Shown: piece by piece, positions 1 through 64,000 of the stretch | Numbering within the stretch: position 1 is the first letter of the stretch | Layout: the number at the start of each line of letters is the position of its first letter | DNA from: an uncultured Bacteroidota bacterium | GTDB taxonomy: Bacteria; Bacteroidota; Bacteroidia; UKL13-3 | Assembly: GCA_903850915.1 (NCBI GenBank) | Contig: CAINMV010000017.1 | Span: 1 to 64,000 of the forward strand | Length of the DNA: 64,000 nt | Reading direction: 5' to 3' | Translations under genes and position numbers: made by a program | The notes under the pieces: generated by a model | What the model saw: only the letters and a program-made list of their open reading frames with translations | Told to the model about the DNA's origin: nothing | Database searches by the model: none

Positions 1-528
1 AAAAGGTGCTTTAATAGTGGTTTTGTTTATCTGCTCCAACAAAGTTGCTTTCTGAACTTTTGCAGATTTCAAACCTAACTCCGCCTTTTCTAATTGAACA
101 CCTTGTATGGCATCTGCTTTGGCTAAAATTGTATAGCGATTTACATCAGCTTCCAAACCTTCAATTTGCACTTCGATCGTTTGTAGTTGTAATTTCAATA
201 ATGAATTATGCAACTGAATTAATGCTTGCCCTCTATTTACAACGCTACCAACATCAACTAAAATATCATTTATCTTTCCTTGTATTTCGGCACTTATTTT
301 AGTTTCCTTGTTTGGCTCAAATGTTCCTGAATAATAAAATTCGGCATTCACATTTTCAATTTGCAAGGTGTCTGCCTGAACATTAATAGCTTGTTCTTTA
401 TCATATTGATAAACTTTGCTTTGTGTAATTTCTTTGTTGTTTTTCAACTTGATTACTACGATGGCAATCAATACCAATGGTATGATAATGTATAATGCCT
501 TTTTTAAGATTGACGTTTTTGTATTCAT
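1..528 (-). CDS. HlyD-like efflux membrane fusion protein (C-terminus beyond window)
   Basis: Periplasmic adaptor of a tripartite RND-type efflux pump. The reading frame starts at the ATG complementary to 526-528 and stays open to the window edge, so only the first 176 residues are seen. An N-terminal membrane anchor (about residues 8-27) is followed by a barrel-sandwich/lipoyl half with the typical Ile-Gln-Gly-Lys-Ile and Val-Asn-Arg-Gly-Gln-Ala motifs (about residues 80-105), then an alpha-helical hairpin ending in Thr-Ile-Lys-Ala-Pro-Phe. The gene begins 8 bp after the TolC-like gene and belongs to the same transcription unit; the inner-membrane pump probably lies beyond the edge. The substrate cannot be told. 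Confidence 0.85.
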   Translation of the reverse strand, partial: MNTKTSILKKALYIIIPLVLIAIVVIKLKNNKEITQSKVYQYDKEQAINVQADTLQIENVNAEFYYSGTFEPNKETKISAEIQGKINDILVDVGSVVNRGQALIQLHNSLLKLQLQTIEVQIEGLEADVNRYTILAKADAIQGVQLEKAELGLKSAKVQKATLLEQINKTTIKAPF

Positions 529-536
529 TGTAATAA

Positions 537-1868
537 TTATTTAGTTGTTGAAATATTACCAGTTAGTTTTTTAAGTTCTAAATCTGCTTTTAGATAATCA
601 ATTACAGCAGACAGATATGTTTGTTGTGCTTCACGCAAAGCATTGTCCGCAAGCAAAACATCTGTTAAACTTGCTGTTCCTTGTTTCTGTTGAAGTATCG
701 TTTGCTCATAAATTGTTTGAGCCAATTGGATTTGTTCTGTTGTTGTTTCTACCGTTTTTTTAGCAACTTCTCTTTGTAGTTTGGCATTTTCAACTTGCAT
801 ATTGTTTTGTACGGTAAGCATTCCAAATTGAAGGTCATTGTTTCGGAGTTCAAGTGTTTTCTGATTCATTTTTCGAAGCGTAACAGTTCCGTTAAATAGC
901 GGATAAGATAATTGAACACCTGCAAAACCAATCGGATAAAAATCAAGGAAAGAAGCAGGTCGTCCGTTATAACCAAAGCCCGTTGTTCCATACATTCCAA
1001 CCAGATTTAGCGAAGGCAAATACCTTGATTTATTGAGTGTGTTTATTTCACTCGATAATAAGCGGTTTTGAGTTTTTATGATACGAATATCTAAAGTTGA
1101 TGCAGGAGTGTATTCATTTGTGTTTTGATATTGAATGTTTGGTTCAATTTGCAAATTTTGTTCAATAGAAATGCCTATAGCAAATTTCAAAGCATTTGAA
1201 ACTTGCTCGTATTTGCTTTTGATGGTTTCCTTTTGTGTGGTTAATTGTGATACTTGCAATTTTACCTTGCTTACATCTGTTCCTTTAGCAAGTAATTGTT
1301 CATTGAGCAGTTGAATGTTTTTAAGTAACCTTTCAGCATTTATAAGGTTGCTGTCTATAAAAGCTTTTTGATGAAGTAAAATTTGAGCATTGTAATACAG
1401 ATTTGAAATTTCAAAATAGATTTGTTCTTCTGTTTTTTTGTATTGCAATTCGGTCAATTCCGAAGCAATTTTGGTTGTTTGAATGGCTCCATAAACTTGT
1501 GGATTATACAAAGGCATTGAGAGTTGCAAGTTTGCGTTGATGTTGTGGGGAACGCCAAATTGCATTGCCCTGTATTCACCTTCAGGTAGTGCAGGATTAA
1601 ATGCATTAACTGGTAAAAGCTGATAGGGCAAGTTGATAAAGTATTTGTAATCAGCATTGGCTGTTACTTTCGGAATTAAATTCGCTTTGGCTTCTTTTTC
1701 TCTTTGCTCACTAATGGTAATATTATTTCTACTCATTTGCAGGTTTTTATTATGTACCTGTGCCGTGTCGATACATTGTTGCAAAGTCCAAGTTTGAGCT
1801 TTAGTTGTATACACTCCTATTAAAAAGAATAGAAGTAACAAAGTTTGTTTGTGAGTGTTTACTAACAT
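537..1868 (-). CDS. TolC-family outer membrane efflux protein
   Basis: Outer-membrane channel of a tripartite efflux system. The 443-residue protein has a signal peptide (hydrophobic residues 9-22, cleavage near Thr-Lys-Ala-Gln) and the all-helical, coiled-coil-rich composition of the family with two homologous halves. The motif Trp-Thr-Leu-Gln-Gln-Cys-Ile-Asp just after the signal peptide is the usual OEP start, and the last third has the typical Gln-Gly-Thr-Ala-Ser-Leu-Thr-Asp-Val-Leu turn. It is first in a unit with the membrane fusion gene 8 bp downstream. A perfect 22-bp palindrome sits 67 bp upstream of the start and may control it. Confidence 0.92.
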   Translation of the reverse strand: MLVNTHKQTLLLLFFLIGVYTTKAQTWTLQQCIDTAQVHNKNLQMSRNNITISEQREKEAKANLIPKVTANADYKYFINLPYQLLPVNAFNPALPEGEYRAMQFGVPHNINANLQLSMPLYNPQVYGAIQTTKIASELTELQYKKTEEQIYFEISNLYYNAQILLHQKAFIDSNLINAERLLKNIQLLNEQLLAKGTDVSKVKLQVSQLTTQKETIKSKYEQVSNALKFAIGISIEQNLQIEPNIQYQNTNEYTPASTLDIRIIKTQNRLLSSEINTLNKSRYLPSLNLVGMYGTTGFGYNGRPASFLDFYPIGFAGVQLSYPLFNGTVTLRKMNQKTLELRNNDLQFGMLTVQNNMQVENAKLQREVAKKTVETTTEQIQLAQTIYEQTILQQKQGTASLTDVLLADNALREAQQTYLSAVIDYLKADLELKKLTGNISTTK

Positions 1869-1934
1869 AATTATTTAAATTTTTTTAGCTTATTTATTTT
1901 CGTGTGCCACCATGCCCACCCGCTACTATTCCCA

Positions 1935-1956
1935 ATATTTTTAAGCTTAAAAATAT
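1935..1956. promoter_or_regulatory. Perfect 22-bp AT-rich palindrome upstream of the efflux genes
   Basis: The sequence ATATTTTTAAGCTTAAAAATAT is identical to its reverse complement. It lies in the 171-bp gap between the SQR-like gene and the TolC-like gene, 67 bp before the TolC start. It has no loop, which argues for a protein-binding operator over a terminator, although a weak cruciform or an AT-rich terminator of the upstream operon is also possible. No second copy was noticed in the window. Confidence 0.4.
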
Positions 1957-2039
1957 GTACTTAAAAAATTGAATAATTGGATTCTGCATTTTTGAATGCT
2001 CTGATTTTGATATTTTTTTTGTCATGATTGTTTGTCTAA

Positions 2040-3500
2040 TTATTCAGGTATTAACCACCAAAATGGTTTCATTTTAGCTTTATAAATAAAGGCATAATGT
2101 AAGGTAAGTTTTAACCAATGCCCTGCAAGCCCAATGTCGCCAAAGGTTTTCTTTAAATCTCGACCTTGAGTTGTTGGATATTTTTTATAATCAGGAACTA
2201 TCGGAAAAGTAGTAATACTTATTCCACTACCTTGTGTCATGCCATATCCAGCCGATGCAATACAGGCTGCTCCCATATTGCCCATAGATCCTTTATGGTC
2301 GAGTGATATTTTTCCGTTTTTAATAGTATCAATAATATTATCAGCCACTAATTTAGCGGTGATACCCGAAGGCATTCCTGTTCGTGGTGGTGAAGGGAAA
2401 ATATCAGTACCATTTTTACTTTTTCTTGGTTTCGAAATACTATGAGGAGGTGCAAATGCAATGCCCGGTGCAAAAATATTGGCATAGCTAGGGTTCTGAT
2501 ATGTTTCTGGCCAGTCTTGAACAGACCACTCTTCATAAGGTTTTGCTGTGTAATCGGCATCTACTATCATAAATCCTTTGAAAAGTTTGGCAGTTATATC
2601 GTTTTCATTTTTATCAAACGCTTTAAAACCATGTCCTGAAAATGAGGGAATCAGCATTGCAAAATCGTACGACTCTGTTTTGTGTTCACCCTCTAAATTT
2701 TCATAATGTGCTATACCATCTTCAATTTTAGAAACACCAGCACCTAAAATCCATTTAATACCACGGTCAGCAAAAACCATTTCAACCATTTCACTGGATT
2801 TCATAGTCTGGTTGCCATAGGTTAAAAGCATACCATCCATTCCAAAGTCGCCCAATTCATTTTCGTTGGAAATCCATGTCAGTTCTATATTATTTCTTAC
2901 ACCAAAACGCACCAATTCCTTTTCAACATTTAAAATATATTCGAATGCTGCACCCTGACATGTGGCTTTAGCATGACCAGTTCCAATTAATATTTTGGCT
3001 TGTTTATCAGAAGCTTTAATGTCTGCTATTAATTTAAGTAAAGCTTCAGACGCATGTGTGGCATGTTCATAAGTGCATACAGAATAGGCCTTGTTTGTTC
3101 CTGGATTCAGACCTTCAGTGAGTTCAAAAGCGAGTTTAGGTCCAGTAGCATTAATTAGAAAATCATAGTTTATTTTTTCTTGAACTCCAACATTTTTGCC
3201 AAAAATTGATTCGACTGTTACAAAGGGTTTAGATTCTGTGACATCACCTTCTGGATGAAAAGAAACAACTTTTGCTTGCTTATAACCAATGCCTTTTCTT
3301 TTATATAAAGGTTCTAATGGGAAAAACACTTCTTCAGATTTCATCCGCCCTATTCCCACCCAAATATTTGATGGCACCCATTGATAGTTGCGATTAGGTG
3401 AAACCACCAACACTTCATGCTCTCTAGAAAGTTTTCTTCTTAAATGCGATGCTGCAGTGTGTCCCGCAATGCCTGCTCCAAGTATGAGTATTTTTGCCAT
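2040..3500 (-). CDS. Sulfide:quinone oxidoreductase-like FAD-dependent NAD(P)H/quinone oxidoreductase
   Basis: Flavoprotein of the pyridine-nucleotide-disulfide reductase fold, closest in layout to the SQR family, which oxidises sulfide and passes electrons to quinone at the membrane surface. At 486 residues it is longer than classical SQRs (about 400-430). The N-terminus carries the FAD-binding Gly-Ala-Gly-Ile-Ala-Gly motif (residues 8-13). Family-like stretches include Asn-Tyr-Gln-Trp-Val-Pro-Ser-Asn (about 38-45) and a Cys in Ala-Thr-Cys-Gln-Gly-Ala-Ala-Phe-Glu. Candidate redox cysteines are Cys in that motif, Cys in Ser-Val-Cys-Thr-Tyr and Cys near the end (Ala-Ala-Cys-Ile-Ala). It is last in the operon that starts at 7274, 6 bp after the cupin gene. 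Sulfide as substrate is inference; other quinone-linked flavoproteins look alike. Confidence 0.8.
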   Translation of the reverse strand: MAKILILGAGIAGHTAASHLRRKLSREHEVLVVSPNRNYQWVPSNIWVGIGRMKSEEVFFPLEPLYKRKGIGYKQAKVVSFHPEGDVTESKPFVTVESIFGKNVGVQEKINYDFLINATGPKLAFELTEGLNPGTNKAYSVCTYEHATHASEALLKLIADIKASDKQAKILIGTGHAKATCQGAAFEYILNVEKELVRFGVRNNIELTWISNENELGDFGMDGMLLTYGNQTMKSSEMVEMVFADRGIKWILGAGVSKIEDGIAHYENLEGEHKTESYDFAMLIPSFSGHGFKAFDKNENDITAKLFKGFMIVDADYTAKPYEEWSVQDWPETYQNPSYANIFAPGIAFAPPHSISKPRKSKNGTDIFPSPPRTGMPSGITAKLVADNIIDTIKNGKISLDHKGSMGNMGAACIASAGYGMTQGSGISITTFPIVPDYKKYPTTQGRDLKKTFGDIGLAGHWLKLTLHYAFIYKAKMKPFWWLIPE

Positions 3501-3506
3501 GAGATT

Positions 3507-3794
3507 TTATTTTATAAGAATTAACTGACTTTTAATTGTTCCTTCAACCCAATGTTTTACCATTGGTTCAATGTTTACATAATCACCCGTCAGTAGAGTT
3601 TCTTTTATACCCTTTTCATTTCCAAAAATCACTTGCCCTTCCATACAAATCAAAAGTGCTGGAGTTTTTGTGATATGTTCTTTTAATTTTTCGCCTTGCA
3701 AAATTTGTATGGCAGTTGCATTTCCTAATTCACTTTTAAAAAGAGAAGTGGCTGAAACTGGTTTTTCTTGTGTGTGTAATTCTTTTATGTTCAT
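3507..3794 (-). CDS. Small single-domain cupin protein
   Basis: This 95-residue cytoplasmic protein has the outline of a one-domain cupin: a glycine-rich first strand block ending Leu-Ile-Cys-Met-Glu-Gly-Gln-Val-Ile-Phe, then Leu-Leu-Thr-Gly-Asp-Tyr-Val-Asn-Ile-Glu-Pro and a His in Val-Lys-His-Trp-Val. The metal-binding His set of cupin motif 1 is incomplete: only His in Lys-Glu-His-Ile and the motif 2 His are in place. A ligand-sensing or chaperone-like role is therefore as likely as catalysis. Its start codon overlaps the stop of the upstream lipoprotein gene by 4 bp, so translation is coupled. Confidence 0.7.
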   Translation of the reverse strand: MNIKELHTQEKPVSATSLFKSELGNATAIQILQGEKLKEHITKTPALLICMEGQVIFGNEKGIKETLLTGDYVNIEPMVKHWVEGTIKSQLILIK

Positions 3795-4258
3795 TGGAAG
3801 TATTGATTAAATGTTGTGAATGAAGTTTGAATGTTTTCAAATTGTTTTGCTGCTTCGGTTTCGTCTTTAGCTTCTGAAAGTTCTTTTACCAAATCAATGT
3901 AGGGTAATAGCCACTTGTGCAGTTCATCGTGTGCTTTGCCTTTCATTGTGCAATTAGAAGTAAGTAAATCAATATTGGATTGCAATTTTTCGGCTAATGA
4001 TTTGTAATCTTTTTGCTCAACAGTAGAGAAAGAAATAATATCTTTTTCCATATTGCGAATATGAGTTTTCATATTGGCATCAACCTTCCATTTTTCGCCA
4101 TTGTTGAGTTCGATGGTTTGCATTTCATCGTTATGCTGATGTTCTTCGTGAGTTACGGTTACGGTTTCAGTTTTCTGCTTTAATTTTTCGTTTGATGTGT
4201 TGCTACAACTAAAAAGGAACAAACATATTGCTGTAAGTGAAATTGTTATTTTCTTCAT
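3791..4258 (-). CDS. His-rich predicted lipoprotein, family not recognised
   Basis: A 155-residue protein with a lipoprotein signal (Leu-Phe-Leu-Phe-Ser-Cys, lipid-modified Cys18), so probably anchored in the envelope. Right after the anchor is a charged linker with the cluster His-Glu-Glu-His-Gln-His (about residues 37-42). The mature part is helical, and near residue 100 it has Asn-Cys-Thr-Met-Lys-Gly-Lys-Ala-His-Asp-Glu-Leu-His-Lys-Trp-Leu. The His, Cys and Met residues suggest metal binding, but no function is assigned. The gene overlaps its neighbours by 4 bp on both sides, which ties it to the cupin and the 129-residue membrane protein. Confidence 0.72.
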   Translation of the reverse strand: MKKITISLTAICLFLFSCSNTSNEKLKQKTETVTVTHEEHQHNDEMQTIELNNGEKWKVDANMKTHIRNMEKDIISFSTVEQKDYKSLAEKLQSNIDLLTSNCTMKGKAHDELHKWLLPYIDLVKELSEAKDETEAAKQFENIQTSFTTFNQYFQ

Positions 4259-4644
4259 AATTTCTTTTTTGTTATTATGAAATAAGCAATGATGGCAAAA
4301 ACAAGCGTTACTGAAATTCTAAAAATCATTGCGCCGATGGTTTTTTCTTCATAGATACCGCCTGAACTTGCGTGAATTTTAAGCCCAACAAAAGCTCCTA
4401 TTAGAATGAGTGTTGAAATTCCTAAGAGTGTAGTCGTCCATTTTTTACTTTTAATAAACCCATAAGCGGCAAAAAGATATAGAATACTACTAATGAAATT
4501 TGACCAAACCACAAACAGAACATAATTGCCCTCTTTTGCTCTTATACCAAATAAATCGAATATTACAGAGGTGCTTAGGAATAAAGTAAGCAAGCCAAAC
4601 CCGGCTAAAATAATTGCTAATAAATAGGGAAGTATTTTTTTCAT
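4255..4644 (-). CDS. Small four-helix integral membrane protein, unknown function
   Basis: The 129-residue protein has four hydrophobic segments (about residues 5-29, 43-62, 70-88 and 103-124) and very short loops. No catalytic motif is seen; the only histidine is in Leu-Lys-Ile-His-Ala-Ser, between helices 3 and 4. It starts 5 bp after the T9SS kelch-like gene and its stop overlaps the start of the lipoprotein gene. Together with the 135-residue gene at the operon head, it suggests an inner-membrane component of whatever process the operon serves. Confidence 0.7.
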   Translation of the reverse strand: MKKILPYLLAIILAGFGLLTLFLSTSVIFDLFGIRAKEGNYVLFVVWSNFISSILYLFAAYGFIKSKKWTTTLLGISTLILIGAFVGLKIHASSGGIYEEKTIGAMIFRISVTLVFAIIAYFIITKKKL

Positions 4645-4649
4645 AATCT

Positions 4650-6269
4650 TTAAGGTTCTACAATTATTTTTTGAGTTGCTTTTTCATAAGTGGTTTCAAT
4701 GGTGATGTAATAAATTCCACCATTGATAAGGTTTTTAATTCTTTTAGAGTAGGTGTTTTCTCCTGCTTGTAAGTTTTTAAGAACGGTATTTTCAATTAAT
4801 TTCCCGCTGGCATCGCTAATTGTAAGTTTTACTTCACCATTATCCCTAAGATTAAATTTTACAATGTAATTGCCATTGTTAGGATTAGGATACACTTGCA
4901 TTTGCAATGTTCCGATGCTTTGAGTGTTCAGCTCGTGAATACCAACCGTTGAATTTTTAATCACAAACACTTTAAATATTTGACTACTTGCACCGCTTTG
5001 CGTGCCAGTATTTGTAAAAAAGATGTTAGCTGCTGTGCTGCTTATACCGCCATAGATATATCCAACCAAAGTTGTGTCAGAGGTAAAATCATCCAATTTT
5101 AAAACTTCATTATTATATTTTGGTAAATTTTCAAATGGAATAAATTCAGAACCTGCACCGAGTAAAGAAGGCATTGCAATAGGTAATTTATATTCAGCCA
5201 TTGTGCCACTTGCATCTCTTGTAACTCGTGCAATGGTTTTTACAAATGGAACATTGTTGTCTTGAACCAATATTCCTAAACTATCATAATATTGAGCAAT
5301 ACCACCAAAAAACACCGTGTGCATTTCGTTGTTTGAAGCACTATATATAGGAATATGAGCACAATGGTAGTGATTGTAATATTGAGAAAAAGCATTGTTA
5401 ACTGTATGCCCTGTGCTGTCTATATTTACACAATTTAAATAAGGTAAATCAACACCAACTTGAAATACTCCCGAAAATGCAGTTAATCCTTCTTGGACTG
5501 TTGGCATTATTTGCGGAACTACATTATAATCTCTTCTGTGAAGATTTGTAGAATCTATTATTGCGGTTAAATGTGTGATAGAAAGCGTTACACCATTATC
5601 GGAGATTGTAAATTCCCTGCTTGCATTTGTATATTCCTGAATAAAACCTGGTCCATGTGTTGGCCCCATTGGGTTATATCTTCCAATGAATTTTTGCCCA
5701 CCAGTAAGATAAAATGTGTTGTTTATTTTATTGAGGTAGCCGCCAGTAACGGCAAACATTGTATCTGTTATCTGCCGAAAATTTGTTGTAAACGATGTTC
5801 CATTGATAACTGCATTTATAACATCAGGAACTTTAACGGCACTAAGATTTGGGTAGGTGATATGGTCAGCAGAAGAGTTGCTGTAACCATAGCCGCCTAC
5901 CAAGTATAAATAATCTCCCTCCTGAAAAAATTCCATATTGGTTGAACTTAATTGTTCTTGCAAACCAATTGGAAGTGATGATAATGGAGCCGACCATTTT
6001 TGTTGAGCAACTGGGTCAACAACTATTAATTGATTGTTGTGTCCCGCCACATCAAATGCAGCAAAGGGTTGTCTGCGGTGCAAGCCATCTAATCGTCCAC
6101 CAATAATTAACCACTTACCATTGTGTTGACCCCAAGCATAGGCTTGCAAACCACCCAAGCCACTTATATTCATTGGTTCAATAGCAATTTGAAATGGTGC
6201 AGTTTGAGCATTGCCTTGTGAGGTGAAAGCAATTAATAGTATTGCTAAAATTTTAATTCTGTTGATCAT
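4650..6269 (-). CDS. T9SS-sorted kelch-like beta-propeller protein
   Basis: A 539-residue secreted protein. It has a signal peptide (residues 1-22, ending Gln-Gly-Asn-Ala-Gln) and repeated kelch-like blades built on Gly-Gly motifs (Ile-Ile-Gly-Gly-Arg, Leu-Val-Gly-Gly-Tyr-Gly, Leu-Thr-Gly-Gly-Gln, Phe-Gly-Gly-Ile, Tyr-Gly-Gly-Ile). The last 80 residues are a type A sorting domain (Val-Tyr-Pro-Asn-Pro-Asn-Asn-Gly, then Gly-Ile-Tyr-Tyr-Ile). The protein should pass the inner membrane by Sec and the outer membrane by the Por/T9SS secreton, ending on the surface or outside. Its start directly follows the TetR stop. No enzyme residues are recognised. Confidence 0.85.
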   Translation of the reverse strand: MINRIKILAILLIAFTSQGNAQTAPFQIAIEPMNISGLGGLQAYAWGQHNGKWLIIGGRLDGLHRRQPFAAFDVAGHNNQLIVVDPVAQQKWSAPLSSLPIGLQEQLSSTNMEFFQEGDYLYLVGGYGYSNSSADHITYPNLSAVKVPDVINAVINGTSFTTNFRQITDTMFAVTGGYLNKINNTFYLTGGQKFIGRYNPMGPTHGPGFIQEYTNASREFTISDNGVTLSITHLTAIIDSTNLHRRDYNVVPQIMPTVQEGLTAFSGVFQVGVDLPYLNCVNIDSTGHTVNNAFSQYYNHYHCAHIPIYSASNNEMHTVFFGGIAQYYDSLGILVQDNNVPFVKTIARVTRDASGTMAEYKLPIAMPSLLGAGSEFIPFENLPKYNNEVLKLDDFTSDTTLVGYIYGGISSTAANIFFTNTGTQSGASSQIFKVFVIKNSTVGIHELNTQSIGTLQMQVYPNPNNGNYIVKFNLRDNGEVKLTISDASGKLIENTVLKNLQAGENTYSKRIKNLINGGIYYITIETTYEKATQKIIVEP

Positions 6270-6860
6270 CTATTTGTTTTTTATTAATGTTAAAACCGAT
6301 TGTATCATATTGTCACCGTTTCTACTTATGTCAAATTGAAAATTTGCAACTCTCCATTTAAACATTTGCAGTCGGAAAGTTCCCATCACGATATGCATTA
6401 ATTCATCGGATGTTATTGCATTTGTAAAAACTTTCTTTTGTTGTCCTTCCAAAATAATAGGCATCAAGTGTTTCATTTTTACACCCATTATTTTCAATAT
6501 AGTTTCGTTTATGCGTTGACTTTCTTCCATCAGTCCGTCAGAAAATACCGCCACTACAAAGTGAGGGTTCTTTTTAAAAAATGAAAATTGATTTTGAAAC
6601 AGCGTTGTGAATTTTTCTTCGGGTGATTGTTCACTGGAAATTGCATTAGTATAGCGTTCATCCATACTATTTGCAAGGTATTCGAGTAAAGCAATAATTA
6701 ATTCTTCCTTACTTGTAAAGTGTCTGTAAATAGCACTTTCAGAAAACTTCATTTCCTTTGCAAGATTCTTAACTGTTAAGCCACTTACTCCCGAAGCAGT
6801 CAATATTTTTCCTGCTGCTTCTATAATTTCAAGTTGTCTGTTTGAAATTGCTGTTGTCAT
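6270..6860 (-). CDS. TetR/AcrR-family transcriptional regulator
   Basis: A 196-residue regulator. The N-terminal helix-turn-helix is clear: Ala-Ala-Gly-Lys-Ile-Leu, Leu-Thr-Val-Lys-Asn-Leu-Ala, then the recognition helix Ser-Glu-Ser-Ala-Ile-Tyr-Arg-His-Phe (about residues 40-48) and Lys-Glu-Glu-Leu-Ile. The C-terminal two thirds are the helical ligand-binding and dimer domain. It is the second gene of the operon starting at 7274, so it probably represses its own operon through the palindrome at 7295-7309. The ligand is unknown. The efflux genes further down may also be targets. Confidence 0.92.
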   Translation of the reverse strand: MTTAISNRQLEIIEAAGKILTASGVSGLTVKNLAKEMKFSESAIYRHFTSKEELIIALLEYLANSMDERYTNAISSEQSPEEKFTTLFQNQFSFFKKNPHFVVAVFSDGLMEESQRINETILKIMGVKMKHLMPIILEGQQKKVFTNAITSDELMHIVMGTFRLQMFKWRVANFQFDISRNGDNMIQSVLTLIKNK

Positions 6861-6866
6861 TTATTT

Positions 6867-7274
6867 TTAATTTATAGTTTTCATTTTTAGAAAGGCAACT
6901 CCTAACCAAATCACAGAAGCCGTCATTGCAATTGCTCCAATTAATACTAAAGCAGGAGGCAAACCAAAATACACCTCTGTTATTATTCCTATTGGCATTA
7001 ACAATCCAGTAAGTGCCAACCAAGAAATGGCTTTCACGTTTTGAAGTTTGTCTCTGAAATGTAGAAGCAAATAACCAATTAGGATGTTTAGAAAGGCAAA
7101 CAAGTTACCGTGAACGTGAGCCAGTCTGGTTTCAAAATGTTTTCCGATGCTGTATGAGTTTACCCATTCTTCCTTTCCCGGAGCAAAGTCACGGAGATAG
7201 ATCAGTAGAAAGCCGTAAGCCATAAAAAGCCCCATTATCAGGAAGCCTATTGCGATGTTGTTTTTGCCGTTCAT
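6867..7274 (-). CDS. Four-helix membrane protein heading the TetR operon
   Basis: A 135-residue protein with four membrane helices (about residues 6-26, 54-72, 82-100 and 106-126). Between helices 1 and 2 lies Arg-Leu-Ala-His-Val-His-Gly-Asn, a His-x-His pair at the membrane face that could bind heme or metal. Gly, Leu and Phe dominate and no signal peptide is cleaved. I do not recognise the family. It is the first gene after the TetR-type operator and promoter, and the TetR gene follows after 6 bp, so its product should be made at derepression with the rest of the operon. Confidence 0.72.
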   Translation of the reverse strand: MNGKNNIAIGFLIMGLFMAYGFLLIYLRDFAPGKEEWVNSYSIGKHFETRLAHVHGNLFAFLNILIGYLLLHFRDKLQNVKAISWLALTGLLMPIGIITEVYFGLPPALVLIGAIAMTASVIWLGVAFLKMKTIN

Positions 7275-7294
7275 TTTGCTTGTATTTATTATGT

Positions 7295-7335
7295 AAGTGA
7301 ATATTCGCTCACAAAGGTAAGTTAGCCATTCACTT
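7295..7335 (-). promoter_or_regulatory. Promoter with TetR-type operator for the 7274-to-2040 operon
   Basis: Read on the minus strand, a perfect Bacteroidota -7 box TACCTTTG lies at 7319-7312. Directly downstream, over the expected transcription start, is the imperfect palindrome AGTGAATATTCGCT (7296-7309), seven-base arms with one mismatch. This matches the AGTGAA-TTCACT style of AcrR/TetR operators. A third half-site, ATTCACTT (7328-7335), lies on the other side of the -7 box. A repressor bound here would cover the promoter. The cognate regulator is inferred to be the TetR gene at 6270-6860. Confidence 0.62.
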
Positions 7336-7711
7336 ATTAATGTTATGAATGTTACACAAGGATATGATATCTGTCATGTTTGTCTTTTTAAGGAGATTTC
7401 AAAATGTACTAAAAATCATCAGGTGCGGTGGGGAATTGGCTCTTTTGGGTTTTGCCTGTGTGTCGCCTTGTGTGAAGGGGCAAACCCCAAATGTGCCAAT
7501 GTGGGCAGGCTAAAATTATTTTTTAAAATGTGCGGTGGGAAAATTTTTTAAACCTTGCGTTGGTTTGAGTGTCGGCAAACTGGATAGGGTCTGTGTCGAG
7601 TTACAGCGAATTGTCAACCGAGTAAAGGTCGTCCGAGAGTTAGTTTGGAAGTCAAAAGTCCGGTCGTTTTGGTGTCCGCCCGATGGTTGCACTGTCGTCT
7701 TTTAGGCTTGC
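7320..7711. other. Non-coding stretch with hairpin and short repeats
   Basis: No convincing gene is seen here. The stretch contains a strong imperfect inverted repeat (arms 7436-7456 and 7479-7499, 21 bp with a few mismatches, 22-bp loop). It also has a direct repeat of GTGCGGTGGG (around 7423 and 7531) just outside that hairpin. From about 7545 to 7711 the base composition is richer in G and C than the neighbouring genes. The open frames here have no recognisable protein features. It may be the remains of another cassette next to the palindromic element at 7712. Confidence 0.5.
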
Positions 7712-7850
7712 TTATAACGGTTTCGGGCTTGGCGAAGGTGGCGATTTTCACCACAAATGTTGATGCGGAGAACCAAACTTTGATTAACCACAAATGTGTC
7801 TGCGGAACACTGAACCGCCACTTTTGCCAAACCCGTGTTAGCAGTAGTTG
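7712..7850 (-). repeat. Palindromic attC-like element A
   Basis: Imperfect inverted repeat just downstream of the Mg2+ ATPase stop. Outer core TTATAAC (7712-7718) faces GTTAGCA (7837-7843). Inner arms 7725-7743 and 7816-7834 pair over 19 positions, and the three that are not Watson-Crick are all G-T type. The centre contains two direct copies of an ACCACAAATG...TGCGGA unit. The whole element is clearly related, in the same orientation, to the one at 10491-10628. The fold resembles integron attC sites, though the R boxes do not fully match GTTRRRY. Small open frames across it are artefacts of the repeat. Confidence 0.65.
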
Positions 7851-7882
7851 TTATTACTCTCGTTAAATTATCACTTTCAAAT

Positions 7883-10402
7883 TTAAGCATTGTGAAACTT
7901 TTTAAAAAACCACACTTTCAATAAGTCTGCAGTAAGTATATATACTGCTACAATAGTTAGCATTGCTCCTAAGTTTAGAAATGGCAGAGGTGTCAAGCCA
8001 ATATCATTAGCAAATGGTAAATAAGGTAACCCAAGTGTCAATACTAATCCCACAATACTTAAAATGAAAAGATATTTACCGGGTTTGCTTTTGAAAAAGT
8101 TTTTGTGTGTTCTAATGATAAATAAAATAAACAACTCAGTTAAGATTGATTCAATAAACCAGCCCGTTTGAAATGCCGATTCTTTTACTTTTAAAACGTA
8201 TAAAAGTGTAAGGAAAGTTATTACATCAAATACGGAACTATGGATGCCGAATATTACCATGTAGTTGCGAATAAATTTCAAGTCCCATTTGCCTGGTCTG
8301 TCTAATTGTTCCTGGTCAACATTGTCAGAGGCAACTGTGAGATAAGGAAAATCGGTTATAAAATTCATCAATAAAATTTGTTTGGGCAACATGGGTAAAA
8401 ATGGCAATAGCAATGAGGCAATAGCCACGCTAAACATGTTTCCAAACGTAGAACCTGTGTTGATGAAAATGTATTTCAACGTATTTGCAAACGTTTTTCT
8501 TCCTTCCTTAATCCCATCTACCAAAACCATTAAATTTTTTTCCATCAATACAAAATCGGCTGCTTCTCTTGCAACGTCAACTGCATTCTCTACTGATATT
8601 CCCACATCCGCTGCGTTGATAGCGGAAACATCATTAATGCCATCGCCAATGTATGCAACAGTATATGATTTTCTTAGAGCCAATATGATTCTTTCCTTTT
8701 GTTGTGGCTCAACTTCTGCGAAAATATGCGTATGTCTTACCAAATGATTTAAGGCTTCCGGACTAGTTTTAAAAACTTCTGCACCAGTTAAAATTTTAGG
8801 ATTAGTAATTCCTATTTTTAAAGCAATGGATTGAGCAACGTTTTTATTGTCGCCAGTAATTATTTTTAAACCGACATTCAATTTATGCAGTTCGCTTATA
8901 GTTTGAACAATTCCATCTTTTATAGGGTCTTGCAGTAAAATGAAACCCGCAAATATCATTTCAGACTCATCACTTTTTTTGATAATGTTTACTCCAATAT
9001 TTTTATAACAAATCCCTATGGCTCGCAGTCCATCAAAGCCGTATTGTTCAAATCTTTTTTCTAATTCAGGTTTATGTAATTCAATATCTTCAATAGTATC
9101 ATTGTCTAATTTTATCTTGGAACAGATTTCAATTATTTGAGTAAATGCTCCTTTGGTAATTAGTATGTTTTCAGTTTCCGTTTTCACGGCAATACTTAAT
9201 CTTTTGCGAAGGAAATCATAGGGAATTTCACCTAATTTTTCGGGTAAACTTTTTGCTTCCAATTTTAAAAGTTTCAATGCATCATCAATGGGATTTGAAT
9301 AACCACTTTCAAATGAGGCATTCCAAAAAGCCAATTGCTTCACCAGTTCATTTTCTTGTCCTAAACCATTTACCAAGCCAACAATTTTAATACTCCCTTC
9401 CGTAATAGTTCCTGTTTTGTCGGTGCATAGCAGGTTTACTTCACCTAAATTCTGAATAGACGCTAACTTTTTTACGATTACTTTTTTTTCCAACATTCTT
9501 TTTGCACCGGCACTCATCGCAATGGTAGTAATTGCAGGCAGCAGTTCTGGTGCCATACCAACCGCTAATGCTAAGGCAAATAGTGCTGACTCTATCGGAC
9601 TTTTATGATTGATTAAATTGATAACCAAAATAAAAACAGAAAGCACTAAGGTGATTTTCATAAGAAAAAAACCAAAGTCTTTTATACCTTTTTCAAAAGT
9701 GGTTTCCACATTTTTGGATGCACTTTGAGCAATGCTTCCAAATATGGTATTGTTGCCTGTTTGTATCGCTAAGGCTTTTGCATCTCCACTCACAATATTT
9801 GTTCCTTCCCAAAGACAATTGATTCTTTTAGACAGTTCTGTGTTCTCTTCTAATTTCCCGGCTTGTTTTCTTACAGGATAAGATTCACCTGTTAGACTAG
9901 CCTCATTGGAATGTAACTCGTTACTCTCCAAAATCAGGCAGTCGGCTGGTATCATATCACCAGCTTTGAATAGAATAACATCACCTGGTACTAAGTTGGA
10001 AGAATCTATTGCTATAGTTTTATTATCTCTGATAACATTGCTTTTCAACGAAATCATTGATTGCAATTTTTCAACTACTCTGCTTGCATTTCTTTCTTGA
10101 AAAAAGCTTAGTAAACCTGTAGAAACTACGATAAAAAGTATGATAAAAACATCTGAAGTATCGCCAAGGAATGCAGAGAGTATAACTGCACCAATCAATA
10201 AAAGCATCAAAGGACTTTTAAATTGATTGATAAATAATTTTATATCTTTTTTGAAACGAGATTCAATTTTTTTATGATTGCCTGAATTACGCAAGAGGGT
10301 ATCTGCATCTTTTTGAGATAACCCTTTGTCAGAACTAGATAATTTCAGAAACCAATAATTGGTGTCAAATTGCCAAAATTTATTTTCAGTAGTTACTTGC
10401 AT
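7883..10402 (-). CDS. mgtA: Magnesium-translocating P-type ATPase (P3B)
   Basis: Inner-membrane ATP-driven importer of the MgtA/MgtB type. The 839-residue protein has the actuator motif Thr-Gly-Glu-Ser-Tyr-Pro-Val, the phosphorylation motif Asp-Lys-Thr-Gly-Thr with Asp328, the Lys-Gly-Ala motif of the nucleotide domain, and the hinge Gly-Asp-Gly-Ile-Asn-Asp. The Mg-ATPase-like Asn-Thr-Leu-Lys-Tyr-Ile segment follows, before the C-terminal helices. It is slightly shorter than enterobacterial MgtA. No Mg2+ riboswitch-like leader was seen. The gene stands alone between two related palindromic elements (7712-7850 and 10491-10628), the arrangement expected of a cassette. Confidence 0.92.
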   Translation of the reverse strand: MQVTTENKFWQFDTNYWFLKLSSSDKGLSQKDADTLLRNSGNHKKIESRFKKDIKLFINQFKSPLMLLLIGAVILSAFLGDTSDVFIILFIVVSTGLLSFFQERNASRVVEKLQSMISLKSNVIRDNKTIAIDSSNLVPGDVILFKAGDMIPADCLILESNELHSNEASLTGESYPVRKQAGKLEENTELSKRINCLWEGTNIVSGDAKALAIQTGNNTIFGSIAQSASKNVETTFEKGIKDFGFFLMKITLVLSVFILVINLINHKSPIESALFALALAVGMAPELLPAITTIAMSAGAKRMLEKKVIVKKLASIQNLGEVNLLCTDKTGTITEGSIKIVGLVNGLGQENELVKQLAFWNASFESGYSNPIDDALKLLKLEAKSLPEKLGEIPYDFLRKRLSIAVKTETENILITKGAFTQIIEICSKIKLDNDTIEDIELHKPELEKRFEQYGFDGLRAIGICYKNIGVNIIKKSDESEMIFAGFILLQDPIKDGIVQTISELHKLNVGLKIITGDNKNVAQSIALKIGITNPKILTGAEVFKTSPEALNHLVRHTHIFAEVEPQQKERIILALRKSYTVAYIGDGINDVSAINAADVGISVENAVDVAREAADFVLMEKNLMVLVDGIKEGRKTFANTLKYIFINTGSTFGNMFSVAIASLLLPFLPMLPKQILLMNFITDFPYLTVASDNVDQEQLDRPGKWDLKFIRNYMVIFGIHSSVFDVITFLTLLYVLKVKESAFQTGWFIESILTELFILFIIRTHKNFFKSKPGKYLFILSIVGLVLTLGLPYLPFANDIGLTPLPFLNLGAMLTIVAVYILTADLLKVWFFKKFHNA

Positions 10403-10490
10403 AAGGTTTGTTCTTTATTTTATTTGTCATTCACCATGATGCTTTCAAAGTAGCTATAATTCTTTATTGTTGTTCTGGTTCGTTACAATT

Positions 10491-10628
10491 ACTGCTAACG
10501 TTTTGCGGATTTGCGATGGGCGGGATTTTTACCACCAATGGTTATGCGGAGCACAAAACTTTCGGTTACCACTAAACTGTCTGCGGAGCACGAAACCCCA
10601 CCTATTGCAAATGTGCTGTTAGAAGTAG
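10491..10628 (-). repeat. Palindromic attC-like element B
   Basis: Second copy of the element family, ending 5 bp from the stop codon of the zincin gene. Outer arms ACTGCTAAC (10491-10499) and GTTAGAAGT (10618-10626) are inverted with one mismatch. Inner arms 10509-10524 and 10597-10612 pair at 13 of 16 positions, and the other three allow G-T pairing. The centre repeats the same two TGCGGAG-containing units as element A. Read on the minus strand, it ends in GTTAGCAGTAATT, the same string that occurs upstream of the zincin gene at 11480-11492. Confidence 0.65.
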
Positions 10629-10633
10629 TTTTT

Positions 10634-11464
10634 TTACCCACAACCTTCTTTCAATTTATTAATATCAAAGTCTTTAGGCACTGGAACAGTTTTTATAAAG
10701 TTGAGCCAGTCTGTTTCCAATTGTTGAATGGAGAAACCATAGATTGATTTAAAGTTATCAAAGCCACCATTCCAAAGCAATTTCATTTTTTCTACTCCGT
10801 ATTTCTCATACAAATATTTGAATATTCCAGCACTTTGTATATATGCTATTACATCACTTTTTTTCGCTTGGGAGTCGAAGCTGTTAACTAAACTGTCAAG
10901 AGGAAATAGCTTTTTTTGTTGAAGATAGTATGCATTTATTGAATACATCGGATTGTCATAAAAGCAATAGTTGTCGGTGTAAGTTGCACCACCTTCGTCT
11001 AATAAGCGATAATTGGTCAACCCCCAAGTTTCATAGGATATTAAGTGAAATATTTCGTGTTTGAATTGGGGACGGATATTTTGATTGTAAACAAAGAAAA
11101 CCAGGTCGTGTCCTTTAGCCGCACCACCTTTTATTTTGTAACCCATAACTTTCTGCATCTCTTCCTTGCTGTCAACTGCCAATAAATAAATTCCATTGTC
11201 ATAAGATGGGATATTCAATACAGATAGAATTTTACTGAAGGCAATATCCAATTCTTGTTCAATGTCGACAAGATGGTTTGCTGTATATGAACTGTCTTTA
11301 AAATAAATTCTAAACGATTTATAGTTCACTGAGGAAAGAAAAACAGAATCATTCCCAATAAAACCTAAAACATATGACGATGGTTGTCTGAATACAATTT
11401 GCTGAGAAAAGCTATCTTGAGAAATAGCAATCATGAAAAGTATTGTCAATATTAATTTTTTCAT
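10634..11464 (-). CDS. Secreted zincin-type metallopeptidase (peptidase MA-like)
   Basis: I place the start at the ATG complementary to 11462-11464, because it opens a good signal peptide (Met-Lys-Lys-Leu-Ile-Leu to Asp-Ser-Phe-Ser-Gln); the frame is open for 21 codons upstream. The 276-residue product has a zinc site His136-Glu137-Ile-Phe-His140 and a likely third ligand Glu157 in Leu-Leu-Asp-Glu-Gly-Gly, the gluzincin/peptidase MA layout. It is probably periplasmic or secreted and has no T9SS domain. Its stop is 5 bp from palindromic element B and its start is 20 bp from a core-site copy, so it looks like cassette cargo. The substrate is unknown. Confidence 0.78.
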   Translation of the reverse strand: MKKLILTILFMIAISQDSFSQQIVFRQPSSYVLGFIGNDSVFLSSVNYKSFRIYFKDSSYTANHLVDIEQELDIAFSKILSVLNIPSYDNGIYLLAVDSKEEMQKVMGYKIKGGAAKGHDLVFFVYNQNIRPQFKHEIFHLISYETWGLTNYRLLDEGGATYTDNYCFYDNPMYSINAYYLQQKKLFPLDSLVNSFDSQAKKSDVIAYIQSAGIFKYLYEKYGVEKMKLLWNGGFDNFKSIYGFSIQQLETDWLNFIKTVPVPKDFDINKLKEGCG

Positions 11465-11479
11465 TTTGTTGTCTTTTAA

Positions 11480-11590
11480 AATTACTGCTAACTTATTTAT
11501 ATCCCTGACAAAACCAGATATACACAACCATTTTGGGGTGGGTAACCCTGATTATGGTAAGGGGTTATATGCGAATCTATTCTTATATGT
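11480..11590 (-). other. Candidate attI-like site behind the recombinase remnant
   Basis: The gap between the recombinase remnant and the zincin gene holds, on the minus strand, GTTAGCAGTAATT (11492-11480). The same 13 bases occur at the boundary of element B (10499-10487). Only weak dyad symmetry is visible around it, for example ATATAACCCC near 11564-11573 against ATATCCCTGA near 11500, unlike the long palindromes at 7.8 and 10.5 kb. A simple site with a core next to the integrase gene is what an integron attI would be. The assignment is inference. Confidence 0.35.
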
Positions 11591-11813
11591 TTATATATCC
11601 AAATCGTCAAATGGAGTCTTTATCTTTTGTATGCATTTCATACTAACATGTGTGTAAATCTCTGTCGTTTTTACTGCTACTTTGCCCCAAAAGTTCCTGT
11701 ATATATCTTAAGTCTGTGCCCTACTCCAGAAGATGCGTGGCGTAACTATGCCTTAGCCAATGTAAACTAACCGGATTCTTGATTCCGGCTAATGCACAAG
11801 CCTTCTTTAAAAC
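11591..11813 (-). pseudogene. Tyrosine recombinase (integrase) C-terminal remnant
   Basis: On the minus strand from about 11813 the frame reads Lys-Lys-Ala-Cys-Ala-Leu-Ala-Gly-Ile-Lys, then the box II signature Leu-Arg-His-Ser-Tyr-Ala-Thr-His-Leu-Leu-Glu. A TAG at 11723-11721 follows, then Gly-Thr-Asp-Leu-Arg-Tyr-Ile-Gln-Glu-Leu-Leu-Gly. After a frameshift in the homopolymer at 11668-11672 it continues Thr-Thr-Glu-Ile-Tyr-Thr-His-Val (nucleophile Tyr at 11654-11656) to a stop at 11591 after Pro-Phe-Asp-Asp-Leu. The N-terminal two thirds are missing. The preserved end fits XerD-like and integron integrases equally; the part that separates them is lost. Confidence 0.85.
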
Positions 11814-11814
11814 T

Positions 11815-12423
11815 AATGCTAAACTGGCCGGTATAAAGAAACCAGATATTTCTATTCTTTCTGATGAGTTTTTGGCAGAAGTAAAAGGAATGAACGATAA
11901 GAACTTGGCGTTGGAACTCTTAAAGAAACTACTCAAAGATGAAATCAAGGTTCGTCAAAAAGTCAATTTGGTTCAATCGAAAAAGTTTTCTGAAATGTTA
12001 GAGAATGCAGTAAAGACTTACCAAAACAACTTAATTACGTCCGCCCAAATTATCGATGAGATGATTCGATTGGCTAAGGACATCAAAGGATCAAATAGAC
12101 GTTGAGAAGAGATGGGATTAGATTTTAGGGAGTATGTATTCTACACTGCACTGAAGGTAAACGATACATCTGTAGCCATATTGGGGGATGAGATATTGAG
12201 ACATATCGCTCGTGAATTGGTTGATACTGTTTAGAAAAATACCAGTATTGATTGGACGGTCAGAGAGAATGTACAAGCCAAAATGAGAATTGCCGTAAAG
12301 AAAATTCTTCGTAAACATGGGTATCCACCTGACATGGAATTGAAGGCAAGGGAAACCGTAAACGAACAAGCCAAACTACTTGCGAACGATTTCATCTCAA
12401 CGGATAACGAAACGGGTAATTGA
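11815..12423 (+). pseudogene. hsdR: Type I restriction enzyme R subunit (hsdR) C-terminal remnant
   Basis: The plus frame reads Leu-Ala-Gly-Ile-Lys-Lys-Pro-Asp-Ile-Ser, Phe-Leu-Ala-Glu-Val-Lys-Gly-Met, and Leu-Leu-Lys-Lys-Leu-Leu-Lys-Asp-Glu-Ile-Lys, all typical of the HsdR C-terminal region. A TGA at 12103-12105 interrupts it, but the same frame goes on with Glu-Glu-Met-Gly-Leu and a Phe-Tyr-Thr-Ala-Leu stretch. A TAG at 12232-12234 follows, then Ile-Asp-Trp-Thr-Val-Arg-Glu and Ile-Leu-Arg-Lys-His-Gly-Tyr-Pro-Pro-Asp to a stop at 12421-12423. The motor and nuclease domains are absent, and so are hsdM and hsdS, so it is not functional. It faces the recombinase remnant tail to tail at 11.8 kb. 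Confidence 0.88.
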
Positions 12424-12619
12424 AGTCTTCAATTGCATCCTGGTCTTCATATCTAATTTCTGTTCTTAATTTGGCATGCATAATTAACCAATAGGTGTTT
12501 TTTACTATGGAGATAGCATTTTGCTTATCAATTGTTAATTTTAGCTCAAAATACCTTAGAGTAAGTTTTCCCTGATTTTAATTCAAATTTGTATGCAAAT
12601 TGTATGCAAATGCCCCAAA

Positions 12620-12651
12620 TAAAAAAGGGTTCCAGTTTCCTGAAACCCTTT
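12620..12651 (-). terminator. Rho-independent terminator of tRNA-Pro
   Basis: Twelve-base stem (12624-12635 with 12640-12651, one mismatch) and a four-base loop. On the minus strand it is followed by a run of T, directly after the tRNA-Pro 3' end. Confidence 0.8.
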
Positions 12652-12658
12652 GTGGGAT

Positions 12659-12735
12659 TGGTCGGGGTGGCAGGATTCGAACCTACGACCTTCTGCTCCC
12701 AAAGCAGACGCGATACCGGGCTACGCTACACCCCG
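12659..12735 (-). tRNA. tRNA-Pro (anticodon UGG)
   Basis: The cloverleaf reads on the minus strand from 12735: acceptor CGGGGTG paired with its partner, anticodon stem around a TTTGGGA loop (anticodon TGG), and T-loop GGTTCGAATCC. The 3' CCA is encoded (complement of 12659-12661). It marks the boundary between the accessory region on the left and core genes on the right. tRNA genes are common integration sites, but no second copy of its 3' end was noticed in the window. Confidence 0.95.
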
Positions 12736-12816
12736 AAAATGTTTAATGTCGTTTTAATTTGACATAAAGGATATTTTAATCTTCGGTTTATTATCCTTCC
12801 CTTATTTATTCAAGTG

Positions 12817-12904
12817 CGGTGAGGGAGGGATTCGAACCCTCGATACCCTTTTGGAGTATGGCAGTTTAGCAAACTGCTACCTTCGGCCTCTCGGTCACCT
12901 CACC
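12817..12904 (-). tRNA. tRNA-Ser (anticodon GCU)
   Basis: Long-variable-arm tRNA read from 12904 on the minus strand. The acceptor is GGTGAGG/CCTCACC with discriminator G. The anticodon loop TTGCTAA gives GCT. The extra arm CATACTCC...GGGTATC is of class II size, and the T-loop GGTTCGAATCC is intact. CCA is not encoded. A TTG/TACTTTTG promoter lies just upstream. Confidence 0.95.
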
Positions 12905-12922
12905 TTGATTGTTTAGGGGGTG

Positions 12923-12953
12923 CAAAAGTAATTTTTTTATTTAAATAATGCAA
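12923..12953 (-). promoter_or_regulatory. Promoter of tRNA-Ser
   Basis: Minus-strand -7 box TACTTTTG (complement of 12923-12930) with a -33 TTG (complement of 12951-12953) 20 bp further upstream. This fits the Bacteroidota TTG...TAnnTTTG promoter. The box ends 18 bp before the tRNA 5' end. Confidence 0.65.
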
Positions 12954-12969
12954 CCTTTTTTTAAAATAA

Positions 12970-13001
12970 TTTGCAGGAATATAAATGCTTACCTACTTTT
13001 G
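12970..13001 (+). promoter_or_regulatory. Promoter of tRNA-His
   Basis: TTTG at 12970-12973 and TACTTTTG at 12994-13001 with 20 bp between, close to the phylum consensus (TTTG, about 19 bp, TAnnTTTG). The -7 box ends 11 bp before the mature tRNA start. Confidence 0.7.
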
Positions 13002-13012
13002 CACCACTAAAC

Positions 13013-13087
13013 GGCGGTTGTAGCTCAGTTGGTTAGAGCATCGGTTTGTGGTACCGAGGGTCGTGGGTTCGAGCCCCATCATCCGCC
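13013..13087 (+). tRNA. tRNA-His (anticodon GUG)
   Basis: Full cloverleaf with the extra 5' G of tRNA-His (G at 13013), D-loop AGCTCAGTTGGTTAGAGC, anticodon loop TTGTGGT (GTG) and T-loop GGTTCGAGCCC. The acceptor has one T-T mismatch. The 3' CCA appears only partly encoded, so the end is accurate to a base or two. A strong terminator follows. Confidence 0.94.
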
Positions 13088-13093
13088 CAAAAC

Positions 13094-13129
13094 AAAAAAA
13101 CCTTCACGGATTTCCGTGAAGGTTTTTTT
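13094..13129. terminator. Bidirectional terminator between tRNA-His and the DUF3467 gene
   Basis: Perfect ten-base stem CCTTCACGGA/TCCGTGAAGG with a two-base loop, A-run on the left and T-run on the right. It can end tRNA-His transcripts (plus strand) and the DUF3467 transcript arriving from the right. Confidence 0.88.
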
Positions 13130-13146
13130 GTTAATCCTCAATGCTA

Positions 13147-13464
13147 CTATGCCTGTCCGGTGGGTCCACCGTAGTTCATTGGGAAGCCATTTAGCATATT
13201 CTCCCCTTCCTCAATACTGCCAAATTGCTCCTCAAATTTTTGAACGTTTTCTGATAATGCCATCAGTAAACGCTTGGTATGAAATGGGGTTAATAATATG
13301 CGAGATTTTACTTTTGCCTTCGGAATTCCAGGCATAACACGCACAAAATCAATTAAAAACTCTGCGTTGCTATGTGTTATTATTGCCAGATTGCTATATA
13401 CGCCTTCTGCAATTTCCTCAGTTAGTTCAATGTCTAGTTGTTGCTGGTTGTTTGGTTCTGCCAT
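13147..13464 (-). CDS. DUF3467 domain protein
   Basis: A 105-residue cytoplasmic protein of the DUF3467 family, common in Bacteroidota, function unknown. Typical parts are the acidic N-terminus with Leu-Thr-Glu-Glu-Ile-Ala-Glu-Gly-Val-Tyr-Ser-Asn, then Phe-Leu-Ile-Asp-Phe-Val-Arg-Val-Met-Pro-Gly and Arg-Ile-Leu-Leu-Thr-Pro-Phe-His-Thr-Lys-Arg (about residues 55-65). The pattern resembles small proteins related to the PaaX/gas-vesicle-like DUF3467 group, but nothing certain can be said. It is monocistronic, with a TACTTTTG box (complement of 13493-13500) upstream and a bidirectional terminator downstream. Confidence 0.9.
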   Translation of the reverse strand: MAEPNNQQQLDIELTEEIAEGVYSNLAIITHSNAEFLIDFVRVMPGIPKAKVKSRILLTPFHTKRLLMALSENVQKFEEQFGSIEEGENMLNGFPMNYGGPTGQA

Positions 13465-13583
13465 GTTTGAAAATTATTTGAGCAAAAGTAATAATTTTAT
13501 TGACAGCGTAAACTCCGAGTTAACATAACATTTATAGAGATACTACTAAATACCCTGCACTCGCTTACGTCTAAAGAAAATAT

Positions 13584-13591
13584 TATCTTCG
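13584..13591 (+). promoter_or_regulatory. -7 promoter box of the amino-acid dehydrogenase gene
   Basis: TATCTTCG, one base from the TAnnTTTG consensus, ends only 6 bp before the ATG at 13598. If used, the transcript would be nearly leaderless. Confidence 0.4.
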
Positions 13592-13597
13592 CGCCGT

Positions 13598-14827
13598 ATG
13601 AAAGATTTATTACAACGCTTTGAGAATAAAGCTCCCGAAATTGTGTTCGAATGGCATGATAACGAAACGGAAGCCGTTGGTTGGATGGTTATAAATAACC
13701 TGCGTAATGGTGCCGCCGGCGGGGGTACTAGAATGCGTAAGGGTTTAGATAAACATGAAGTGGTTTCCTTGGCAAAAACCATGGAAGTGAAATTTTCAAT
13801 CTGCGGCCCAGATATGGGTGGAGCAAAATCAGGCATCAACTTCGATCCGGCCGATCCTCGTAAGCATGGGGTTCTCGAACGCTGGTATAAGTCGGTGTTG
13901 CCATTGCTTAAAGCATATTATGGCACTGGCGGCGATCTTAATATTGATGAAATTCATGAGGTAATTCCAATTACAGGAGCGCTGGGTTTGTTGCATCCGC
14001 AAGAGGGTGTGGTTAACGGACATTTTAAGGCTTCGGATGAGCTAAAACATGAGTTTATCAATAATCTTAAAGTTATAGTTTCTAAGACACTCGACAATGC
14101 GAACTATACGCCTGATTTGGCTAAAGGATTCACAGTGGCAGATATGATTACTGGTTTTGGGGTGGCGGAAGCCGTACGTCATTACTACGACTTATGGGGC
14201 GGAATGATAAAAGGGAAAACGGCAATAATACAAGGTTGGGGAAATGTTGGCGCCGCCGCAGCCTATTTCCTTAGCAAAATGGGCGTGGGTATTTCTGGCA
14301 TTATCGATCGCAATGGCGGTATTATTAAGGTAAATGGATTAAGTCCAGCAGAGGTGCGGAACTTATTTTTGACGCGCGAAGGTAATACTTTGGTTAGTGA
14401 TGCAATGATGTCATTTGAACTGGTTAACGAACAAATTTGGAATTGTGGTGCTGAAATTTTTATTCCTGCGGCAGCGTCGCGTTTGGTTTCGCAAGCCAAC
14501 ATCGATAAAATGATTGATAATGGCTTGGAAGTGATAAGCTGTGGTGCAAATGTACCTTTTGCGGATCAAGAAATTTTCTTTGGCCCTATTGCACACGATA
14601 CCGATTCTAGGGTGAGTGTAATTCCCGACTTTATTGCCAACTGCGGTATGGCGCGTGTTTTTGCCTATTGTATGCAGCAAAATATACAACATACCGACGA
14701 GGCAATCTTTATGGATGCAAGTAATACCATTCGCAAGGCATTAACGCGTGTGCACCAATTTAATCAAAAACAAACCGGTATTTCTAAGAAGGCTCTGGAA
14801 ATGAGTTTAACGCATTTAATGCAATAA
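13598..14827 (+). CDS. Glu/Leu/Phe/Val-family amino acid dehydrogenase
   Basis: NAD(P)-dependent oxidative deamination of an amino acid, cytoplasmic. The 409-residue protein has the substrate glycine loop Asn-Gly-Ala-Ala-Gly-Gly-Gly-Thr-Arg (about 37-45), the catalytic-lysine motif Gly-Gly-Ala-Lys-Ser-Gly-Ile (about 74-80), the Gly-Thr-Gly-Gly-Asp-Leu-Asn region, and the dinucleotide site Gly-Trp-Gly-Asn-Val-Gly (about 212-217). Length and motifs fit the branched-chain (leucine dehydrogenase) side better than hexameric glutamate dehydrogenase of about 445 residues, but the substrate is not proven. It is divergent from DUF3467 and 107 bp before ftsX. Confidence 0.88.
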   Translation: MKDLLQRFENKAPEIVFEWHDNETEAVGWMVINNLRNGAAGGGTRMRKGLDKHEVVSLAKTMEVKFSICGPDMGGAKSGINFDPADPRKHGVLERWYKSVLPLLKAYYGTGGDLNIDEIHEVIPITGALGLLHPQEGVVNGHFKASDELKHEFINNLKVIVSKTLDNANYTPDLAKGFTVADMITGFGVAEAVRHYYDLWGGMIKGKTAIIQGWGNVGAAAAYFLSKMGVGISGIIDRNGGIIKVNGLSPAEVRNLFLTREGNTLVSDAMMSFELVNEQIWNCGAEIFIPAAASRLVSQANIDKMIDNGLEVISCGANVPFADQEIFFGPIAHDTDSRVSVIPDFIANCGMARVFAYCMQQNIQHTDEAIFMDASNTIRKALTRVHQFNQKQTGISKKALEMSLTHLMQ

Positions 14828-14934
14828 TGTTGTTGGATTTTCGTTTAATCTTATCTACAAGTTTTTAACTTGAAATATTAGCACCCAAAAATTCACTTCA
14901 ATTCATTATTTTCGCATCACTACATACTCTAAAA

Positions 14935-15798
14935 GTGACAAAAAATAAAGTCTATAAAAAACACTCAAATGCATTTCCGGTAATCATTAGTATTGCTTTG
15001 GTTCTCTATGTATTGGGAGGTTTCGGTTTGTTTTTTTGGAGTGCTTTTGCTATAAGCAAGGATGTTCAAAATAATCTCAAATTTGAGGTTTTTTTTAATG
15101 ATGATGCCTCCGAGGAGAAAGTTAAAAGTTTGCGTGATGAAATGAGTTTGAATCCAGTGGTGCGCGAGGTGCATTTTATTACTAAAGATGAAGCAGCGCA
15201 AAGCTTTGTTCAAGAGTTTGGAGAGGACTTTACTCAGGTGCTTCAGTATAACCCATTGAAATCATCTTTGGAGGTTTTTATAAACAATGCGGTGGCTAGC
15301 GACGAGGTGCTTCAAAGCCTCATCACGAAAGCCGAAACTTCGGATGGTGTGTATGAGGTGAAATACGTGAAGCCGGTCATAGAAAATATTGGATCTCAAC
15401 TTCGAAACCTTTCTTTAATTTTTATTTTCTTGATTTTATTGCTTTTAATAATATCATTAGGATTAATTGATAACAGCATTCGATTGAACTTTTATTCGCA
15501 ACGATTTCTTATTAAGAGCATGCAGCTGGTAGGAGCAACAAAGAGCTTTATACTTAAGCCATATCTGAGTAAGGCTTTCACGCAAGGGTTTCTTGGTGCG
15601 CTCATAGCGATCACATTAATCACAGGGTCGGTGTTTTTAATCATTACCGCTTTCCCTATAACGAAGTCGGTCTTTAATCCAATACATTTAACTGTAATTT
15701 ATGCATTTATCATTGTTGCGGGTGTAGTAATTACAATCTCTAGCAGTCTTTTTATCATGCAACGATACCTTAGTCGCAGCGCTTATGAACTTTATTAA
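14935..15798 (+). CDS. ftsX: Cell division protein FtsX
   Basis: Membrane half of the FtsEX complex, which transmits ATP-driven signals to periplasmic murein hydrolases at division. The 287-residue protein starts with GTG at 14935. It has the first membrane helix at about 13-36, a periplasmic domain with the Glu-Val-Phe-Phe-Asn-Asp and Val-Arg-Glu-Val-His-Phe strands, and three C-terminal helices (about 155-180, 213-236, 249-272) with Leu-Val-Gly-Ala-Thr in the cytoplasmic loop. It begins the ftsX-DUF3098-uppP-truB cluster. ftsE is not in the window. A -7-like box TATTTTCG ends 20 bp upstream of the start. Confidence 0.93.
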   Translation: MTKNKVYKKHSNAFPVIISIALVLYVLGGFGLFFWSAFAISKDVQNNLKFEVFFNDDASEEKVKSLRDEMSLNPVVREVHFITKDEAAQSFVQEFGEDFTQVLQYNPLKSSLEVFINNAVASDEVLQSLITKAETSDGVYEVKYVKPVIENIGSQLRNLSLIFIFLILLLLIISLGLIDNSIRLNFYSQRFLIKSMQLVGATKSFILKPYLSKAFTQGFLGALIAITLITGSVFLIITAFPITKSVFNPIHLTVIYAFIIVAGVVITISSSLFIMQRYLSRSAYELY

Positions 15799-15816
15799 AT
15801 TTTTCAAAATAGTATA

Positions 15817-16068
15817 ATGGCACAACCAATTAAACCCATCAAAATCGAGAAGAAAACAGCATCTGCTTCAAGTAGCTATGCATTTGGCAAACAGAATTAT
15901 CAATTTATGATTATTGGCCTCGCCATTATTTTCATTGGATTTTTTCTTATGAGTGGATCTGAGGATATTTTCAGTACTACCAAAATGACAATTGCTCCAA
16001 TTGTGGTTGTTTTTGGTTTTGCTTTTGAAGTATTTGCAATTCTTAAAAAATCTTCAGATAATTCATAG
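15817..16068 (+). CDS. DUF3098 small membrane protein
   Basis: An 83-residue protein with a basic, Ser-rich N-terminus, Phe-Gly-Lys-Gln-Asn-Tyr-Gln (about 25-31), and two membrane helices (about 33-50 and 58-76). This is the DUF3098 family, regularly found between ftsX and uppP in Bacteroidota. Function is unknown; the position suggests a role in cell-wall synthesis or division. Its stop codon overlaps the GTG start of uppP by one base. Confidence 0.9.
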   Translation: MAQPIKPIKIEKKTASASSSYAFGKQNYQFMIIGLAIIFIGFFLMSGSEDIFSTTKMTIAPIVVVFGFAFEVFAILKKSSDNS

Positions 16069-16868
16069 TGAGTTATTTTCAAGCATTTATTATTGCAATC
16101 GTTGAAGGCTTAACGGAGTTTCTTCCCGTTTCTTCTACCGGGCATATGATAATCACTACCTCAATAATGGGGATTAGTTCGGACGATTTTACAAAGTTGT
16201 TCATTGTGGTGATACAACTCGGTGCCATTGCTGCCGTAGTGGCTGCCTTCTGGAAACGGTTTGTTAATTTACGTGATCTGAATTTTTATATCAAACTCTT
16301 TATTGGCTTTATTCCAATAGTGGTTTTTGGTTTGTTGTTTAAGAAAAAAGTCGATCTGCTTCTCGATCGTGTTGATGTGGTAGCGTGGAGTTTATTGTTG
16401 GGAGGTATCTTCTTGCTTTTCCTGGATCGGATTTTCACAGATGTGAAAATTGATAGTCAAGAAAAGGTAACTCGCTTCGACGCTCTTATCATCGGTATAT
16501 TTCAGTGTATCGCCATGATTCCAGGTGTATCACGTTCTGCGGCTACAATTACAGGCGGTATGTATCGAAAATTTAATAAAGCGGTAGCAGCCGAATTTTC
16601 CTTTTTTCTTGCCGTTCCTACTATGTTTGCCGCAACAGTAAAAGATTTATGGGACTTTAAAAAGGCCGGATTGGTTTTGTCATCCCAACAACTAGAGTTA
16701 TTAGCACTTGGAAATATTGTTTCGTTCATTGTGGCTGTTTTAACCTTGCGCTACGCCATGTTTTATGTTGTTAAATACGGATTTAAATCGTTCGGCTATT
16801 ACCGAATAATAGTTGGAAGCGCTATTCTATTGATGTTGTATTTTGGAATACAACTTGAATTGGTTTAA
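16068..16868 (+). CDS. uppP: Undecaprenyl-diphosphatase UppP (BacA)
   Basis: Removes one phosphate from undecaprenyl pyrophosphate to recycle the lipid carrier for peptidoglycan and other polymers; integral inner-membrane enzyme. The 266-residue product (GTG start) has the two family motifs: Glu-Gly-Leu-Thr-Glu-Phe-Leu-Pro-Val-Ser-Ser-Thr-Gly-His near the N-terminus, and Pro-Gly-Val-Ser-Arg-Ser-Ala-Ala-Thr in the middle (about 145-153). About seven hydrophobic helices are visible. It is translationally coupled to the DUF3098 gene. Length is normal. Confidence 0.96.
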   Translation: MSYFQAFIIAIVEGLTEFLPVSSTGHMIITTSIMGISSDDFTKLFIVVIQLGAIAAVVAAFWKRFVNLRDLNFYIKLFIGFIPIVVFGLLFKKKVDLLLDRVDVVAWSLLLGGIFLLFLDRIFTDVKIDSQEKVTRFDALIIGIFQCIAMIPGVSRSAATITGGMYRKFNKAVAAEFSFFLAVPTMFAATVKDLWDFKKAGLVLSSQQLELLALGNIVSFIVAVLTLRYAMFYVVKYGFKSFGYYRIIVGSAILLMLYFGIQLELV

Positions 16869-16902
16869 CGACTTCAACCCTGCAAGAACACATTCCCAAG
16901 TC

Positions 16903-16910
16903 TAATTTTG
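16903..16910 (+). promoter_or_regulatory. -7 promoter box before truB
   Basis: TAATTTTG is a perfect match to TAnnTTTG and ends 24 bp before the truB ATG at 16935. It suggests truB can be transcribed separately from uppP. It also overlaps the apparent upstream TTG start of the same frame, arguing against that start. Confidence 0.45.
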
Positions 16911-16934
16911 TTTTTTCGTTTATCATATTCTTTT

Positions 16935-17669
16935 ATGGCTTTTAATTTCAGTGCTGGTGAAGTATTACTTATTGATAAGCCCATCGGCTGGACGTCCTTC
17001 GATGTGGTGAATAAATTGCGTGGTGCCATTCGAAATTTCATGCGCGAAAATCCGCTTGAGCTTGGCGATAAATCGGGCAAAATAAAAGTTGGTCATGCTG
17101 GTACGTTAGACCCCCTAGCTACAGGGCTTTTGATAATTTGTACGGGCAAGTTCACCAAACGTATTGATGAGTTTATGGCCCAAGAAAAGGAGTATACCGG
17201 AACCTTTACGTTTGGTGCTACTACCGCTAGCTATGATTCGGAAACGCCTGTAGAACAAGAATTTGGATACGCGCATTTAACAGAAGGGCAAATACGTGAA
17301 GCTGCGGAAAGTTTTAGCGGCGAAATTTCACAAATCCCTCCAATGTATTCTGCCATAAAACAAGAGGGAAAGAAACTTTATGAATTAGCGAGGCAGGGTA
17401 AGTCTGTAGAGATAACGCCAAGGGGAATTACGATCCACGATTTTCAATTGTCAAATTTTAATCTTCCTACAGTCGACTTTAAAATTGTTTGCAGTAAAGG
17501 TACCTATATCCGCTCTATTGCTCACGATATGGGTCAGCATCTTAATAATGGAGCTTATCTTTCGTCGCTCCGTAGAACCCGAATAGGTAATTATTTGATT
17601 GAGGATGCAATGAGCGTAACGCAGTTTCTGGCTATTTTAAATTATACTGATATGCAACCTAAACTTTAG
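16935..17669 (+). CDS. truB: tRNA pseudouridine-55 synthase TruB
   Basis: Makes pseudouridine at position 55 of the T-arm in tRNAs. I place the start at the ATG 16935, nine codons inside the longest frame, because the family begins with the Leu-Leu-Ile-Asp-Lys-Pro-x-Gly-Trp-Thr-Ser-Phe motif, here at residues 10-21. The catalytic Asp is in Gly-Thr-Leu-Asp-Pro-Leu-Ala-Thr-Gly, and the Tyr-Ser-Ala-Ile-Lys and Gly-Thr-Tyr-Ile-Arg-Ser motifs follow. 244 residues is the short bacterial form. It is last in the ftsX cluster. Confidence 0.95.
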   Translation: MAFNFSAGEVLLIDKPIGWTSFDVVNKLRGAIRNFMRENPLELGDKSGKIKVGHAGTLDPLATGLLIICTGKFTKRIDEFMAQEKEYTGTFTFGATTASYDSETPVEQEFGYAHLTEGQIREAAESFSGEISQIPPMYSAIKQEGKKLYELARQGKSVEITPRGITIHDFQLSNFNLPTVDFKIVCSKGTYIRSIAHDMGQHLNNGAYLSSLRRTRIGNYLIEDAMSVTQFLAILNYTDMQPKL

Positions 17670-17706
17670 GTCGTTGCAATAATCGTCATGAAACGTGAAA
17701 TAACTT

Positions 17707-18516
17707 TTAGTCTTTCCAGGCTTTTACAATAAGGCCTGTGCCTTCATCATGAGTTTGGTTAGTATCCATCCAATTTAGCAAATAGCAGAAGGGGAAAGTA
17801 ATTAAATAATAAAAAGGAAGTATGACGAAAAAGGCTTTTGAGAAATTCAAAAGTTGTATTGGATATTTCATACTTAATCGCCAGGCAATTTTTCCAGGAG
17901 CGCCATAGCTATAGCGAGCTTCTACTTTATTAAATCCCGCAAGATTTAGCTTTTGCTTAATTTCATCAATGTTATAGCCATCTCGCACATGCTCACCAAT
18001 AAAAGATTCTCCATCGTTATGATCTACATCACTACCACCTTTGTCGCTAGGGGTTGAAATGAGCACCATGCCTCCTGATTTAAGATCGGTGTTGAAGTTT
18101 TTAAATACCTCCACATCCTCTAAAATATGCTCCATCACATCCACACATAAAATAAAATCGAAGCCATTGGCTTGGTTAAATTTGGTGAGGTCTTCGGTAC
18201 GGAAAAGCACATTGTTTCGGCCAATTTTCTTAAAAAAGGTGTTACAGTCTGCCATGTAGTCTTCCTTAACATCCACACTTAAAATGGCGTAGTTTGCACT
18301 TTTACCACTCATGTAGTAACTATATTGTCCAAAGCCACTGCCAGCATCAAGTATATGAGCGGTGCCGTTTTGGCCTTTTTGCCAAGTATTGAACTCTTTA
18401 TGGATATGCCACGAACGCAACAAAAGCAAGTCAAGAAGCTTGTAAAAAACTTTACGCAATATTGGAGCTCTATTAAAGAAACTACCTACGGTATCTTTTA
18501 TCGGGTCGTAATGCAT
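17707..18516 (-). CDS. Class I SAM-dependent methyltransferase with C-terminal hydrophobic segment
   Basis: The 269-residue protein has the methyltransferase motif I Leu-Asp-Ala-Gly-Ser-Gly-Phe-Gly (about 55-62), motif II around Leu-Ser-Val-Asp-Val-Lys, and Phe-Ile-Leu-Cys-Val-Asp-Val-Met-Glu-His as motif IV (about 119-128), the UbiG/COQ5-like pattern. A hydrophobic stretch at about 228-248 could sit in the membrane. The substrate is unknown; a lipid or polyprenyl substrate would suit the hydrophobic end. It starts 12 bp after rbfA and is probably co-transcribed with it. Confidence 0.85.
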   Translation of the reverse strand: MHYDPIKDTVGSFFNRAPILRKVFYKLLDLLLLRSWHIHKEFNTWQKGQNGTAHILDAGSGFGQYSYYMSGKSANYAILSVDVKEDYMADCNTFFKKIGRNNVLFRTEDLTKFNQANGFDFILCVDVMEHILEDVEVFKNFNTDLKSGGMVLISTPSDKGGSDVDHNDGESFIGEHVRDGYNIDEIKQKLNLAGFNKVEARYSYGAPGKIAWRLSMKYPIQLLNFSKAFFVILPFYYLITFPFCYLLNWMDTNQTHDEGTGLIVKAWKD

Positions 18517-18528
18517 TGAATTAATATA

Positions 18529-18915
18529 TTATTTTTTGTAATCATGTTCGTTAATTTTGGTTTCAGGCTTAATTTCGATGTTCTTCAAAAGGTCTTCCAT
18601 TCGTTGTACCTCATCTAACGTTTCATCGAGGAAAAACTTGAGATTGGGGATTACTCGTACCTGATTTTTTATTCGTTTTGCTAATTCATGGCGTATTTCT
18701 TTGGTATGTGCACTAATTGAAGCCATTATCTGCTCTCTGTTTTTTTGTTGAAACATACTAAGATATACCCATGCTTCTCCTAAATCGGGAGTTACCTTAA
18801 CACCACTAATGGTGATAAAGGAGTTACCCCACCATCCACTTCCGTTTTGTAGAAATAAAGTGGCGAGCTCCTCTTGTAGTAACCCTGATATTTTGTCTGT
18901 CCGTTTTCCGCTCAT
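18529..18915 (-). CDS. rbfA: Ribosome-binding factor A
   Basis: A 128-residue KH-like protein that assists maturation of the 30S subunit and 16S rRNA 5' end. Family features are the basic start Arg-Thr-Asp-Lys-Ile-Ser-Gly-Leu-Leu-Gln-Glu-Glu-Leu, the strand Ile-Thr-Ile-Ser-Gly-Val-Lys-Val-Thr-Pro-Asp-Leu, and Val-Arg-Val-Ile-Pro-Asn-Leu-Lys-Phe-Phe-Leu-Asp. A perfect -7 box lies 8 bp before its start, divergent from the def gene. Confidence 0.93.
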   Translation of the reverse strand: MSGKRTDKISGLLQEELATLFLQNGSGWWGNSFITISGVKVTPDLGEAWVYLSMFQQKNREQIMASISAHTKEIRHELAKRIKNQVRVIPNLKFFLDETLDEVQRMEDLLKNIEIKPETKINEHDYKK

Positions 18916-18923
18916 AGCAACAG

Positions 18924-18955
18924 CAAAGATAAGGTTTTTGAGGTATATTCGGCAA
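18924..18955 (-). promoter_or_regulatory. Promoter of rbfA
   Basis: Minus-strand TATCTTTG (complement of 18924-18931) is a perfect -7 box, with a TTG (complement of 18953-18955) 21 bp upstream. It ends 8 bp before the rbfA ATG, giving an extremely short leader. Confidence 0.55.
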
Positions 18956-19059
18956 TTTTAGGCTACGCTTTTGCAGTTGGTTGTGATTTTTAGACATTTG
19001 TAAAATTGCACTTTATCTTAGAAATACAATAATGCTCGAACTCTATTTGTAATTTATTC

Positions 19060-19091
19060 TTCGGCTATTCCCACTCAATCCCTTATTTTTG
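19060..19091 (+). promoter_or_regulatory. Promoter of def
   Basis: TATTTTTG at 19084-19091, a perfect -7 box, with TTCG at 19060-19063 as a weak -33 element 20 bp upstream. The box ends 4 bp before the def ATG, so the transcript is expected to be leaderless or nearly so. Confidence 0.55.
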
Positions 19092-19095
19092 CATT

Positions 19096-19650
19096 ATGAT
19101 TTTACCGATTACGCAATATGGCGATCCCGTTTTACGTCAAATGTGCACCGATATTACCCCGGAATATCCTAATTTGAAGCAGTTAATTGCGAACATGTTC
19201 GAAACCATGTATAATGCGAGTGGTGTTGGTATTGCCGCACCACAAATAGGTCTTCCCATTCGTTTGTTTGTAGTGGATGCAGAAGCCATGGACGAAGAAA
19301 ATTTAAAAGGCTTTAAAAGGGTATATATCAACGCTAAGATAACAGAGGAGCAGGGTGAAAAATGGGCGTATAATGAAGGTTGTCTCAGTATTCCTGGAAT
19401 TCGAGAAGATGTTAGTCGCAAGGAACAAATTACAATAACCTATTTCGATGAAAACTTTGTGAAACATACAGAAGTTTATAATGCTAAAATTGCACGTGTG
19501 GTGCAACATGAATATGACCATATCGAAGGTAAATTGTTTGTAGATTACCTTTCTCCGCTTAAAAGGGAAATGTTAAAAGCACGTTTAACCAATATTACCA
19601 AAGGAAGGGCCGATGTGGATTACAAAATTAAAATCCCAAAACTTAAATAA
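19096..19650 (+). CDS. def: Peptide deformylase
   Basis: Removes the formyl group from N-terminal Met of new proteins; metalloenzyme in the cytoplasm. The three signature motifs are present: Gly-Val-Gly-Ile-Ala-Ala-Pro-Gln-Ile-Gly (about 42-51), Glu-Gly-Cys-Leu-Ser (about 95-99, Cys ligand), and Gln-His-Glu-Tyr-Asp-His (about 136-141, His ligands and catalytic Glu). Length 184 is normal. The next gene starts 18 bp downstream. Confidence 0.96.
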   Translation: MILPITQYGDPVLRQMCTDITPEYPNLKQLIANMFETMYNASGVGIAAPQIGLPIRLFVVDAEAMDEENLKGFKRVYINAKITEEQGEKWAYNEGCLSIPGIREDVSRKEQITITYFDENFVKHTEVYNAKIARVVQHEYDHIEGKLFVDYLSPLKREMLKARLTNITKGRADVDYKIKIPKLK

Positions 19651-19668
19651 TCATTATAAAACAAATCC

Positions 19669-21687
19669 TTGAACGCACTCTCTTTAGAAACATCGCCATA
19701 CCTCAAACAGCATCAAAACAACCCAGTAAATTGGCTAGCTTGGGGTGAAACGGCTTGGGAAAAAGCGAGAAGTGAAGATAAGTTGGTCTTGGTTTCTATT
19801 GGCTATAGTGCTTGTCATTGGTGCCATGTGATGGAACACGAAAGTTTCGAAGATGATGCTACTGCAGCGATTATGAACGAACATTTTGTGTGTATTAAGG
19901 TGGATCGAGAAGAGCGCCCAGATGTAGATCAGGTATATATGGAAGCCGTGCAAACGATACATGGCAGTGGTGGGTGGCCTCTTAATTGCTTCGCTTTGCC
20001 AGATGGCAGGCCAATACATGGTGGTACTTATTTTCGGAAAGAAGAATGGAAAAAGACACTTCTTTCATTGCATCAATTTTATAAAAACAAAAAAACTGAA
20101 GCGTATGATTATGCTTCTCGGCTTACTAAAGGTCTGGAACAGCTGCGTTTTAATGTTGAAACAGGGGCCACTTTCAATGCCGAAAAAATGGATAGTGTAA
20201 TCTTGAGTTGGCAAAATTATTTTGATGTAACTGAAGGTGGGCAAGATCGTGAACCCAAGTTCCCACTCCCCAATAACTATCTTTTTTTATTGCATTTCGG
20301 GGCGATTCGCAAAAATAAATTTATTCTCAATTTCGTGCATCTCACCTTGCATAAAATGGCTCGTGGTGGCATCTACGATCAAATTGGTGGCGGTTTTGCA
20401 CGGTATAGTGTCGATCGATATTGGCATGTGCCTCATTTTGAAAAAATGCTGTATGATAACGCACAGCTTGTTAGTTTATATAGCGCGGCCTATCAGCTAA
20501 CAAAAAGTGAATATTATAAAGCCATTATCGATGATACTATTGCATTTGTAATGCGCGAATTATCGCATCCCAAAGGTGGCTTTTTTAGCGCTCTCGATGC
20601 AGATAGTGAAGGCGTAGAAGGGAAGTTTTACACCTGGACATCGATTGAATTTGAACATGCATTGCTCGGCGAAAATTTTAAATCTGCGGGTTTTATAAAC
20701 CATGCAAAAGCTTTTTATCAGGTAACAGAGGCTGGCAATTGGACCGAAGAGGAAACAAATATATTAAAATGTGCTAGCGGGGTTGAAGACTACTGTGCTT
20801 TATCTGGACTTGAAAGATCAGCGTTTGAAAGCGACTTGCAACACGCGAAACAGTTGCTGTTAAAAAAACGTGGCGATCGAGTTCGCCCTGGCTTGGACGA
20901 TAAAATATTAACATCATGGAATGCCTTGATGATAAAGGCTTTGGTTGACGCATTTATTGCTACTGGAAATATTAGTTATCTTAATGAAGCGAGAACAAAT
21001 TATGCATTTATAAGGCAGCAATTATGGATTGAAGGCTCTTTGTATCATACCTTTCATTATGGTTCTGAAAAGGCAAAAGTGGCTGCCTTTTTAGATGATT
21101 ATGTTTTTCTTGCCGATGCCGCTGTAATGCTTTATCAGGCTACATTTGTGGAGCAATACATGCTCGATTCTAAATTATACATCGATAAGGTATTGACGGA
21201 TTTTGCAGATGAAAAGTCGGGTTTGTTTTTTTATTCAGGCAATAACAACGAAACGTTGTTCATTAGAAAGCATGAGTTATACGACAATGTTATACCCGCA
21301 TCGAATAGTATTTTGGCTACTTTAATGTATAAGCTAAGCCATTATTTTGTTGATGATAGATATCGTCAAATTAGCACAGAGATGTTGTTTTTGATGCAAT
21401 CGAAATTTGCTGGTTACCCAAGTGGTTACAGCCAATGGATGCAGTTTCAATTACTCGAGATTTTTGGGTTGAAAACGATTTGCATTACAGGCAATGAAAG
21501 TTTGGAAGTTCGCATGCAATTTGCAACACATTATTTGCCGAATGTCCTCTTTGCCGGAGGCGAAAATACGACCTTGCCCATCTTGAAAGGTAAATTATCG
21601 AAAGGAGAGGAGCATATTCACATCTGCACCGAAAGTGCGTGTATGCCTGCTTTGGCTTCTGTTGCAGAGGCTTTAAAGCTTTTGTAA
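19669..21687 (+). CDS. DUF255 thioredoxin-fold/six-hairpin protein (YyaL/SPATA20-like)
   Basis: A 672-residue cytoplasmic protein. The N-terminal DUF255 thioredoxin-like domain has Ser-Pro-Tyr-Leu-x-x-His and Asn-Pro-Val-Asn-Trp, then [10 protein letters not shown] (CxxC at about residue 49-52) and Asp-Arg-Glu-Glu-Arg-Pro-Asp. The rest is an alpha/alpha toroid of the kind found in N-acylglucosamine epimerases. The substrate is unknown; the family reaches from bacteria to SPATA20 in animals. TTG at 19669 is the likely start, since the conserved motif begins at once and the next ATG is internal. It follows def after 18 bp. Confidence 0.9.
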
Positions 21688-21720
21688 GGGAAATATTTTT
21701 ATATTAAAAGGATGGTTTTT

Positions 21721-22302
21721 TTATCCGTGAATCGTTTCTTGTTTGCCGTAATTTTCGATAATGGATGCTTCATAATCTAGCCACTCCTGCCAACGAGCAT
21801 CAACATCAACGTCGGTTGCATATTTACGAGCGTAACCAATAAAGGTGGTATAATGGCCAGCTTCGCTAATCATAAGTTGGTGGTAAAATTGAGCTAAGTT
21901 TTGGTCTTCTATATTCTTCGAAAGCACTCGAAAGCGCTCACAGCTTCTAGCTTCTATCATAGCCGAAAACAAAAGCCTGTCTACAAGTGCCGCGTTCCGA
22001 GATCCTCCTTTTTGCATAAATTTATAGAGTTCGTTAACATAATGGTCTTTGCGCTCGCGACCCAAAACGAAGCCTTGGGCTTTAATTAAATTGTGAACCT
22101 GTTCAAAGTGATCGAGCTCTTCTTTGGCTAAGGCAAGAAGGTCTGTAACTAAATCGGTAAGTTCCGAATTGTTGATGATGATTGTAATGGCGTTGGTAGC
22201 TGCCTTTTGCTCACACCAAGCATGGTCAGTTAGTATTTCTTCTATATTCGATTCAACAATATTCACCCAGCGAGGGTCGGTTGGCAATTTTAATCCTAGC
22301 AT
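21721..22302 (-). CDS. miaE: MiaE-like tRNA-modifying diiron hydroxylase
   Basis: A 193-residue ferritin-like four-helix protein. Diiron ligands are visible as Glu-Glu-Leu-Asp-His (about 80-84), Glu-Ala-Arg-Ser-Cys-Glu-Arg-Phe (about 133-140) and Ser-Glu-Ala-Gly-His-Tyr (about 163-168). This matches MiaE, which hydroxylates ms2i6A in tRNA using O2. The same arrangement occurs in other Bacteroidota proteins annotated as tRNA-(ms[2]io[6]A)-hydroxylase. A perfect -7 box TAAATTTG (complement of 22325-22332) lies 22 bp upstream of the start. miaA and miaB are not in the window. Confidence 0.85.
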   Translation of the reverse strand: MLGLKLPTDPRWVNIVESNIEEILTDHAWCEQKAATNAITIIINNSELTDLVTDLLALAKEELDHFEQVHNLIKAQGFVLGRERKDHYVNELYKFMQKGGSRNAALVDRLLFSAMIEARSCERFRVLSKNIEDQNLAQFYHQLMISEAGHYTTFIGYARKYATDVDVDARWQEWLDYEASIIENYGKQETIHG

Positions 22303-22385
22303 TATTTAAATCTTTTTTGAATCGCAAATTTATTGATTTTATTTTCCTCTTATAAAATAATATGTTGCACAATTGTGCCAAACAA

Positions 22386-23303
22386 TTAGTCATCACCTCC
22401 CTCACTTTCTTTAGATTTAATATATTCTTTTACGTTGTCTTTTTCTTTTTCATTTAGTTTCCCCCCTTGTCCTTCTTTGCCTTCAATGTCATGTTCATTA
22501 CCACTTTTATGGCATGAAATGCAGTTGGCAATGTTTGAAATGCCTTCTTCTGTATGTTCTTCAGCTATTTTCCCTTGGCTATGCTCATGGCAACCGTAAC
22601 ATGTATATTGTTTGTATGATGATGTGGTGTGGCAGTTATTGCAGGACGTGTTGTGATTGTTGTCGAGGGCAAAATAGGCTGAGTGCTCGAAGGTAGCAGG
22701 TTTCCAATGTGTATTGGAATGGCAAAGATTACATTCGCTGCTAATTGCTTGGTGTAATTGGTTTTTAGGCTTTTCATGGCAGGCTATGCAGCTTTTTTGT
22801 AATGTGTCTATAAGTTGGCTATGACTAAAAATTGCCCCTACTTGCCAACGTGTTGTCGTATGGCAGGCCCCGCAATTGTTGGTAACGCTTTGATGTAGCT
22901 TGTTGCTCCGTTGTTTATGGCACGATTGACAATTCGCTTGTTCATCATCAGCTAAAAAACTATGCTTGAATTCACGCAAGGTAACACCAGCATTCAAGCC
23001 TTTATGGTCGGTGTGGCAAGAAGTACAGGTATTGGTTTTCAGTTTCGAATGAAACAGGTGTATTATATTTTTATCTGCATTCGGGTTGAGTTTATAGCTA
23101 TCCGTTCCTATTTCATCAATTTTATGACAGGCAATACATCTCAGCTCATCAATTCCTCTAAGAGGTTTATGACAAGCAGTGCATTCGTCTTTTATTTTTT
23201 GATGTCCTTTAGTTAGCTCACCAGGATTAAGCATTAGGTGTGGTGAAGTGAACGATATAATTACCACCACGAGTATAGAAAGTGAAATAATAAGGTTTTT
23301 CAT
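22386..23303 (-). CDS. Decaheme c-type cytochrome
   Basis: Exported electron-transfer protein of 305 residues with an N-terminal hydrophobic export/anchor segment (residues 2-20). Ten CxxCH heme-binding motifs run from about residue 41 to 270 (CTACH, CIACH, CTSCH, CQSCH, CGACH, CIACH, CNLCH, CNNCH, CYGCH, CISCH). Extra His residues between them can serve as sixth ligands. The C-terminal 40 residues are a charged Glu/Lys/Gly tail. Its start overlaps the stop of the upstream membrane-protein gene by 4 bp, so the two are one unit. The electron acceptor is unknown. Confidence 0.92.
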   Translation of the reverse strand: MKNLIISLSILVVVIISFTSPHLMLNPGELTKGHQKIKDECTACHKPLRGIDELRCIACHKIDEIGTDSYKLNPNADKNIIHLFHSKLKTNTCTSCHTDHKGLNAGVTLREFKHSFLADDEQANCQSCHKQRSNKLHQSVTNNCGACHTTTRWQVGAIFSHSQLIDTLQKSCIACHEKPKNQLHQAISSECNLCHSNTHWKPATFEHSAYFALDNNHNTSCNNCHTTSSYKQYTCYGCHEHSQGKIAEEHTEEGISNIANCISCHKSGNEHDIEGKEGQGGKLNEKEKDNVKEYIKSKESEGGDD

Positions 23304-23935
23304 TTGCTAAAGATTATTAAGGTGATAATATGCATAAGCGCAAGCACGCCGAAGAGAAAGGTGATAGGTAAATGTACCACTCTCCATTTTTTCATCAGGT
23401 CAACTGTAATTGTGTCAAAGAAAACGTTCTTCTCTGCATCATTCATGGTAATGCCTTTTGCTAGCAATTCTTTACGTTTTTCTTGCAAGGTTTCGTTTGA
23501 TTTTTTCAATAAAAATTTCCCTACAAGTCCAGAAGCGACTGTAATAAGCATCATAAAAACGGCAAGCCAAGGTAATAAGGCGTTAAAATGAATTCCGGCA
23601 TGAACTAAAATTAAAATTGACCCTCCCCATGCTAAATATTCATGACTCTGTAAATGCCCCTTAGGCGAACCCCAATTAATTAGTTTTCGTTTTCGCAGAG
23701 AATAAATGAAAGATGAAATAATTACAAGCGTTCCTAGAATTCCCAAGTAACGTCCGAAGCCCTCCAATTGAAATTGATGTAAGATATAGTCGATGAGCAA
23801 GGCGATTATTATCATGAATGAAAACCATTGGATAAATGGGATGGCATCCTTTAAAATTACACTCTGTTTCATTTGTTCTATTTTTAAAATGGCAATTAAG
23901 ATGTCGTTTTTATCCTCCAAAGCTATGTAAACCAT
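23300..23935 (-). CDS. Cytochrome b-like four-helix membrane protein, partner of the decaheme cytochrome
   Basis: The frame allows 211 residues; a second ATG at 23872 would give 190. Five hydrophobic segments are visible (about residues 34-50, 65-78, 102-118, 121-140 and 190-208). His residues in His-Glu-Tyr-Leu-Ala-Trp-Gly-Gly, His-Ala-Gly-Ile-His-Phe, and in the last helices (Val-Val-His-Leu-Pro and Leu-Met-His-Ile-Ile) are placed to bind b hemes across the membrane. The layout suggests a quinol-oxidising membrane subunit that hands electrons to the decaheme protein. The family name is not certain. Confidence 0.78.
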   Translation of the reverse strand: MVYIALEDKNDILIAILKIEQMKQSVILKDAIPFIQWFSFMIIIALLIDYILHQFQLEGFGRYLGILGTLVIISSFIYSLRKRKLINWGSPKGHLQSHEYLAWGGSILILVHAGIHFNALLPWLAVFMMLITVASGLVGKFLLKKSNETLQEKRKELLAKGITMNDAEKNVFFDTITVDLMKKWRVVHLPITFLFGVLALMHIITLIIFSK

Positions 23936-24097
23936 AAACTTAAAACAATGACCGTGGTCACCTCATTGTATTGACCACCTCTTGTAAAATAATAATGTTA
24001 ACATTCTTGGCCTTGGAATCACTTTGTCTTTTTATTCCACATCACCGCTCTTTAGTTAAAATAATTGCATGATGCTATATTTAAAAACTTCACGATA

Positions 24098-25123
24098 ATG
24101 AAGCGTAAATCAGTTATTTTTGAGGCTAATTTGAAAATTCTGCTCGCCATACAAGCCACCGGAAACGGTCATATAAGTCGTGCCCGTGAAGTAATCCCAT
24201 ATTTATTAAAATATGGCGATCTCGACTTACTTGTGAGTGGTACACAAAGCGATGTGGATTTGCCCTACCTTATCAAATACAAAAAAAAAGGAATCAGCTA
24301 CACTTTCGGAAAGTATGGAGGCATCGATTATTATGATTCGGTGCGTCGGTTTCGTCCCTTCGATTTTATTAAAGATATATACAACTTCCCTGTTGATGAT
24401 TACGATTTAATTATTAATGACTTTGAGCCCATTACAGCGTGGGCATGTAAATTAAAAAAGAAGAAGTGTGTTGCATTCAGTCACCAAGCGGCATTTCTAT
24501 CTAAGAATACGCCACGTGCAAGTGATATCGACCAATTTGCAGAATATCTTTTTAAATACTATGCGCCTTGTACCCATGCAGTAGGCTTGCATTTCGAGTC
24601 GTACGATTCATTTATAAGAACTCCCATTATTCGATCGGAGATAAGGAACCTGCAACCGTATGTGGAGCAATACATCACTGTTTATTTGCCGGCTTACACC
24701 GATGAATTGCTAATTGCCTATTTTGAAAAGTTCCCTGATTTTTATTGGGAGGTATTTAGTAAACATGTGAAACTGCCATACCGGCAAAACAATATTAAAG
24801 TAATACCCATCAATAATAGCGCCTACTTAAAGAGCTTACAAGGATGTACAGGTCTGATTACAGGTGGTGGTTTTGAAGCTCCTGCGGAAGCTACACATCT
24901 TGCAAAAAAGGTAATGGTAATTCCGATGTTTAATCAGTACGAGCAAAAATGTAATGCAAAAGCTTTTGAGCATTTAGGCGGCACCATGGTGACGGAAGTG
25001 AATCATAATTTTGAACACTACTTGCGCAATTGGCTGTATAATGTAAAGCCCTTGAATATATTTTTCGAAGACAATACAGAAAAGGTAATTCAAGAAATAT
25101 TAATCGAACATGAGCTTATTTAA
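24098..25123 (+). CDS. Glycosyltransferase family protein (GT28/MurG-like fold)
   Basis: I place the start at ATG 24098 because the longer frame begins with a TTG without support. The 341-residue product has the donor-site loop Ala-Thr-Gly-Asn-Gly-His-Ile-Ser-Arg-Ala near the N-terminus, where MurG-type enzymes have their glycine-rich loop. The C-terminus has Gly-Leu-Ile-Thr-Gly-Gly-Gly-Phe-Glu-Ala-Pro-Ala-Glu-Ala and Phe-Asn-Gln-Tyr-Glu-Gln, typical nucleotide-sugar-binding motifs. Similar proteins are annotated as MJ1255/VC2487-type glycosyltransferases. Acceptor and sugar are unknown. It is apparently monocistronic. Confidence 0.82.
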   Translation: MKRKSVIFEANLKILLAIQATGNGHISRAREVIPYLLKYGDLDLLVSGTQSDVDLPYLIKYKKKGISYTFGKYGGIDYYDSVRRFRPFDFIKDIYNFPVDDYDLIINDFEPITAWACKLKKKKCVAFSHQAAFLSKNTPRASDIDQFAEYLFKYYAPCTHAVGLHFESYDSFIRTPIIRSEIRNLQPYVEQYITVYLPAYTDELLIAYFEKFPDFYWEVFSKHVKLPYRQNNIKVIPINNSAYLKSLQGCTGLITGGGFEAPAEATHLAKKVMVIPMFNQYEQKCNAKAFEHLGGTMVTEVNHNFEHYLRNWLYNVKPLNIFFEDNTEKVIQEILIEHELI

Positions 25124-25167
25124 TTAATCTGAAATACCATAAACTAAATTAAGCTATAAAAATACAT

Positions 25168-27489
25168 ATGAGGTTTCTAATCTTTTTTTTGCTTGTTTTT
25201 CTTCCTTGGCTGTTAAAAGCGCAACGCGATGACTTTCGAAGCGACTCGATTCGCATTCAAAAAATTGCGTTGCATGTGATTCCGGATATGACGAAGAAAA
25301 CAATTCAGGGTAGTGCACAGATCACTTTTCAGCCCAGTGTAGATCTGTTGTCATCCATGCGTTTCGATTTGCTTCAAATGTCAATCTCATCGTTGCAATG
25401 TTCGCCCACAAACGCCACCTATTATTACGACAGCAGAACTATATTTATTCAGTTCCTTACCCCGCTGCGCAAGGATAGTACATATACTTTAAGTATCGAA
25501 TATCAAGGCACTCCAATGCAAGATGCAAGTGCCTGGGGCGGTTGGTATTGGAGTGGCAATTATGCTTTTAACCTTGGTGTAGGTTTCCAATCTATTCCTC
25601 ATAATTTAGGAAGGGCATGGTTTCCATGTGTTGATAATTTTAAGATGAAACAGTCTTTTGAAATTACAATTTCTTGTCCGCAACAACTAAAGGCGGTAAG
25701 CAATGGGTTGTTGGTTTCACAAATTGATAGCGGAGGTTTTAGCACATATAAATATACAATGAGCCAGCCTATTCCTTGTTATTTGGCATCATGTAATATT
25801 GGTCCGTATTTCTTTTTAAACGATACATTAAAAAGTGTGGATGGTAGGATACTAAACATTCGAATTGCCCTTGATATGGCCGATACGGCCAAAGCTCGAC
25901 TGAGTTTTGGAAAGCTAAAAAAGACAGTGTCCTACTTTGAGTCTTTGTTTGGACCTTATCCATTTGATGTTGTTGGATATTCGTTGGTTCCTTTTAGCAA
26001 TGGCGCAATGGAACATGCTGCTAATATAGCACTTCCGATTGCCATGATTGATGGAAGCTTGAATTATGAAACAACTTGGGCACACGAACTGTCGCATATG
26101 TGGTGGGGTGATAATATTACATGTGCTGCTGCCGAAGAGATGTGGATTAACGAAGGTTGGGCTTCGTATTGTGAGCGGCTTTTTTTAGAGTATTTTTATG
26201 GTGTTGAAGCGTATACAAAATCCATTGCAGACAACCACAGATATTGCCTTCAATTTGCACATGTTATTGATAATGGTTATTACCCCCTCGATAGTGTTCC
26301 TCAGAAATACACCTATGGCACCCATTCATATCAAAAGGGTTGCGATATGATTCATACCTTACGAAATTTACAGGAAAGCGACTCCGTTTTTGCATTAAAT
26401 TGTAAGTTGCTGCATCAACAGCATAAATTTGGCGTTGTTAATACCGATACAGTGATTTCTTATTTTGCGCCAACAACCTGTGTTCGCAATGGGCTTGAGA
26501 TGTTATTTCATCAGCCATATTATTTATCAAATAAGCTCGAGTCAACAGCAATCAAAAGCTCTAATATTATTGATGTGAAACTAGCAACATACCCCTTGCG
26601 TGATGTAAGTAATACATGCTTCCCAATTCAATTTTTGAGCCTAAACACATCGTCTGTCTCAGGATCTAATTATTCTATGGTTCATGCCAATGGTATTTAT
26701 CAAGTGACTGGAAATTCAAACTCGATGGTGATTTTTGATGAGCAAAATAAATTTAGCGATGCCAACACGTCTCATAAATCCGCATTAAATGCTGTCGGGG
26801 CATTGAATTTCGACAATGAAATTTGTAATGTAATACTCACGCAAAAGTCGGATTCGGGGTATTTGTATATTAATAGAAGTTGGGATTATACAGGTGGAGA
26901 ATTTATTGTGCCAGGTATTCAGGCCAACAGTAAAGGGTTCTGGACGGTAGAAGGTGATATGTTAGATCGAATAGTTGGCACTATTCGTTTTTATTATAAT
27001 GGATCTATACCGGTTACTCACACTGGTTTTGAAGGCGTTGATTTAGGCTTTATAACAAAGAGTGAAGATAGTCTGGTCTTATTATATCGCGAAAAATACA
27101 ATGATCCTTGGCGTATTAATTACGATGCGTTGAAAATTGCGGGAAGCCTTACCGACAAGAAAGGTAGCTTTCTTTTAAATAAAATAACACGAGGGCAATA
27201 TTGTATTGGTCAATACAATTCGAAATCAATGGGAGTTGCAATATCTAGTGAATTACGAAATGTTGAAGTTTACCCTAATCCGACGAATGCTAGCGTGTTT
27301 GTCCGACTTCTAGAAGAGACTTTGCCGGCTTCTATTGAGATTATAGATGGAATAGGACATTCCGTATATGTTCAACAGGTTGCTTTGGAGAAAAATGCAA
27401 TAAATTTAGACGGATTTACGAAAGGGATTTACTTTATTCGCATAGTGAATGAAACGCAGTTGCTGTGTAAAAAATTAATTATTGATTAA
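25168..27489 (+). CDS. T9SS-sorted M1-family aminopeptidase
   Basis: A 773-residue secreted zinc peptidase. It has a signal peptide (residues 1-19) and an M1 N-terminal beta domain (about 30-190). The catalytic domain carries His306-Glu307-Leu-Ser-His310 and the third zinc ligand Glu329 in Asn-Glu-Gly-Trp-Ala-Ser-Tyr. The exopeptidase loop appears as Gly-Ala-Met-Glu-His just before; note Met where many M1 enzymes have Gly-Ala-Met-Glu-Asn. The last 75 residues are a type A sorting domain (Val-Tyr-Pro-Asn-Pro-Thr). Stop and start with the next gene overlap (TAATG). Confidence 0.93.
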   Translation: MRFLIFFLLVFLPWLLKAQRDDFRSDSIRIQKIALHVIPDMTKKTIQGSAQITFQPSVDLLSSMRFDLLQMSISSLQCSPTNATYYYDSRTIFIQFLTPLRKDSTYTLSIEYQGTPMQDASAWGGWYWSGNYAFNLGVGFQSIPHNLGRAWFPCVDNFKMKQSFEITISCPQQLKAVSNGLLVSQIDSGGFSTYKYTMSQPIPCYLASCNIGPYFFLNDTLKSVDGRILNIRIALDMADTAKARLSFGKLKKTVSYFESLFGPYPFDVVGYSLVPFSNGAMEHAANIALPIAMIDGSLNYETTWAHELSHMWWGDNITCAAAEEMWINEGWASYCERLFLEYFYGVEAYTKSIADNHRYCLQFAHVIDNGYYPLDSVPQKYTYGTHSYQKGCDMIHTLRNLQESDSVFALNCKLLHQQHKFGVVNTDTVISYFAPTTCVRNGLEMLFHQPYYLSNKLESTAIKSSNIIDVKLATYPLRDVSNTCFPIQFLSLNTSSVSGSNYSMVHANGIYQVTGNSNSMVIFDEQNKFSDANTSHKSALNAVGALNFDNEICNVILTQKSDSGYLYINRSWDYTGGEFIVPGIQANSKGFWTVEGDMLDRIVGTIRFYYNGSIPVTHTGFEGVDLGFITKSEDSLVLLYREKYNDPWRINYDALKIAGSLTDKKGSFLLNKITRGQYCIGQYNSKSMGVAISSELRNVEVYPNPTNASVFVRLLEETLPASIEIIDGIGHSVYVQQVALEKNAINLDGFTKGIYFIRIVNETQLLCKKLIID

Positions 27490-28382
27490 TGACTAGAAAA
27501 CTTCTTTTTTTGTTGCTAATATTAGCTGGCGGACCAGCTTTTGCTCAGTTGCCACAAACGCAGGTTTATTATCTGCCTATGCAATACAATACTAAGGATA
27601 GTGCTTTTACTTTTGGCGATATGCAAAGAATCAGTAAAAAGAAAGGCTATAACAACCAGCCTTCGTTTGCACCTGATGGTAAAAGTATCTATTTCGTCTC
27701 CTTTATGGATACTAGTAATACGGATATCGTAAATTATAATCTTCAAAAGAAAGAGCTAAAACAAATTACCTTTACCGAAGAAAATGAATATTCACCGATG
27801 GTGACTCCTGATGGTAAATACATCAGTTGTGTAAAAGGTGCAGCACAGCAACTTTGGAAATACAAGATCTCAAATCCTTCAAAATGCGAGCCGGTAGTGA
27901 CAAACTTCGATAGTATAGGATATTATACATGGATGAATAAAAACACCATAATATCCAATGTTTTACCTGATCCATTTGCACTCTATGCACATGTATTATC
28001 AATAGATACTAATATTCGGTTATATATGGGTATTGGTCGATGTCTGCAAACAATAAAAAATGAGAATACAGTGTTGTATGTTCAAAAAAGAGATTCAGTT
28101 AATTGGTATATTAATGCTTTAGAACTTAATGATAATGAACAACCGCATTTGTATTATGTAAATCAATGTATACCAGGTGAGGAAGATTTTACAATGCTCA
28201 ATGATGGAACAATCTTAATGTTTAGTAAAAAGCATTTGTATAAGTTTAATATGGTTAAAGACTATCGCTGGAAACTGATTCACACGTTTGAAGACGCACC
28301 TGTGGATGGATTTTATCGTATTACGGTGTCTCCCGACCAAACAGGGTTAGCGATAGTGGGATATAAGGGCAGGAAGCCATAA
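27489..28382 (+). CDS. Secreted WD40-like/PD40 repeat protein
   Basis: A 297-residue protein with a signal peptide ending Gly-Pro-Ala-Phe-Ala-Gln (about residue 20). It contains TolB-type PD40 repeats, Gln-Pro-Ser-Phe-Ala-Pro-Asp-Gly-Lys-Ser-Ile-Tyr-Phe-Val-Ser and Ser-Pro-Met-Val-Thr-Pro-Asp-Gly-Lys-Tyr-Ile-Ser, and again Val-Ser-Pro-Asp-Gln near the end. A beta-propeller in the periplasm or outside is likely. Its ATG overlaps the M1 peptidase stop, so the two are translationally coupled and probably work together. No enzymatic residues are seen. Confidence 0.82.
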   Translation: MTRKLLFLLLILAGGPAFAQLPQTQVYYLPMQYNTKDSAFTFGDMQRISKKKGYNNQPSFAPDGKSIYFVSFMDTSNTDIVNYNLQKKELKQITFTEENEYSPMVTPDGKYISCVKGAAQQLWKYKISNPSKCEPVVTNFDSIGYYTWMNKNTIISNVLPDPFALYAHVLSIDTNIRLYMGIGRCLQTIKNENTVLYVQKRDSVNWYINALELNDNEQPHLYYVNQCIPGEEDFTMLNDGTILMFSKKHLYKFNMVKDYRWKLIHTFEDAPVDGFYRITVSPDQTGLAIVGYKGRKP

Positions 28383-28420
28383 GCCGACTATTTTTATTTT
28401 TAATTTCTTGTATAATAATT

Positions 28421-29062
28421 ATGAGCCGCAAAAAATTGCGAAGATTTGACGAGATGAAATCTTTCGCCAATACCTTGGAGTATCCAGTGGAGATGAAAGG
28501 AAATTGGAGTCAAACCTTTTTTAAAAACAACAATCCAATTGTTCTGGAGCTTGGCTGTGGCCGAGGTGAATACACCGTTGGTCTCTCCGCTATGTTTCCA
28601 GATAAAAACTTTATTGGTGTCGATTTAAAAGGGTCGCGGCTTTGGAAAGGCGCGAAAATTTGCACCCTCGCCAATCGTCAAAATGCTGGATTTGTTCGAT
28701 CACGCATTGAATTAATCGAAAACTATTTTGAGCCTAGTGAGGTGTCTGAGATATGGATTACATTCCCCGATCCTCAATCCAAGGACAAGTGGGAGCAAAA
28801 GCGTTTAACATCTGAGGGGTATTTAAATTTGTATAAGAAGATAACCAAACCAGATGCATTGATGCATTTAAAAACAGACAGTACATTTCTGTATCATTAC
28901 ACATTGGAGCTTCTTTCAAACCTAAAAATAAATATTGAATTTAACCACGATGATATTTATACAATGCCAGAAATTGACACTGCTTTAACTATAGAAACAA
29001 CCTATGAGAAGAAGTTTAAAGCGCTAGGTGAAACTATTAAATATATTCGATTTCACTGGTAA
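28421..29062 (+). CDS. trmB: tRNA (guanine46-N7)-methyltransferase
   Basis: SAM-dependent enzyme that makes m7G46 in the tRNA variable loop. The 213-residue protein has motif I Val-Leu-Glu-Leu-Gly-Cys-Gly-Arg-Gly-Glu-Tyr (about 41-51), Phe-Ile-Gly-Val-Asp-Leu-Lys-Gly-Ser-Arg, and the TrmB signature Ile-Thr-Phe-Pro-Asp-Pro-Gln (about 112-118, where many relatives have Phe-Pro-Asp-Pro-Trp). The end has Thr-x-Tyr-Glu-x-Lys-Phe. It lies 38 bp after the PD40 gene and is followed by a strong terminator. Confidence 0.93.
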   Translation: MSRKKLRRFDEMKSFANTLEYPVEMKGNWSQTFFKNNNPIVLELGCGRGEYTVGLSAMFPDKNFIGVDLKGSRLWKGAKICTLANRQNAGFVRSRIELIENYFEPSEVSEIWITFPDPQSKDKWEQKRLTSEGYLNLYKKITKPDALMHLKTDSTFLYHYTLELLSNLKINIEFNHDDIYTMPEIDTALTIETTYEKKFKALGETIKYIRFHW

Positions 29063-29070
29063 GAGCATAA

Positions 29071-29106
29071 AAAAAACCCCTCAGTTTTGCTGAGGGGTTT
29101 TTTTTA
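29071..29106. terminator. Bidirectional terminator after trmB
   Basis: Stem AACCCCTCA/TGAGGGGTT with a seven-base loop, flanked by an A-run on the left and a T-run on the right. It separates trmB from the convergent T9SS gene. Confidence 0.88.
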
Positions 29107-29122
29107 TGATTGTAATTTCAAA

Positions 29123-30424
29123 TTACTTTGTTACAGTGAATTTAACAGTTTGTGAAACGCCATCAACAAATACATTTGCAAAGTAAATGCCATTGGCCAA
29201 TTCAGCAACATTGATGGCTTGAGTTTGAGCTCCAGCTTCTTTTTTGCCAATAGACACATTTGATATTTTCTTGCCTAATACATTAACGATTTCGATTGAA
29301 ACGTTAGCCGAGCGTGTTAATTTGTATTCAACATTTACTGCTCCAACACCATTTGATGGATTCGGGTAAACTTGAACATCAGATAAAAATTCTTTTGCAG
29401 CAGCGTTGATACCTACATTCAAAGTAGTGATTTTGAAATTCATGTCAGGAATCAATGCTGAAGAAGTGTAAGCGTTACCTCCAACAAAAACACCATTCCA
29501 TCCTCCTGCGTTGTTATAGCGAAGGTCAGAGAAAGCGATTAAACCGTTGTTATATACACGATTGTAAGTTGGGTCAACAGTAGATGATTGATCGTAGTGA
29601 GCAGTTTCACTAGCAATAAACGTGCGGAATTCATTTACTTTTTTAGTTACAGGGTAAGCAGTAGCATCGAAGTCTGCGTTTAAAGTATCGCCGGTGTTGT
29701 AGGTTTGGCCTGAAACGTATTTATAAGTTGCAATAGCTTGACCTCTAGCTGGAATTGCTAATGCTGGGCTTAATACAGCAAATTTCATTTTAGAACCTAC
29801 AGCAGTGTCAGCAATAGTTAACGGCACTTTAACCACTTTATAAGGTGCCTTTCCCATATTGGTTGCGTAATCATAATCTAAAGTACCTAAAACAACGCCA
29901 CTAGAAGTTAAAGAATATAACTTCACAGAGCTAGGCGCATAAATTTCAATTACTAAAGTATCAACAATGTTCGCATTTGGATTGTGACGACGATATCCAT
30001 AAGGGATTGCGATAGAATCCATCGTGTATTTTGTGAAACGATTTCCTTGGTAAGGTGCTGCCTTAAAACAATCTCCGCGAGGGTCAACAATCATTCCTAA
30101 GTGATGTGCATAAACATAATCACCAGTAACTGCTCCAGAGGTGGAGTTTTTGCGCAGGGTTTGAACAGTAGAGTCGTTAAATAAGTGATAGTAATACGTT
30201 GTAACAGTTCCTAATCCTGAAGCATCTAACGCATCAAGATAGTTATACCAACCGGCATCGGTAGCGTTGGTTTTGTTTAATGCGTTGTGTTTGAAATAAG
30301 ATTTTGATTGTTGGTAAGATTGTTGTTCGAAAACAGACAACTTGTTGCCTTTAGGCGCTTCCATGTTCTGTGCGAACATTTGCAAACTCACAGCGGCAAG
30401 GATAAAAGTAAAAATACGTTTCAT
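29123..30424 (-). CDS. T9SS-sorted secreted protein, body not recognised
   Basis: A 433-residue exported protein. Signal peptide is residues 1-19 (Met-Lys-Arg-Ile-Phe to Met-Phe-Ala-Gln). The C-terminal 80 residues are a type A sorting domain (Val-Tyr-Pro-Asn-Pro-Ser-Asn-Gly, Val-Leu-Gly-Lys-Lys-Ile, Leu-Ala-Asn-Gly-Ile-Tyr-Phe). The middle is rich in Thr, Asn, Tyr and beta-type segments without catalytic motifs, so it may be a surface structural or adhesion protein. It is alone in its transcript, with a long AT-rich upstream region. Confidence 0.8.
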   Translation of the reverse strand: MKRIFTFILAAVSLQMFAQNMEAPKGNKLSVFEQQSYQQSKSYFKHNALNKTNATDAGWYNYLDALDASGLGTVTTYYYHLFNDSTVQTLRKNSTSGAVTGDYVYAHHLGMIVDPRGDCFKAAPYQGNRFTKYTMDSIAIPYGYRRHNPNANIVDTLVIEIYAPSSVKLYSLTSSGVVLGTLDYDYATNMGKAPYKVVKVPLTIADTAVGSKMKFAVLSPALAIPARGQAIATYKYVSGQTYNTGDTLNADFDATAYPVTKKVNEFRTFIASETAHYDQSSTVDPTYNRVYNNGLIAFSDLRYNNAGGWNGVFVGGNAYTSSALIPDMNFKITTLNVGINAAAKEFLSDVQVYPNPSNGVGAVNVEYKLTRSANVSIEIVNVLGKKISNVSIGKKEAGAQTQAINVAELANGIYFANVFVDGVSQTVKFTVTK

Positions 30425-30601
30425 GATATATTTGTTAATTTGAAATTTTATGCAATAATAATTAAAAAAAGTAATAATAAATTGTTATCACATGTAAACG
30501 AAAAAAATATTACAAAGGTTGCTTTGCAAATTTGCACGAATAACAGTTGAAATATGCAGAAATTAAATATAAGGCCTTTACAAAGCTATCTGTTAAAACA
30601 T

Positions 30602-32491
30602 CTACTGTTTCTCTATCCAATTACCATCCTCTGCTATGATTTGAATTAACTCATCTACGGCAGTTTCCTTGCTAATGCCTTTTTTTATAATTTCTTTGCC
30701 TTTATAAAGCGTTATTTTGCCCACACCACTGCCTACATAACCATAATCGGCATCTGCCATCTCACCAGGTCCATTCACTATACAACCCATAATTGCGATT
30801 TTTATTCCTTTTAAATGGTCTGTTCGAGAGCGAATTAGGGCCGTTGTTTCTTGAAGATCGAATAACGTGCGTCCACAACTTGGACAGCTAATATATTCCG
30901 TTTTACTAATTCGCAGCCTTGCAGCTTGCAAAATGCCAAAACTAATACTGTTAATTTTGTTGATTGCTATTCCAGTCGCATTGAGCATGAGGCCATCGCC
31001 ATAACCATCAATAAATAGACCACCTGCATCAATAGAGGAATAAACAGTAAACTTCTCCTCTGTGCAATTTTCATAATCTCGGATTATTACAATAGGCAAT
31101 CGACAGTTGATTTTTTCCATTACCACGAACATAAACTTCATCGGCATCATGGCTAGGCTATTGTCAACAAAAAGGCAGATAACCACATTGTTAAATTGCT
31201 TGAGCATATCCATTTCCTCTACATCGCCCACACGAACGCCAACGAAATTCAATACTTCGTGACGTGGATTTTCTAGAAAGGCATGAACGTTAACAAATAA
31301 TGGATATCCTGTTTTCTGTGCATTGGGGTTGAGTAGCCATGCTTCTGCATTGTAAATAGCTTTCAGTCCATTAGGAAGCATGAAAGGGATATTGGTATTC
31401 CCCGCGTAAACATAATCAGCGCCCATATCGCTCATATGCCATTTATCTAGTGTGGAATCGTAAGTATGGCCAATTTGTTTGAGGTCGAATTCTGTAATTG
31501 TGGTTAAATGCGCCAAATGCCCAATCACGCGTGGCACATTGTCTCCGCCAAAGTTTTGTATAGCAATCGCTTTTCGTCGAACGAAATCAAAGGCATTATA
31601 TTCTTCAAACAGCTTTAAATTAATCAGATATTCGTCTGGTGCCTCAGCATAGCGATCTACCATTAATCGTGCCACTGGAATCTCAAATTCAGGGTCTTCA
31701 GTTAGCGATACTCGAATGGTATCACCAATACCTTCTTCCATTAAAGTTCCTATGCCAATGGCGCTTTTAATCCTTCCGTCTTCACCATCTCCAGCCTCCG
31801 TAACACCAAGGTGAAGCGGATAATGCATATTTTCGGCTACCATCTTTTTCACTAAGAGGCGATAGGCATGTATCATCACTTGTGGATTGCTACTTTTCAT
31901 GCTCACAACCACATCATGGAAATTGTTGTCGTGGCATATGCGAATAAATTCAAGCGCACTTTCCACCATGCCAAGGGCCGTGTCGCCATACCGGCTCATA
32001 ATCCGATCGCTTAGGCTGCCATGGTTGGTGCCAATACGTATGGCCGTATTATGTTGCTTGCAAAGAACTATTAAAGGGGTAAATCTGGCGCGAATCCGGT
32101 CTATTTCTTCTTGATATTCTTCATCAGAATATTCGAGTGTTTCGAATTTTTTTTTGTCAACGTAATTGCCAGGATTTACTCTTACTTTTTCCACCAAAGT
32201 TGCCGCAACTTCGGCTGCATTGGGTGTAAAATGAATATCAGCAGCTAATGGTGTATTATAACCTAATTTTCGAAGTGCGTCTTTAATTTCCTTTAAGTTT
32301 TTTGCTTCCTTGATGCTTGGAGCGGTGAGTCGCACGAGCTCACAACCAGCATCTATCATGCGGATGGATTGGGCAACACTTGCCTCGGTATCCATGGTGT
32401 CGGTGGTGGTCATGCTCTGAACCCGAACAGGGTAAGCACTTCCCATAGTAAGGTCGCCAATTTTAACAGCGACAGTTTCTCTACGTTTCAT
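30602..32491 (-). CDS. ispG: 4-hydroxy-3-methylbut-2-enyl diphosphate synthase, long form
   Basis: Penultimate step of the MEP isoprenoid pathway: reductive ring opening of MEcPP to HMBPP by a [4Fe-4S] enzyme. At 629 residues it has the large central insertion of the Bacteroidota/plant type, against about 370 in E. coli. The TIM-barrel start Val-Arg-Val-Gln-Ser-Met-Thr-Thr-Thr-Asp-Thr is clear. The cluster ligands are Cys-Pro-Ser-Cys-Gly-Arg-Thr and Gly-Cys-Ile-Val-Asn-Gly-Pro-Gly-Glu near the C-terminus. A perfect -7 box sits 8 bp before the start. Confidence 0.96.
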   Translation of the reverse strand: MKRRETVAVKIGDLTMGSAYPVRVQSMTTTDTMDTEASVAQSIRMIDAGCELVRLTAPSIKEAKNLKEIKDALRKLGYNTPLAADIHFTPNAAEVAATLVEKVRVNPGNYVDKKKFETLEYSDEEYQEEIDRIRARFTPLIVLCKQHNTAIRIGTNHGSLSDRIMSRYGDTALGMVESALEFIRICHDNNFHDVVVSMKSSNPQVMIHAYRLLVKKMVAENMHYPLHLGVTEAGDGEDGRIKSAIGIGTLMEEGIGDTIRVSLTEDPEFEIPVARLMVDRYAEAPDEYLINLKLFEEYNAFDFVRRKAIAIQNFGGDNVPRVIGHLAHLTTITEFDLKQIGHTYDSTLDKWHMSDMGADYVYAGNTNIPFMLPNGLKAIYNAEAWLLNPNAQKTGYPLFVNVHAFLENPRHEVLNFVGVRVGDVEEMDMLKQFNNVVICLFVDNSLAMMPMKFMFVVMEKINCRLPIVIIRDYENCTEEKFTVYSSIDAGGLFIDGYGDGLMLNATGIAINKINSISFGILQAARLRISKTEYISCPSCGRTLFDLQETTALIRSRTDHLKGIKIAIMGCIVNGPGEMADADYGYVGSGVGKITLYKGKEIIKKGISKETAVDELIQIIAEDGNWIEKQ

Positions 32492-32499
32492 ATAAGTTG

Positions 32500-32507
32500 C
32501 AAAGTTA
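32500..32507 (-). promoter_or_regulatory. -7 promoter box of ispG
   Basis: Minus-strand TAACTTTG, a perfect TAnnTTTG, ends 8 bp before the ispG ATG. A clear -33 element is not seen. Confidence 0.5.
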
Positions 32508-32568
32508 AAGAATGGTAGTGAATGTGAAGAAAGAATAAACGATAGGTGAGGTAGCTCGTTAATATTCT

Positions 32569-33867
32569 TTATTTGGCTGCCATTTCCTCTACAAATCGCA
32601 CAAATCTAGTCACTTCTTCTATCGAATTATAAATATGTGTAGAGATTCGGATACAGTTAACGCCATTTTCGGGAACCACTCTAATTCTGAAATTAGCGAT
32701 ACCGGCTTCGCCTTGGAATTTTGTGTAGTCCATGTTTTTCAACCTAAACGCAATAATACCGGCTCTTGATTTTTCTTCAGTGCTAGTGAGCATTTCTATG
32801 TTAGAGTGTTTTAAATTTAAAAGATCATTTTGTAGTTTTGAGGCTAGAAATTTCACCCTCGCTTCAATCACAGGCATGGTGATTCCATCTAAAAAGGCAA
32901 TAGCAACATTTACTCCGCTCCAAAGTGCCGCGTTTTGCGTGCCATAATCATAACGATGTGCGTTACTCACATATCCTTTTATGGATGGTTGCGGAAGATC
33001 CACTACATTCCATCCACTGTCGCTTCCGGCACCAACAAAATAAGGTTGAATGCGATCTAAAGCTTCTTTTTTTATATAAACAAAGCCAGTTCCTTTTGGG
33101 CCGCACATCCATTTATGGCAACATGAAGCGTAGTAGTCGCAACCAAGCTCATGCAAGTTTAAATTTAACATGCCGGCTCCATGGGCTCCATCAACAAATA
33201 CTTCGATATTGAATTGCTTCGCTAAGGCCACAATTTCTTTAATCGGTTGCACCTGCCCGATGGTACAAACTACATGAGGTACTGCAATAACTTTTGTTTT
33301 TTTTGTGATCTTCTTGTTTAGGTTTGCCAAGGTCTCTTCGGCGTTATGACCCAATTCAAAGTAATTTACTTTCATCCCTTGTATCTTAGCACGACTGAGC
33401 CAAGGCAGGGCTCCTCCAACATGCTCGTGGTTGGTGATTAGTATTTCATCGTCTTTTGATAAGTTTAATCCCCAGCAAATAATATTAATGCCTTCAGTAA
33501 CATTATGTGTTAGGCAAATTTCGTCTTCATTGGCATGAACAAATTGTGCAAGGTTTTTTCTGCTTTCTTCACTACTGCCATAATCGCCGGTACTATCAAC
33601 AGCCATCATTTTTTGATAGACAGCTTCGATTACTGGATATGGCGACGGACCCATAGTTCCATTATTAAAATAGGTTCGATGGCTGTCTAATGGAAATTGA
33701 TGACGTAGCATATTCCAAAAACTTTCATCATCAACACGCGCTGACTTTAAGTTTATTTCAAGCGTTTTGCCATCAATTGCCTTATTAGAGTAGGAGGATA
33801 TAGGCAATAAACTTAAGGCACTGAGTTGCGCAGCATTTTTAATAAAAGTTCTTCTAGAGGTTGCCAT
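32569..33867 (-). CDS. Tat-exported class V aminotransferase-fold PLP enzyme
   Basis: A 432-residue PLP enzyme of the NifS/isopenicillin-N epimerase side of fold type I. The N-terminus is a Tat signal (Thr-Ser-Arg-Arg-Thr-Phe-Ile-Lys followed by a hydrophobic stretch), so the folded protein should be exported to the periplasm, unusual for such enzymes. The PLP lysine is in Ser-Cys-Cys-His-Lys-Trp-Met (about residue 240), with Asp-Gly-Ala-His-Gly before it as the cofactor aspartate region. The substrate is unknown; cysteine desulfurase, epimerase or kynureninase-like chemistry are all possible. It is monocistronic and divergent from anmK. Confidence 0.86.
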   Translation of the reverse strand: MATSRRTFIKNAAQLSALSLLPISSYSNKAIDGKTLEINLKSARVDDESFWNMLRHQFPLDSHRTYFNNGTMGPSPYPVIEAVYQKMMAVDSTGDYGSSEESRKNLAQFVHANEDEICLTHNVTEGINIICWGLNLSKDDEILITNHEHVGGALPWLSRAKIQGMKVNYFELGHNAEETLANLNKKITKKTKVIAVPHVVCTIGQVQPIKEIVALAKQFNIEVFVDGAHGAGMLNLNLHELGCDYYASCCHKWMCGPKGTGFVYIKKEALDRIQPYFVGAGSDSGWNVVDLPQPSIKGYVSNAHRYDYGTQNAALWSGVNVAIAFLDGITMPVIEARVKFLASKLQNDLLNLKHSNIEMLTSTEEKSRAGIIAFRLKNMDYTKFQGEAGIANFRIRVVPENGVNCIRISTHIYNSIEEVTRFVRFVEEMAAK

Positions 33868-33957
33868 AATTTAATTTGGTTTTTTTGTCTTATTCTGTTC
33901 GAAACTTTATTTTCTTTGTGTCGTGAACTACATACGTAAATCACAAACATAGTAAAT

Positions 33958-35031
33958 ATGAAACAATATCGTGTCATCGGAATTATGAGTGGGACATCTT
34001 TAGATGGTGTTGACTTATGCTATGCAGAGTTTTATAGCGAAGCAGGGGGGTGGAAATATCGTAATGTTGCGGCGCAAACCTTTCGATATAGCGATGAATG
34101 GAAAAGTCGTTTGATGAATTTGAATAGTCAAGGTGCCGAAACTCTAGCTAGAACACATGTTGAATATGGCCATTATTTGGGCCAGCTTGTTAACGATTTT
34201 TGTAGCGATAGGAATCTAGTAGTGGATTTAATTTCTTCTCATGGTCATACCATTTTTCATCAACCCGAAAATCATTTTACAACGCAAATAGGAGACGGTG
34301 CATCTATATATGCGATAACAGGCGTTCGAACAGTGAGCGATCTGCGCAATGTTGATGTAGCACTTGGTGGTCAAGGAGCTCCATTGGTTCCAATAGGAGA
34401 GCGCGATTTGTTTGATGGCTTTGGTATGTTTCTAAACCTTGGCGGTATTGCCAATGTATCTATTTTTAGTGCCGAGAATCAGCCTGCCGCATTTGACATT
34501 TCACCGTGCAATATGTCATTAAATATGCTTTGCGAAAAATACCTTGGCACGGCTTACGATGAGGGTGGCTTGAGAGCATCGATGGGAGAGATAAATCCAT
34601 CATTATTGGATAGCGTATCAGCGCTTGAATATTTTAAAGCCACCGCTCCAAAGTCCTTAGGGAAAGAATTCACTGATAGGTTATATCTGCCGATAATCGA
34701 AAGGTATGACATTTCGATTGAGGATAAATTACATACAATCACGCAACATATTGCAAACGAAATTTGTCGGGCCATAAATCACAATGCCCCATACTGCCGT
34801 CAAGGTCGAGTGTTAGTGTCTGGTGGTGGCGTATACAATACATTCTTGATGGAGCTATTGAATCAACAATGTGAACTTGAATTGGTCGTTCCTGAGGAGT
34901 TTATTGTTGAGTTTAAAGAAGCTTTAATCTTTGCTTATCTTGGATTACTAAGAACTACAGGTGCGGCCAATTCCCTCGCATCCGTAACATTTGCGCGGAA
35001 GGATAATATTGGAGGGGCATTGTGGGGCTAA
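33958..35031 (+). CDS. anmK: Anhydro-N-acetylmuramic acid kinase
   Basis: Phosphorylates and opens 1,6-anhydro-MurNAc to MurNAc-6-phosphate during cell-wall recycling. The 357-residue protein has the ATP-binding start Gly-Thr-Ser-Leu-Asp-Gly-Val-Asp (about 10-17), Gly-Asp-Gly-Ala-Ser-Ile, Leu-Asn-Leu-Gly-Gly-Ile-Ala-Asn-Val (about 159-167) and Ser-Gly-Gly-Gly-Val-Tyr-Asn. Length is normal. The gene is alone between two oppositely oriented genes. Confidence 0.95.
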   Translation: MKQYRVIGIMSGTSLDGVDLCYAEFYSEAGGWKYRNVAAQTFRYSDEWKSRLMNLNSQGAETLARTHVEYGHYLGQLVNDFCSDRNLVVDLISSHGHTIFHQPENHFTTQIGDGASIYAITGVRTVSDLRNVDVALGGQGAPLVPIGERDLFDGFGMFLNLGGIANVSIFSAENQPAAFDISPCNMSLNMLCEKYLGTAYDEGGLRASMGEINPSLLDSVSALEYFKATAPKSLGKEFTDRLYLPIIERYDISIEDKLHTITQHIANEICRAINHNAPYCRQGRVLVSGGGVYNTFLMELLNQQCELELVVPEEFIVEFKEALIFAYLGLLRTTGAANSLASVTFARKDNIGGALWG

Positions 35032-35054
35032 TTTACAATAATAATTTCACCGAA

Positions 35055-36275
35055 TTAAACTTGGGACTTGTTTTTCGAGAGTGCACGGTATGCTAAGAAA
35101 AAGCTTAACATAGTGAGTATTGCACCCATAAAAAAGGGTGCGCCAGTAAATTTTATTAAAGCAGCTTCACTTGTGAAATAGGTGAAGAGGTTGGTCATAA
35201 ATGGAGGGCCAGCGATTGATGTTAAACTTATTAAACTTGTAAGTGCACCTTGCAGTTCCCCTTGTTCGCTTGCGCCGACTTGTTTGCTAATGATGCCCTG
35301 TATAGCAGGACCTGCAATGCCGCCAATGCAATATGGAATTAAAAAGGCATACATCATCCATCCTTGCGAGGCGAAAGCAAAAAGTAACAATCCCAAGAAA
35401 TATAAGGTTAGCCCTACATAAACCGTTTTTATTTGTCCAATTTTTGGTATTATCTGGCCAATAAGTAAGCCTTGTACCAATGCCACTAGGATGCCTACAG
35501 CGGCCAAAGAATATCCCACTTGCATTTCATCCCATTTAAACTTGTACATCACATAAAATGGCCAGTTACTTTGTACCGCATACGAGGCAATATACACGAA
35601 AAATATAGCAGCAAGCATACCGTAAATTAATGGATATCTTTTCAGATGAACGAAGGTTCCTATTGGATTGGCTCTTTTCCATTCGAACGGACGACGATGT
35701 TCCTGTTTTAACGATTCAGGTAACACAAACAAGCCGTAGAAGAAATTTAGGAAGGCAACAACGGCTGCAATTATAAAGGGAACTCGAACACCCCAATGGC
35801 TTGCAAAACCACCAATCAATGGGCCAATAATAAATCCTAGTCCAAAGGCAGCTCCAATAATACCAAGGCTCTCGGATCTTTTTTCGGGTTCGGTAATGTC
35901 AGCAATATAAGCCGATGCTGTGGTGTAACTTGCTCCTAGTATTCCTGCTAAAATACGACCTAAGAACAACCAGGCGATTGTGGGCGCCCAGGCTTGCAAA
36001 ACGCAGTCGATGGATAAGCCGAGTAATGCAAGAAGTAAAACAGGTCGCCGTCCGAATTTATCACTTAAACCTCCTAGGATAGGAGCAAAAATAAATTGCA
36101 TGATAGAAAAGGCAAACATAAGCCAACCGCCGTATTTCGCGGCCTCACTGATGCTCCCTCCCGTAAGTTCTGCTATAAGTTTTGGGATAACAGGTATTAT
36201 TATGCCAAAGCCAATTACATCAATGAGAACGGTAATGAAGATAAATCCTAGGGCAGCCTTTCTGTTGTGAATCAT
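35055..36275 (-). CDS. Major facilitator superfamily transporter, TetA-like
   Basis: A 406-residue inner-membrane carrier with about 12 helices. Motif A Gly-Gly-Leu-Ser-Asp-Lys-Phe-Gly-Arg-Arg-Pro (about 65-75) is well kept, and the helix-5 motif Gly-Pro-Leu-Ile-Gly-Gly fits drug/H+ antiporters of the TCR/Tet group. The N-terminus has the Asp-Val-Ile-Gly-Phe-Gly-Ile-Ile-Ile-Pro-Val-Ile-Pro pattern typical for this group. No regulator lies next to it, so a housekeeping or unknown export role is as likely as resistance. Confidence 0.9.
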   Translation of the reverse strand: MIHNRKAALGFIFITVLIDVIGFGIIIPVIPKLIAELTGGSISEAAKYGGWLMFAFSIMQFIFAPILGGLSDKFGRRPVLLLALLGLSIDCVLQAWAPTIAWLFLGRILAGILGASYTTASAYIADITEPEKRSESLGIIGAAFGLGFIIGPLIGGFASHWGVRVPFIIAAVVAFLNFFYGLFVLPESLKQEHRRPFEWKRANPIGTFVHLKRYPLIYGMLAAIFFVYIASYAVQSNWPFYVMYKFKWDEMQVGYSLAAVGILVALVQGLLIGQIIPKIGQIKTVYVGLTLYFLGLLLFAFASQGWMMYAFLIPYCIGGIAGPAIQGIISKQVGASEQGELQGALTSLISLTSIAGPPFMTNLFTYFTSEAALIKFTGAPFFMGAILTMLSFFLAYRALSKNKSQV

Positions 36276-36390
36276 AATTGTTTTTTATGCATTCAAAGTA
36301 ACGGTTTTATTTTTTGACAATAAAGGCAATTTCTTCTTCAACCTGCCAGTTTAAGGCATTGGTGCCTGTTGGGGTGGTTGAAATCCCGGT

Positions 36391-37497
36391 CTAGTTAGTT
36401 GTCGTTTCTTCTTTGTTTGGTCGTACAAAAAACAAATCTAATCCTACGGGTGGCATAGTGTCGCCAAGCAGGTATCCAAAAGGTTTCAATCCATCTATAC
36501 GGTCGAATATTACTTTGGCAATTGCAGTAATTGGTATCGATAAAAACATTCCTGCAACACCCCAAATGGTGCCTCCCATTAACACTACAATTATGGAAAC
36601 CAATGCATTAATCTTTACTTTTGATGCCACAATTACAGGGCTGATAAAATTATTGTCGATAAACTTGGAAAGTGTGTAAGCAATAAAGACATAAAATGCA
36701 AAAATTGGCTCCTTGGTTATTAATGCTATCGTCATCGCAAGGCATACGGCCACAATTCTACCAATATATGGGATTAAATTTAACAAACCTCCAACAACAC
36801 CGAGTAGTAAGGCATATTGTATGTCTAATATGAAGAGTGAAATAGAGTACAAGGAGCTGAGTAGTGCAAATTCGAGCATCAATCCAATAAGATAATTTTG
36901 AATTAGCGACTTGGTTTCTACGAGCACCTCTTTCACTGCCTGATAATTGTCGGATGGGAATAGTTTAGCGACAAAACTTAACAGAAGTGGCTTATAAAAC
37001 AAGATCAGAAAAGTATAAACCGGAATCAAAAACGCTATTATTAGTGCTCCGCTGATTGTACTAATGGTTTCTCCAATTACCCCCGGCCCATTTTTAAGGC
37101 CTTCAGTTTCTACCTTAACAACCCAAGTTTGTATTTGAGATGAGCTAAGGTGAAATGCTTCTGATAGCCATTGCAAAGTGCTTGCAATTAAATCCAATAA
37201 CTTTTGTCGTAAAAGAGGCATGGAGTCGCTAAGTATATTGATTTGTGTAGCAATAAATATGAATAGTGCAGCAATAAAAAGGAAAGCAACCAAAAGTGCA
37301 ATAGTAATTGCTACAACACGATGAAGTTTCTTTTTTAGTAGATTTACCAGAGGGTTTAATAAAATGGCAATTATCAATGCGAAAAGTATAGGTACAATAA
37401 TTCTTTGGCCAGCAGAAAGAATATAGAAAAAAGCGAGAACGCCCATTATAATCAATGATAAGCGAACTGAAAGTGGAGGATCGTATTTATTGAACAT
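36391..37497 (-). CDS. AI-2E family transporter
   Basis: A 368-residue membrane protein of the AI-2E (TqsA/PerM) family. Helices fill residues 15-70, with a non-hydrophobic middle region (about 70-140) that contains the putative ligand part. C-terminal helices carry the Asp-Asn-Asn-Phe-Ile-Ser-Pro motif (about 280-286), a hallmark of the family. Members are exporters or Na+/H+ antiporters. The family name does not prove AI-2 transport. Confidence 0.88.
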   Translation of the reverse strand: MFNKYDPPLSVRLSLIIMGVLAFFYILSAGQRIIVPILFALIIAILLNPLVNLLKKKLHRVVAITIALLVAFLFIAALFIFIATQINILSDSMPLLRQKLLDLIASTLQWLSEAFHLSSSQIQTWVVKVETEGLKNGPGVIGETISTISGALIIAFLIPVYTFLILFYKPLLLSFVAKLFPSDNYQAVKEVLVETKSLIQNYLIGLMLEFALLSSLYSISLFILDIQYALLLGVVGGLLNLIPYIGRIVAVCLAMTIALITKEPIFAFYVFIAYTLSKFIDNNFISPVIVASKVKINALVSIIVVLMGGTIWGVAGMFLSIPITAIAKVIFDRIDGLKPFGYLLGDTMPPVGLDLFFVRPNKEETTTN

Positions 37498-37689
37498 TTT
37501 ATATTAATGCAGTAAAGGTAAATTTTATTTATTACAAGAAAAATGATGAAAGTCTGCTCAATGGATATAAATTACCAAGTACTTTCAAATGTTTTTCGAT
37601 TGTAGGATGGGTTATTCATTATATTGTGGGTGTATCATTTTTAATTTATTATTCATTCCTTAAATTGCGCTCCTAAATTTTACGTAAAT

Positions 37690-38880
37690 ATGTATTCAAC
37701 ACTTCAACCATTGCTTCAAAAAGAGCTAGAGTCAATACGGGAAGCCGGATTGTTTAAGAATGAACGAATTATTGCCACTCCTCAAGGAGTAGAAATTAGC
37801 CTAGCCGATGGAAGTAAGGTTTTGAATTTCTGTGCTAATAATTATTTAGGCTTGTCGTCACATCCGCGTGTAAATGCGGCTGCCAAAGAGGCTATCGATT
37901 CTCATGGCTTTGGTATGAGCAGCGTTCGATTTATTTGTGGAACGCAAGATATTCATAAAACCCTCGAACATAAAATTTCAGAATTCCTAGGTACCGAAGA
38001 TACGATTCTTTATGCTGCAGCTTTTGATGCCAATGGTGGTGTTTTTGAGCCTCTACTTAACGAAGAAGATGCCTTAATTAGCGACGAACTAAATCATGCT
38101 AGTATTATCGATGGCATTCGATTATGTAAAGCCGATCGCTATCGTTACAAGCATAATGATATGGCAGATTTAGAGGAGAAGCTGAAAATAAATATGGATA
38201 AACGCCATCGAATGATTGTAACTGATGGTGTATTTAGCATGGACGGAACTATTGCTCAGCTGGATAAAATTTGTGAACTCGCGGATAAATATAATGCCAT
38301 TGTTATGATGGATGAATGTCACGCAAGTGGATTTATGGGAAAAACTGGAAGGGGAACTCATGAGCATCATAATGTGATGGGCAAAATTGATATTATTACA
38401 GGCACGCTTGGAAAAGCATTGGGTGGAGCCATGGGAGGATTTACCTCTGGTCGTAAAGAAATAATCGATTTGTTACGTCAACGCTCTCGCCCTTATTTGT
38501 TTAGTAATTCATTAGCCCCAAGTATTGTTGGTGCAGGTATTGAAGTGCTCGAGATGTTAAATGAGTCGACGGAACTTCGCGATAAGTTAGAACGCAATAC
38601 AACATATTTCCGTAAAAAAATTACCGATGCCGGTTTTGATATTAAGCCGGGAACGCACCCCATTGTGCCGGTCATGCTTTACGATGCAGTATTGGCGCAA
38701 AAGTTCGCCGCACGCATGTTGGAGGAAGGTATATATGTGGTAGGCTTTTTCTTTCCTGTGGTTGCAAAGGGAAATGCTAGAATACGCACACAAATGAGTG
38801 CAGCACATGAATTGCACCATCTCGATGCGTGTATAGCGGCATTCACAAAAGTTGGGAAAGAGTTGGGTGTGATTAATTAA
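37690..38880 (+). CDS. kbl: Glycine C-acetyltransferase (2-amino-3-ketobutyrate CoA ligase)
   Basis: PLP enzyme of the alpha-oxoamine synthase family. It converts 2-amino-3-ketobutyrate plus CoA to glycine and acetyl-CoA in threonine breakdown. The 396-residue protein has Asn-Asn-Tyr-Leu-Gly-Leu-Ser (about 48-54), Phe-Asp-Ala-Asn-Gly-Gly, Asp-Glu-Cys-His-Ala-Ser-Gly (cofactor Asp), and the PLP lysine in Gly-Thr-Leu-Gly-Lys-Ala-Leu-Gly-Gly (about residue 242). threonine dehydrogenase (tdh) is not next to it. AT-rich upstream region of 192 bp, divergent from the AI-2E gene. Confidence 0.95.
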
Positions 38881-38917
38881 AAAAGTGAATTTATTGCTAG
38901 TATAGAAGCTAATTAAA

Positions 38918-39052
38918 TTAAACTAGTTGAGATGATAGAATAGGTTTCTCCGTATTCACCTCAAACCGACTAGGACAACCTTTTTTATGGCATGCACTGA
39001 AAAATACCGAAAGAAGAACAAAAAGTAAAATTGATCCTTTGTTGATACGCAT
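38918..39052 (-). CDS. Small 44-residue predicted lipoprotein
   Basis: A short frame read on the minus strand: 44 residues, ATG to TAA. The N-terminus is basic (Met-Arg-Ile-Asn-Lys), followed by a hydrophobic core (Ile-Leu-Leu-Phe-Val-Leu-Leu-Ser-Val-Phe-Phe) and a lipobox Ser-Ala-Cys with the lipid-accepting Cys21. The mature part is only 24 residues and starts Cys-His-Lys-Lys-Gly-Cys-Pro-Ser-Arg. Signal peptide plus lipobox plus a proper stop make it a credible gene. Small CysPro-containing lipoproteins of this shape are seen elsewhere in Bacteroidota (from memory). Function unknown. Positioned convergent to kbl. Confidence 0.7.
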   Translation of the reverse strand: MRINKGSILLFVLLSVFFSACHKKGCPSRFEVNTEKPILSSQLV

Positions 39053-39117
39053 AAGGATGCAAATTTAGACCTTTCACATGGAACTTTTCGTTTTCTTTGC
39101 ATTAAATTTAAATTAAT

Positions 39118-39891
39118 ATGCAATTTGTTATAATTGAGCCAAATATAGCTGAGCGTTATGCTGTCCTTCGTTTAAGTCGTCCGAGGGAACTAAATGCGCT
39201 AAATCTGCAGCTAATGCAGGAATTACGTGCAGGATTGCAACTGCTCGATGCCGATGATAACATTCGATGTATTATAATTACAGGTAATGAGCGTGCCTTT
39301 GCTGCGGGTGCCGACATCAAACAGATGCAAGAGCGGTCTGCTATTGACATGCTTAAAATTGACCAGTTTGCTACTTGGGATGCAATACGAAAAACCAAAA
39401 AACCAATAATTGCAGCTGTTTCTGGTTTTGCACTTGGTGGTGGCTGCGAATTGGCCATGGTGTGTGATATGATTATTGCAAGTGAAAGCGCCATGTTTGG
39501 CCAGCCGGAAATTAAACTTGGCGTTATGCCTGGTGCCGGCGGAACACAGCGATTAACAAGGGCAGTAGGGAAGGCATTGGCTATGGAAATGGCACTCACC
39601 GGACGGTTTATCGACGCTCAAAAAGCACTGCAATTTGGACTCATCAATAAAGTTGTTCCAGTAGAATATTATCTTGAAGAGGCGATAAGCTGGGCAAAGG
39701 AAATTGCACAATTGTCTCCTTTAGCAGTAAGGCTCACTAAAGAAAGTGTGAATAAAGCGTTTGATAGTACTTTAAGTGAAGGCTTGGAATTTGAACGAAA
39801 GAATTTTTATATGTTATTTGCTAGTGAGGATCAGAAGGAAGGCATGGCTGCCTTTATAGAAAAACGCAAGGCAGAGTTTAAGGGCAAATAA
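39118..39891 (+). CDS. Enoyl-CoA hydratase/isomerase family protein
   Basis: A 257-residue crotonase-fold enzyme, most likely hydrating enoyl-CoA in fatty-acid oxidation. The oxyanion-hole motif is Ala-Ala-Gly-Ala-Asp-Ile-Lys (about 61-67). The catalytic Glu positions are in Gly-Gly-Gly-Cys-Glu-Leu-Ala and Gly-Gln-Pro-Glu-Ile-Lys-Leu-Gly-Val-Met-Pro-Gly-Ala-Gly-Gly-Thr-Gln. Both glutamates are present, so true hydratase activity is plausible. No other beta-oxidation genes are near. Confidence 0.93.
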   Translation: MQFVIIEPNIAERYAVLRLSRPRELNALNLQLMQELRAGLQLLDADDNIRCIIITGNERAFAAGADIKQMQERSAIDMLKIDQFATWDAIRKTKKPIIAAVSGFALGGGCELAMVCDMIIASESAMFGQPEIKLGVMPGAGGTQRLTRAVGKALAMEMALTGRFIDAQKALQFGLINKVVPVEYYLEEAISWAKEIAQLSPLAVRLTKESVNKAFDSTLSEGLEFERKNFYMLFASEDQKEGMAAFIEKRKAEFKGK

Positions 39892-39971
39892 AAATTATCC
39901 CAATTTGAGATTATTTAAGTTACAATAAAATAAAACATTTTCGCTGCGGCGGAATTTACCAATACATAATC

Positions 39972-41279
39972 ATGAAATATTTGCCATTCCAGAAAGAGCT
40001 TTTTATAGAAAACAGACAACGTTATACGGCTTTGTTGAAACCCAATGCTGTTGCCATTTTTAATAGCCATGATGAAATGCCACGTAGCGCAGATTCGAGC
40101 TTTTATTTCTCGCAGAATCGCGATCTGTTTTACCTCACTGGCATCGATCAAGAGGATTCAATTTTAGTGCTTTATCCTGATTCACCGAATCCGGTTTTTC
40201 GTGAGATGTTGTTTTTAAAACGTACAAGCGAAACTATTGCCATTTGGGAAGGTCATAAATATACCAAGGAAGAGGCTCATTCAACTTCAGGTATTGCACG
40301 AATTCATTGGCTTGAAGATTTTGAGACAATGTTGCAATTGGTCATGCATCAGGCAGAATATGTATATCTTAATCTAAATGAACATGATCGTCACGTTTGG
40401 CACCAAAAATATAAGGATATCGATTTTGCCCATCGCATTCAAAGGGAGTATCCATTGCATAAATGTGAGCGTTCTGCCCCGTTAATGCATCGATTACGTG
40501 CTATAAAAAGCAAATACGAAATAGCTGCAATGCAGGAGGCAGTGAATATTACCCATAAGGCTTTTGAACGTGTTTGTTGTTTTGTAAAGCCAGGTGTTAC
40601 AGAATACGAAATAGAAGCGGAAATCACGCACGAGTTTTTAAGAAACAGAGCTACTGGGCATGCCTATACACCCATTATCGCTAGTGGCGCAAGTGCCTGT
40701 GTTTTGCACTATATCGAAAACAATAAAGCATGCCATGATGGCGAATTGATGTTACTCGATTTTGGTGCGGAATATGCTAATTATGCAGCCGATTTAACCC
40801 GATGTATTCCAGTAAATGGCAAGTTCTCTCCCCGTCAGAAAGAGATTTACAATGCGGTGTTAAGTGTTCATAATAAGGCCAAAGCAATGCTTTTGGTAGG
40901 CGAAACTTGGGACAATTACCACATGAAGGTAGGGCAAATAATGACGGAGGAATTATTGAAATTGAGGTTAATTAAAAAAGAGGATTGCAAAAATGATGAT
41001 TGGGATAATGTCCCTTGGAACGAATCGAAAGCCTATCGCAAATATTTAATGCATGGAACGAGTCACTATCTTGGCTTGGATGTTCATGATGTTGGCAGCA
41101 GATATCGTAAATTTGAAGCAGGAATGGTCTTTACTTGCGAACCGGGTATATATATCCCAGAAGAAGGAATCGGAGTGAGAATTGAGAACGACATACTCAT
41201 CACCGAAAAAGGAAATACCGATTTAATGGGCGCAATTCCATTGGAGGTGGATGCGATTGAAGGATTAATGGCAAAATAA
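39972..41279 (+). CDS. pepP: Xaa-Pro aminopeptidase (M24B)
   Basis: Dinuclear-metal exopeptidase that removes N-terminal residues before proline; cytoplasmic. The 435-residue protein has an N-terminal creatinase-like domain and the C-terminal pita-bread domain with metal ligands Asp in Leu-Asp-Phe-Gly-Ala-Glu and Asp in Ala-Ala-Asp-Leu-Thr-Arg, His in His-Gly-Thr-Ser-His-Tyr-Leu-Gly-Leu-Asp-Val-His-Asp, Glu in Cys-Glu-Pro-Gly-Ile-Tyr-Ile and Glu in Arg-Ile-Glu-Asn-Asp. It is first in a three-gene unit with a TPR-like protein (7 bp gap) and secG. Confidence 0.93.
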   Translation: MKYLPFQKELFIENRQRYTALLKPNAVAIFNSHDEMPRSADSSFYFSQNRDLFYLTGIDQEDSILVLYPDSPNPVFREMLFLKRTSETIAIWEGHKYTKEEAHSTSGIARIHWLEDFETMLQLVMHQAEYVYLNLNEHDRHVWHQKYKDIDFAHRIQREYPLHKCERSAPLMHRLRAIKSKYEIAAMQEAVNITHKAFERVCCFVKPGVTEYEIEAEITHEFLRNRATGHAYTPIIASGASACVLHYIENNKACHDGELMLLDFGAEYANYAADLTRCIPVNGKFSPRQKEIYNAVLSVHNKAKAMLLVGETWDNYHMKVGQIMTEELLKLRLIKKEDCKNDDWDNVPWNESKAYRKYLMHGTSHYLGLDVHDVGSRYRKFEAGMVFTCEPGIYIPEEGIGVRIENDILITEKGNTDLMGAIPLEVDAIEGLMAK

Positions 41280-41286
41280 ATAGGAA

Positions 41287-42459
41287 ATGAATAAAAAGGA
41301 ATTTTCGGCATACCTGCATAAACCGCATCTTATTGATAAGCATGCTGAGATTGCTTTGCAAGAGGTGGTTGCCGATTTTCCTTATTTTCAAGCCGCGCAG
41401 CAGTTGTTGTTAAAAGCACATCAAAACAATGGTAGTTATCATTTTGATAAACAACTGTCGATTGCCTCGCTTTTACATGGAAATAGGGCATTGCTATATG
41501 CTTTTTTAAAGGACAGCCTCGTGCATGAATTCGAGCAGATAACTCAAGATGATCCGAATTTAATAGAAGAAACCTTAGATGAAACGGGTGCTTTTTTAAC
41601 AACTTCATTTGAAATAGAAAAATTGTCATTAGGCGATACTTTGAATGCGTTTGAAAAGGAGGTTACGGAAATCAATGATGTTGGTCTAGTAGAATCGATT
41701 TCTGATGATTTAATCGCAAAGGAGTTAGATTTTAATGATGACGGCAAACAGAATCCTGATTTAGCTTTGGATACAGACCTGCCATTTCAGGATTTTGATC
41801 GAAAATACTCCTCTTATTTAACTCCTGAAGATCCTGCTGAATCACCCGACTTCGCTAACGGATTAACTAAATCTGAGACAACAGAAGCTAAAATTCCCGT
41901 TTCTGAAATGGATCAAGTCTATTTTGACTTGCCTTTTCAGAATTTTAAAGAAAAATATCTCGATAAGCAGGAAAGTGAAGAAGGTGATATAGCCCCAATG
42001 TCTGCCGAAGAGTCGAAGGTAATTGCAGCTATTGAGCCCGTAGACTTTTTAAGTTGGCTGCAATCGAAACGCATATCGCACCCGATAAATGAAAAGTATA
42101 ATGCCACAACAGAGCAGATAGTAGAGGGAAATGAAATTGCTGCTGGAAATGACTTGCAGCCTACAGCACAGCAGAGGAGATTAATAAAATATAACGACTT
42201 AATCGACAGATTTATAGAAACAAGTCCGAGTATTAGCAAGCCACAGCCGGCCAAATTTTACAAGCCGACCGAAAAAGCTAAGGAGAGTTTCAATGAAAAT
42301 TTCGACCTGGTGACTGAAACTTTAGCTAAAATTTACATCAAACAAGCCAATTATAAACGAGCTATTTTAGTTTATGAAAAATTAAGTTTGTTGTATCCCG
42401 AAAAAATCAGTTATTTTGCAACCCGAATTTCAGAATTACAAACGTTACTCATCAAATAG
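41287..42459 (+). CDS. TPR-like acidic protein of unknown function
   Basis: A 390-residue soluble protein. The start has Tyr-Leu-His-Lys-Pro-x-Leu-Ile-Asp, then Phe-Pro-Tyr-Phe-Gln-Ala-Ala-Gln (about 32-39), a helical repeat-like N-terminus. The long middle (about 100-300) is very acidic and low complexity, with a repeated Leu-Pro-Phe-Gln-Asp/Asn-Phe block (about 162 and 217). The end has a TPR-like helix pair Leu-Ala-Lys-Ile-Tyr-Ile-Lys-Gln...Tyr-Lys-Arg-Ala-Ile-Leu-Val-Tyr-Glu-Lys-Leu. Genes of this kind often sit before secG in the phylum. The function is unknown. Confidence 0.78.
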   Translation: MNKKEFSAYLHKPHLIDKHAEIALQEVVADFPYFQAAQQLLLKAHQNNGSYHFDKQLSIASLLHGNRALLYAFLKDSLVHEFEQITQDDPNLIEETLDETGAFLTTSFEIEKLSLGDTLNAFEKEVTEINDVGLVESISDDLIAKELDFNDDGKQNPDLALDTDLPFQDFDRKYSSYLTPEDPAESPDFANGLTKSETTEAKIPVSEMDQVYFDLPFQNFKEKYLDKQESEEGDIAPMSAEESKVIAAIEPVDFLSWLQSKRISHPINEKYNATTEQIVEGNEIAAGNDLQPTAQQRRLIKYNDLIDRFIETSPSISKPQPAKFYKPTEKAKESFNENFDLVTETLAKIYIKQANYKRAILVYEKLSLLYPEKISYFATRISELQTLLIK

Positions 42460-42461
42460 AT

Positions 42462-42821
42462 ATGTACAATTTTTTAGTTATTATAATGGTTATTATTGCC
42501 GTATTGTTAGTTTTAGCAGTATTGGTACAACGTTCTAAAGGTGGAGGCTTTAGTAGCTCCGTAAACGCCAATCAGTTTATGGGTGTGCAAAAAGGTACCG
42601 ACTTTATTGAAAAAACAACATGGACACTCGCTATCAGCTTGTTCGCCTTATGTTTAATTGCCACTCTATTGGTGAAAAACCAAGGTCCGACTGAGAAAAA
42701 AGGCTTACTTGATGGCGTAGATAAAGAAGCTCCCGCTGCGGCTCCGCAACAGCAAGCTCCTGCTGCCCAACCAGCTCAACCGGAAGCAAATCCGGCACCA
42801 AATGGTGCACAGCCTAAATAA
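42462..42821 (+). CDS. secG: Preprotein translocase subunit SecG
   Basis: Small subunit of the SecYEG channel. The 119-residue protein has two membrane helices (about residues 3-20 and 50-68) joined by the conserved loop Gln-Arg-Ser-Lys-Gly-Gly-Gly-Phe-Ser and Phe-Met-Gly-Val. The C-terminal 35 residues are a Pro/Ala/Gln-rich tail, longer than in E. coli but usual in Bacteroidota. The gene starts 2 bp after the TPR-like gene and is ended by a strong terminator. Confidence 0.93.
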   Translation: MYNFLVIIMVIIAVLLVLAVLVQRSKGGGFSSSVNANQFMGVQKGTDFIEKTTWTLAISLFALCLIATLLVKNQGPTEKKGLLDGVDKEAPAAAPQQQAPAAQPAQPEANPAPNGAQPK

Positions 42822-42828
42822 CAATTTA

Positions 42829-42857
42829 CTAACCCCCGCTTAAAACGGGGGTTTTTT
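42829..42857 (+). terminator. Terminator of the pepP-secG unit
   Basis: Stem AACCCCCG/CGGGGGTT (42831-42838 with 42845-42852) with a short TTAAAA-type loop, then a T-run. Confidence 0.88.
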
Positions 42858-42959
42858 ATTGCCTTTCTATTTGAAAATTGACAAAATTTCAGTAAAAAAC
42901 GAAATGATGTTGATGTTAATGATTCATTCTTGACAATATAATGGCAATAATGGCAGAAA

Positions 42960-42983
42960 GTCAGTCTTGGCACAATTGCTGAC
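42960..42983 (+). promoter_or_regulatory. Inverted repeat with TTGGCAC upstream of groES
   Basis: GTCAG (42960-42964) and CTGAC (42979-42983) flank TCTTGGCACAATTG, 58 bp before the groES start. It is the only dyad seen in the 220-bp leader, and no CIRCE element (TTAGCACTC-N9-GAGTGCTAA) is there. It may be a heat-shock regulatory site or part of a promoter. The spacing does not fit a sigma-54 promoter. Confidence 0.3.
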
Positions 42984-43040
42984 GTAGTTCCAACAATAAC
43001 ACAAATAAACCAATCATTTTTTTTAAATTTATTTATTATT

Positions 43041-43316
43041 ATGGCTTTAAAAGTACAACCCATTGCAGATAGAGTTCTAGTAGAACCATCTGCTGCTGAA
43101 GAGAGAACAGCCGGAGGATTATATATTCCGGATACAGCGAAAGAAAAACCACAACGCGGAACAATTGTTGCCGTTGGAGCTGGAAAGAAAGACGAACCGA
43201 TGACAGTTAAAGCAGGTGATACTGTTTTGTACGGTAAATATGCTGGTACTGAGGTTACAATCGATGGAAAAGATTATTTAATCATGCGTGAAAGCGACTT
43301 ATTCGCTATCGTATAA
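43041..43316 (+). CDS. groES: Co-chaperonin GroES
   Basis: The 91-residue lid of the GroEL chamber. It starts [11 protein letters not shown]. The mobile loop is Thr-Ala-Gly-Gly-Leu-Tyr-Ile-Pro-Asp (about 24-32), and the roof and barrel have Gly-Thr-Ile-Val-Ala-Val-Gly and Tyr-Gly-Lys-Tyr-Ala-Gly-Thr-Glu. Length and order (groES then groEL after 81 bp) are normal. Confidence 0.97.
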
Positions 43317-43367
43317 TATTATCCTCGACTTTAACTGATTTATTGGTTATAGGTTTTATTAAAATAA

Positions 43368-45026
<1,659 letters not shown>

Positions 45027-45070
45027 TTTGTTGTTATCCCAAAAGGAATGACATTAAATGAAATAGTCTA

Positions 45071-45106
45071 TAAAAGCCCTTCTATTAATAATAGGAGGGT
45101 TTTTAG
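45071..45106 (+). terminator. Terminator of groESL
   Basis: Hairpin AAAGCCCTTCTATT/AATAGGAGGGTTTTT (a few G-T or mismatched positions) with a short loop, then a T-run, 45 bp after the groEL stop. Confidence 0.75.
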
Positions 45107-45162
45107 TTTTATGACATTATTCTTTTGTCATACTTTTTTTCTCTGTAATAATTAAATAGGTT

Positions 45163-45170
45163 TATTTTTG
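45163..45170 (+). promoter_or_regulatory. -7 promoter box of the DUF2141 gene
   Basis: TATTTTTG matches TAnnTTTG perfectly and ends 21 bp before the ATG at 45192. It overlaps the upstream TTG of the same frame, so that TTG is promoter DNA and not the start. Confidence 0.5.
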
Positions 45171-45191
45171 AAACTTAAAACACGAAATAAC

Positions 45192-45662
45192 ATGTTCTTA
45201 TTACATAATAAGCAATCAAAGTCTAAGGCATTTAGCATTTTAAGTGCGTTTTGTTGCATTTCTATATCCGTTATTTCGATGTCAATGCAAAATCCGCATC
45301 CAAGTTTACTAACGTTAAAAATTAATAATATTAAAGCTAAAGGTAAAGTATTCGTATCGGTATGCACAGCTACGGAACAATGGCCCGCTAATGGATATCT
45401 TAAATTTGTTTCTCCAGAAATTAAAGATAATGATTTGGCTTCATTCGAGTTGAAGAATATCCCATCAGGTAAGGTAGCACTGGCTGTATTTCTCGACCTA
45501 AATGGGAACGGCATACTCGATAAAAATATATTAGGTGCACCAACAGAGCCGTATGCGTTTTCTAATAATATTCGCCCCTTGTTTTCTCAGCCTAGCTTTA
45601 ATCAATGTAGTTTTTTGCTTCTCGAAAAAAGTCATGAAATAAGTGTTGATTTAATTAATTAA
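45192..45662 (+). CDS. DUF2141 domain protein
   Basis: A 156-residue protein with a hydrophobic N-terminal segment (about 12-32, export or anchor) followed by a beta-rich DUF2141 domain: Leu-Leu-Thr-Leu-Lys-Ile-Asn-Asn-Ile, Gly-Lys-Val-Phe-Val-Ser-Val-Cys-Thr (about 53-61), Val-Ala-Leu-Ala-Val-Phe-Leu-Asp-Leu-Asn-Gly-Asn-Gly, and Asn-Pro or Ala-Pro-Thr-Glu-Pro-Tyr-Ala-Phe-Ser. The family is common in Bacteroidota, function unknown. ATG 45192 is chosen over the TTG at 45168, which lies in a promoter box. Confidence 0.88.
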   Translation: MFLLHNKQSKSKAFSILSAFCCISISVISMSMQNPHPSLLTLKINNIKAKGKVFVSVCTATEQWPANGYLKFVSPEIKDNDLASFELKNIPSGKVALAVFLDLNGNGILDKNILGAPTEPYAFSNNIRPLFSQPSFNQCSFLLLEKSHEISVDLIN

Positions 45663-45680
45663 TTATTTGGATTATCGCAT

Positions 45681-46904
45681 TTACTGGCGTTGCATTTGCT
45701 CTCTCCGATCTCGCTTACTCAACAGCATAAATCCAAGTGCGGCAAAGCTACTAAGAGCCATAATGCTAAAGAAAAGTGTGTTAAATCCATATCGGCCGGC
45801 AATGCCTAGTCCAAATATTGGCGCAACAATGTTTGCAATTCCAAACGACATAGAGTAAAGCGCCGAATATTGCCCTTGACGCGCTTGATGAGGCCTGGAA
45901 AGGGAATAGTTCATCATGAAAGGCATTGCGAAAATCTCCGACAAGGTGATCATAAAAGTATATATGATAGCCCAAAGCATCAAGCCTTCTCCTAGCTTCA
46001 AAATGAGAAAAGATATGGGAATGCACAGCAATCCTATGACAATAAATGGAAATATTTTTTCTTTTTTTTCGAGTAAGGAAATGAATGGCATTTCGATGAT
46101 TACGACTAGTAATCCATTAAGAGCCAGCAATAGTCCGATGATGCCTTCGTTATAATGGCAAACGGTGCTGAAGTATTGGGGTACACTCGCAAATAATTGA
46201 AAGAAACAAATGCCAAAAATAGTCACCAAAAATATAAAGGTTAAATAGGTTACATCGCGATAGGCTGATGATGATTTATCCTCAAGTACTTTTGATATGC
46301 CATGGTCTAGTTTATCCGCTTGCCGCGGAAGATAAAAATAGAGCATAATAGCTGCTCCTATGCTTGTAAGGCCATCAATGGCGAATAGCCATTTATATCC
46401 GAAATATAATGCGATAAATCCACCCACAGCCGGACCAACTGAGAATCCTAGATTTACAGCTAGTCGGACAAGTGAAACGGAACGTGTGCGATTGGAAACT
46501 TCACTATAAGCTGCAATAGCTTTGGCATTTGCTGGTCGGAACATATCAGCACAAAACGCATGAACAAATATCACAAAGCAGATCATAATTGGCGTTGTAA
46601 CCAATAGCATTAATAAAATTAAGAGGCCACTAAGCGTCAATGCAAACAGCATAATATCGAAAAAGTTGCGCCGATCGGTGAGCCAGCCACCGGCATAGGA
46701 ACCTAGTACGCCGCCAATGCCATAAAAGCTTAAAATTAGCCCGGCTTGTGAGATGCTGAATCCTAGTGATTTGGTGAGGTATAATGAGGTGAAAAGCAGA
46801 ACCATAGAGCCGCTCCTGTTGATAAACATGGCAACAGCAAGCACCCAAATATTTTTTTGAATATTAGAAAAGGAATTCTTATATAGAAGCAGCAGTCGAA
46901 TCAT
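45681..46904 (-). CDS. Major facilitator superfamily transporter
   Basis: A 407-residue carrier with about 12 membrane helices. Start placed at ATG 46904, because a perfect -7 box lies directly upstream and the extra 23 residues of the longest frame show no family features. Motif A is Gly-Gly-Trp-Leu-Thr-Asp-Arg-Arg-Asn (about residue 70). The substrate is unknown; the layout resembles sugar- or drug-efflux members. It is convergent with the DUF2141 gene. Confidence 0.88.
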   Translation of the reverse strand: MIRLLLLYKNSFSNIQKNIWVLAVAMFINRSGSMVLLFTSLYLTKSLGFSISQAGLILSFYGIGGVLGSYAGGWLTDRRNFFDIMLFALTLSGLLILLMLLVTTPIMICFVIFVHAFCADMFRPANAKAIAAYSEVSNRTRSVSLVRLAVNLGFSVGPAVGGFIALYFGYKWLFAIDGLTSIGAAIMLYFYLPRQADKLDHGISKVLEDKSSSAYRDVTYLTFIFLVTIFGICFFQLFASVPQYFSTVCHYNEGIIGLLLALNGLLVVIIEMPFISLLEKKEKIFPFIVIGLLCIPISFLILKLGEGLMLWAIIYTFMITLSEIFAMPFMMNYSLSRPHQARQGQYSALYSMSFGIANIVAPIFGLGIAGRYGFNTLFFSIMALSSFAALGFMLLSKRDRREQMQRQ

Positions 46905-46914
46905 TTTCGGCTTG

Positions 46915-46922
46915 CAAAGATA
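46915..46922 (-). promoter_or_regulatory. -7 promoter box of the MFS gene
   Basis: Minus-strand TATCTTTG, perfect TAnnTTTG, ends 10 bp before the ATG at 46904 and inside the longest frame, supporting the shorter start. Confidence 0.5.
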
Positions 46923-46993
46923 AGTCCCGCAAAGGATGAAATATTGAAATTCAATTTCTTGAGGCCATATCAAATGATGGTTTTACCTGAATC

Positions 46994-49900
46994 TTAATTT
47001 TTGATGAATTTCAAGGCTTTGAAGCCATCAAGTTGAACGAAGTAGATACCCGATGAAAGGTTCGAAATGTCGATCCTCGAAATCTTATTGTTAATGGTTC
47101 CTGCAATTAATGTTTGTCCCGGAAGGTCTATGATTCTGAAGTTTATGAATTTATTAAGAATAGGAAGTAGCTCACTGATATCGATTGTAATTTCGTTCCC
47201 TGCGGGGTTCGGATAAAGCAATGGTAATGGGTGTTCTACGCTTGGAATTATTCCGAATGGATTTGCGCATGGCGTGAAGGTTTCCATGCCTGCAGACCCC
47301 CGCTTGCAATAGGATTTCCAGTTGTCAGCTTGCCCGTAATCCACCGAATCTTTTTTAAGTTCTAGCGTATAACCTCTGCCATTGGCTAGGCTATCCCATG
47401 GACTTTCTGAGCTATAATAGATAGCTTGAAGTAACCTATTGTCTTGGTCATAAATTGCAAGATTATGCTTGCCAGGTTTAATTTGCAATGCAACGCTATT
47501 TTCTTTATTGGTGATATACCTATGGAATGCATTGAATTTTATAGTGTCTTGGCATAGTACGAGGTAGGTGCTTGCTAGTATTGGTTTTAAAAGGTTGTGC
47601 GTGTATATGCTATCATCATTCCGTATTTTTAATTGAGCTAATGGAATATTAATTTGAGGTGTAAAATAGATTTCAAGCCATGTTCCATCGTTTGCCAACA
47701 AATCTGGATTGTAATTTATCTCGCTTACTATAAGTGGGTCGTTGCAATTTGCCATTGTATTACCTGGCGAGCCCAACAAACACCCTTCTTTCCAATCTGT
47801 AAAAGAGGTGTGTGTGTTATTTAAATTGCAACTTTCTAATGTTCTTCCATTACCATTCGGCCCCTGTGGCCATAAACTGCTGTTGCTGTAAAAGGCCCTA
47901 CATGCTTCGTTTTTTGAATAGTCAAATAGCCGTATTGTATCTTTCAGATTATTTATTTTCAAATCTAGGTAGCCAAAGTTGTTCATTTTTGGATAGATTT
48001 TATGAAATGCTTCGGTGTCATTACTAAATACAAAGTAGCTCTTGGGTAGGATTGTCATTGGTTTTTTAATGATCGAAAAGTCCATTGATTCATTTTGTAA
48101 CACCCATCCTTGCAAATCAATGGGATTAGTATCTTTATTGTAGAGCTCAATCCAAGGTCCAGAATTGTTAAATGTATCCGATTTGTAGTTTATTTCAGAA
48201 ATGGTAATTGAAGAAGTCAAGGCAGGGTCGCATGGCCAACGCATTTCATTGCCAGGTGAACCTTTTAAGCATCCAATAGTCCACGATTTTTCTTCTGTCG
48301 CAACAAAGGTGTCATTTGCTAATTCCAAGGTAAACCCAGCTCCGTTAGCAGCTTGTAAACGTAAGTTCTGTGCTGAAGTTAAGCTGCTGAAAATTAGTTT
48401 TTGATTTTCAAAAATTTGCACCGCATTTGCAATACTGTCGAGTTTAAAATTAAGGTAACGGTAGTTTTTAGTGAAGAAATGCTGTTGCTTGAACTTTTGC
48501 GTGTCGTTTGCGATAACCAAAAATGCTCCTTGGGGTAGCATTGCATTGATAATCATTGAATCCGTGTTGTTTATTTTAATAACGTAGTTTGCAAGATTTA
48601 ATGTTGATTTTGCCGCATTTTTAATTTCAAACCATTGTCCATCGTTGATACTAGGCTTGGGTTTGCTGTTTATTTCAGAAATAATTAGGGAAGGTTGATT
48701 GCAAGGCTTGAACCCAGTACCGGGCGATCCTAATAGGCAGCCTATTGACCAATCTAATGGTTCAACAGCGTTTGTTTGCGACGTTTTGTTCTCTAGTGTA
48801 TAGCCTCTGCCATTAGGCCCCTGCTGCCAGTTTGAATCGTTATTGTAGTAGGCTTTGCATGCTTGAAAACCACGGTAGTCATAGATACGAATTGAATCTT
48901 TTTTGTTGCTAAATATATCAGGTATGAAGATGGCGTTAAACACTGTTGGGTGTTGTTTTTTAAACTTAACAGAATCGGATGCAAAAACCATAAAATTATG
49001 TGCTCCGAGTGTTAAATTACCTATGGTGTAGTTATTCGAAATGTCGGCGCTTGCAATATGCCAATCTTCTAAAGAAACATTTGAGTTGCTTGTGTTCTCT
49101 AGCTCAAACCAATAACCACTATTATTGTCTGTGTTGGATTGATAGTTGATTTCCGATATTACCAATGCTCCGTTTAGGGCTGGATTGCATGGATATTGAT
49201 CTTTTCTTCCTGGTGAGCCGCCAAAGCATACGGAGTTGAAACTGCTTGATAAAAATGGATTCAGGCTATCGTTGAGCAGCGACAATGCATATCCGCCTGC
49301 ATTTGTATTTAACGGATAAGGTAATGTGTCTTTAAATTTCGCATTCAACAGGGGAGTTCCAGTTTCGAAAAATTGTATTACATCACCGCTGGTGTTAAAG
49401 GTTAACATGGTATCAAAACGAACATTTTTAACAAATGGGTTTCGAAGGCTGAAGTTTTGGGAGTCTTTTGCAACAACAAAATAGGAGCTAGGTGCTATAG
49501 TAATATTGGGCTTGAAATGATAGCGCAAGGTGTCGGATGGCTTACGTAAAAAGTAGTTATCAAGGTTCGCAGCAACAGTATCGACATTTTTCAATTCGAT
49601 CCAAAAGCCTTGGTCAAAATTATTCGACGACTTGTAATTAATCTCAGAAATAATCAATCTTGGTTTTTCGCAAGGAGAATATACAGCCGCTGGCGACCCC
49701 CCGAAACAACCAACAAACCAACTGCTGGAAAGGTTTAAGTTGCTTGTATCTGACTTTAGTTCGATACCTTTACCAAAACCTTTTGCCTCAGTAAATTCAG
49801 GCAACGAGAGGTTATAACTCATTCGTATTAAAGTGCCAGAATTAAAATCTTGAATTATAATAGAGTCGCTTGTATTGTTCAGTTTCCATTGATTTAACGG

Positions 49901-52900
49901 ATAAATTTCACGTATACCGGGATGTAGTTTTTTAAATTTCGCGGTATCGTTGCAAAGCACTAGAAAATCCTTTTTACGTATTATAGTGTTTTCTGGAAAA
50001 CGATAGGGGTTGTCTATACTCGAGGCATGAGAGAGTGTGAAGTCTGCGAGGTCTAAATCAAGACTATCATAATTATGCAATTCCACCCATCCATTATCAT
50101 CTGCGTAAGCTGGTGCATAGGTACGAATTTCACTAATTGATAGTTTTGCCGTTTGTGCTGGATTACACGTTTTATGATAGCGCTTGCCTGGACTTCCAAA
50201 GATGCAACCAATAGTCCAATTATTTCCAGCATCGCATTGTAGTGTGTCATTTTTCAATTCAATGGTAAATCCATTTCCATTTGCGCCATTGGGCCAAGGA
50301 GCCGCAGTGTCGGTATAATATATACTTTGGTATGGAACATTTGTGTTTGAGAAAAGACGTATCGCATCATTTTTATTGCTAATTCCAAAATTAAAATTTC
50401 CAATCCTATTTTTAATGTCGGGGTGTAATGAGATGAATTTTGAGGTGTCGGCGCAAACCACACAATAGGCATTGGCTCCAATAGTGAAATTTGGAGGAAA
50501 GGTGAATGTATGGGCATCAACATCGTCTTTAAATACATAACCTCCAATATTTTTTGGGGTATTGCTATTGTTCTTTAATTCAAACCAATCGCCAGTATTA
50601 TAGGATGTTGCAGAGGTATAGTTAATTTCAGTAACATTTAAATCCTGCATACATCTGCCATAGGCTCTTCCAGGCGACCCTCCTAGGCATCCTTCAAACC
50701 AATTTGAATAGCTGTTGTAATTGTTGTTGATTCCTACATGCTCTAGTGTTTTGCCTCCACCGTTCGCGGCCTGTGGCCATGGCTTGACCGAAGAATATAG
50801 GATGTTAAACACCTGGTAGGATGACATATCATACAATACCAAGCTTCCTCCATTGTTGTTGAATCCGAAGCCAAGATTTCCTATTTTGTTCCTTATATTG
50901 GGATATATTTTATTAAATAGATTCGTGTCCTCACAAATAACTAAATAGCTGTAGGCTGGAATATAGACTGTTCCGAATTTTTTCGAGTTGGCTCCGCCAT
51001 TGGCCGCAAAAACTAAGTTGTTTAGGTTTAATGAGCCTGATGAATTATTATAAAGTTCAATCCAGTTTCCGGGATCCATGTCTTTATCTGAATTGTAATT
51101 GATTTCAGTCACCATTAACCTCGACTTATATGGCGATTCGCTGCAGGGGTTGTGCCAGCCAGGCATATATAAATTCACCCAATTCACACGCGATTTGTAC
51201 CAGTTTTTTAAATATGTTATTTCTTGCCCATAATTTGAACTAACATGTCCATTGTATAAATCAGTGCCTAAGATGTTCCATCGAACGAAGTGTCTTTTCT
51301 GTGGCACCTCCAAATAGGCGGCTACAGAATCTATGTAGTTGTTAATGTTGAATGACGAGAGAAGTCCATTGTATAAGCTTGTCCAACGGCATCGAAGTTG
51401 ATCTCGGTAATAGTTGTCTGTATTAAGTGCATCAAACCACCAAAGCGTATTGTCGGGTGTGCACCCACACCATCCAAACGTATCGTTGCTGCCACAAAAA
51501 TTCGCATTGCCTAAGCTATAGTTAAAGTCCCAAATTGGACCCATCACTATTTTGCCTCCTTGGGAGCTTCTGTTTTTAAAGAAATAAGTGCTGGCTCTGT
51601 ATGCATCGATGTTATGTGTTATTTCTGTAAGGATATAATAATCTATAAAGGAGCCAACATCAATATATTTCCTATAGCCTGTAGTTAGGTTGCTCATGCC
51701 AGTGCTTTGCAGATTTTGCTCAAATGAGTCGATGTAACTAACAATATAGTTACGCTGCGAATTGGTGATATCCAGTCCATTGGGGTCACTTGTTTGAAAG
51801 CGGATACTTTTTGTAACGCCATTAAAGCTTGTAACATTGGAATACCAAGTTCCAAGTCCAGGATCCGCATTCCAATCTACTTTAAAGATATAGCCACCAG
51901 TGAGCGAATCTCCGGCATTATGGGTGGGTAATATTTGATTTATTGCGACACGATTTTTGTCGATTTTAATTTTCTCCATAAACACATATATTCCTAAGTA
52001 TTGTGTGTCTATGAACATCTCAATAAATTTACAACGCGGTGCATACCAACCCATTTTTCGGGCTAGGTCGTACATCATCACGTTGCGCATTAAAGTTTTA
52101 TCATTATAGGGCCCATAAAGCATGTAATCGCTTTCTTTTGGAAGGTCGAAAAGCTTTACATTGTCTGCAACGGCATTCGAATCATAGGTTGAAATGCCAT
52201 ATGACTTTTGCGGAAAATTTATTGAAGAAGCGCCATGTAGTTCAATGCCTACTTTGCCACTGAATTCATTGGCCGAGTCGGTGATATGATTTTGATAAAA
52301 CCCATTCGAAATAATCCTCATTCTCATCGTTTTTTTAGGTTCATTTACAATTGTAACATTGTTGGCAATCACTTGAAGTATTGGCAAATGGCTGTAAAAT
52401 GGAGGTTTAAACCAGCCGGGGTTGTTGGAGTAGGTGATGTTTTCATCATTTAACCCCGCCATCAAGAAAGGTAAAGCGGTAAGGTCGTTGTCGGCCCCCG
52501 ATGTTGAATTATTGTGAACCTGAATACAAAGCACGTTAATGCCGTTTTTTACATTGTTTTTAATGAAATCTTTGTTTATGAAGAAGTATTCCGCATTTAA
52601 CGCTTGATAAAGATGAGCCTCATGTGGGGTTGTTGCAAGGGCATTAAAAACAGGAATAATGCCCGGAGTTCCAATGTTTTTTCTAGCAAACTCTACATTG
52701 TTGATGTACGCCACAAATCCATCATCATAGTCAATGCTCAATAGCAATTCAGTAATCTTAGAGGTGTCGAGCACTGTAAACGTCTTTCTTAAATAAACAC
52801 TTGTGCAAACATTTACAACAGTTGCGTCATCATTGTCAGCGTAACCTATGCCTCCATTTCCAGTAAGCCAACTGGCATCGTTGAAGGTTGTTTTTCGCCA

Positions 52901-53062
52901 ATTGGAGTCGGGCTCAGAAGTGCCTACAGCATAATGCCATTGTTGGTTTCCATCAATAACAGTAGCGAAATGATCCACGGTATTGGTGTATCGGAAATTG
53001 CTTTGTGCAGCCAGAATAAATGGGAGCGAAAAAGCAAAAATCAATGCATAAATATGCTTCAT
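46994..53062 (-). CDS. Giant T9SS-sorted protein: CotH-like domain plus eight lamin-tail repeats
   Basis: 2022 residues, starting at ATG 53062, which opens a signal peptide (Met-Lys-His-Ile-Tyr to Ile-Leu-Ala-Ala-Gln); the frame extends 24 codons upstream without support. After a beta domain (about 25-200) comes a CotH kinase-like domain with Phe-Pro-Gln-Lys-Ser-Tyr, Tyr-Leu-Gly-Ile-Tyr-Val-Phe-Met-Glu-Lys-Ile and Gly-Pro-Ile-Trp-Asp-Phe-Asn (about 275-520). Then eight lamin-tail-like units follow, each beginning Ser/Thr-Glu-Ile and ending Gly-Ser-Pro-Gly. The type A sorting domain is the last 75 residues. Surface or extracellular; function unknown. Confidence 0.9.
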   Translation of the reverse strand: MKHIYALIFAFSLPFILAAQSNFRYTNTVDHFATVIDGNQQWHYAVGTSEPDSNWRKTTFNDASWLTGNGGIGYADNDDATVVNVCTSVYLRKTFTVLDTSKITELLLSIDYDDGFVAYINNVEFARKNIGTPGIIPVFNALATTPHEAHLYQALNAEYFFINKDFIKNNVKNGINVLCIQVHNNSTSGADNDLTALPFLMAGLNDENITYSNNPGWFKPPFYSHLPILQVIANNVTIVNEPKKTMRMRIISNGFYQNHITDSANEFSGKVGIELHGASSINFPQKSYGISTYDSNAVADNVKLFDLPKESDYMLYGPYNDKTLMRNVMMYDLARKMGWYAPRCKFIEMFIDTQYLGIYVFMEKIKIDKNRVAINQILPTHNAGDSLTGGYIFKVDWNADPGLGTWYSNVTSFNGVTKSIRFQTSDPNGLDITNSQRNYIVSYIDSFEQNLQSTGMSNLTTGYRKYIDVGSFIDYYILTEITHNIDAYRASTYFFKNRSSQGGKIVMGPIWDFNYSLGNANFCGSNDTFGWCGCTPDNTLWWFDALNTDNYYRDQLRCRWTSLYNGLLSSFNINNYIDSVAAYLEVPQKRHFVRWNILGTDLYNGHVSSNYGQEITYLKNWYKSRVNWVNLYMPGWHNPCSESPYKSRLMVTEINYNSDKDMDPGNWIELYNNSSGSLNLNNLVFAANGGANSKKFGTVYIPAYSYLVICEDTNLFNKIYPNIRNKIGNLGFGFNNNGGSLVLYDMSSYQVFNILYSSVKPWPQAANGGGKTLEHVGINNNYNSYSNWFEGCLGGSPGRAYGRCMQDLNVTEINYTSATSYNTGDWFELKNNSNTPKNIGGYVFKDDVDAHTFTFPPNFTIGANAYCVVCADTSKFISLHPDIKNRIGNFNFGISNKNDAIRLFSNTNVPYQSIYYTDTAAPWPNGANGNGFTIELKNDTLQCDAGNNWTIGCIFGSPGKRYHKTCNPAQTAKLSISEIRTYAPAYADDNGWVELHNYDSLDLDLADFTLSHASSIDNPYRFPENTIIRKKDFLVLCNDTAKFKKLHPGIREIYPLNQWKLNNTSDSIIIQDFNSGTLIRMSYNLSLPEFTEAKGFGKGIELKSDTSNLNLSSSWFVGCFGGSPAAVYSPCEKPRLIISEINYKSSNNFDQGFWIELKNVDTVAANLDNYFLRKPSDTLRYHFKPNITIAPSSYFVVAKDSQNFSLRNPFVKNVRFDTMLTFNTSGDVIQFFETGTPLLNAKFKDTLPYPLNTNAGGYALSLLNDSLNPFLSSSFNSVCFGGSPGRKDQYPCNPALNGALVISEINYQSNTDNNSGYWFELENTSNSNVSLEDWHIASADISNNYTIGNLTLGAHNFMVFASDSVKFKKQHPTVFNAIFIPDIFSNKKDSIRIYDYRGFQACKAYYNNDSNWQQGPNGRGYTLENKTSQTNAVEPLDWSIGCLLGSPGTGFKPCNQPSLIISEINSKPKPSINDGQWFEIKNAAKSTLNLANYVIKINNTDSMIINAMLPQGAFLVIANDTQKFKQQHFFTKNYRYLNFKLDSIANAVQIFENQKLIFSSLTSAQNLRLQAANGAGFTLELANDTFVATEEKSWTIGCLKGSPGNEMRWPCDPALTSSITISEINYKSDTFNNSGPWIELYNKDTNPIDLQGWVLQNESMDFSIIKKPMTILPKSYFVFSNDTEAFHKIYPKMNNFGYLDLKINNLKDTIRLFDYSKNEACRAFYSNSSLWPQGPNGNGRTLESCNLNNTHTSFTDWKEGCLLGSPGNTMANCNDPLIVSEINYNPDLLANDGTWLEIYFTPQINIPLAQLKIRNDDSIYTHNLLKPILASTYLVLCQDTIKFNAFHRYITNKENSVALQIKPGKHNLAIYDQDNRLLQAIYYSSESPWDSLANGRGYTLELKKDSVDYGQADNWKSYCKRGSAGMETFTPCANPFGIIPSVEHPLPLLYPNPAGNEITIDISELLPILNKFINFRIIDLPGQTLIAGTINNKISRIDISNLSSGIYFVQLDGFKALKFIKN
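47270..51135 (-). repeat. Eight tandem lamin-tail-domain coding repeats
   Basis: Eight units of roughly 150-170 codons in tandem. Each opens with a Val/Ile-x-Glu-Ile-Asn block, passes Trp-x-Glu-Leu, a Ser-Tyr-Phe-Val-Val-type strand and Ala-Asn-Gly-x-Gly-x-x-Leu-Glu, and closes with a Gly-Cys-x-x-Gly-Ser-Pro-Gly block before the next. The units have diverged clearly from one another, so the array is old. Confidence 0.82.
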
Positions 53063-53341
53063 TGGCGCTTGGGTTTTGACAATATTACTGAAATAACAGC
53101 AGAAAATAGGTCTCCTTTGGTATTTGCAAAGCATTTAACGGATAAATTATTCTGTAATAGTTTAGGATGTGCATTGGATCGAGGTAAATGAGGACTTCTT
53201 AAAGGAATTTTAAGGTTTAAATCGTGGATATAGTAATTTAAATAATTCTCTTAAATTGCTCAATTTAAATTTGTGATTGCGTGAATCGTTTAATAAATTC
53301 GCAGAGCATTAGTTGAATGCCCTCTCGATACATCATTCTTC
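53063..53341. other. Divergent promoter region between the giant gene and mreB
   Basis: No gene is seen. The right part is very AT-rich and contains a -7-like box TAAATTCG (53294-53301), 40 bp before mreB; one base off the consensus. The left part carries TTAAATGCTTTG on the minus strand, a weak candidate for the giant gene. Confidence 0.35.
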
Positions 53342-54364
53342 ATGGGAATATTTAATTTTTTAACTCAGGAACTGGCCATTGACTTAGGTACAGCGAATAC
53401 TTTGATTATTTTTAAAGACAAAGTAGTTGTCGATGAACCGTCTATTATTGCCAAAAACAGAACCACAGGCGAAGTCGTTGCCATTGGTAATCAAGCCATG
53501 CAAATGCATGGTAAAACCCATGATGAAATTAAAACGATTCGTCCATTGAAAGATGGGGTAATCGCCGATTTCCAAGCCGCAGAGGAAATGATAAAAGGGA
53601 TGATCCGTATGATTAACCCTGGCCGTCGTATGTTCCCTCCTCAGTTAAGAATGGTTATATGCATTCCATCGGGCATTACTGAGGTAGAAAAGAGAGCGGT
53701 GCGAGATAGCGCTGAAAAGGCAGGAGGGAAGGAAGTTTATATGATACATGAGCCTATGGCAGCAGCCATTGGTATCGGTATCGACGTTAGCGAACCAAAA
53801 GGGAATATGATTATCGATATCGGTGGCGGGACCACTGAAATTGCAGTAATTGCACTTAGTGGTATTGTATGCGACCAATCGATACGTGTTGCGGGTGATG
53901 AATTCACGGATGATATTATTGAGTATATGCGTCGTCAGCACAATTTGCTTTTAGGTGAACGTTCAGCTGAACGTATTAAAATTGAAGTCGGTTCGGCGCT
54001 TACTGAGCTCGAAAAACCACCTTCAGATTATGCAGTAAACGGTCGTGACCTAATGACGGGTGTGCCTAAACAGGTCACCGTATCATATAGTGAAATTGCA
54101 CAATGCCTCGATAAGTCTATATCTAAAATTGAAGAAGCCATCCTTCGTGCTCTTGAATTAACACCTCCAGAGTTATCCGCAGATATTTATCAAACTGGAT
54201 TGTATCTTACTGGCGGAGGTGCCCTAATTCGTGGTCTCGACAAAAGAATTGCGGCAAAAACGAAACTTCCAGTATACGTGGCGGAAGATCCATTGCGTGC
54301 CGTGGTGCGCGGTACTGGAATAGCACTTAAAAATATTGCTACGTTTAAGTTTTTAATGCAGTAG
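53342..54364 (+). CDS. mreB: Rod shape-determining protein MreB
   Basis: Bacterial actin that guides lateral cell-wall synthesis on the inner face of the membrane. The 340-residue protein has phosphate loop 1 Asp-Leu-Gly-Thr-Ala-Asn-Thr (about 14-20), Glu-Pro-Met-Ala-Ala-Ala-Ile-Gly, loop 2 Asp-Ile-Gly-Gly-Gly-Thr-Thr-Glu (about 160-167), and the adenosine motif Thr-Gly-Gly-Gly-Ala-Leu-Ile. It heads mreB-mreC-mreD-mrdA. Confidence 0.97.
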   Translation: MGIFNFLTQELAIDLGTANTLIIFKDKVVVDEPSIIAKNRTTGEVVAIGNQAMQMHGKTHDEIKTIRPLKDGVIADFQAAEEMIKGMIRMINPGRRMFPPQLRMVICIPSGITEVEKRAVRDSAEKAGGKEVYMIHEPMAAAIGIGIDVSEPKGNMIIDIGGGTTEIAVIALSGIVCDQSIRVAGDEFTDDIIEYMRRQHNLLLGERSAERIKIEVGSALTELEKPPSDYAVNGRDLMTGVPKQVTVSYSEIAQCLDKSISKIEEAILRALELTPPELSADIYQTGLYLTGGGALIRGLDKRIAAKTKLPVYVAEDPLRAVVRGTGIALKNIATFKFLMQ

Positions 54365-54432
54365 TTTTTCTTTAGAAATCGGATAATCCAATTTTCACAT
54401 AAGCAACGTACTAATCTCTATCACCATCCGAA

Positions 54433-55269
54433 ATGCCACAGTTTTTTTATTTCTTTATACGATTTAAAATATTCTGGGTTTTCGTCATTTTTGAAGCCAT
54501 CTCTTTGATTCTTGTATTTAATGGTAATCCATATCATAGGTCTGTTTATATTAATTCTGCTAATGGCCTTGTAGGCGGTATTTATTCATCGTCAAGCAAC
54601 GTAAAGCAGTACTTCCATCTCAAAGCCATCAACGATAGTTTGGTTGCAGAAAATGCTAGGCTTTATACAAACATCTATTCAAAAGATTCTTCATTTCATA
54701 CAAAGGATACAATCAATTTTAAAGATACTACAGCTAAGTATGTTGGCCGATTTGTTTATATCGCAGCCGATGTAGTGAGTAATTCCACCGCCTATAGGAA
54801 TAATTATCTGATGTTGAATGTTGGTACCGCAGATGGAGTAACTAGGCAGTGCGGTGTTGTTTGTAACGACGGCGTTGTCGGCCTTATATATGATGTAAGT
54901 GAGCACTTTTGTACAGTGATTTCATTGTTAAATAGTAACGCTAAAATCAGTGCCAAACTTGATAGTGTAAACAATGCAGGCACGTTATTGTGGAATGGAC
55001 TCAATCCTCGTTTGGCTCAAATAGACGACATTAATAAACATGTAAAATTGGAAACAGGCCAAGGCATTTCAACAAGCGGATTGTCTTATGTGTTTCCTAG
55101 AAACATAAAGATCGGTGAGGTAGATACCTTTGAAGTGGTTGGAAACAACAACCATATCTCCGTTAAGCTTTCAACACCTTTTGAAACGCTCTACAAGGTA
55201 TATGTGGTAAGGAATTTAGATTTCGAGGAAGAAACAAAATTATTAAATAGCATCAAAGGAAAACAATAA
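54433..55269 (+). CDS. mreC: Rod shape-determining protein MreC
   Basis: Bitopic membrane protein linking MreB to periplasmic cell-wall enzymes. The 278-residue product has one membrane helix (about 9-30), a coiled-coil stretch, and two beta-barrel domains with Val-Val-Cys-Asn-Asp-Gly-Val-Val-Gly (about 141-149) and Ile-Ser-Thr-Ser-Gly-Leu-Ser. It starts 68 bp after mreB. The stop is directly followed by the mreD start. Confidence 0.92.
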   Translation: MPQFFYFFIRFKIFWVFVIFEAISLILVFNGNPYHRSVYINSANGLVGGIYSSSSNVKQYFHLKAINDSLVAENARLYTNIYSKDSSFHTKDTINFKDTTAKYVGRFVYIAADVVSNSTAYRNNYLMLNVGTADGVTRQCGVVCNDGVVGLIYDVSEHFCTVISLLNSNAKISAKLDSVNNAGTLLWNGLNPRLAQIDDINKHVKLETGQGISTSGLSYVFPRNIKIGEVDTFEVVGNNNHISVKLSTPFETLYKVYVVRNLDFEEETKLLNSIKGKQ

Positions 55270-55788
55270 ATGTATCGCGATATTCTCATACAGGTTTTTC
55301 GGTTTGTGTTTATAATGGCACTGCAAGTTTTTGTTGTGAATCAAATTCTGCAATACAATCTTGTCAACCCCTTTATCTATCCACTATTTATTCTTATTTT
55401 ACCTGTCAATACCTCCTTTTTTTGGGTTCTCTCTTTAAGTTTTGCAATTGGCGTTGTTGCTGACTTATTTCAAATGACGGCAGGTATACATGCTGCGGCA
55501 ACGGTTTTTATGGGTTTCTTAAGGATCTTCTTTTTAAATACAGCTCTGAGTAAAGAAAACTTTGAGAAAAATATCTCCCCAAACATTCAAAATAAAGGGC
55601 TTACATGGTTTACTATCTATGCCATGTTGTTGCTTGCCGTTCATCATTTTGTACTCTATCTTTTAGAAGTTTTAACTTTTAATGAGTTTTTTTATACATC
55701 ATTAAAAGCAATATTAAGTGCCGCCGCATCGTTGCTTATTATTATACTATTGGAGTATTTATTAACGCCAACAGGCAAGAAAAAATAG
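55270..55788 (+). CDS. mreD: Rod shape-determining protein MreD
   Basis: A 172-residue integral membrane protein with about five helices and few polar residues. Assignment rests on the place between mreC (0 bp gap) and mrdA (12 bp gap), the length, and the helix pattern; sequence of MreD is poorly conserved. A short Asp-Leu-Phe-Gln-Met-x-Ala-Gly-Ile-His-Ala loop (about 64-74) matches the usual MreD layout. Confidence 0.85.
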   Translation: MYRDILIQVFRFVFIMALQVFVVNQILQYNLVNPFIYPLFILILPVNTSFFWVLSLSFAIGVVADLFQMTAGIHAAATVFMGFLRIFFLNTALSKENFEKNISPNIQNKGLTWFTIYAMLLLAVHHFVLYLLEVLTFNEFFYTSLKAILSAAASLLIIILLEYLLTPTGKKK

Positions 55789-55800
55789 TGATTCTGAACT

Positions 55801-57669
55801 ATGCAAAATCTAGAACGTCGTAAAGTTACTTTTTATCTTATCTTCGGCTTGGTGGCACTCGTTTTTTTGATACGTCTCTTTTATTTGCAAGTTATTAATA
55901 CCAAAGATATTGAGGCTGGAAGGTTAGAAGAAATCGTTTATCCTTCGCGTGGACTTATTTATGATAGATATGGCAAATTGATGGTGTATAACGACGCTAT
56001 CTTCGATTTAATGATTTATCCCAAGCAAGCAAAAAATATTGATACGTTAAAGCTTTGCGAAATAATAGGCATCTCTAAGGAGGATTTTGTGAGTAGGATC
56101 TATGATATCGTGCACGATTCGTTGCACTACCGAAGTACGAAGCCTTATGTTTTGGAAAAGGAGTTGTCAGAGCGCATGTATGCTACAGTGCAAGAGAACC
56201 TCTATCATTTTCCATGCTTAACAATGCAATCTCGAATTGATCGAAAATACGACCATCCAAGCGGAGCACATTTGCTAGGTTTTATTAGAGAGGTAAGTGA
56301 TCAAGATATCGCCAAATCGAAAAACTATTATGCACGTGGGGAAGGAATTGGTAAAACAGGCATCGAGCGAAGTTATGAAGATACACTCCGTGGGCATAAA
56401 GGTATTAGTTATTTTATACAAGATGTGGCTGGCCAGAAAAAAGGGCCATTTAAAGATGGAAAATTTGATATCCCTGCAATAGCAGGAACAAGTCTCACAT
56501 TATCAGTCTCGGTTGAGCTTCAGAATTATGGCGAAGAGCTGATGCAAAATAAAGTAGGTAGTGTTGTTGCCATCGAACCTGAAACAGGCGAAATTCTAGC
56601 TATGATAAGTAGTCCTGGATATGATCCAAATCTGTTGATTGGACGTGAGAAAAACCGAAACTACCAAATACTCAATGATGATCCCGCGAAGGTGCTTTAC
56701 AATAGACCTTTGGATGCAATGTATCCTCCAGGATCAATTTTTAAAAGCATGCAGGCGCTAATTGGACAGCAAGAAGGCGTTCTCTTTCCTGAAACGCGTT
56801 ACCCATGTCATCGCGGTTATCCAGTAATGGGAGGGAAGCCAGGTTGTCACTCTCATCCTTCACCGCTCGATTTAATTCAAAGTGTAGCCTATTCTTGCAA
56901 TTCCTACTATTGCTATGTTTTTCGAAGTATCGTTGATGAAAAGCGATTCCCCAATATTGAAGATGGCTATCGCAATTGGTACGATAAAATAAAACAATTC
57001 GGTGTAGGGCAAAGACTCGGCATAGATCTCCCTTTTGAGAATGGCGGGATATTGCGAAGTGTTGAATATTACAATAAAGTTTATGGTAAAAATAGCTGGA
57101 AGTCTTCCAATATTATTTCATTGGCAATTGGGCAGGGTGAGTTGGGAATTACTCCAATGCAAATGGCTAATGTGGTTGCCATCATTGCCAATCGTGGCTT
57201 TTATTGCGTGCCACACGCAGTGAAAAAAATAGGAGAAAATGGCACTATCGAATCTCGATTTAATGAGCGCCATAAAATTGATATCGAAAGAAAATATTTT
57301 GAATTTATTATCGAAGGTATGTTTCAAGTGGTACAAAGTGGCACGGCTTCAAATTGCAAAATTGAAGGAATCCCATATTGCGGTAAAACAGGCACAGCTC
57401 AAAATCCACATGGTAAAGACCACTCTGTATTTGTGGCTTTTGCTCCACGCGATAACCCCAAAATTGCGATTGCCTGTGTAGTTGAAAATGCTGGTTTCGG
57501 TGCAGATTGGGCCGCTCCAATTGCTAGCCTCATGATTGAAAAGTTTCTCACCGACTCTGTTTCGCGACATAGTATGGAAGATCGGATGAAGAAAGGGAAT
57601 TTAATACCTGCTGTTTATATGCGCGACCGTAAAAAGGAAATGTTGCGTGATTCATCTAAAACAAGGTAA
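55801..57669 (+). CDS. mrdA: Penicillin-binding protein 2 (elongasome transpeptidase)
   Basis: Class B PBP that cross-links peptidoglycan during elongation. The 622-residue protein has an N-terminal membrane anchor (about 10-25), the dimerisation/pedestal domain, and transpeptidase motifs Ser-x-x-Lys in Pro-Gly-Ser-Ile-Phe-Lys (about 310), Ser-x-Asn in Tyr-Ser-Cys-Asn-Ser, and Lys-Thr-Gly in Gly-Lys-Thr-Gly-Thr-Ala-Gln (about 525). rodA, its usual partner, does not follow. Last of the mre operon. Confidence 0.95.
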   Translation: MQNLERRKVTFYLIFGLVALVFLIRLFYLQVINTKDIEAGRLEEIVYPSRGLIYDRYGKLMVYNDAIFDLMIYPKQAKNIDTLKLCEIIGISKEDFVSRIYDIVHDSLHYRSTKPYVLEKELSERMYATVQENLYHFPCLTMQSRIDRKYDHPSGAHLLGFIREVSDQDIAKSKNYYARGEGIGKTGIERSYEDTLRGHKGISYFIQDVAGQKKGPFKDGKFDIPAIAGTSLTLSVSVELQNYGEELMQNKVGSVVAIEPETGEILAMISSPGYDPNLLIGREKNRNYQILNDDPAKVLYNRPLDAMYPPGSIFKSMQALIGQQEGVLFPETRYPCHRGYPVMGGKPGCHSHPSPLDLIQSVAYSCNSYYCYVFRSIVDEKRFPNIEDGYRNWYDKIKQFGVGQRLGIDLPFENGGILRSVEYYNKVYGKNSWKSSNIISLAIGQGELGITPMQMANVVAIIANRGFYCVPHAVKKIGENGTIESRFNERHKIDIERKYFEFIIEGMFQVVQSGTASNCKIEGIPYCGKTGTAQNPHGKDHSVFVAFAPRDNPKIAIACVVENAGFGADWAAPIASLMIEKFLTDSVSRHSMEDRMKKGNLIPAVYMRDRKKEMLRDSSKTR

Positions 57670-57749
57670 CGTTATTTTCTAAGGAGCTGTTTCTGGTTTT
57701 ATGTCCCTTCAATTAACAAATCAAAGGGCTATCATTGTTAATAAAACCG

Positions 57750-57757
57750 TACCTTTG
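57750..57757 (+). promoter_or_regulatory. -7 promoter box of the desaturase gene
   Basis: TACCTTTG, a perfect TAnnTTTG, ends 15 bp before the ATG at 57773; no clear -33 box. It suggests the gene is separate from the mre operon. Confidence 0.45.
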
Positions 57758-57772
57758 CTTCTTTAATCAAAA

Positions 57773-58753
57773 ATGAATAAGGCGCAGAGCATCACTAGAG
57801 GAGAAGTTATGTTACAGTTGGATAAAAACATTGAAACATATACACAAGAATTTCTCAAATCAATTGAAACCAATTGGCAGCCGGGTGAGTTATTGCCCGA
57901 CTCATCAAGTGAGTCTTTTTTTGAAGATATAAAGGTCATTCAAGGACAATCCGAAAATTTAAGTTATGATTTATTGGCGGTGCTCATCGGCGACACCATT
58001 ACTGAAGAGGCGCTACCTACCTATGAATCGTGGTTGGTGAGTATGGATGGTGTGCAAGAGCGTAAAGCAGACGGTTGGATGAAATGGATACGCGGATGGA
58101 CTGCAGAGGAAAATAGGCATGGTGATGTGTTAAATCGTTTCCTTTATTTGTGTGGACGCGTTGACATGCCAAAATTTGAAGCATCGGTTCAATATCTTAT
58201 TGCTGATGGATTCGATATTCAAACGGGCAACGATCCATATAAGAGTTTTGTATATACCAGTTTTCAAGAAACAGCCACGAATATTTCTCATCGTCGAGTT
58301 GCAACTTTAGCAAAGCAAAGTGGCAATATAGCGCTCTCAAGAATCTGTGGATTGGTGGCTAGCGATGAAGCTCGACATGCAAAAGCATATAAAACATTTG
58401 TTGAGAAAATTTTCGAAATGGACCCGAGTGAAATGATGGTCGCTTTTGAAGATATGATGCGCAAAAAAATAATTATGCCTGCAATGTATATGCGTGAGTT
58501 GGGTGATAAGGTAAATAGCTTCGCTAATTTTAGTGATGCCGCACAACGACTTGGGGTTTATACGTCTATCGATTATATTGAGGTGATGCAGGGTTTACTT
58601 CAAGATTGGAAAATTGAAAACATGCGTCATCTTAATGATGAGGCAGAAAAGGCTAGAGATTATCTAATGTCGCTTCCCGATCGCTTGACGCGCATTGCCG
58701 ATCGCCTTCGTACTCCAACTATTGAACATAAGTTCAGTTGGATTAAAGCCTAA
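57773..58753 (+). CDS. Acyl-ACP desaturase (stearoyl-ACP 9-desaturase family)
   Basis: Soluble diiron enzyme that introduces a cis double bond in acyl-ACP. The 326-residue protein has the two iron motifs Glu-Glu-Asn-Arg-His-Gly (about 110-115) and Asp-Glu-Ala-Arg-His-Ala (about 200-205), and Phe-Gln-Glu-Thr-Ala-Thr (about 164-169) as the third ligand region. The family is plant-like FAB2/DesA1 type. It needs O2 and ferredoxin, pointing to an aerobic lifestyle. Confidence 0.92.
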   Translation: MNKAQSITRGEVMLQLDKNIETYTQEFLKSIETNWQPGELLPDSSSESFFEDIKVIQGQSENLSYDLLAVLIGDTITEEALPTYESWLVSMDGVQERKADGWMKWIRGWTAEENRHGDVLNRFLYLCGRVDMPKFEASVQYLIADGFDIQTGNDPYKSFVYTSFQETATNISHRRVATLAKQSGNIALSRICGLVASDEARHAKAYKTFVEKIFEMDPSEMMVAFEDMMRKKIIMPAMYMRELGDKVNSFANFSDAAQRLGVYTSIDYIEVMQGLLQDWKIENMRHLNDEAEKARDYLMSLPDRLTRIADRLRTPTIEHKFSWIKA

Positions 58754-58768
58754 CAGGCAAACACTATT

Positions 58769-60343
58769 TTACTTCATTATAGTTTTACCTTGATGGTTTT
58801 TTAGCGCAATAGCTTCTGCAACTCTTTGGCCATCCATGGCGGCACTCACTATACCTCCCGCATATCCGGCACCTTCAGCGCATGGGTAAATTCCTTTGAT
58901 TTGGACGTGTTCTAAAGTTAAGTCATCTCTTGTTATGCGCACAGGGCTGCTAGTTCTACTTTCAGTAGCAACCATTATCGCATCCATTGAATTATATCCT
59001 TTAATTTTATTGCTGAAATCTTTTAATGCAATCTTTAATTTTGATGTTATCTCCAAAGGCATAACCTGATTAATATTTGCTGATGTTAATCCAGGCAAAT
59101 AGCTGCATTCGGGTAGTGTGTTCGAGAATTTATTATTAAGGAAGTCGCTAATACGTTGCGCAGGTGCTTTAATACTATCTCCAGCAGCGTGAAAGCAGTG
59201 TTGTTCAACTTCCTTTTGGTATTGTAATGATGCCAATGGCCCCTGCTTGGTGTATTTTAAATAATCTTTTTCGTTGATACTCACCACTAAGCCACTATTG
59301 GCAAATTGGCCATTACGTTTGCTAGGGCTCCAACCATTAACCACTACCTCACCAGTATTTGTGGCTGCTGGTGCAATAATGCCCCCTGGGCACATACAAA
59401 AGCTAAATACGCCTGTTTGTTCTACCTGCGTAACCAAGCTGTATGAGGCGGGTGGCAAATAATCCGGACGAATACTGCACTTGTATTGCGCTTCGTCAAT
59501 AATATGTTGAGGATGTTCTACGCGCACACCAATAGCAAGAGGTTTGGCTTCAATAAATATTTTCTTGCGGTGCAACATTTCGAAAATGTCGCGGGCACTA
59601 TGCCCTGTAGCTAAAATAACGTGGTTAGCGATTATTTTTGTGTCATTATTAATGGTAAACGATAGTAATTTGTCAAACGACGTTACAACATCGGTGAGCC
59701 TGCTGTTGAAATGCACCTCACCACCACACGACTCGATGGTCTTACGCATCGACGTAACAATTTGTGGTAACTTATTGGTGCCAATATGCGGATGTGCCTC
59801 ATAAAGTATATTAGGCGAAGCACCATGGTAAACAAATAATGAAAGAATTTCCTGAAGGTTTCCACGCTTATTGCTGCGAGTATATAGCTTGCCATCACTA
59901 TAGGTTCCAGCTCCACCCTCTCCGAAACAATAATTACTGTCGGGGTTTATTTTTAAATTCCTGTTGATTTCCGCCAAATCACGCCGCCGTGTTTTTACAT
60001 CTTTTCCGCGTTCAAAAATTATAGGTTTTAATCCTAAGGTAATAAGTTTTAATGCTGCAAATATACCTGCTGGTCCGAAGCCAATGATATGGACTTCTTT
60101 CGCATTACTTACATTTTGAAATTCAATTTGAATTTGAGTAGGCTGGAAAGCCTCATCGGTGAATGCTTTAACAAGAAAGCGAAATTTAATATTTCTACTG
60201 CGCGCGTCAATCGACTTCTTTAATATTTCGAAGCCAGTAATATGGTCAATATTTACACCGAGATGTCTTGCAATAGAGCGCTTTAAAAGTAAATTATCTG
60301 AGCATTGGTCAGGAGTGAGGAATAATTCTATCTCTTGTATCAT
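58769..60343 (-). CDS. FAD-dependent dehydrogenase (COG2509-like)
   Basis: A 524-residue flavoprotein. The N-terminal 80 residues are a small domain with Leu-Leu-Leu-Lys-Arg-Ser-Ile-Ala-Arg. The Rossmann motif Gly-Phe-Gly-Pro-Ala-Gly-Ile-Phe-Ala-Ala (about 88-97) follows, then Glu-Arg-Gly-Lys, the Gly-Glu-Gly-Gly-Ala-Gly-Thr-Tyr-Ser-Asp-Gly-Lys-Leu stretch, and Thr-Gly-His-Ser-Ala-Arg-Asp as second FAD motif. This fits uncharacterised FAD-dependent dehydrogenases, distantly like HI0933. The substrate is unknown. It is 41 bp after fabD. Confidence 0.88.
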   Translation of the reverse strand: MIQEIELFLTPDQCSDNLLLKRSIARHLGVNIDHITGFEILKKSIDARSRNIKFRFLVKAFTDEAFQPTQIQIEFQNVSNAKEVHIIGFGPAGIFAALKLITLGLKPIIFERGKDVKTRRRDLAEINRNLKINPDSNYCFGEGGAGTYSDGKLYTRSNKRGNLQEILSLFVYHGASPNILYEAHPHIGTNKLPQIVTSMRKTIESCGGEVHFNSRLTDVVTSFDKLLSFTINNDTKIIANHVILATGHSARDIFEMLHRKKIFIEAKPLAIGVRVEHPQHIIDEAQYKCSIRPDYLPPASYSLVTQVEQTGVFSFCMCPGGIIAPAATNTGEVVVNGWSPSKRNGQFANSGLVVSINEKDYLKYTKQGPLASLQYQKEVEQHCFHAAGDSIKAPAQRISDFLNNKFSNTLPECSYLPGLTSANINQVMPLEITSKLKIALKDFSNKIKGYNSMDAIMVATESRTSSPVRITRDDLTLEHVQIKGIYPCAEGAGYAGGIVSAAMDGQRVAEAIALKNHQGKTIMK

Positions 60344-60384
60344 TGGTTGTCAGGTTTCTATCCTGAAGGGGTATAAAGATTTAA

Positions 60385-61257
60385 TTAAACGATGATGGCC
60401 GTGGGTTCAATCTTTTTAATCAATCCTTGTAACACAGTCCCTGGACCGTATTCGCTAAATTGCGTGGCGCCATCAGCCACCATTGCGCGAACGCACTGCG
60501 ACCATTTGACAGGCGCTGTAAGTTGTATTAAGAGGTTTTGTTTTATTTCGTTAGCACTGCGAACTCCAATAGCAACGGCATTTTGATAAACAGGACAAAT
60601 TGGTTCATGGAAGTTGGTTGATTCAATCGCTTGTGCCAATTCTAATTCAGCAGGTTTCATTAGTGGAGAGTGAAAGGCGCCACCCACCTGCAATAATAGC
60701 GCTCGTTTTGCACCAGCAGCTTTCAATGCATCACATGCTTTTTGAACACCTGTAATGCTTCCCGAAATTACTAGTTGTCCCGGACAATTGTAATTGGCTG
60801 CAACAACAATATCATCTGCTATAGACAAACAAATTTCTTCCACCTTGGTGTCGTCTAAACCCAGTATAGCTGCCATAGTGGAAGGAGCAATATCGCAGGC
60901 TTTCTGCATGGCTTGTGCACGCAGACTTACCAGTTTTAAAGCGTCTTGGAAGTTAAGTGCCCTATTGGCCACCAAGGCACTAAATTCGCCCAAAGAATGA
61001 CCCGCAACCATGTCTGGTGTTGGATGCTGTTTCACTAAATAACTTATTACGGAATGAATAAAAACAGCAGGTTGGGTTACGTTAGTTTGTTTTAACTCTT
61101 CATCAGTTCCTCCGAACATGATATCGCTAATTCGAAAGCCAAGTATATCGTTGGCATCTTCAAAAAGTTCTTTGGCTTTGTAAGAGCTTTCATAAAGATC
61201 TTTGCCCATGCCCACAAATTGTGCGCCCTGACCTGGAAAAACAAATGCGTGTTTCAT
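60385..61257 (-). CDS. fabD: Malonyl-CoA:ACP transacylase
   Basis: Loads malonyl units on ACP for fatty-acid synthesis. I place the start at ATG 61257 (Met-Lys-His-Ala-Phe-Val-Phe-Pro-Gly-Gln-Gly-Ala-Gln), since the family begins right there; the frame extends 23 hydrophobic codons upstream. The active-site serine is in Gly-His-Ser-Leu-Gly-Glu (about 91-96), with Pro-Gly-Gln-Leu-Val-Ile-Ser-Gly later and the catalytic His in Ala-Phe-His-Ser-Pro-Leu. 290 residues, normal. Confidence 0.95.
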   Translation of the reverse strand: MKHAFVFPGQGAQFVGMGKDLYESSYKAKELFEDANDILGFRISDIMFGGTDEELKQTNVTQPAVFIHSVISYLVKQHPTPDMVAGHSLGEFSALVANRALNFQDALKLVSLRAQAMQKACDIAPSTMAAILGLDDTKVEEICLSIADDIVVAANYNCPGQLVISGSITGVQKACDALKAAGAKRALLLQVGGAFHSPLMKPAELELAQAIESTNFHEPICPVYQNAVAIGVRSANEIKQNLLIQLTAPVKWSQCVRAMVADGATQFSEYGPGTVLQGLIKKIEPTAIIV

Positions 61258-61454
61258 TGATGGTTGAATTAAGCGGTAAAAGTAATAAAAAATAAACCAT
61301 ACTATATAAACTTGCAAGTGTAACAATGCGATTTTTAGAAGGTAATTTTGAGGTATTCTATTCGGATTTTGGCCATTATAAATCGATGGATGAAAATTTC
61401 GTTATGATTCGTTAATTTACTTTAACGTTAAAGGGTGTTTTGTAAATTTGAAAC

Positions 61455-61571
61455 ATGAAAAATATATTTGGAGTGTTATTGTTTGCTGTTTTTGCTGTTT
61501 TAATTTTAGTGGCCTTTCTATTGGAGAAATCGGGTGCATTTAAAGCAGAAACTGTGAACATGAAAAAATAA
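61455..61571 (+). CDS. Putative 38-residue single-helix membrane peptide
   Basis: ATG to TAA, 38 residues: Met-Lys-Asn-Ile, a hydrophobic helix (about 5-22, Phe-Gly-Val-Leu-Leu-Phe-Ala-Val-Phe-Ala-Val-Leu), then Leu-Glu-Lys-Ser-Gly-Ala and a Lys-rich end. It is divergent from fabD and preceded by TTTGTAAATTTG. The composition is what a small membrane peptide would look like, but at this length a chance frame in AT-rich DNA cannot be excluded. Homologues have not been checked. Confidence 0.45.
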   Translation: MKNIFGVLLFAVFAVLILVAFLLEKSGAFKAETVNMKK

Positions 61572-61721
61572 TACTTTTGATGAATTTAGAATTAATTTAT
61601 TATTTTTTTTTCAACGAATCGTGGATTTATAAGCGCAGAATTTAATTTATCTAATAATTTTGTAACCTAAAAATAGACATGCAAGTACTGTAGCTTCTAA
61701 ACTATCGAATTCATTGGATAT

Positions 61722-62456
61722 TTAAAAATTCACATGCCAATCCCAATTCCTTGTATCATTATCTGTTTTTTGTAAGGCCACAGCACGTGAATTTATGCCT
61801 AATTCAAAATCTGTTTTAATGATCTCTTCTTTCAATAACTTATCAGTGTAAGGCAATAAACGTATTAGTTTATTAAGTTTATCTGGCTTTTCTTTTGGAT
61901 GGTATAATGCAAATTGAGAATATATTTTGTAATTTGGGAATTGTGATATATACCTGAGTAATTTTCTTATACCTGGAAAGTCAACATCATCAAATACTAT
62001 TATCCCGTTTAGATCTAAAATTTTATCAAGATAAAAGAAATCCACAAGCAACCAATCGAATTGTTTTGTTGAGTCAATGTAAGCAAAATCAAATTTCATT
62101 CCTTTTTCTAATAAAGTAGGCAAAACGACATAACAAAATTCCTCATAAAACGCTACTTTTCCTGAATAACCGGCTTGGTTTATTAAATCAATTCCATTCC
62201 CACCCCAACCGGTGTTTTGAAATTTATCAATAACTAGATGTTGACCTCCATTATTAACAATTTCTTCAGTTATTGCTAATGTAGAAATGCCATAAGCAAA
62301 TCCTATTTCAATTGAACTTTTAAAATTATTTTTTTTAATAATATTTTGCAAATATTCGCATTGCCCTCTGTTGGTTTCAGAATGAATGTCAATTATTTGG
62401 TTTTTACTGTTTGTGAATTTTTTAGTTGCAAAGATGTTTTCAAGGAACTTATTCAT
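61722..62456 (-). CDS. Class I SAM-dependent methyltransferase (Methyltransf_24-like)
   Basis: A 244-residue protein with motif I Ser-Ser-Ile-Glu-Ile-Gly-Phe-Ala-Tyr-Gly-Ile-Ser-Thr (about 47-59), His-Leu-Val-Ile-Asp-Lys-Phe as motif II, Phe-Asp-Phe-Ala-Tyr-Ile-Asp-Ser (about 124-131) and Gly-Ile-Ile-Val-Phe-Asp-Asp-Val (about 149-156). This is the pattern of small O-methyltransferases of the Methyltransf_24 group. The gene is more AT-rich than its neighbours and stands alone, which hints at transfer. Acceptor unknown. Confidence 0.82.
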   Translation of the reverse strand: MNKFLENIFATKKFTNSKNQIIDIHSETNRGQCEYLQNIIKKNNFKSSIEIGFAYGISTLAITEEIVNNGGQHLVIDKFQNTGWGGNGIDLINQAGYSGKVAFYEEFCYVVLPTLLEKGMKFDFAYIDSTKQFDWLLVDFFYLDKILDLNGIIVFDDVDFPGIRKLLRYISQFPNYKIYSQFALYHPKEKPDKLNKLIRLLPYTDKLLKEEIIKTDFELGINSRAVALQKTDNDTRNWDWHVNF

Positions 62457-62787
62457 TTAGTTTAATTTTAATTTTGTATTCTGTTTAAAGGACTCAAGCC
62501 AAGGCTACATTTTCAGATACCTACCATAGTTAAATTAAAATAAGTTAAAACTTTGTGCTTTTTCAAAATCAGTTTCGTGTGGAAATCTAAATCTGTTTTT
62601 AAAATACTAGGAACGCAAAAGTCGTGAAGTGAAATTACAGGACTTTATAAAATTTCCAAGTTTGTTTTTTGTTTAGTTAAATTAGTGTATATCATTTGTT
62701 TTCATTTTTGTGTCGTTTGCTTATGAACCAAATATAAAAAAGCCTGACGGGATTTCCGTCAGGCTTTTTTGTTGTAAGTCAGTTTAA
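62457..62787. other. Non-coding gap with one terminator
   Basis: AT-rich stretch of about 330 bp. Apart from the terminator at 62736-62770, no gene, repeat or clear promoter is seen. Confidence 0.5.
62736..62770. terminator. Bidirectional terminator beside the Cys-rich protein gene
   Basis: Perfect ten-base stem AGCCTGACGG/CCGTCAGGCT (62741-62750, 62756-62765) with a five-base loop, flanked by A and T runs. It lies 17 bp after the stop of the gene on the minus strand. Confidence 0.88.
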
Positions 62788-63006
62788 TTATTTAGCTGGC
62801 TTAGTTGTAGATTTTGAATCGGCAGTTTTCTTATCGCCACAAGCAGCTTTTTTATCTTTGCTGCAACAAGAGTGAGTAGATGAACATTCTTTTTTTGCCT
62901 CAGGCTTGGAAGTGGTTGCAGCTGCAGGCTTTGTAGCTGGTTGTTGGGCCATGGCCATCGAAGCGATAAAAAAAACAGAAACGGCAAATGATAATAACTT
63001 TTTCAT
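62788..63006 (-). CDS. Small exported Cys/Lys-rich protein
   Basis: A 72-residue protein. Signal peptide Met-Lys-Lys-Leu-Leu to Ala-Met-Ala-Gln (about 1-21), then a mature region of Lys, Thr, Ala and Ser. It has a Cys-containing centre: Glu-Cys-Ser-Ser-Thr-His-Ser-Cys-Cys-Ser-Lys, followed by Ala-Cys-Gly-Asp (about 40-57). Four cysteines and a His could bind metal. Preceded by a perfect -7 box and followed by a strong terminator, so it has its own transcript. Function unknown. Confidence 0.72.
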   Translation of the reverse strand: MKKLLSFAVSVFFIASMAMAQQPATKPAAATTSKPEAKKECSSTHSCCSKDKKAACGDKKTADSKSTTKPAK

Positions 63007-63049
63007 GATGTTTATGAGGTATTAATGGGTTTGGTTTAAACTTATAATG

Positions 63050-63057
63050 CAAATATA
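63050..63057 (-). promoter_or_regulatory. -7 promoter box of the Cys-rich protein gene
   Basis: Minus-strand TATATTTG, a perfect TAnnTTTG, ending 43 bp before the ATG; an AT-rich upstream stretch follows. Confidence 0.5.
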
Positions 63058-63146
63058 CATGTTTTATATAAAAAAAAATATACAAAACATACACTTTGTT
63101 AAGACGAAGGGTATAGTCATAAAGTTACAGTGGCTATCGTAATTGG

Positions 63147-63797
63147 TTAAACCAGCGTAGCGATAACCGTCTCGCCACCGCGCACCACTTGTTCCTTATT
63201 TACCAAAATCTCTGTTCCTAAAGGGAAGAAGAGATCCACGCGTGAACCAAATTTTATAAATCCCATTTCGCCACCCGCCACTGCCTTGTCGCCGACTTTA
63301 CTATACATCACAATGCGACGGGCCATAGCGCCTGCAATTTGGCGAAACAATACAGCGTGATGACCTTGTTTTACTACAATGGTGGTTCGTTCGTTCTCTG
63401 TTGATGATTTTGGATGCCAAGCAACTAGGAATTTTCCAGGATGGTATTTTGCATAATCAACCTCTCCTTGTATGGGATATCTATTTACGTGTACATTAAA
63501 TGGCGACATGAAAATTGAAACTTGAATTCTCTTGTCTTTGAAATATTCTGGCTCTTCCACTTCCTCAATTACAACTACCTTACCATCAGCAGGTGCAATT
63601 ACCTGGTTGACATTTGCAACAGTGATTCGTGGTGGATTTCTGAAAAACTGCAATACGATTACGAGCACCCCTAAACTTAATAAAACAAAAAGTTTGAAAA
63701 GCCATTCAGGGGCAATGCTATGCATGCCGAAACACAATAATGTTAAGCTTCCGATGCTGATTAATAGGGTAGGATATCCCTCACGATGTAGAAACAT
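63147..63797 (-). CDS. psd: Phosphatidylserine decarboxylase (short form)
   Basis: Makes phosphatidylethanolamine from phosphatidylserine at the inner membrane. The 216-residue protein has two N-terminal hydrophobic helices (about 11-50), Ala-Pro-Ala-Asp-Gly-Lys-Val (about 68-74), Phe-Met-Ser-Pro-Phe-Asn-Val-His-Val-Asn-Arg and the self-cleavage site Phe-Gly-Ser-Arg-Val-Asp (about 183-188), where Ser would become the pyruvoyl group. This is the archaeal/Bacteroidota short type. It is followed by the end of a methylmalonyl-CoA mutase-type gene upstream. Confidence 0.93.
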   Translation of the reverse strand: MFLHREGYPTLLISIGSLTLLCFGMHSIAPEWLFKLFVLLSLGVLVIVLQFFRNPPRITVANVNQVIAPADGKVVVIEEVEEPEYFKDKRIQVSIFMSPFNVHVNRYPIQGEVDYAKYHPGKFLVAWHPKSSTENERTTIVVKQGHHAVLFRQIAGAMARRIVMYSKVGDKAVAGGEMGFIKFGSRVDLFFPLGTEILVNKEQVVRGGETVIATLV

Positions 63798-63844
63798 AAA
63801 TAGGTTGAGTATAATTTTTAAACGGTTATCGTAAATTTAAGAGG

Positions 63845-64000
63845 TTAGAAACTGCGGTTTTCTTTGGCCCAGTTCTTAATATAATCGGCAATCTCCGTCA
63901 TTGGCGTTCCTGGCGGAAAGAGCTGGCCTACACCAAGCTCTCTTAGCTTTAACATGTCTTCTTCTGGAATTATTCCTCCTCCGGTTAATAAAACATCATG
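63845..64000 (-). CDS. Methylmalonyl-CoA mutase-type B12-binding C-terminus (partial)
   Basis: The window cuts this gene; only the last 51 residues and the TAA (complement of 63845-63847) are inside. The read is Leu-Leu-Thr-Gly-Gly-Gly-Ile-Ile-Pro-Glu-Glu-Asp, Leu-Arg-Glu-Leu-Gly-Val-Gly, and Phe-Pro-Pro-Gly-Thr-Pro-Met-Thr-Glu-Ile, the end of the cobalamin-binding domain of methylmalonyl-CoA mutase or a separate small B12-binding subunit. Upstream parts are needed to tell which. The psd gene starts 47 bp downstream. Confidence 0.85.
   Translation of the reverse strand, partial: HDVLLTGGGIIPEEDMLKLRELGVGQLFPPGTPMTEIADYIKNWAKENRSF

Follow-up and report, generated by a model that had tools for sequence, protein, structure and literature searches.

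Comparative analysis of the window, i.e., the whole stretch of 64,000 nucleotides analyzed (contig CAINMV010000017.1 from an uncultured Bacteroidota bacterium), indicates that two similar elements on its minus strand, element A (7715-7840) and element B (10496-10621), are attC sites of an integron with a non-canonical integrase. We assign this reading a probability of approximately 0.93; it rests on comparative evidence, and no recombination was observed. By its organization, the system is an integron: an attI, single-gene cassettes in the same orientation, AAC and GTT ends and complementary cassette ends are all present. Two further integron criteria, i.e., an IntI-specific domain and membership in the IntI clade, are not met. 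A preliminary description, made from the sequence of the window alone, had proposed that the elements represent a folded single strand under selection, as in attC sites or structured RNA; our data support this proposal and, of the two possibilities, favor attC. The integrase remnant, the attI and the pairing of the outer bases with the other end of the cassette had been missed.

The window contains a dying integron, in which attI and two cassettes remain, while nothing but a C-terminal fragment with a frameshift is left of the integrase. The integrase remnant (11597-11825, minus strand), identified by tblastn, represents the C-terminal region and is frameshifted into two reading frames; four family integrases matched it with 73-81% identity (amino acids ~271-322 at 11825-11670; E down to 1e-27), and the second frame lies at 11686-11594. 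No intact family integrase was found elsewhere in the window's genome, where the best match was a 160-bit XerD-like gene. The attI core GATATAAATAAGTTA (11489-11503, minus strand), which represents the insertion point of the first cassette, fits the core TATAANNNAGTTA found in relatives, and the window attI shares a 20-nt exact match with the attI of a genome of the same genus (G021). Cassette 1 (993 bp; 10499-11491, minus strand), as defined by its paired ends and a Pfam match, consists of a Peptidase_MA_2 gene and element B; its 5' end GTTAGCAGTAATTTTA and its 3' end (reverse complement GTTAGAAGTAGTTTTT) pair at 9 of 11 positions, and its reading frame (10634-11464, minus strand; ORF list) encodes a protein of the peptidase MA superfamily with approx. 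276 amino acids from the ATG (PF13485, E = 1.3e-10). Cassette 2 (2781 bp; 7718-10498, minus strand), also defined by paired ends (5' GTTAGCAGTAATTGTA, 3' reverse complement GTTAGCAGTAGTTGTT; 9 of 10 positions paired), consists of a gene for an 839-amino-acid P-type cation-transporting ATPase (7883-10402, minus strand; PF00122, E = 2e-44; PF00689, E = 1e-20) and element A. A third cassette is represented by its start only (GTTATAAGCAAGCCTA...; approximately 7300-7717, minus strand); its 3' end and attC are missing, no sequence that would pair with its start as a matching 3' end was found in the window, and no open reading frame spans 7300-7717. The frameshifted integrase fragment, attI, two cassettes and the start of a third therefore define a decayed integron. 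An open reading frame on the plus strand (11779-12105) abuts the broken integrase and, as judged by eye, resembles a C-terminal fragment of the type I restriction enzyme HsdR; three tRNA genes lie beyond it (12662-13087).

Both elements are preceded by a gene on the minus strand and extend from TAAC to GTTA. A covariance model built from 61 homologues scored element A, the attC site of cassette 2, at 139.5 bits (E = 9e-27) and element B, the attC site of cassette 1, at 120.8 bits (E = 1e-22, with covariation as further support); these E-values are rough. The arms proposed in the preliminary description were recovered, with Watson-Crick pairs at 16 of 19 positions in element A (7725-7743 with 7816-7834) and at 13 of 16 positions in element B (10509-10524 with 10597-10612), as were the two internal TGCGGA units (at 7764 and 7801 in A, and at 10545 and 10582 in B). 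Over 145 bp, the two copies are 72% alike. The accompanying claim that all other arm positions are transitions that allow G-T pairing held only in part; all six non-Watson-Crick positions are indeed transitions, but they are not all G.T on one strand, since the plus strand of each element has two G.T exceptions and one C.A exception. A conserved AAAA/CTTC internal loop accounts for two of the three exceptions, which therefore do not represent free wobble variation. Sequence searches found the element in 55 of the 64 genomes of the family, with identities between genera of up to 98-99% (element A has 98% identical copies in other genera) and with matches that stop at the TAAC and GTTA ends, and the covariance model found sites in 63 of the 64 genomes (up to 44 per genome). 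Truncated copies were observed on two other contigs of the window's genome (L002, 1490-1586; L003, 1483-1526), one near an IS3-like transposase gene and one directly 3' of a gene for a DCC1-like thiol-disulfide oxidoreductase; these copies are probably relics of further cassettes.

The preliminary description had named a lack of covariation in an alignment of many copies as the result that would refute selection on the fold. Among 61 homologues, covariation was clearly detected, far above shuffled and slid controls. Compensatory changes were found in 16 of 21 tested pairs, at a mean column identity of 45%, and 226 double-change cells were observed as compared to 82 in shuffled alignments (none of 500 was as high) and 24-48 when the partners were slid. 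Overall, 89.5% of the cells in the 21 pairs were paired (shuffled, 69.7%). The expectation for attC-type sites that the fold is conserved more than the sequence is thus met. When single sequences were folded, the minus strand of element A folded better than 200 of 200 shuffles (z = -2.9), whereas element B alone showed no significance as compared to shuffles (z of about 0 to -0.9); the case for the fold therefore rests on the homologue alignment. The 126-nt site consists of TAAC, an A, a 10-bp stem, a 4-nt loop, a 7-bp stem and a variable end of ~70 nt, followed by the returning strands, AAAAC and GTTA; its spacer is asymmetric (1 nt vs. 5 nt). AAC and GTT are invariant (61 of 61 homologues). 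Many sites fit the 7-nt consensus RYYYAAC / GTTRRRY (e.g., GTTAGGC, GTTATGC) and others deviate from it (e.g., GTTAGCA in the window); these were not counted systematically. With regard to bottom-strand recombination steered by extrahelical bases, the bottom strand was more stable in 43 of 61 sites (mean -20.2 vs. -18.9 kcal/mol) and the spacer is asymmetric, and extrahelical bases were not established.

In intact relatives, a single tyrosine recombinase gene is followed, approx. 100 bp past its stop codon, by attI and then by cassettes in one orientation. The attI core TATAANNNAGTTA is located 43-151 nt after the integrase stop codon, with the first cassette directly behind it. Around 47 integrase loci, all 57 downstream sites showed the same orientation, with none in the opposite orientation, and one site was located upstream. 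A downstream site was detected at 24 of these 47 loci; for 20 of the other 23, the available downstream sequence was shorter than 1 kb or only slightly longer, and three loci (L070, L085, L101) showed no site despite longer downstream sequence. Sites also showed the same orientation within each of the 20 loci that were fetched. A complete genome (G062) contains four such loci, in which the attI sequences are near-identical up to GTTA and are then followed by a different cassette in each case. Another four contigs break off exactly at AGTT(A), which would fit variation of the next cassette from cell to cell; this reading is inferred. The XerA-like gene adjoins attI in every lineage examined, including those on plasmids. 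Upstream of the attI core (e.g., L082, L066, L070), a lineage-specific short motif appears to recur in direct, inverted and direct copies. These copies are possibly integrase binding sites; support from exact matches was weak, as a test for exact 7-nt repeats in attI showed only weak enrichment (2 and 3 of 37 vs. 0.1 and 0.2 expected).

The integrase itself differs from IntI. In the pairs measured, 96 residues separate the catalytic boxes as compared to 138 in IntI, reflecting the absence of an IntI-specific insert of about 42 residues, which was seen in three IntIs but in none of the aligned Bacteroidota integrases. The integrases scored 195-223 bits against the curated NCBI IntI model (TIGR02249), below its cut-off of 265 bits; NF040815 was the best-scoring family for two of the three integrases tested (221.7 and 226.7 bits; cut-off, 220). 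The closest solved structure was XerA (5hxy, 200 bits), followed by IntI4 (2a3v, 186 bits in two pieces). XerA is a chromosome-dimer resolvase that acts on dif. In a phylogenetic tree, 29 Bacteroidota integrases formed their own group with moderate support (87/77), and IntI (100/99) and XerC/D (100/99) were separate; IntI was represented in this tree by no more than three sequences, of which one is broken, and several branches were long. Judged from these sequences, the recombinase belongs to a separate XerA-like group outside IntI. The literature describes the IntI-specific additional domain as a defining and essential integron feature (PMC9668308). We found no described integron integrase that lacks this domain; our search covered open-licence papers only, and a description elsewhere is not excluded.

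One alternative, which we consider very improbable, is that the sites are real attC sites moved by a canonical IntI encoded elsewhere in the genomes, with the XerA-like gene as a passenger. The use of folded attC sites is not known for integrases without the IntI insert (PMC8138268, PMC9668308), and one genome of the family (G005) does carry a canonical IntI above the cut-off. However, this IntI is the only one in 64 genomes and its reading frame is split in two, while sites are present in 63 of the 64, and it is the XerA-like gene that adjoins attI in all lineages examined. A canonical IntI was thus rejected as the driver in the family. The split gene is located at 1367-2378 of L064, and the covariance model found no convincing site on that contig.

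The ends of each cassette are complementary, i.e., the bases that follow GTT at its start pair with the bases that precede AAC at its end. Among 45 cassettes, a mean of 6.7 of 10 positions paired; the corresponding means were 3.1 between both sides of a single site and 3.3 in random pairs. In a replication with further loci, drawn from named genomes as well as from the family and the phylum, at least 8 of 11 positions paired in 46 of 73 cassettes, a level reached by 3 of 117 comparisons inside a single site and by 1.6% of random pairs. For first cassettes, counted from attI, the ends paired in 20 of 30; reading of the sequences indicated that at least 3 of the misses were due to the script having used a wrong GTT. 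We rejected the idea that the outermost bases pair inside a single element, as these bases pair across the gene. A class 1 integron used as a control showed the same pattern over about 12 nt, and complementarity therefore marks integron cassettes in general; we had also considered long end complementarity as a novelty and rejected this on the basis of the same control. Across the cassettes, pairing position 11 was nearly always A against C, representing a fixed mismatch or bulge in an otherwise variable complementary stretch. Many cassettes carry a common leader like TAAAAGACGACAGTGCAACC between the complementary 5' end and the start codon.

The median length of 81 cassettes was 748 bp, and 74 of 79 genes were in the orientation of the site. 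Cargo was diverse; among 69 cassette proteins scanned, most Pfam families occurred in one protein only, and several proteins matched candidate anti-phage defence families. Comparisons between genomes indicated movement of whole cassettes. One cassette, which occupies a mid-array position among nine sites in one genome (G008) and lies directly at attI in another (G007), was 96% identical between the two, and this identity starts and stops at GTTA, exact to the base. A second cassette, common to two genera (93% identity), begins at GTTA in both, behind attI in one genus and behind an attC in the other.

These boundaries bear on the possibility that the elements are miniature transposable elements (MITEs or IS-derived hairpins) that by chance sit beside genes, which we rate slightly below movement by a canonical IntI. 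Inverted-repeat arms, near-identical copies across genera in numbers of up to 44 per genome, and the IS3-like transposase near one partial copy (L002) are all compatible with such elements. Nevertheless, the copies are placed between single genes in one orientation, the mobile unit shared between genomes is a gene plus element bounded by GTTA and not the inverted repeat itself, the outermost bases have their pairing partners beyond the gene, at its far end, and not within the element, and the arms covary at low sequence identity. A structured RNA or a regulatory element in the 3' untranslated region appears less credible again. While covarying stems located 3' of genes would suit this explanation, an Rfam scan of the window yielded only the three tRNAs and no family match to the elements, and the pairs in the loop of the minus strand are A.C where those of the other DNA strand are G.T, with the plus strand being slightly more stable. 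It would also leave attI, the integrase, the exact movement boundaries and the pairing across the gene unexplained; we thus favor attC sites over a structured RNA because of the arrays in one orientation, the integrase and attI upstream of them, the cross-gene pairing of ends and movement with exact boundaries. Modules of the Xer/dif type (pdif modules) that host XerC and XerD would move are the least credible of all since, even though the recombinase is Xer-related and the attI cores are similar to one half of a dif-like site, 20 XerC/D control genes had no sites in the surrounding 312 kb, the sites are 126-nt covarying hairpins in one orientation and not short 28-bp sites in alternating orientation, and a dedicated integrase gene is located next to attI.

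Integrons are usually described as mainly proteobacterial. In approx. 43 of the 64 genomes of the family, the family integrase stood out with >290 bits, usually once per genome, as compared to ≤175 bits for XerC/D-type genes. Across the phylum, the integrase family (E ≤ 1e-55) was found in 118 of 395 Bacteroidota genomes and in 77 of 171 genera; named carriers with downstream sites include Algoriphagus ornithinivorans, Flavobacterium aciduliphilum, Cyclobacterium, Winogradskyella ursingii and Algibacter onchidii. All 58 sites in the phylum-level genomes were in the orientation of the integrase, and several phylum-level integrase loci showed no site with this covariance model. Cassette arrays also occurred in genomes without a detected family integrase, including the window's genome. 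The integrase was also present on two Chryseobacterium plasmids, one of which carries at least 6 sites; a blastn search of the element DNA against plasmids found nothing. On one Chryseobacterium plasmid (L241, NZ_CP041688.1; 19299-23081), an IS110 transposase gene and a group II intron were observed inside the cassette array.

The attC reading places these loci beside several known systems. Like canonical integrons (e.g., class 1), they combine one integrase, an adjoining attI and single-gene cassettes in the same orientation with complementary cassette ends and folded sites that have AAC/GTT ends and two stems. Unlike canonical integrons, the Bacteroidota integrase lacks the insert of ~42 residues, forms its own group and is transcribed towards attI, and the Bacteroidota sites have an asymmetric spacer, an AAAA/CTTC loop and a long variable end. 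Transcription of the integrase towards attI, in the direction of the cassettes, is shared with Treponema integrons, which belong to another phylum and are described as having intI genes (PMC3607928). Archaeal integrons (PMC9668308) similarly lie outside the usual bacterial groups and consist of short genes arrayed with folded sites; their IntIs, however, retain the IntI-specific domain around patch III, which the Bacteroidota proteins do not. XerA and NF040815 (site-specific tyrosine recombinase/integron integrase) are the nearest structure and, for two of the three integrases tested, the top-scoring family, respectively; unlike XerA, the Bacteroidota genes adjoin cassette arrays and most have an extra N-terminal region.

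The evidence, all of it comparative, fits integron recombination step by step. By analogy with canonical integrons, the integrase would recognize the folded strand and exchange strands between the G and the TT of GTTA; circular gene cassettes, each composed of a single gene and, behind it, a 126-nt site with a single-strand fold, would be inserted at attI at GTT(A), and successive insertions may then build a row of cassettes in one orientation. Catalysis of this reaction by the recombinase, the choice of strand and present-day activity of the system are inferred. It is possible, although we hold this only tentatively and at somewhat less than even odds, that these loci represent a second, independently evolved integron lineage, in which a XerA-like recombinase gained the use of folded attC sites without the IntI-specific domain, a domain that would then not be required.

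Previous surveys had reported few integrons in this phylum; for Bacteroidetes, IntegronFinder 2.0 listed nothing more than an earlier integrase-only (In0) case and a single complete integron, from Salinibacter (PMC9024848). Bacteroidetes were also not covered by the clade-specific attC models published in 2021 (PMC8352920). Detection tools based on IntI and on proteobacterial attC sites would probably miss arrays such as those described here. Overall, these data suggest that an integron-type platform is present in roughly a third of the sampled Bacteroidota genomes (as judged by the integrase count), on both chromosomes and plasmids. If the role of the recombinase is confirmed, the IntI-specific domain would be unnecessary for the recombination of folded sites, and the question of integron origins would thereby become directly testable.
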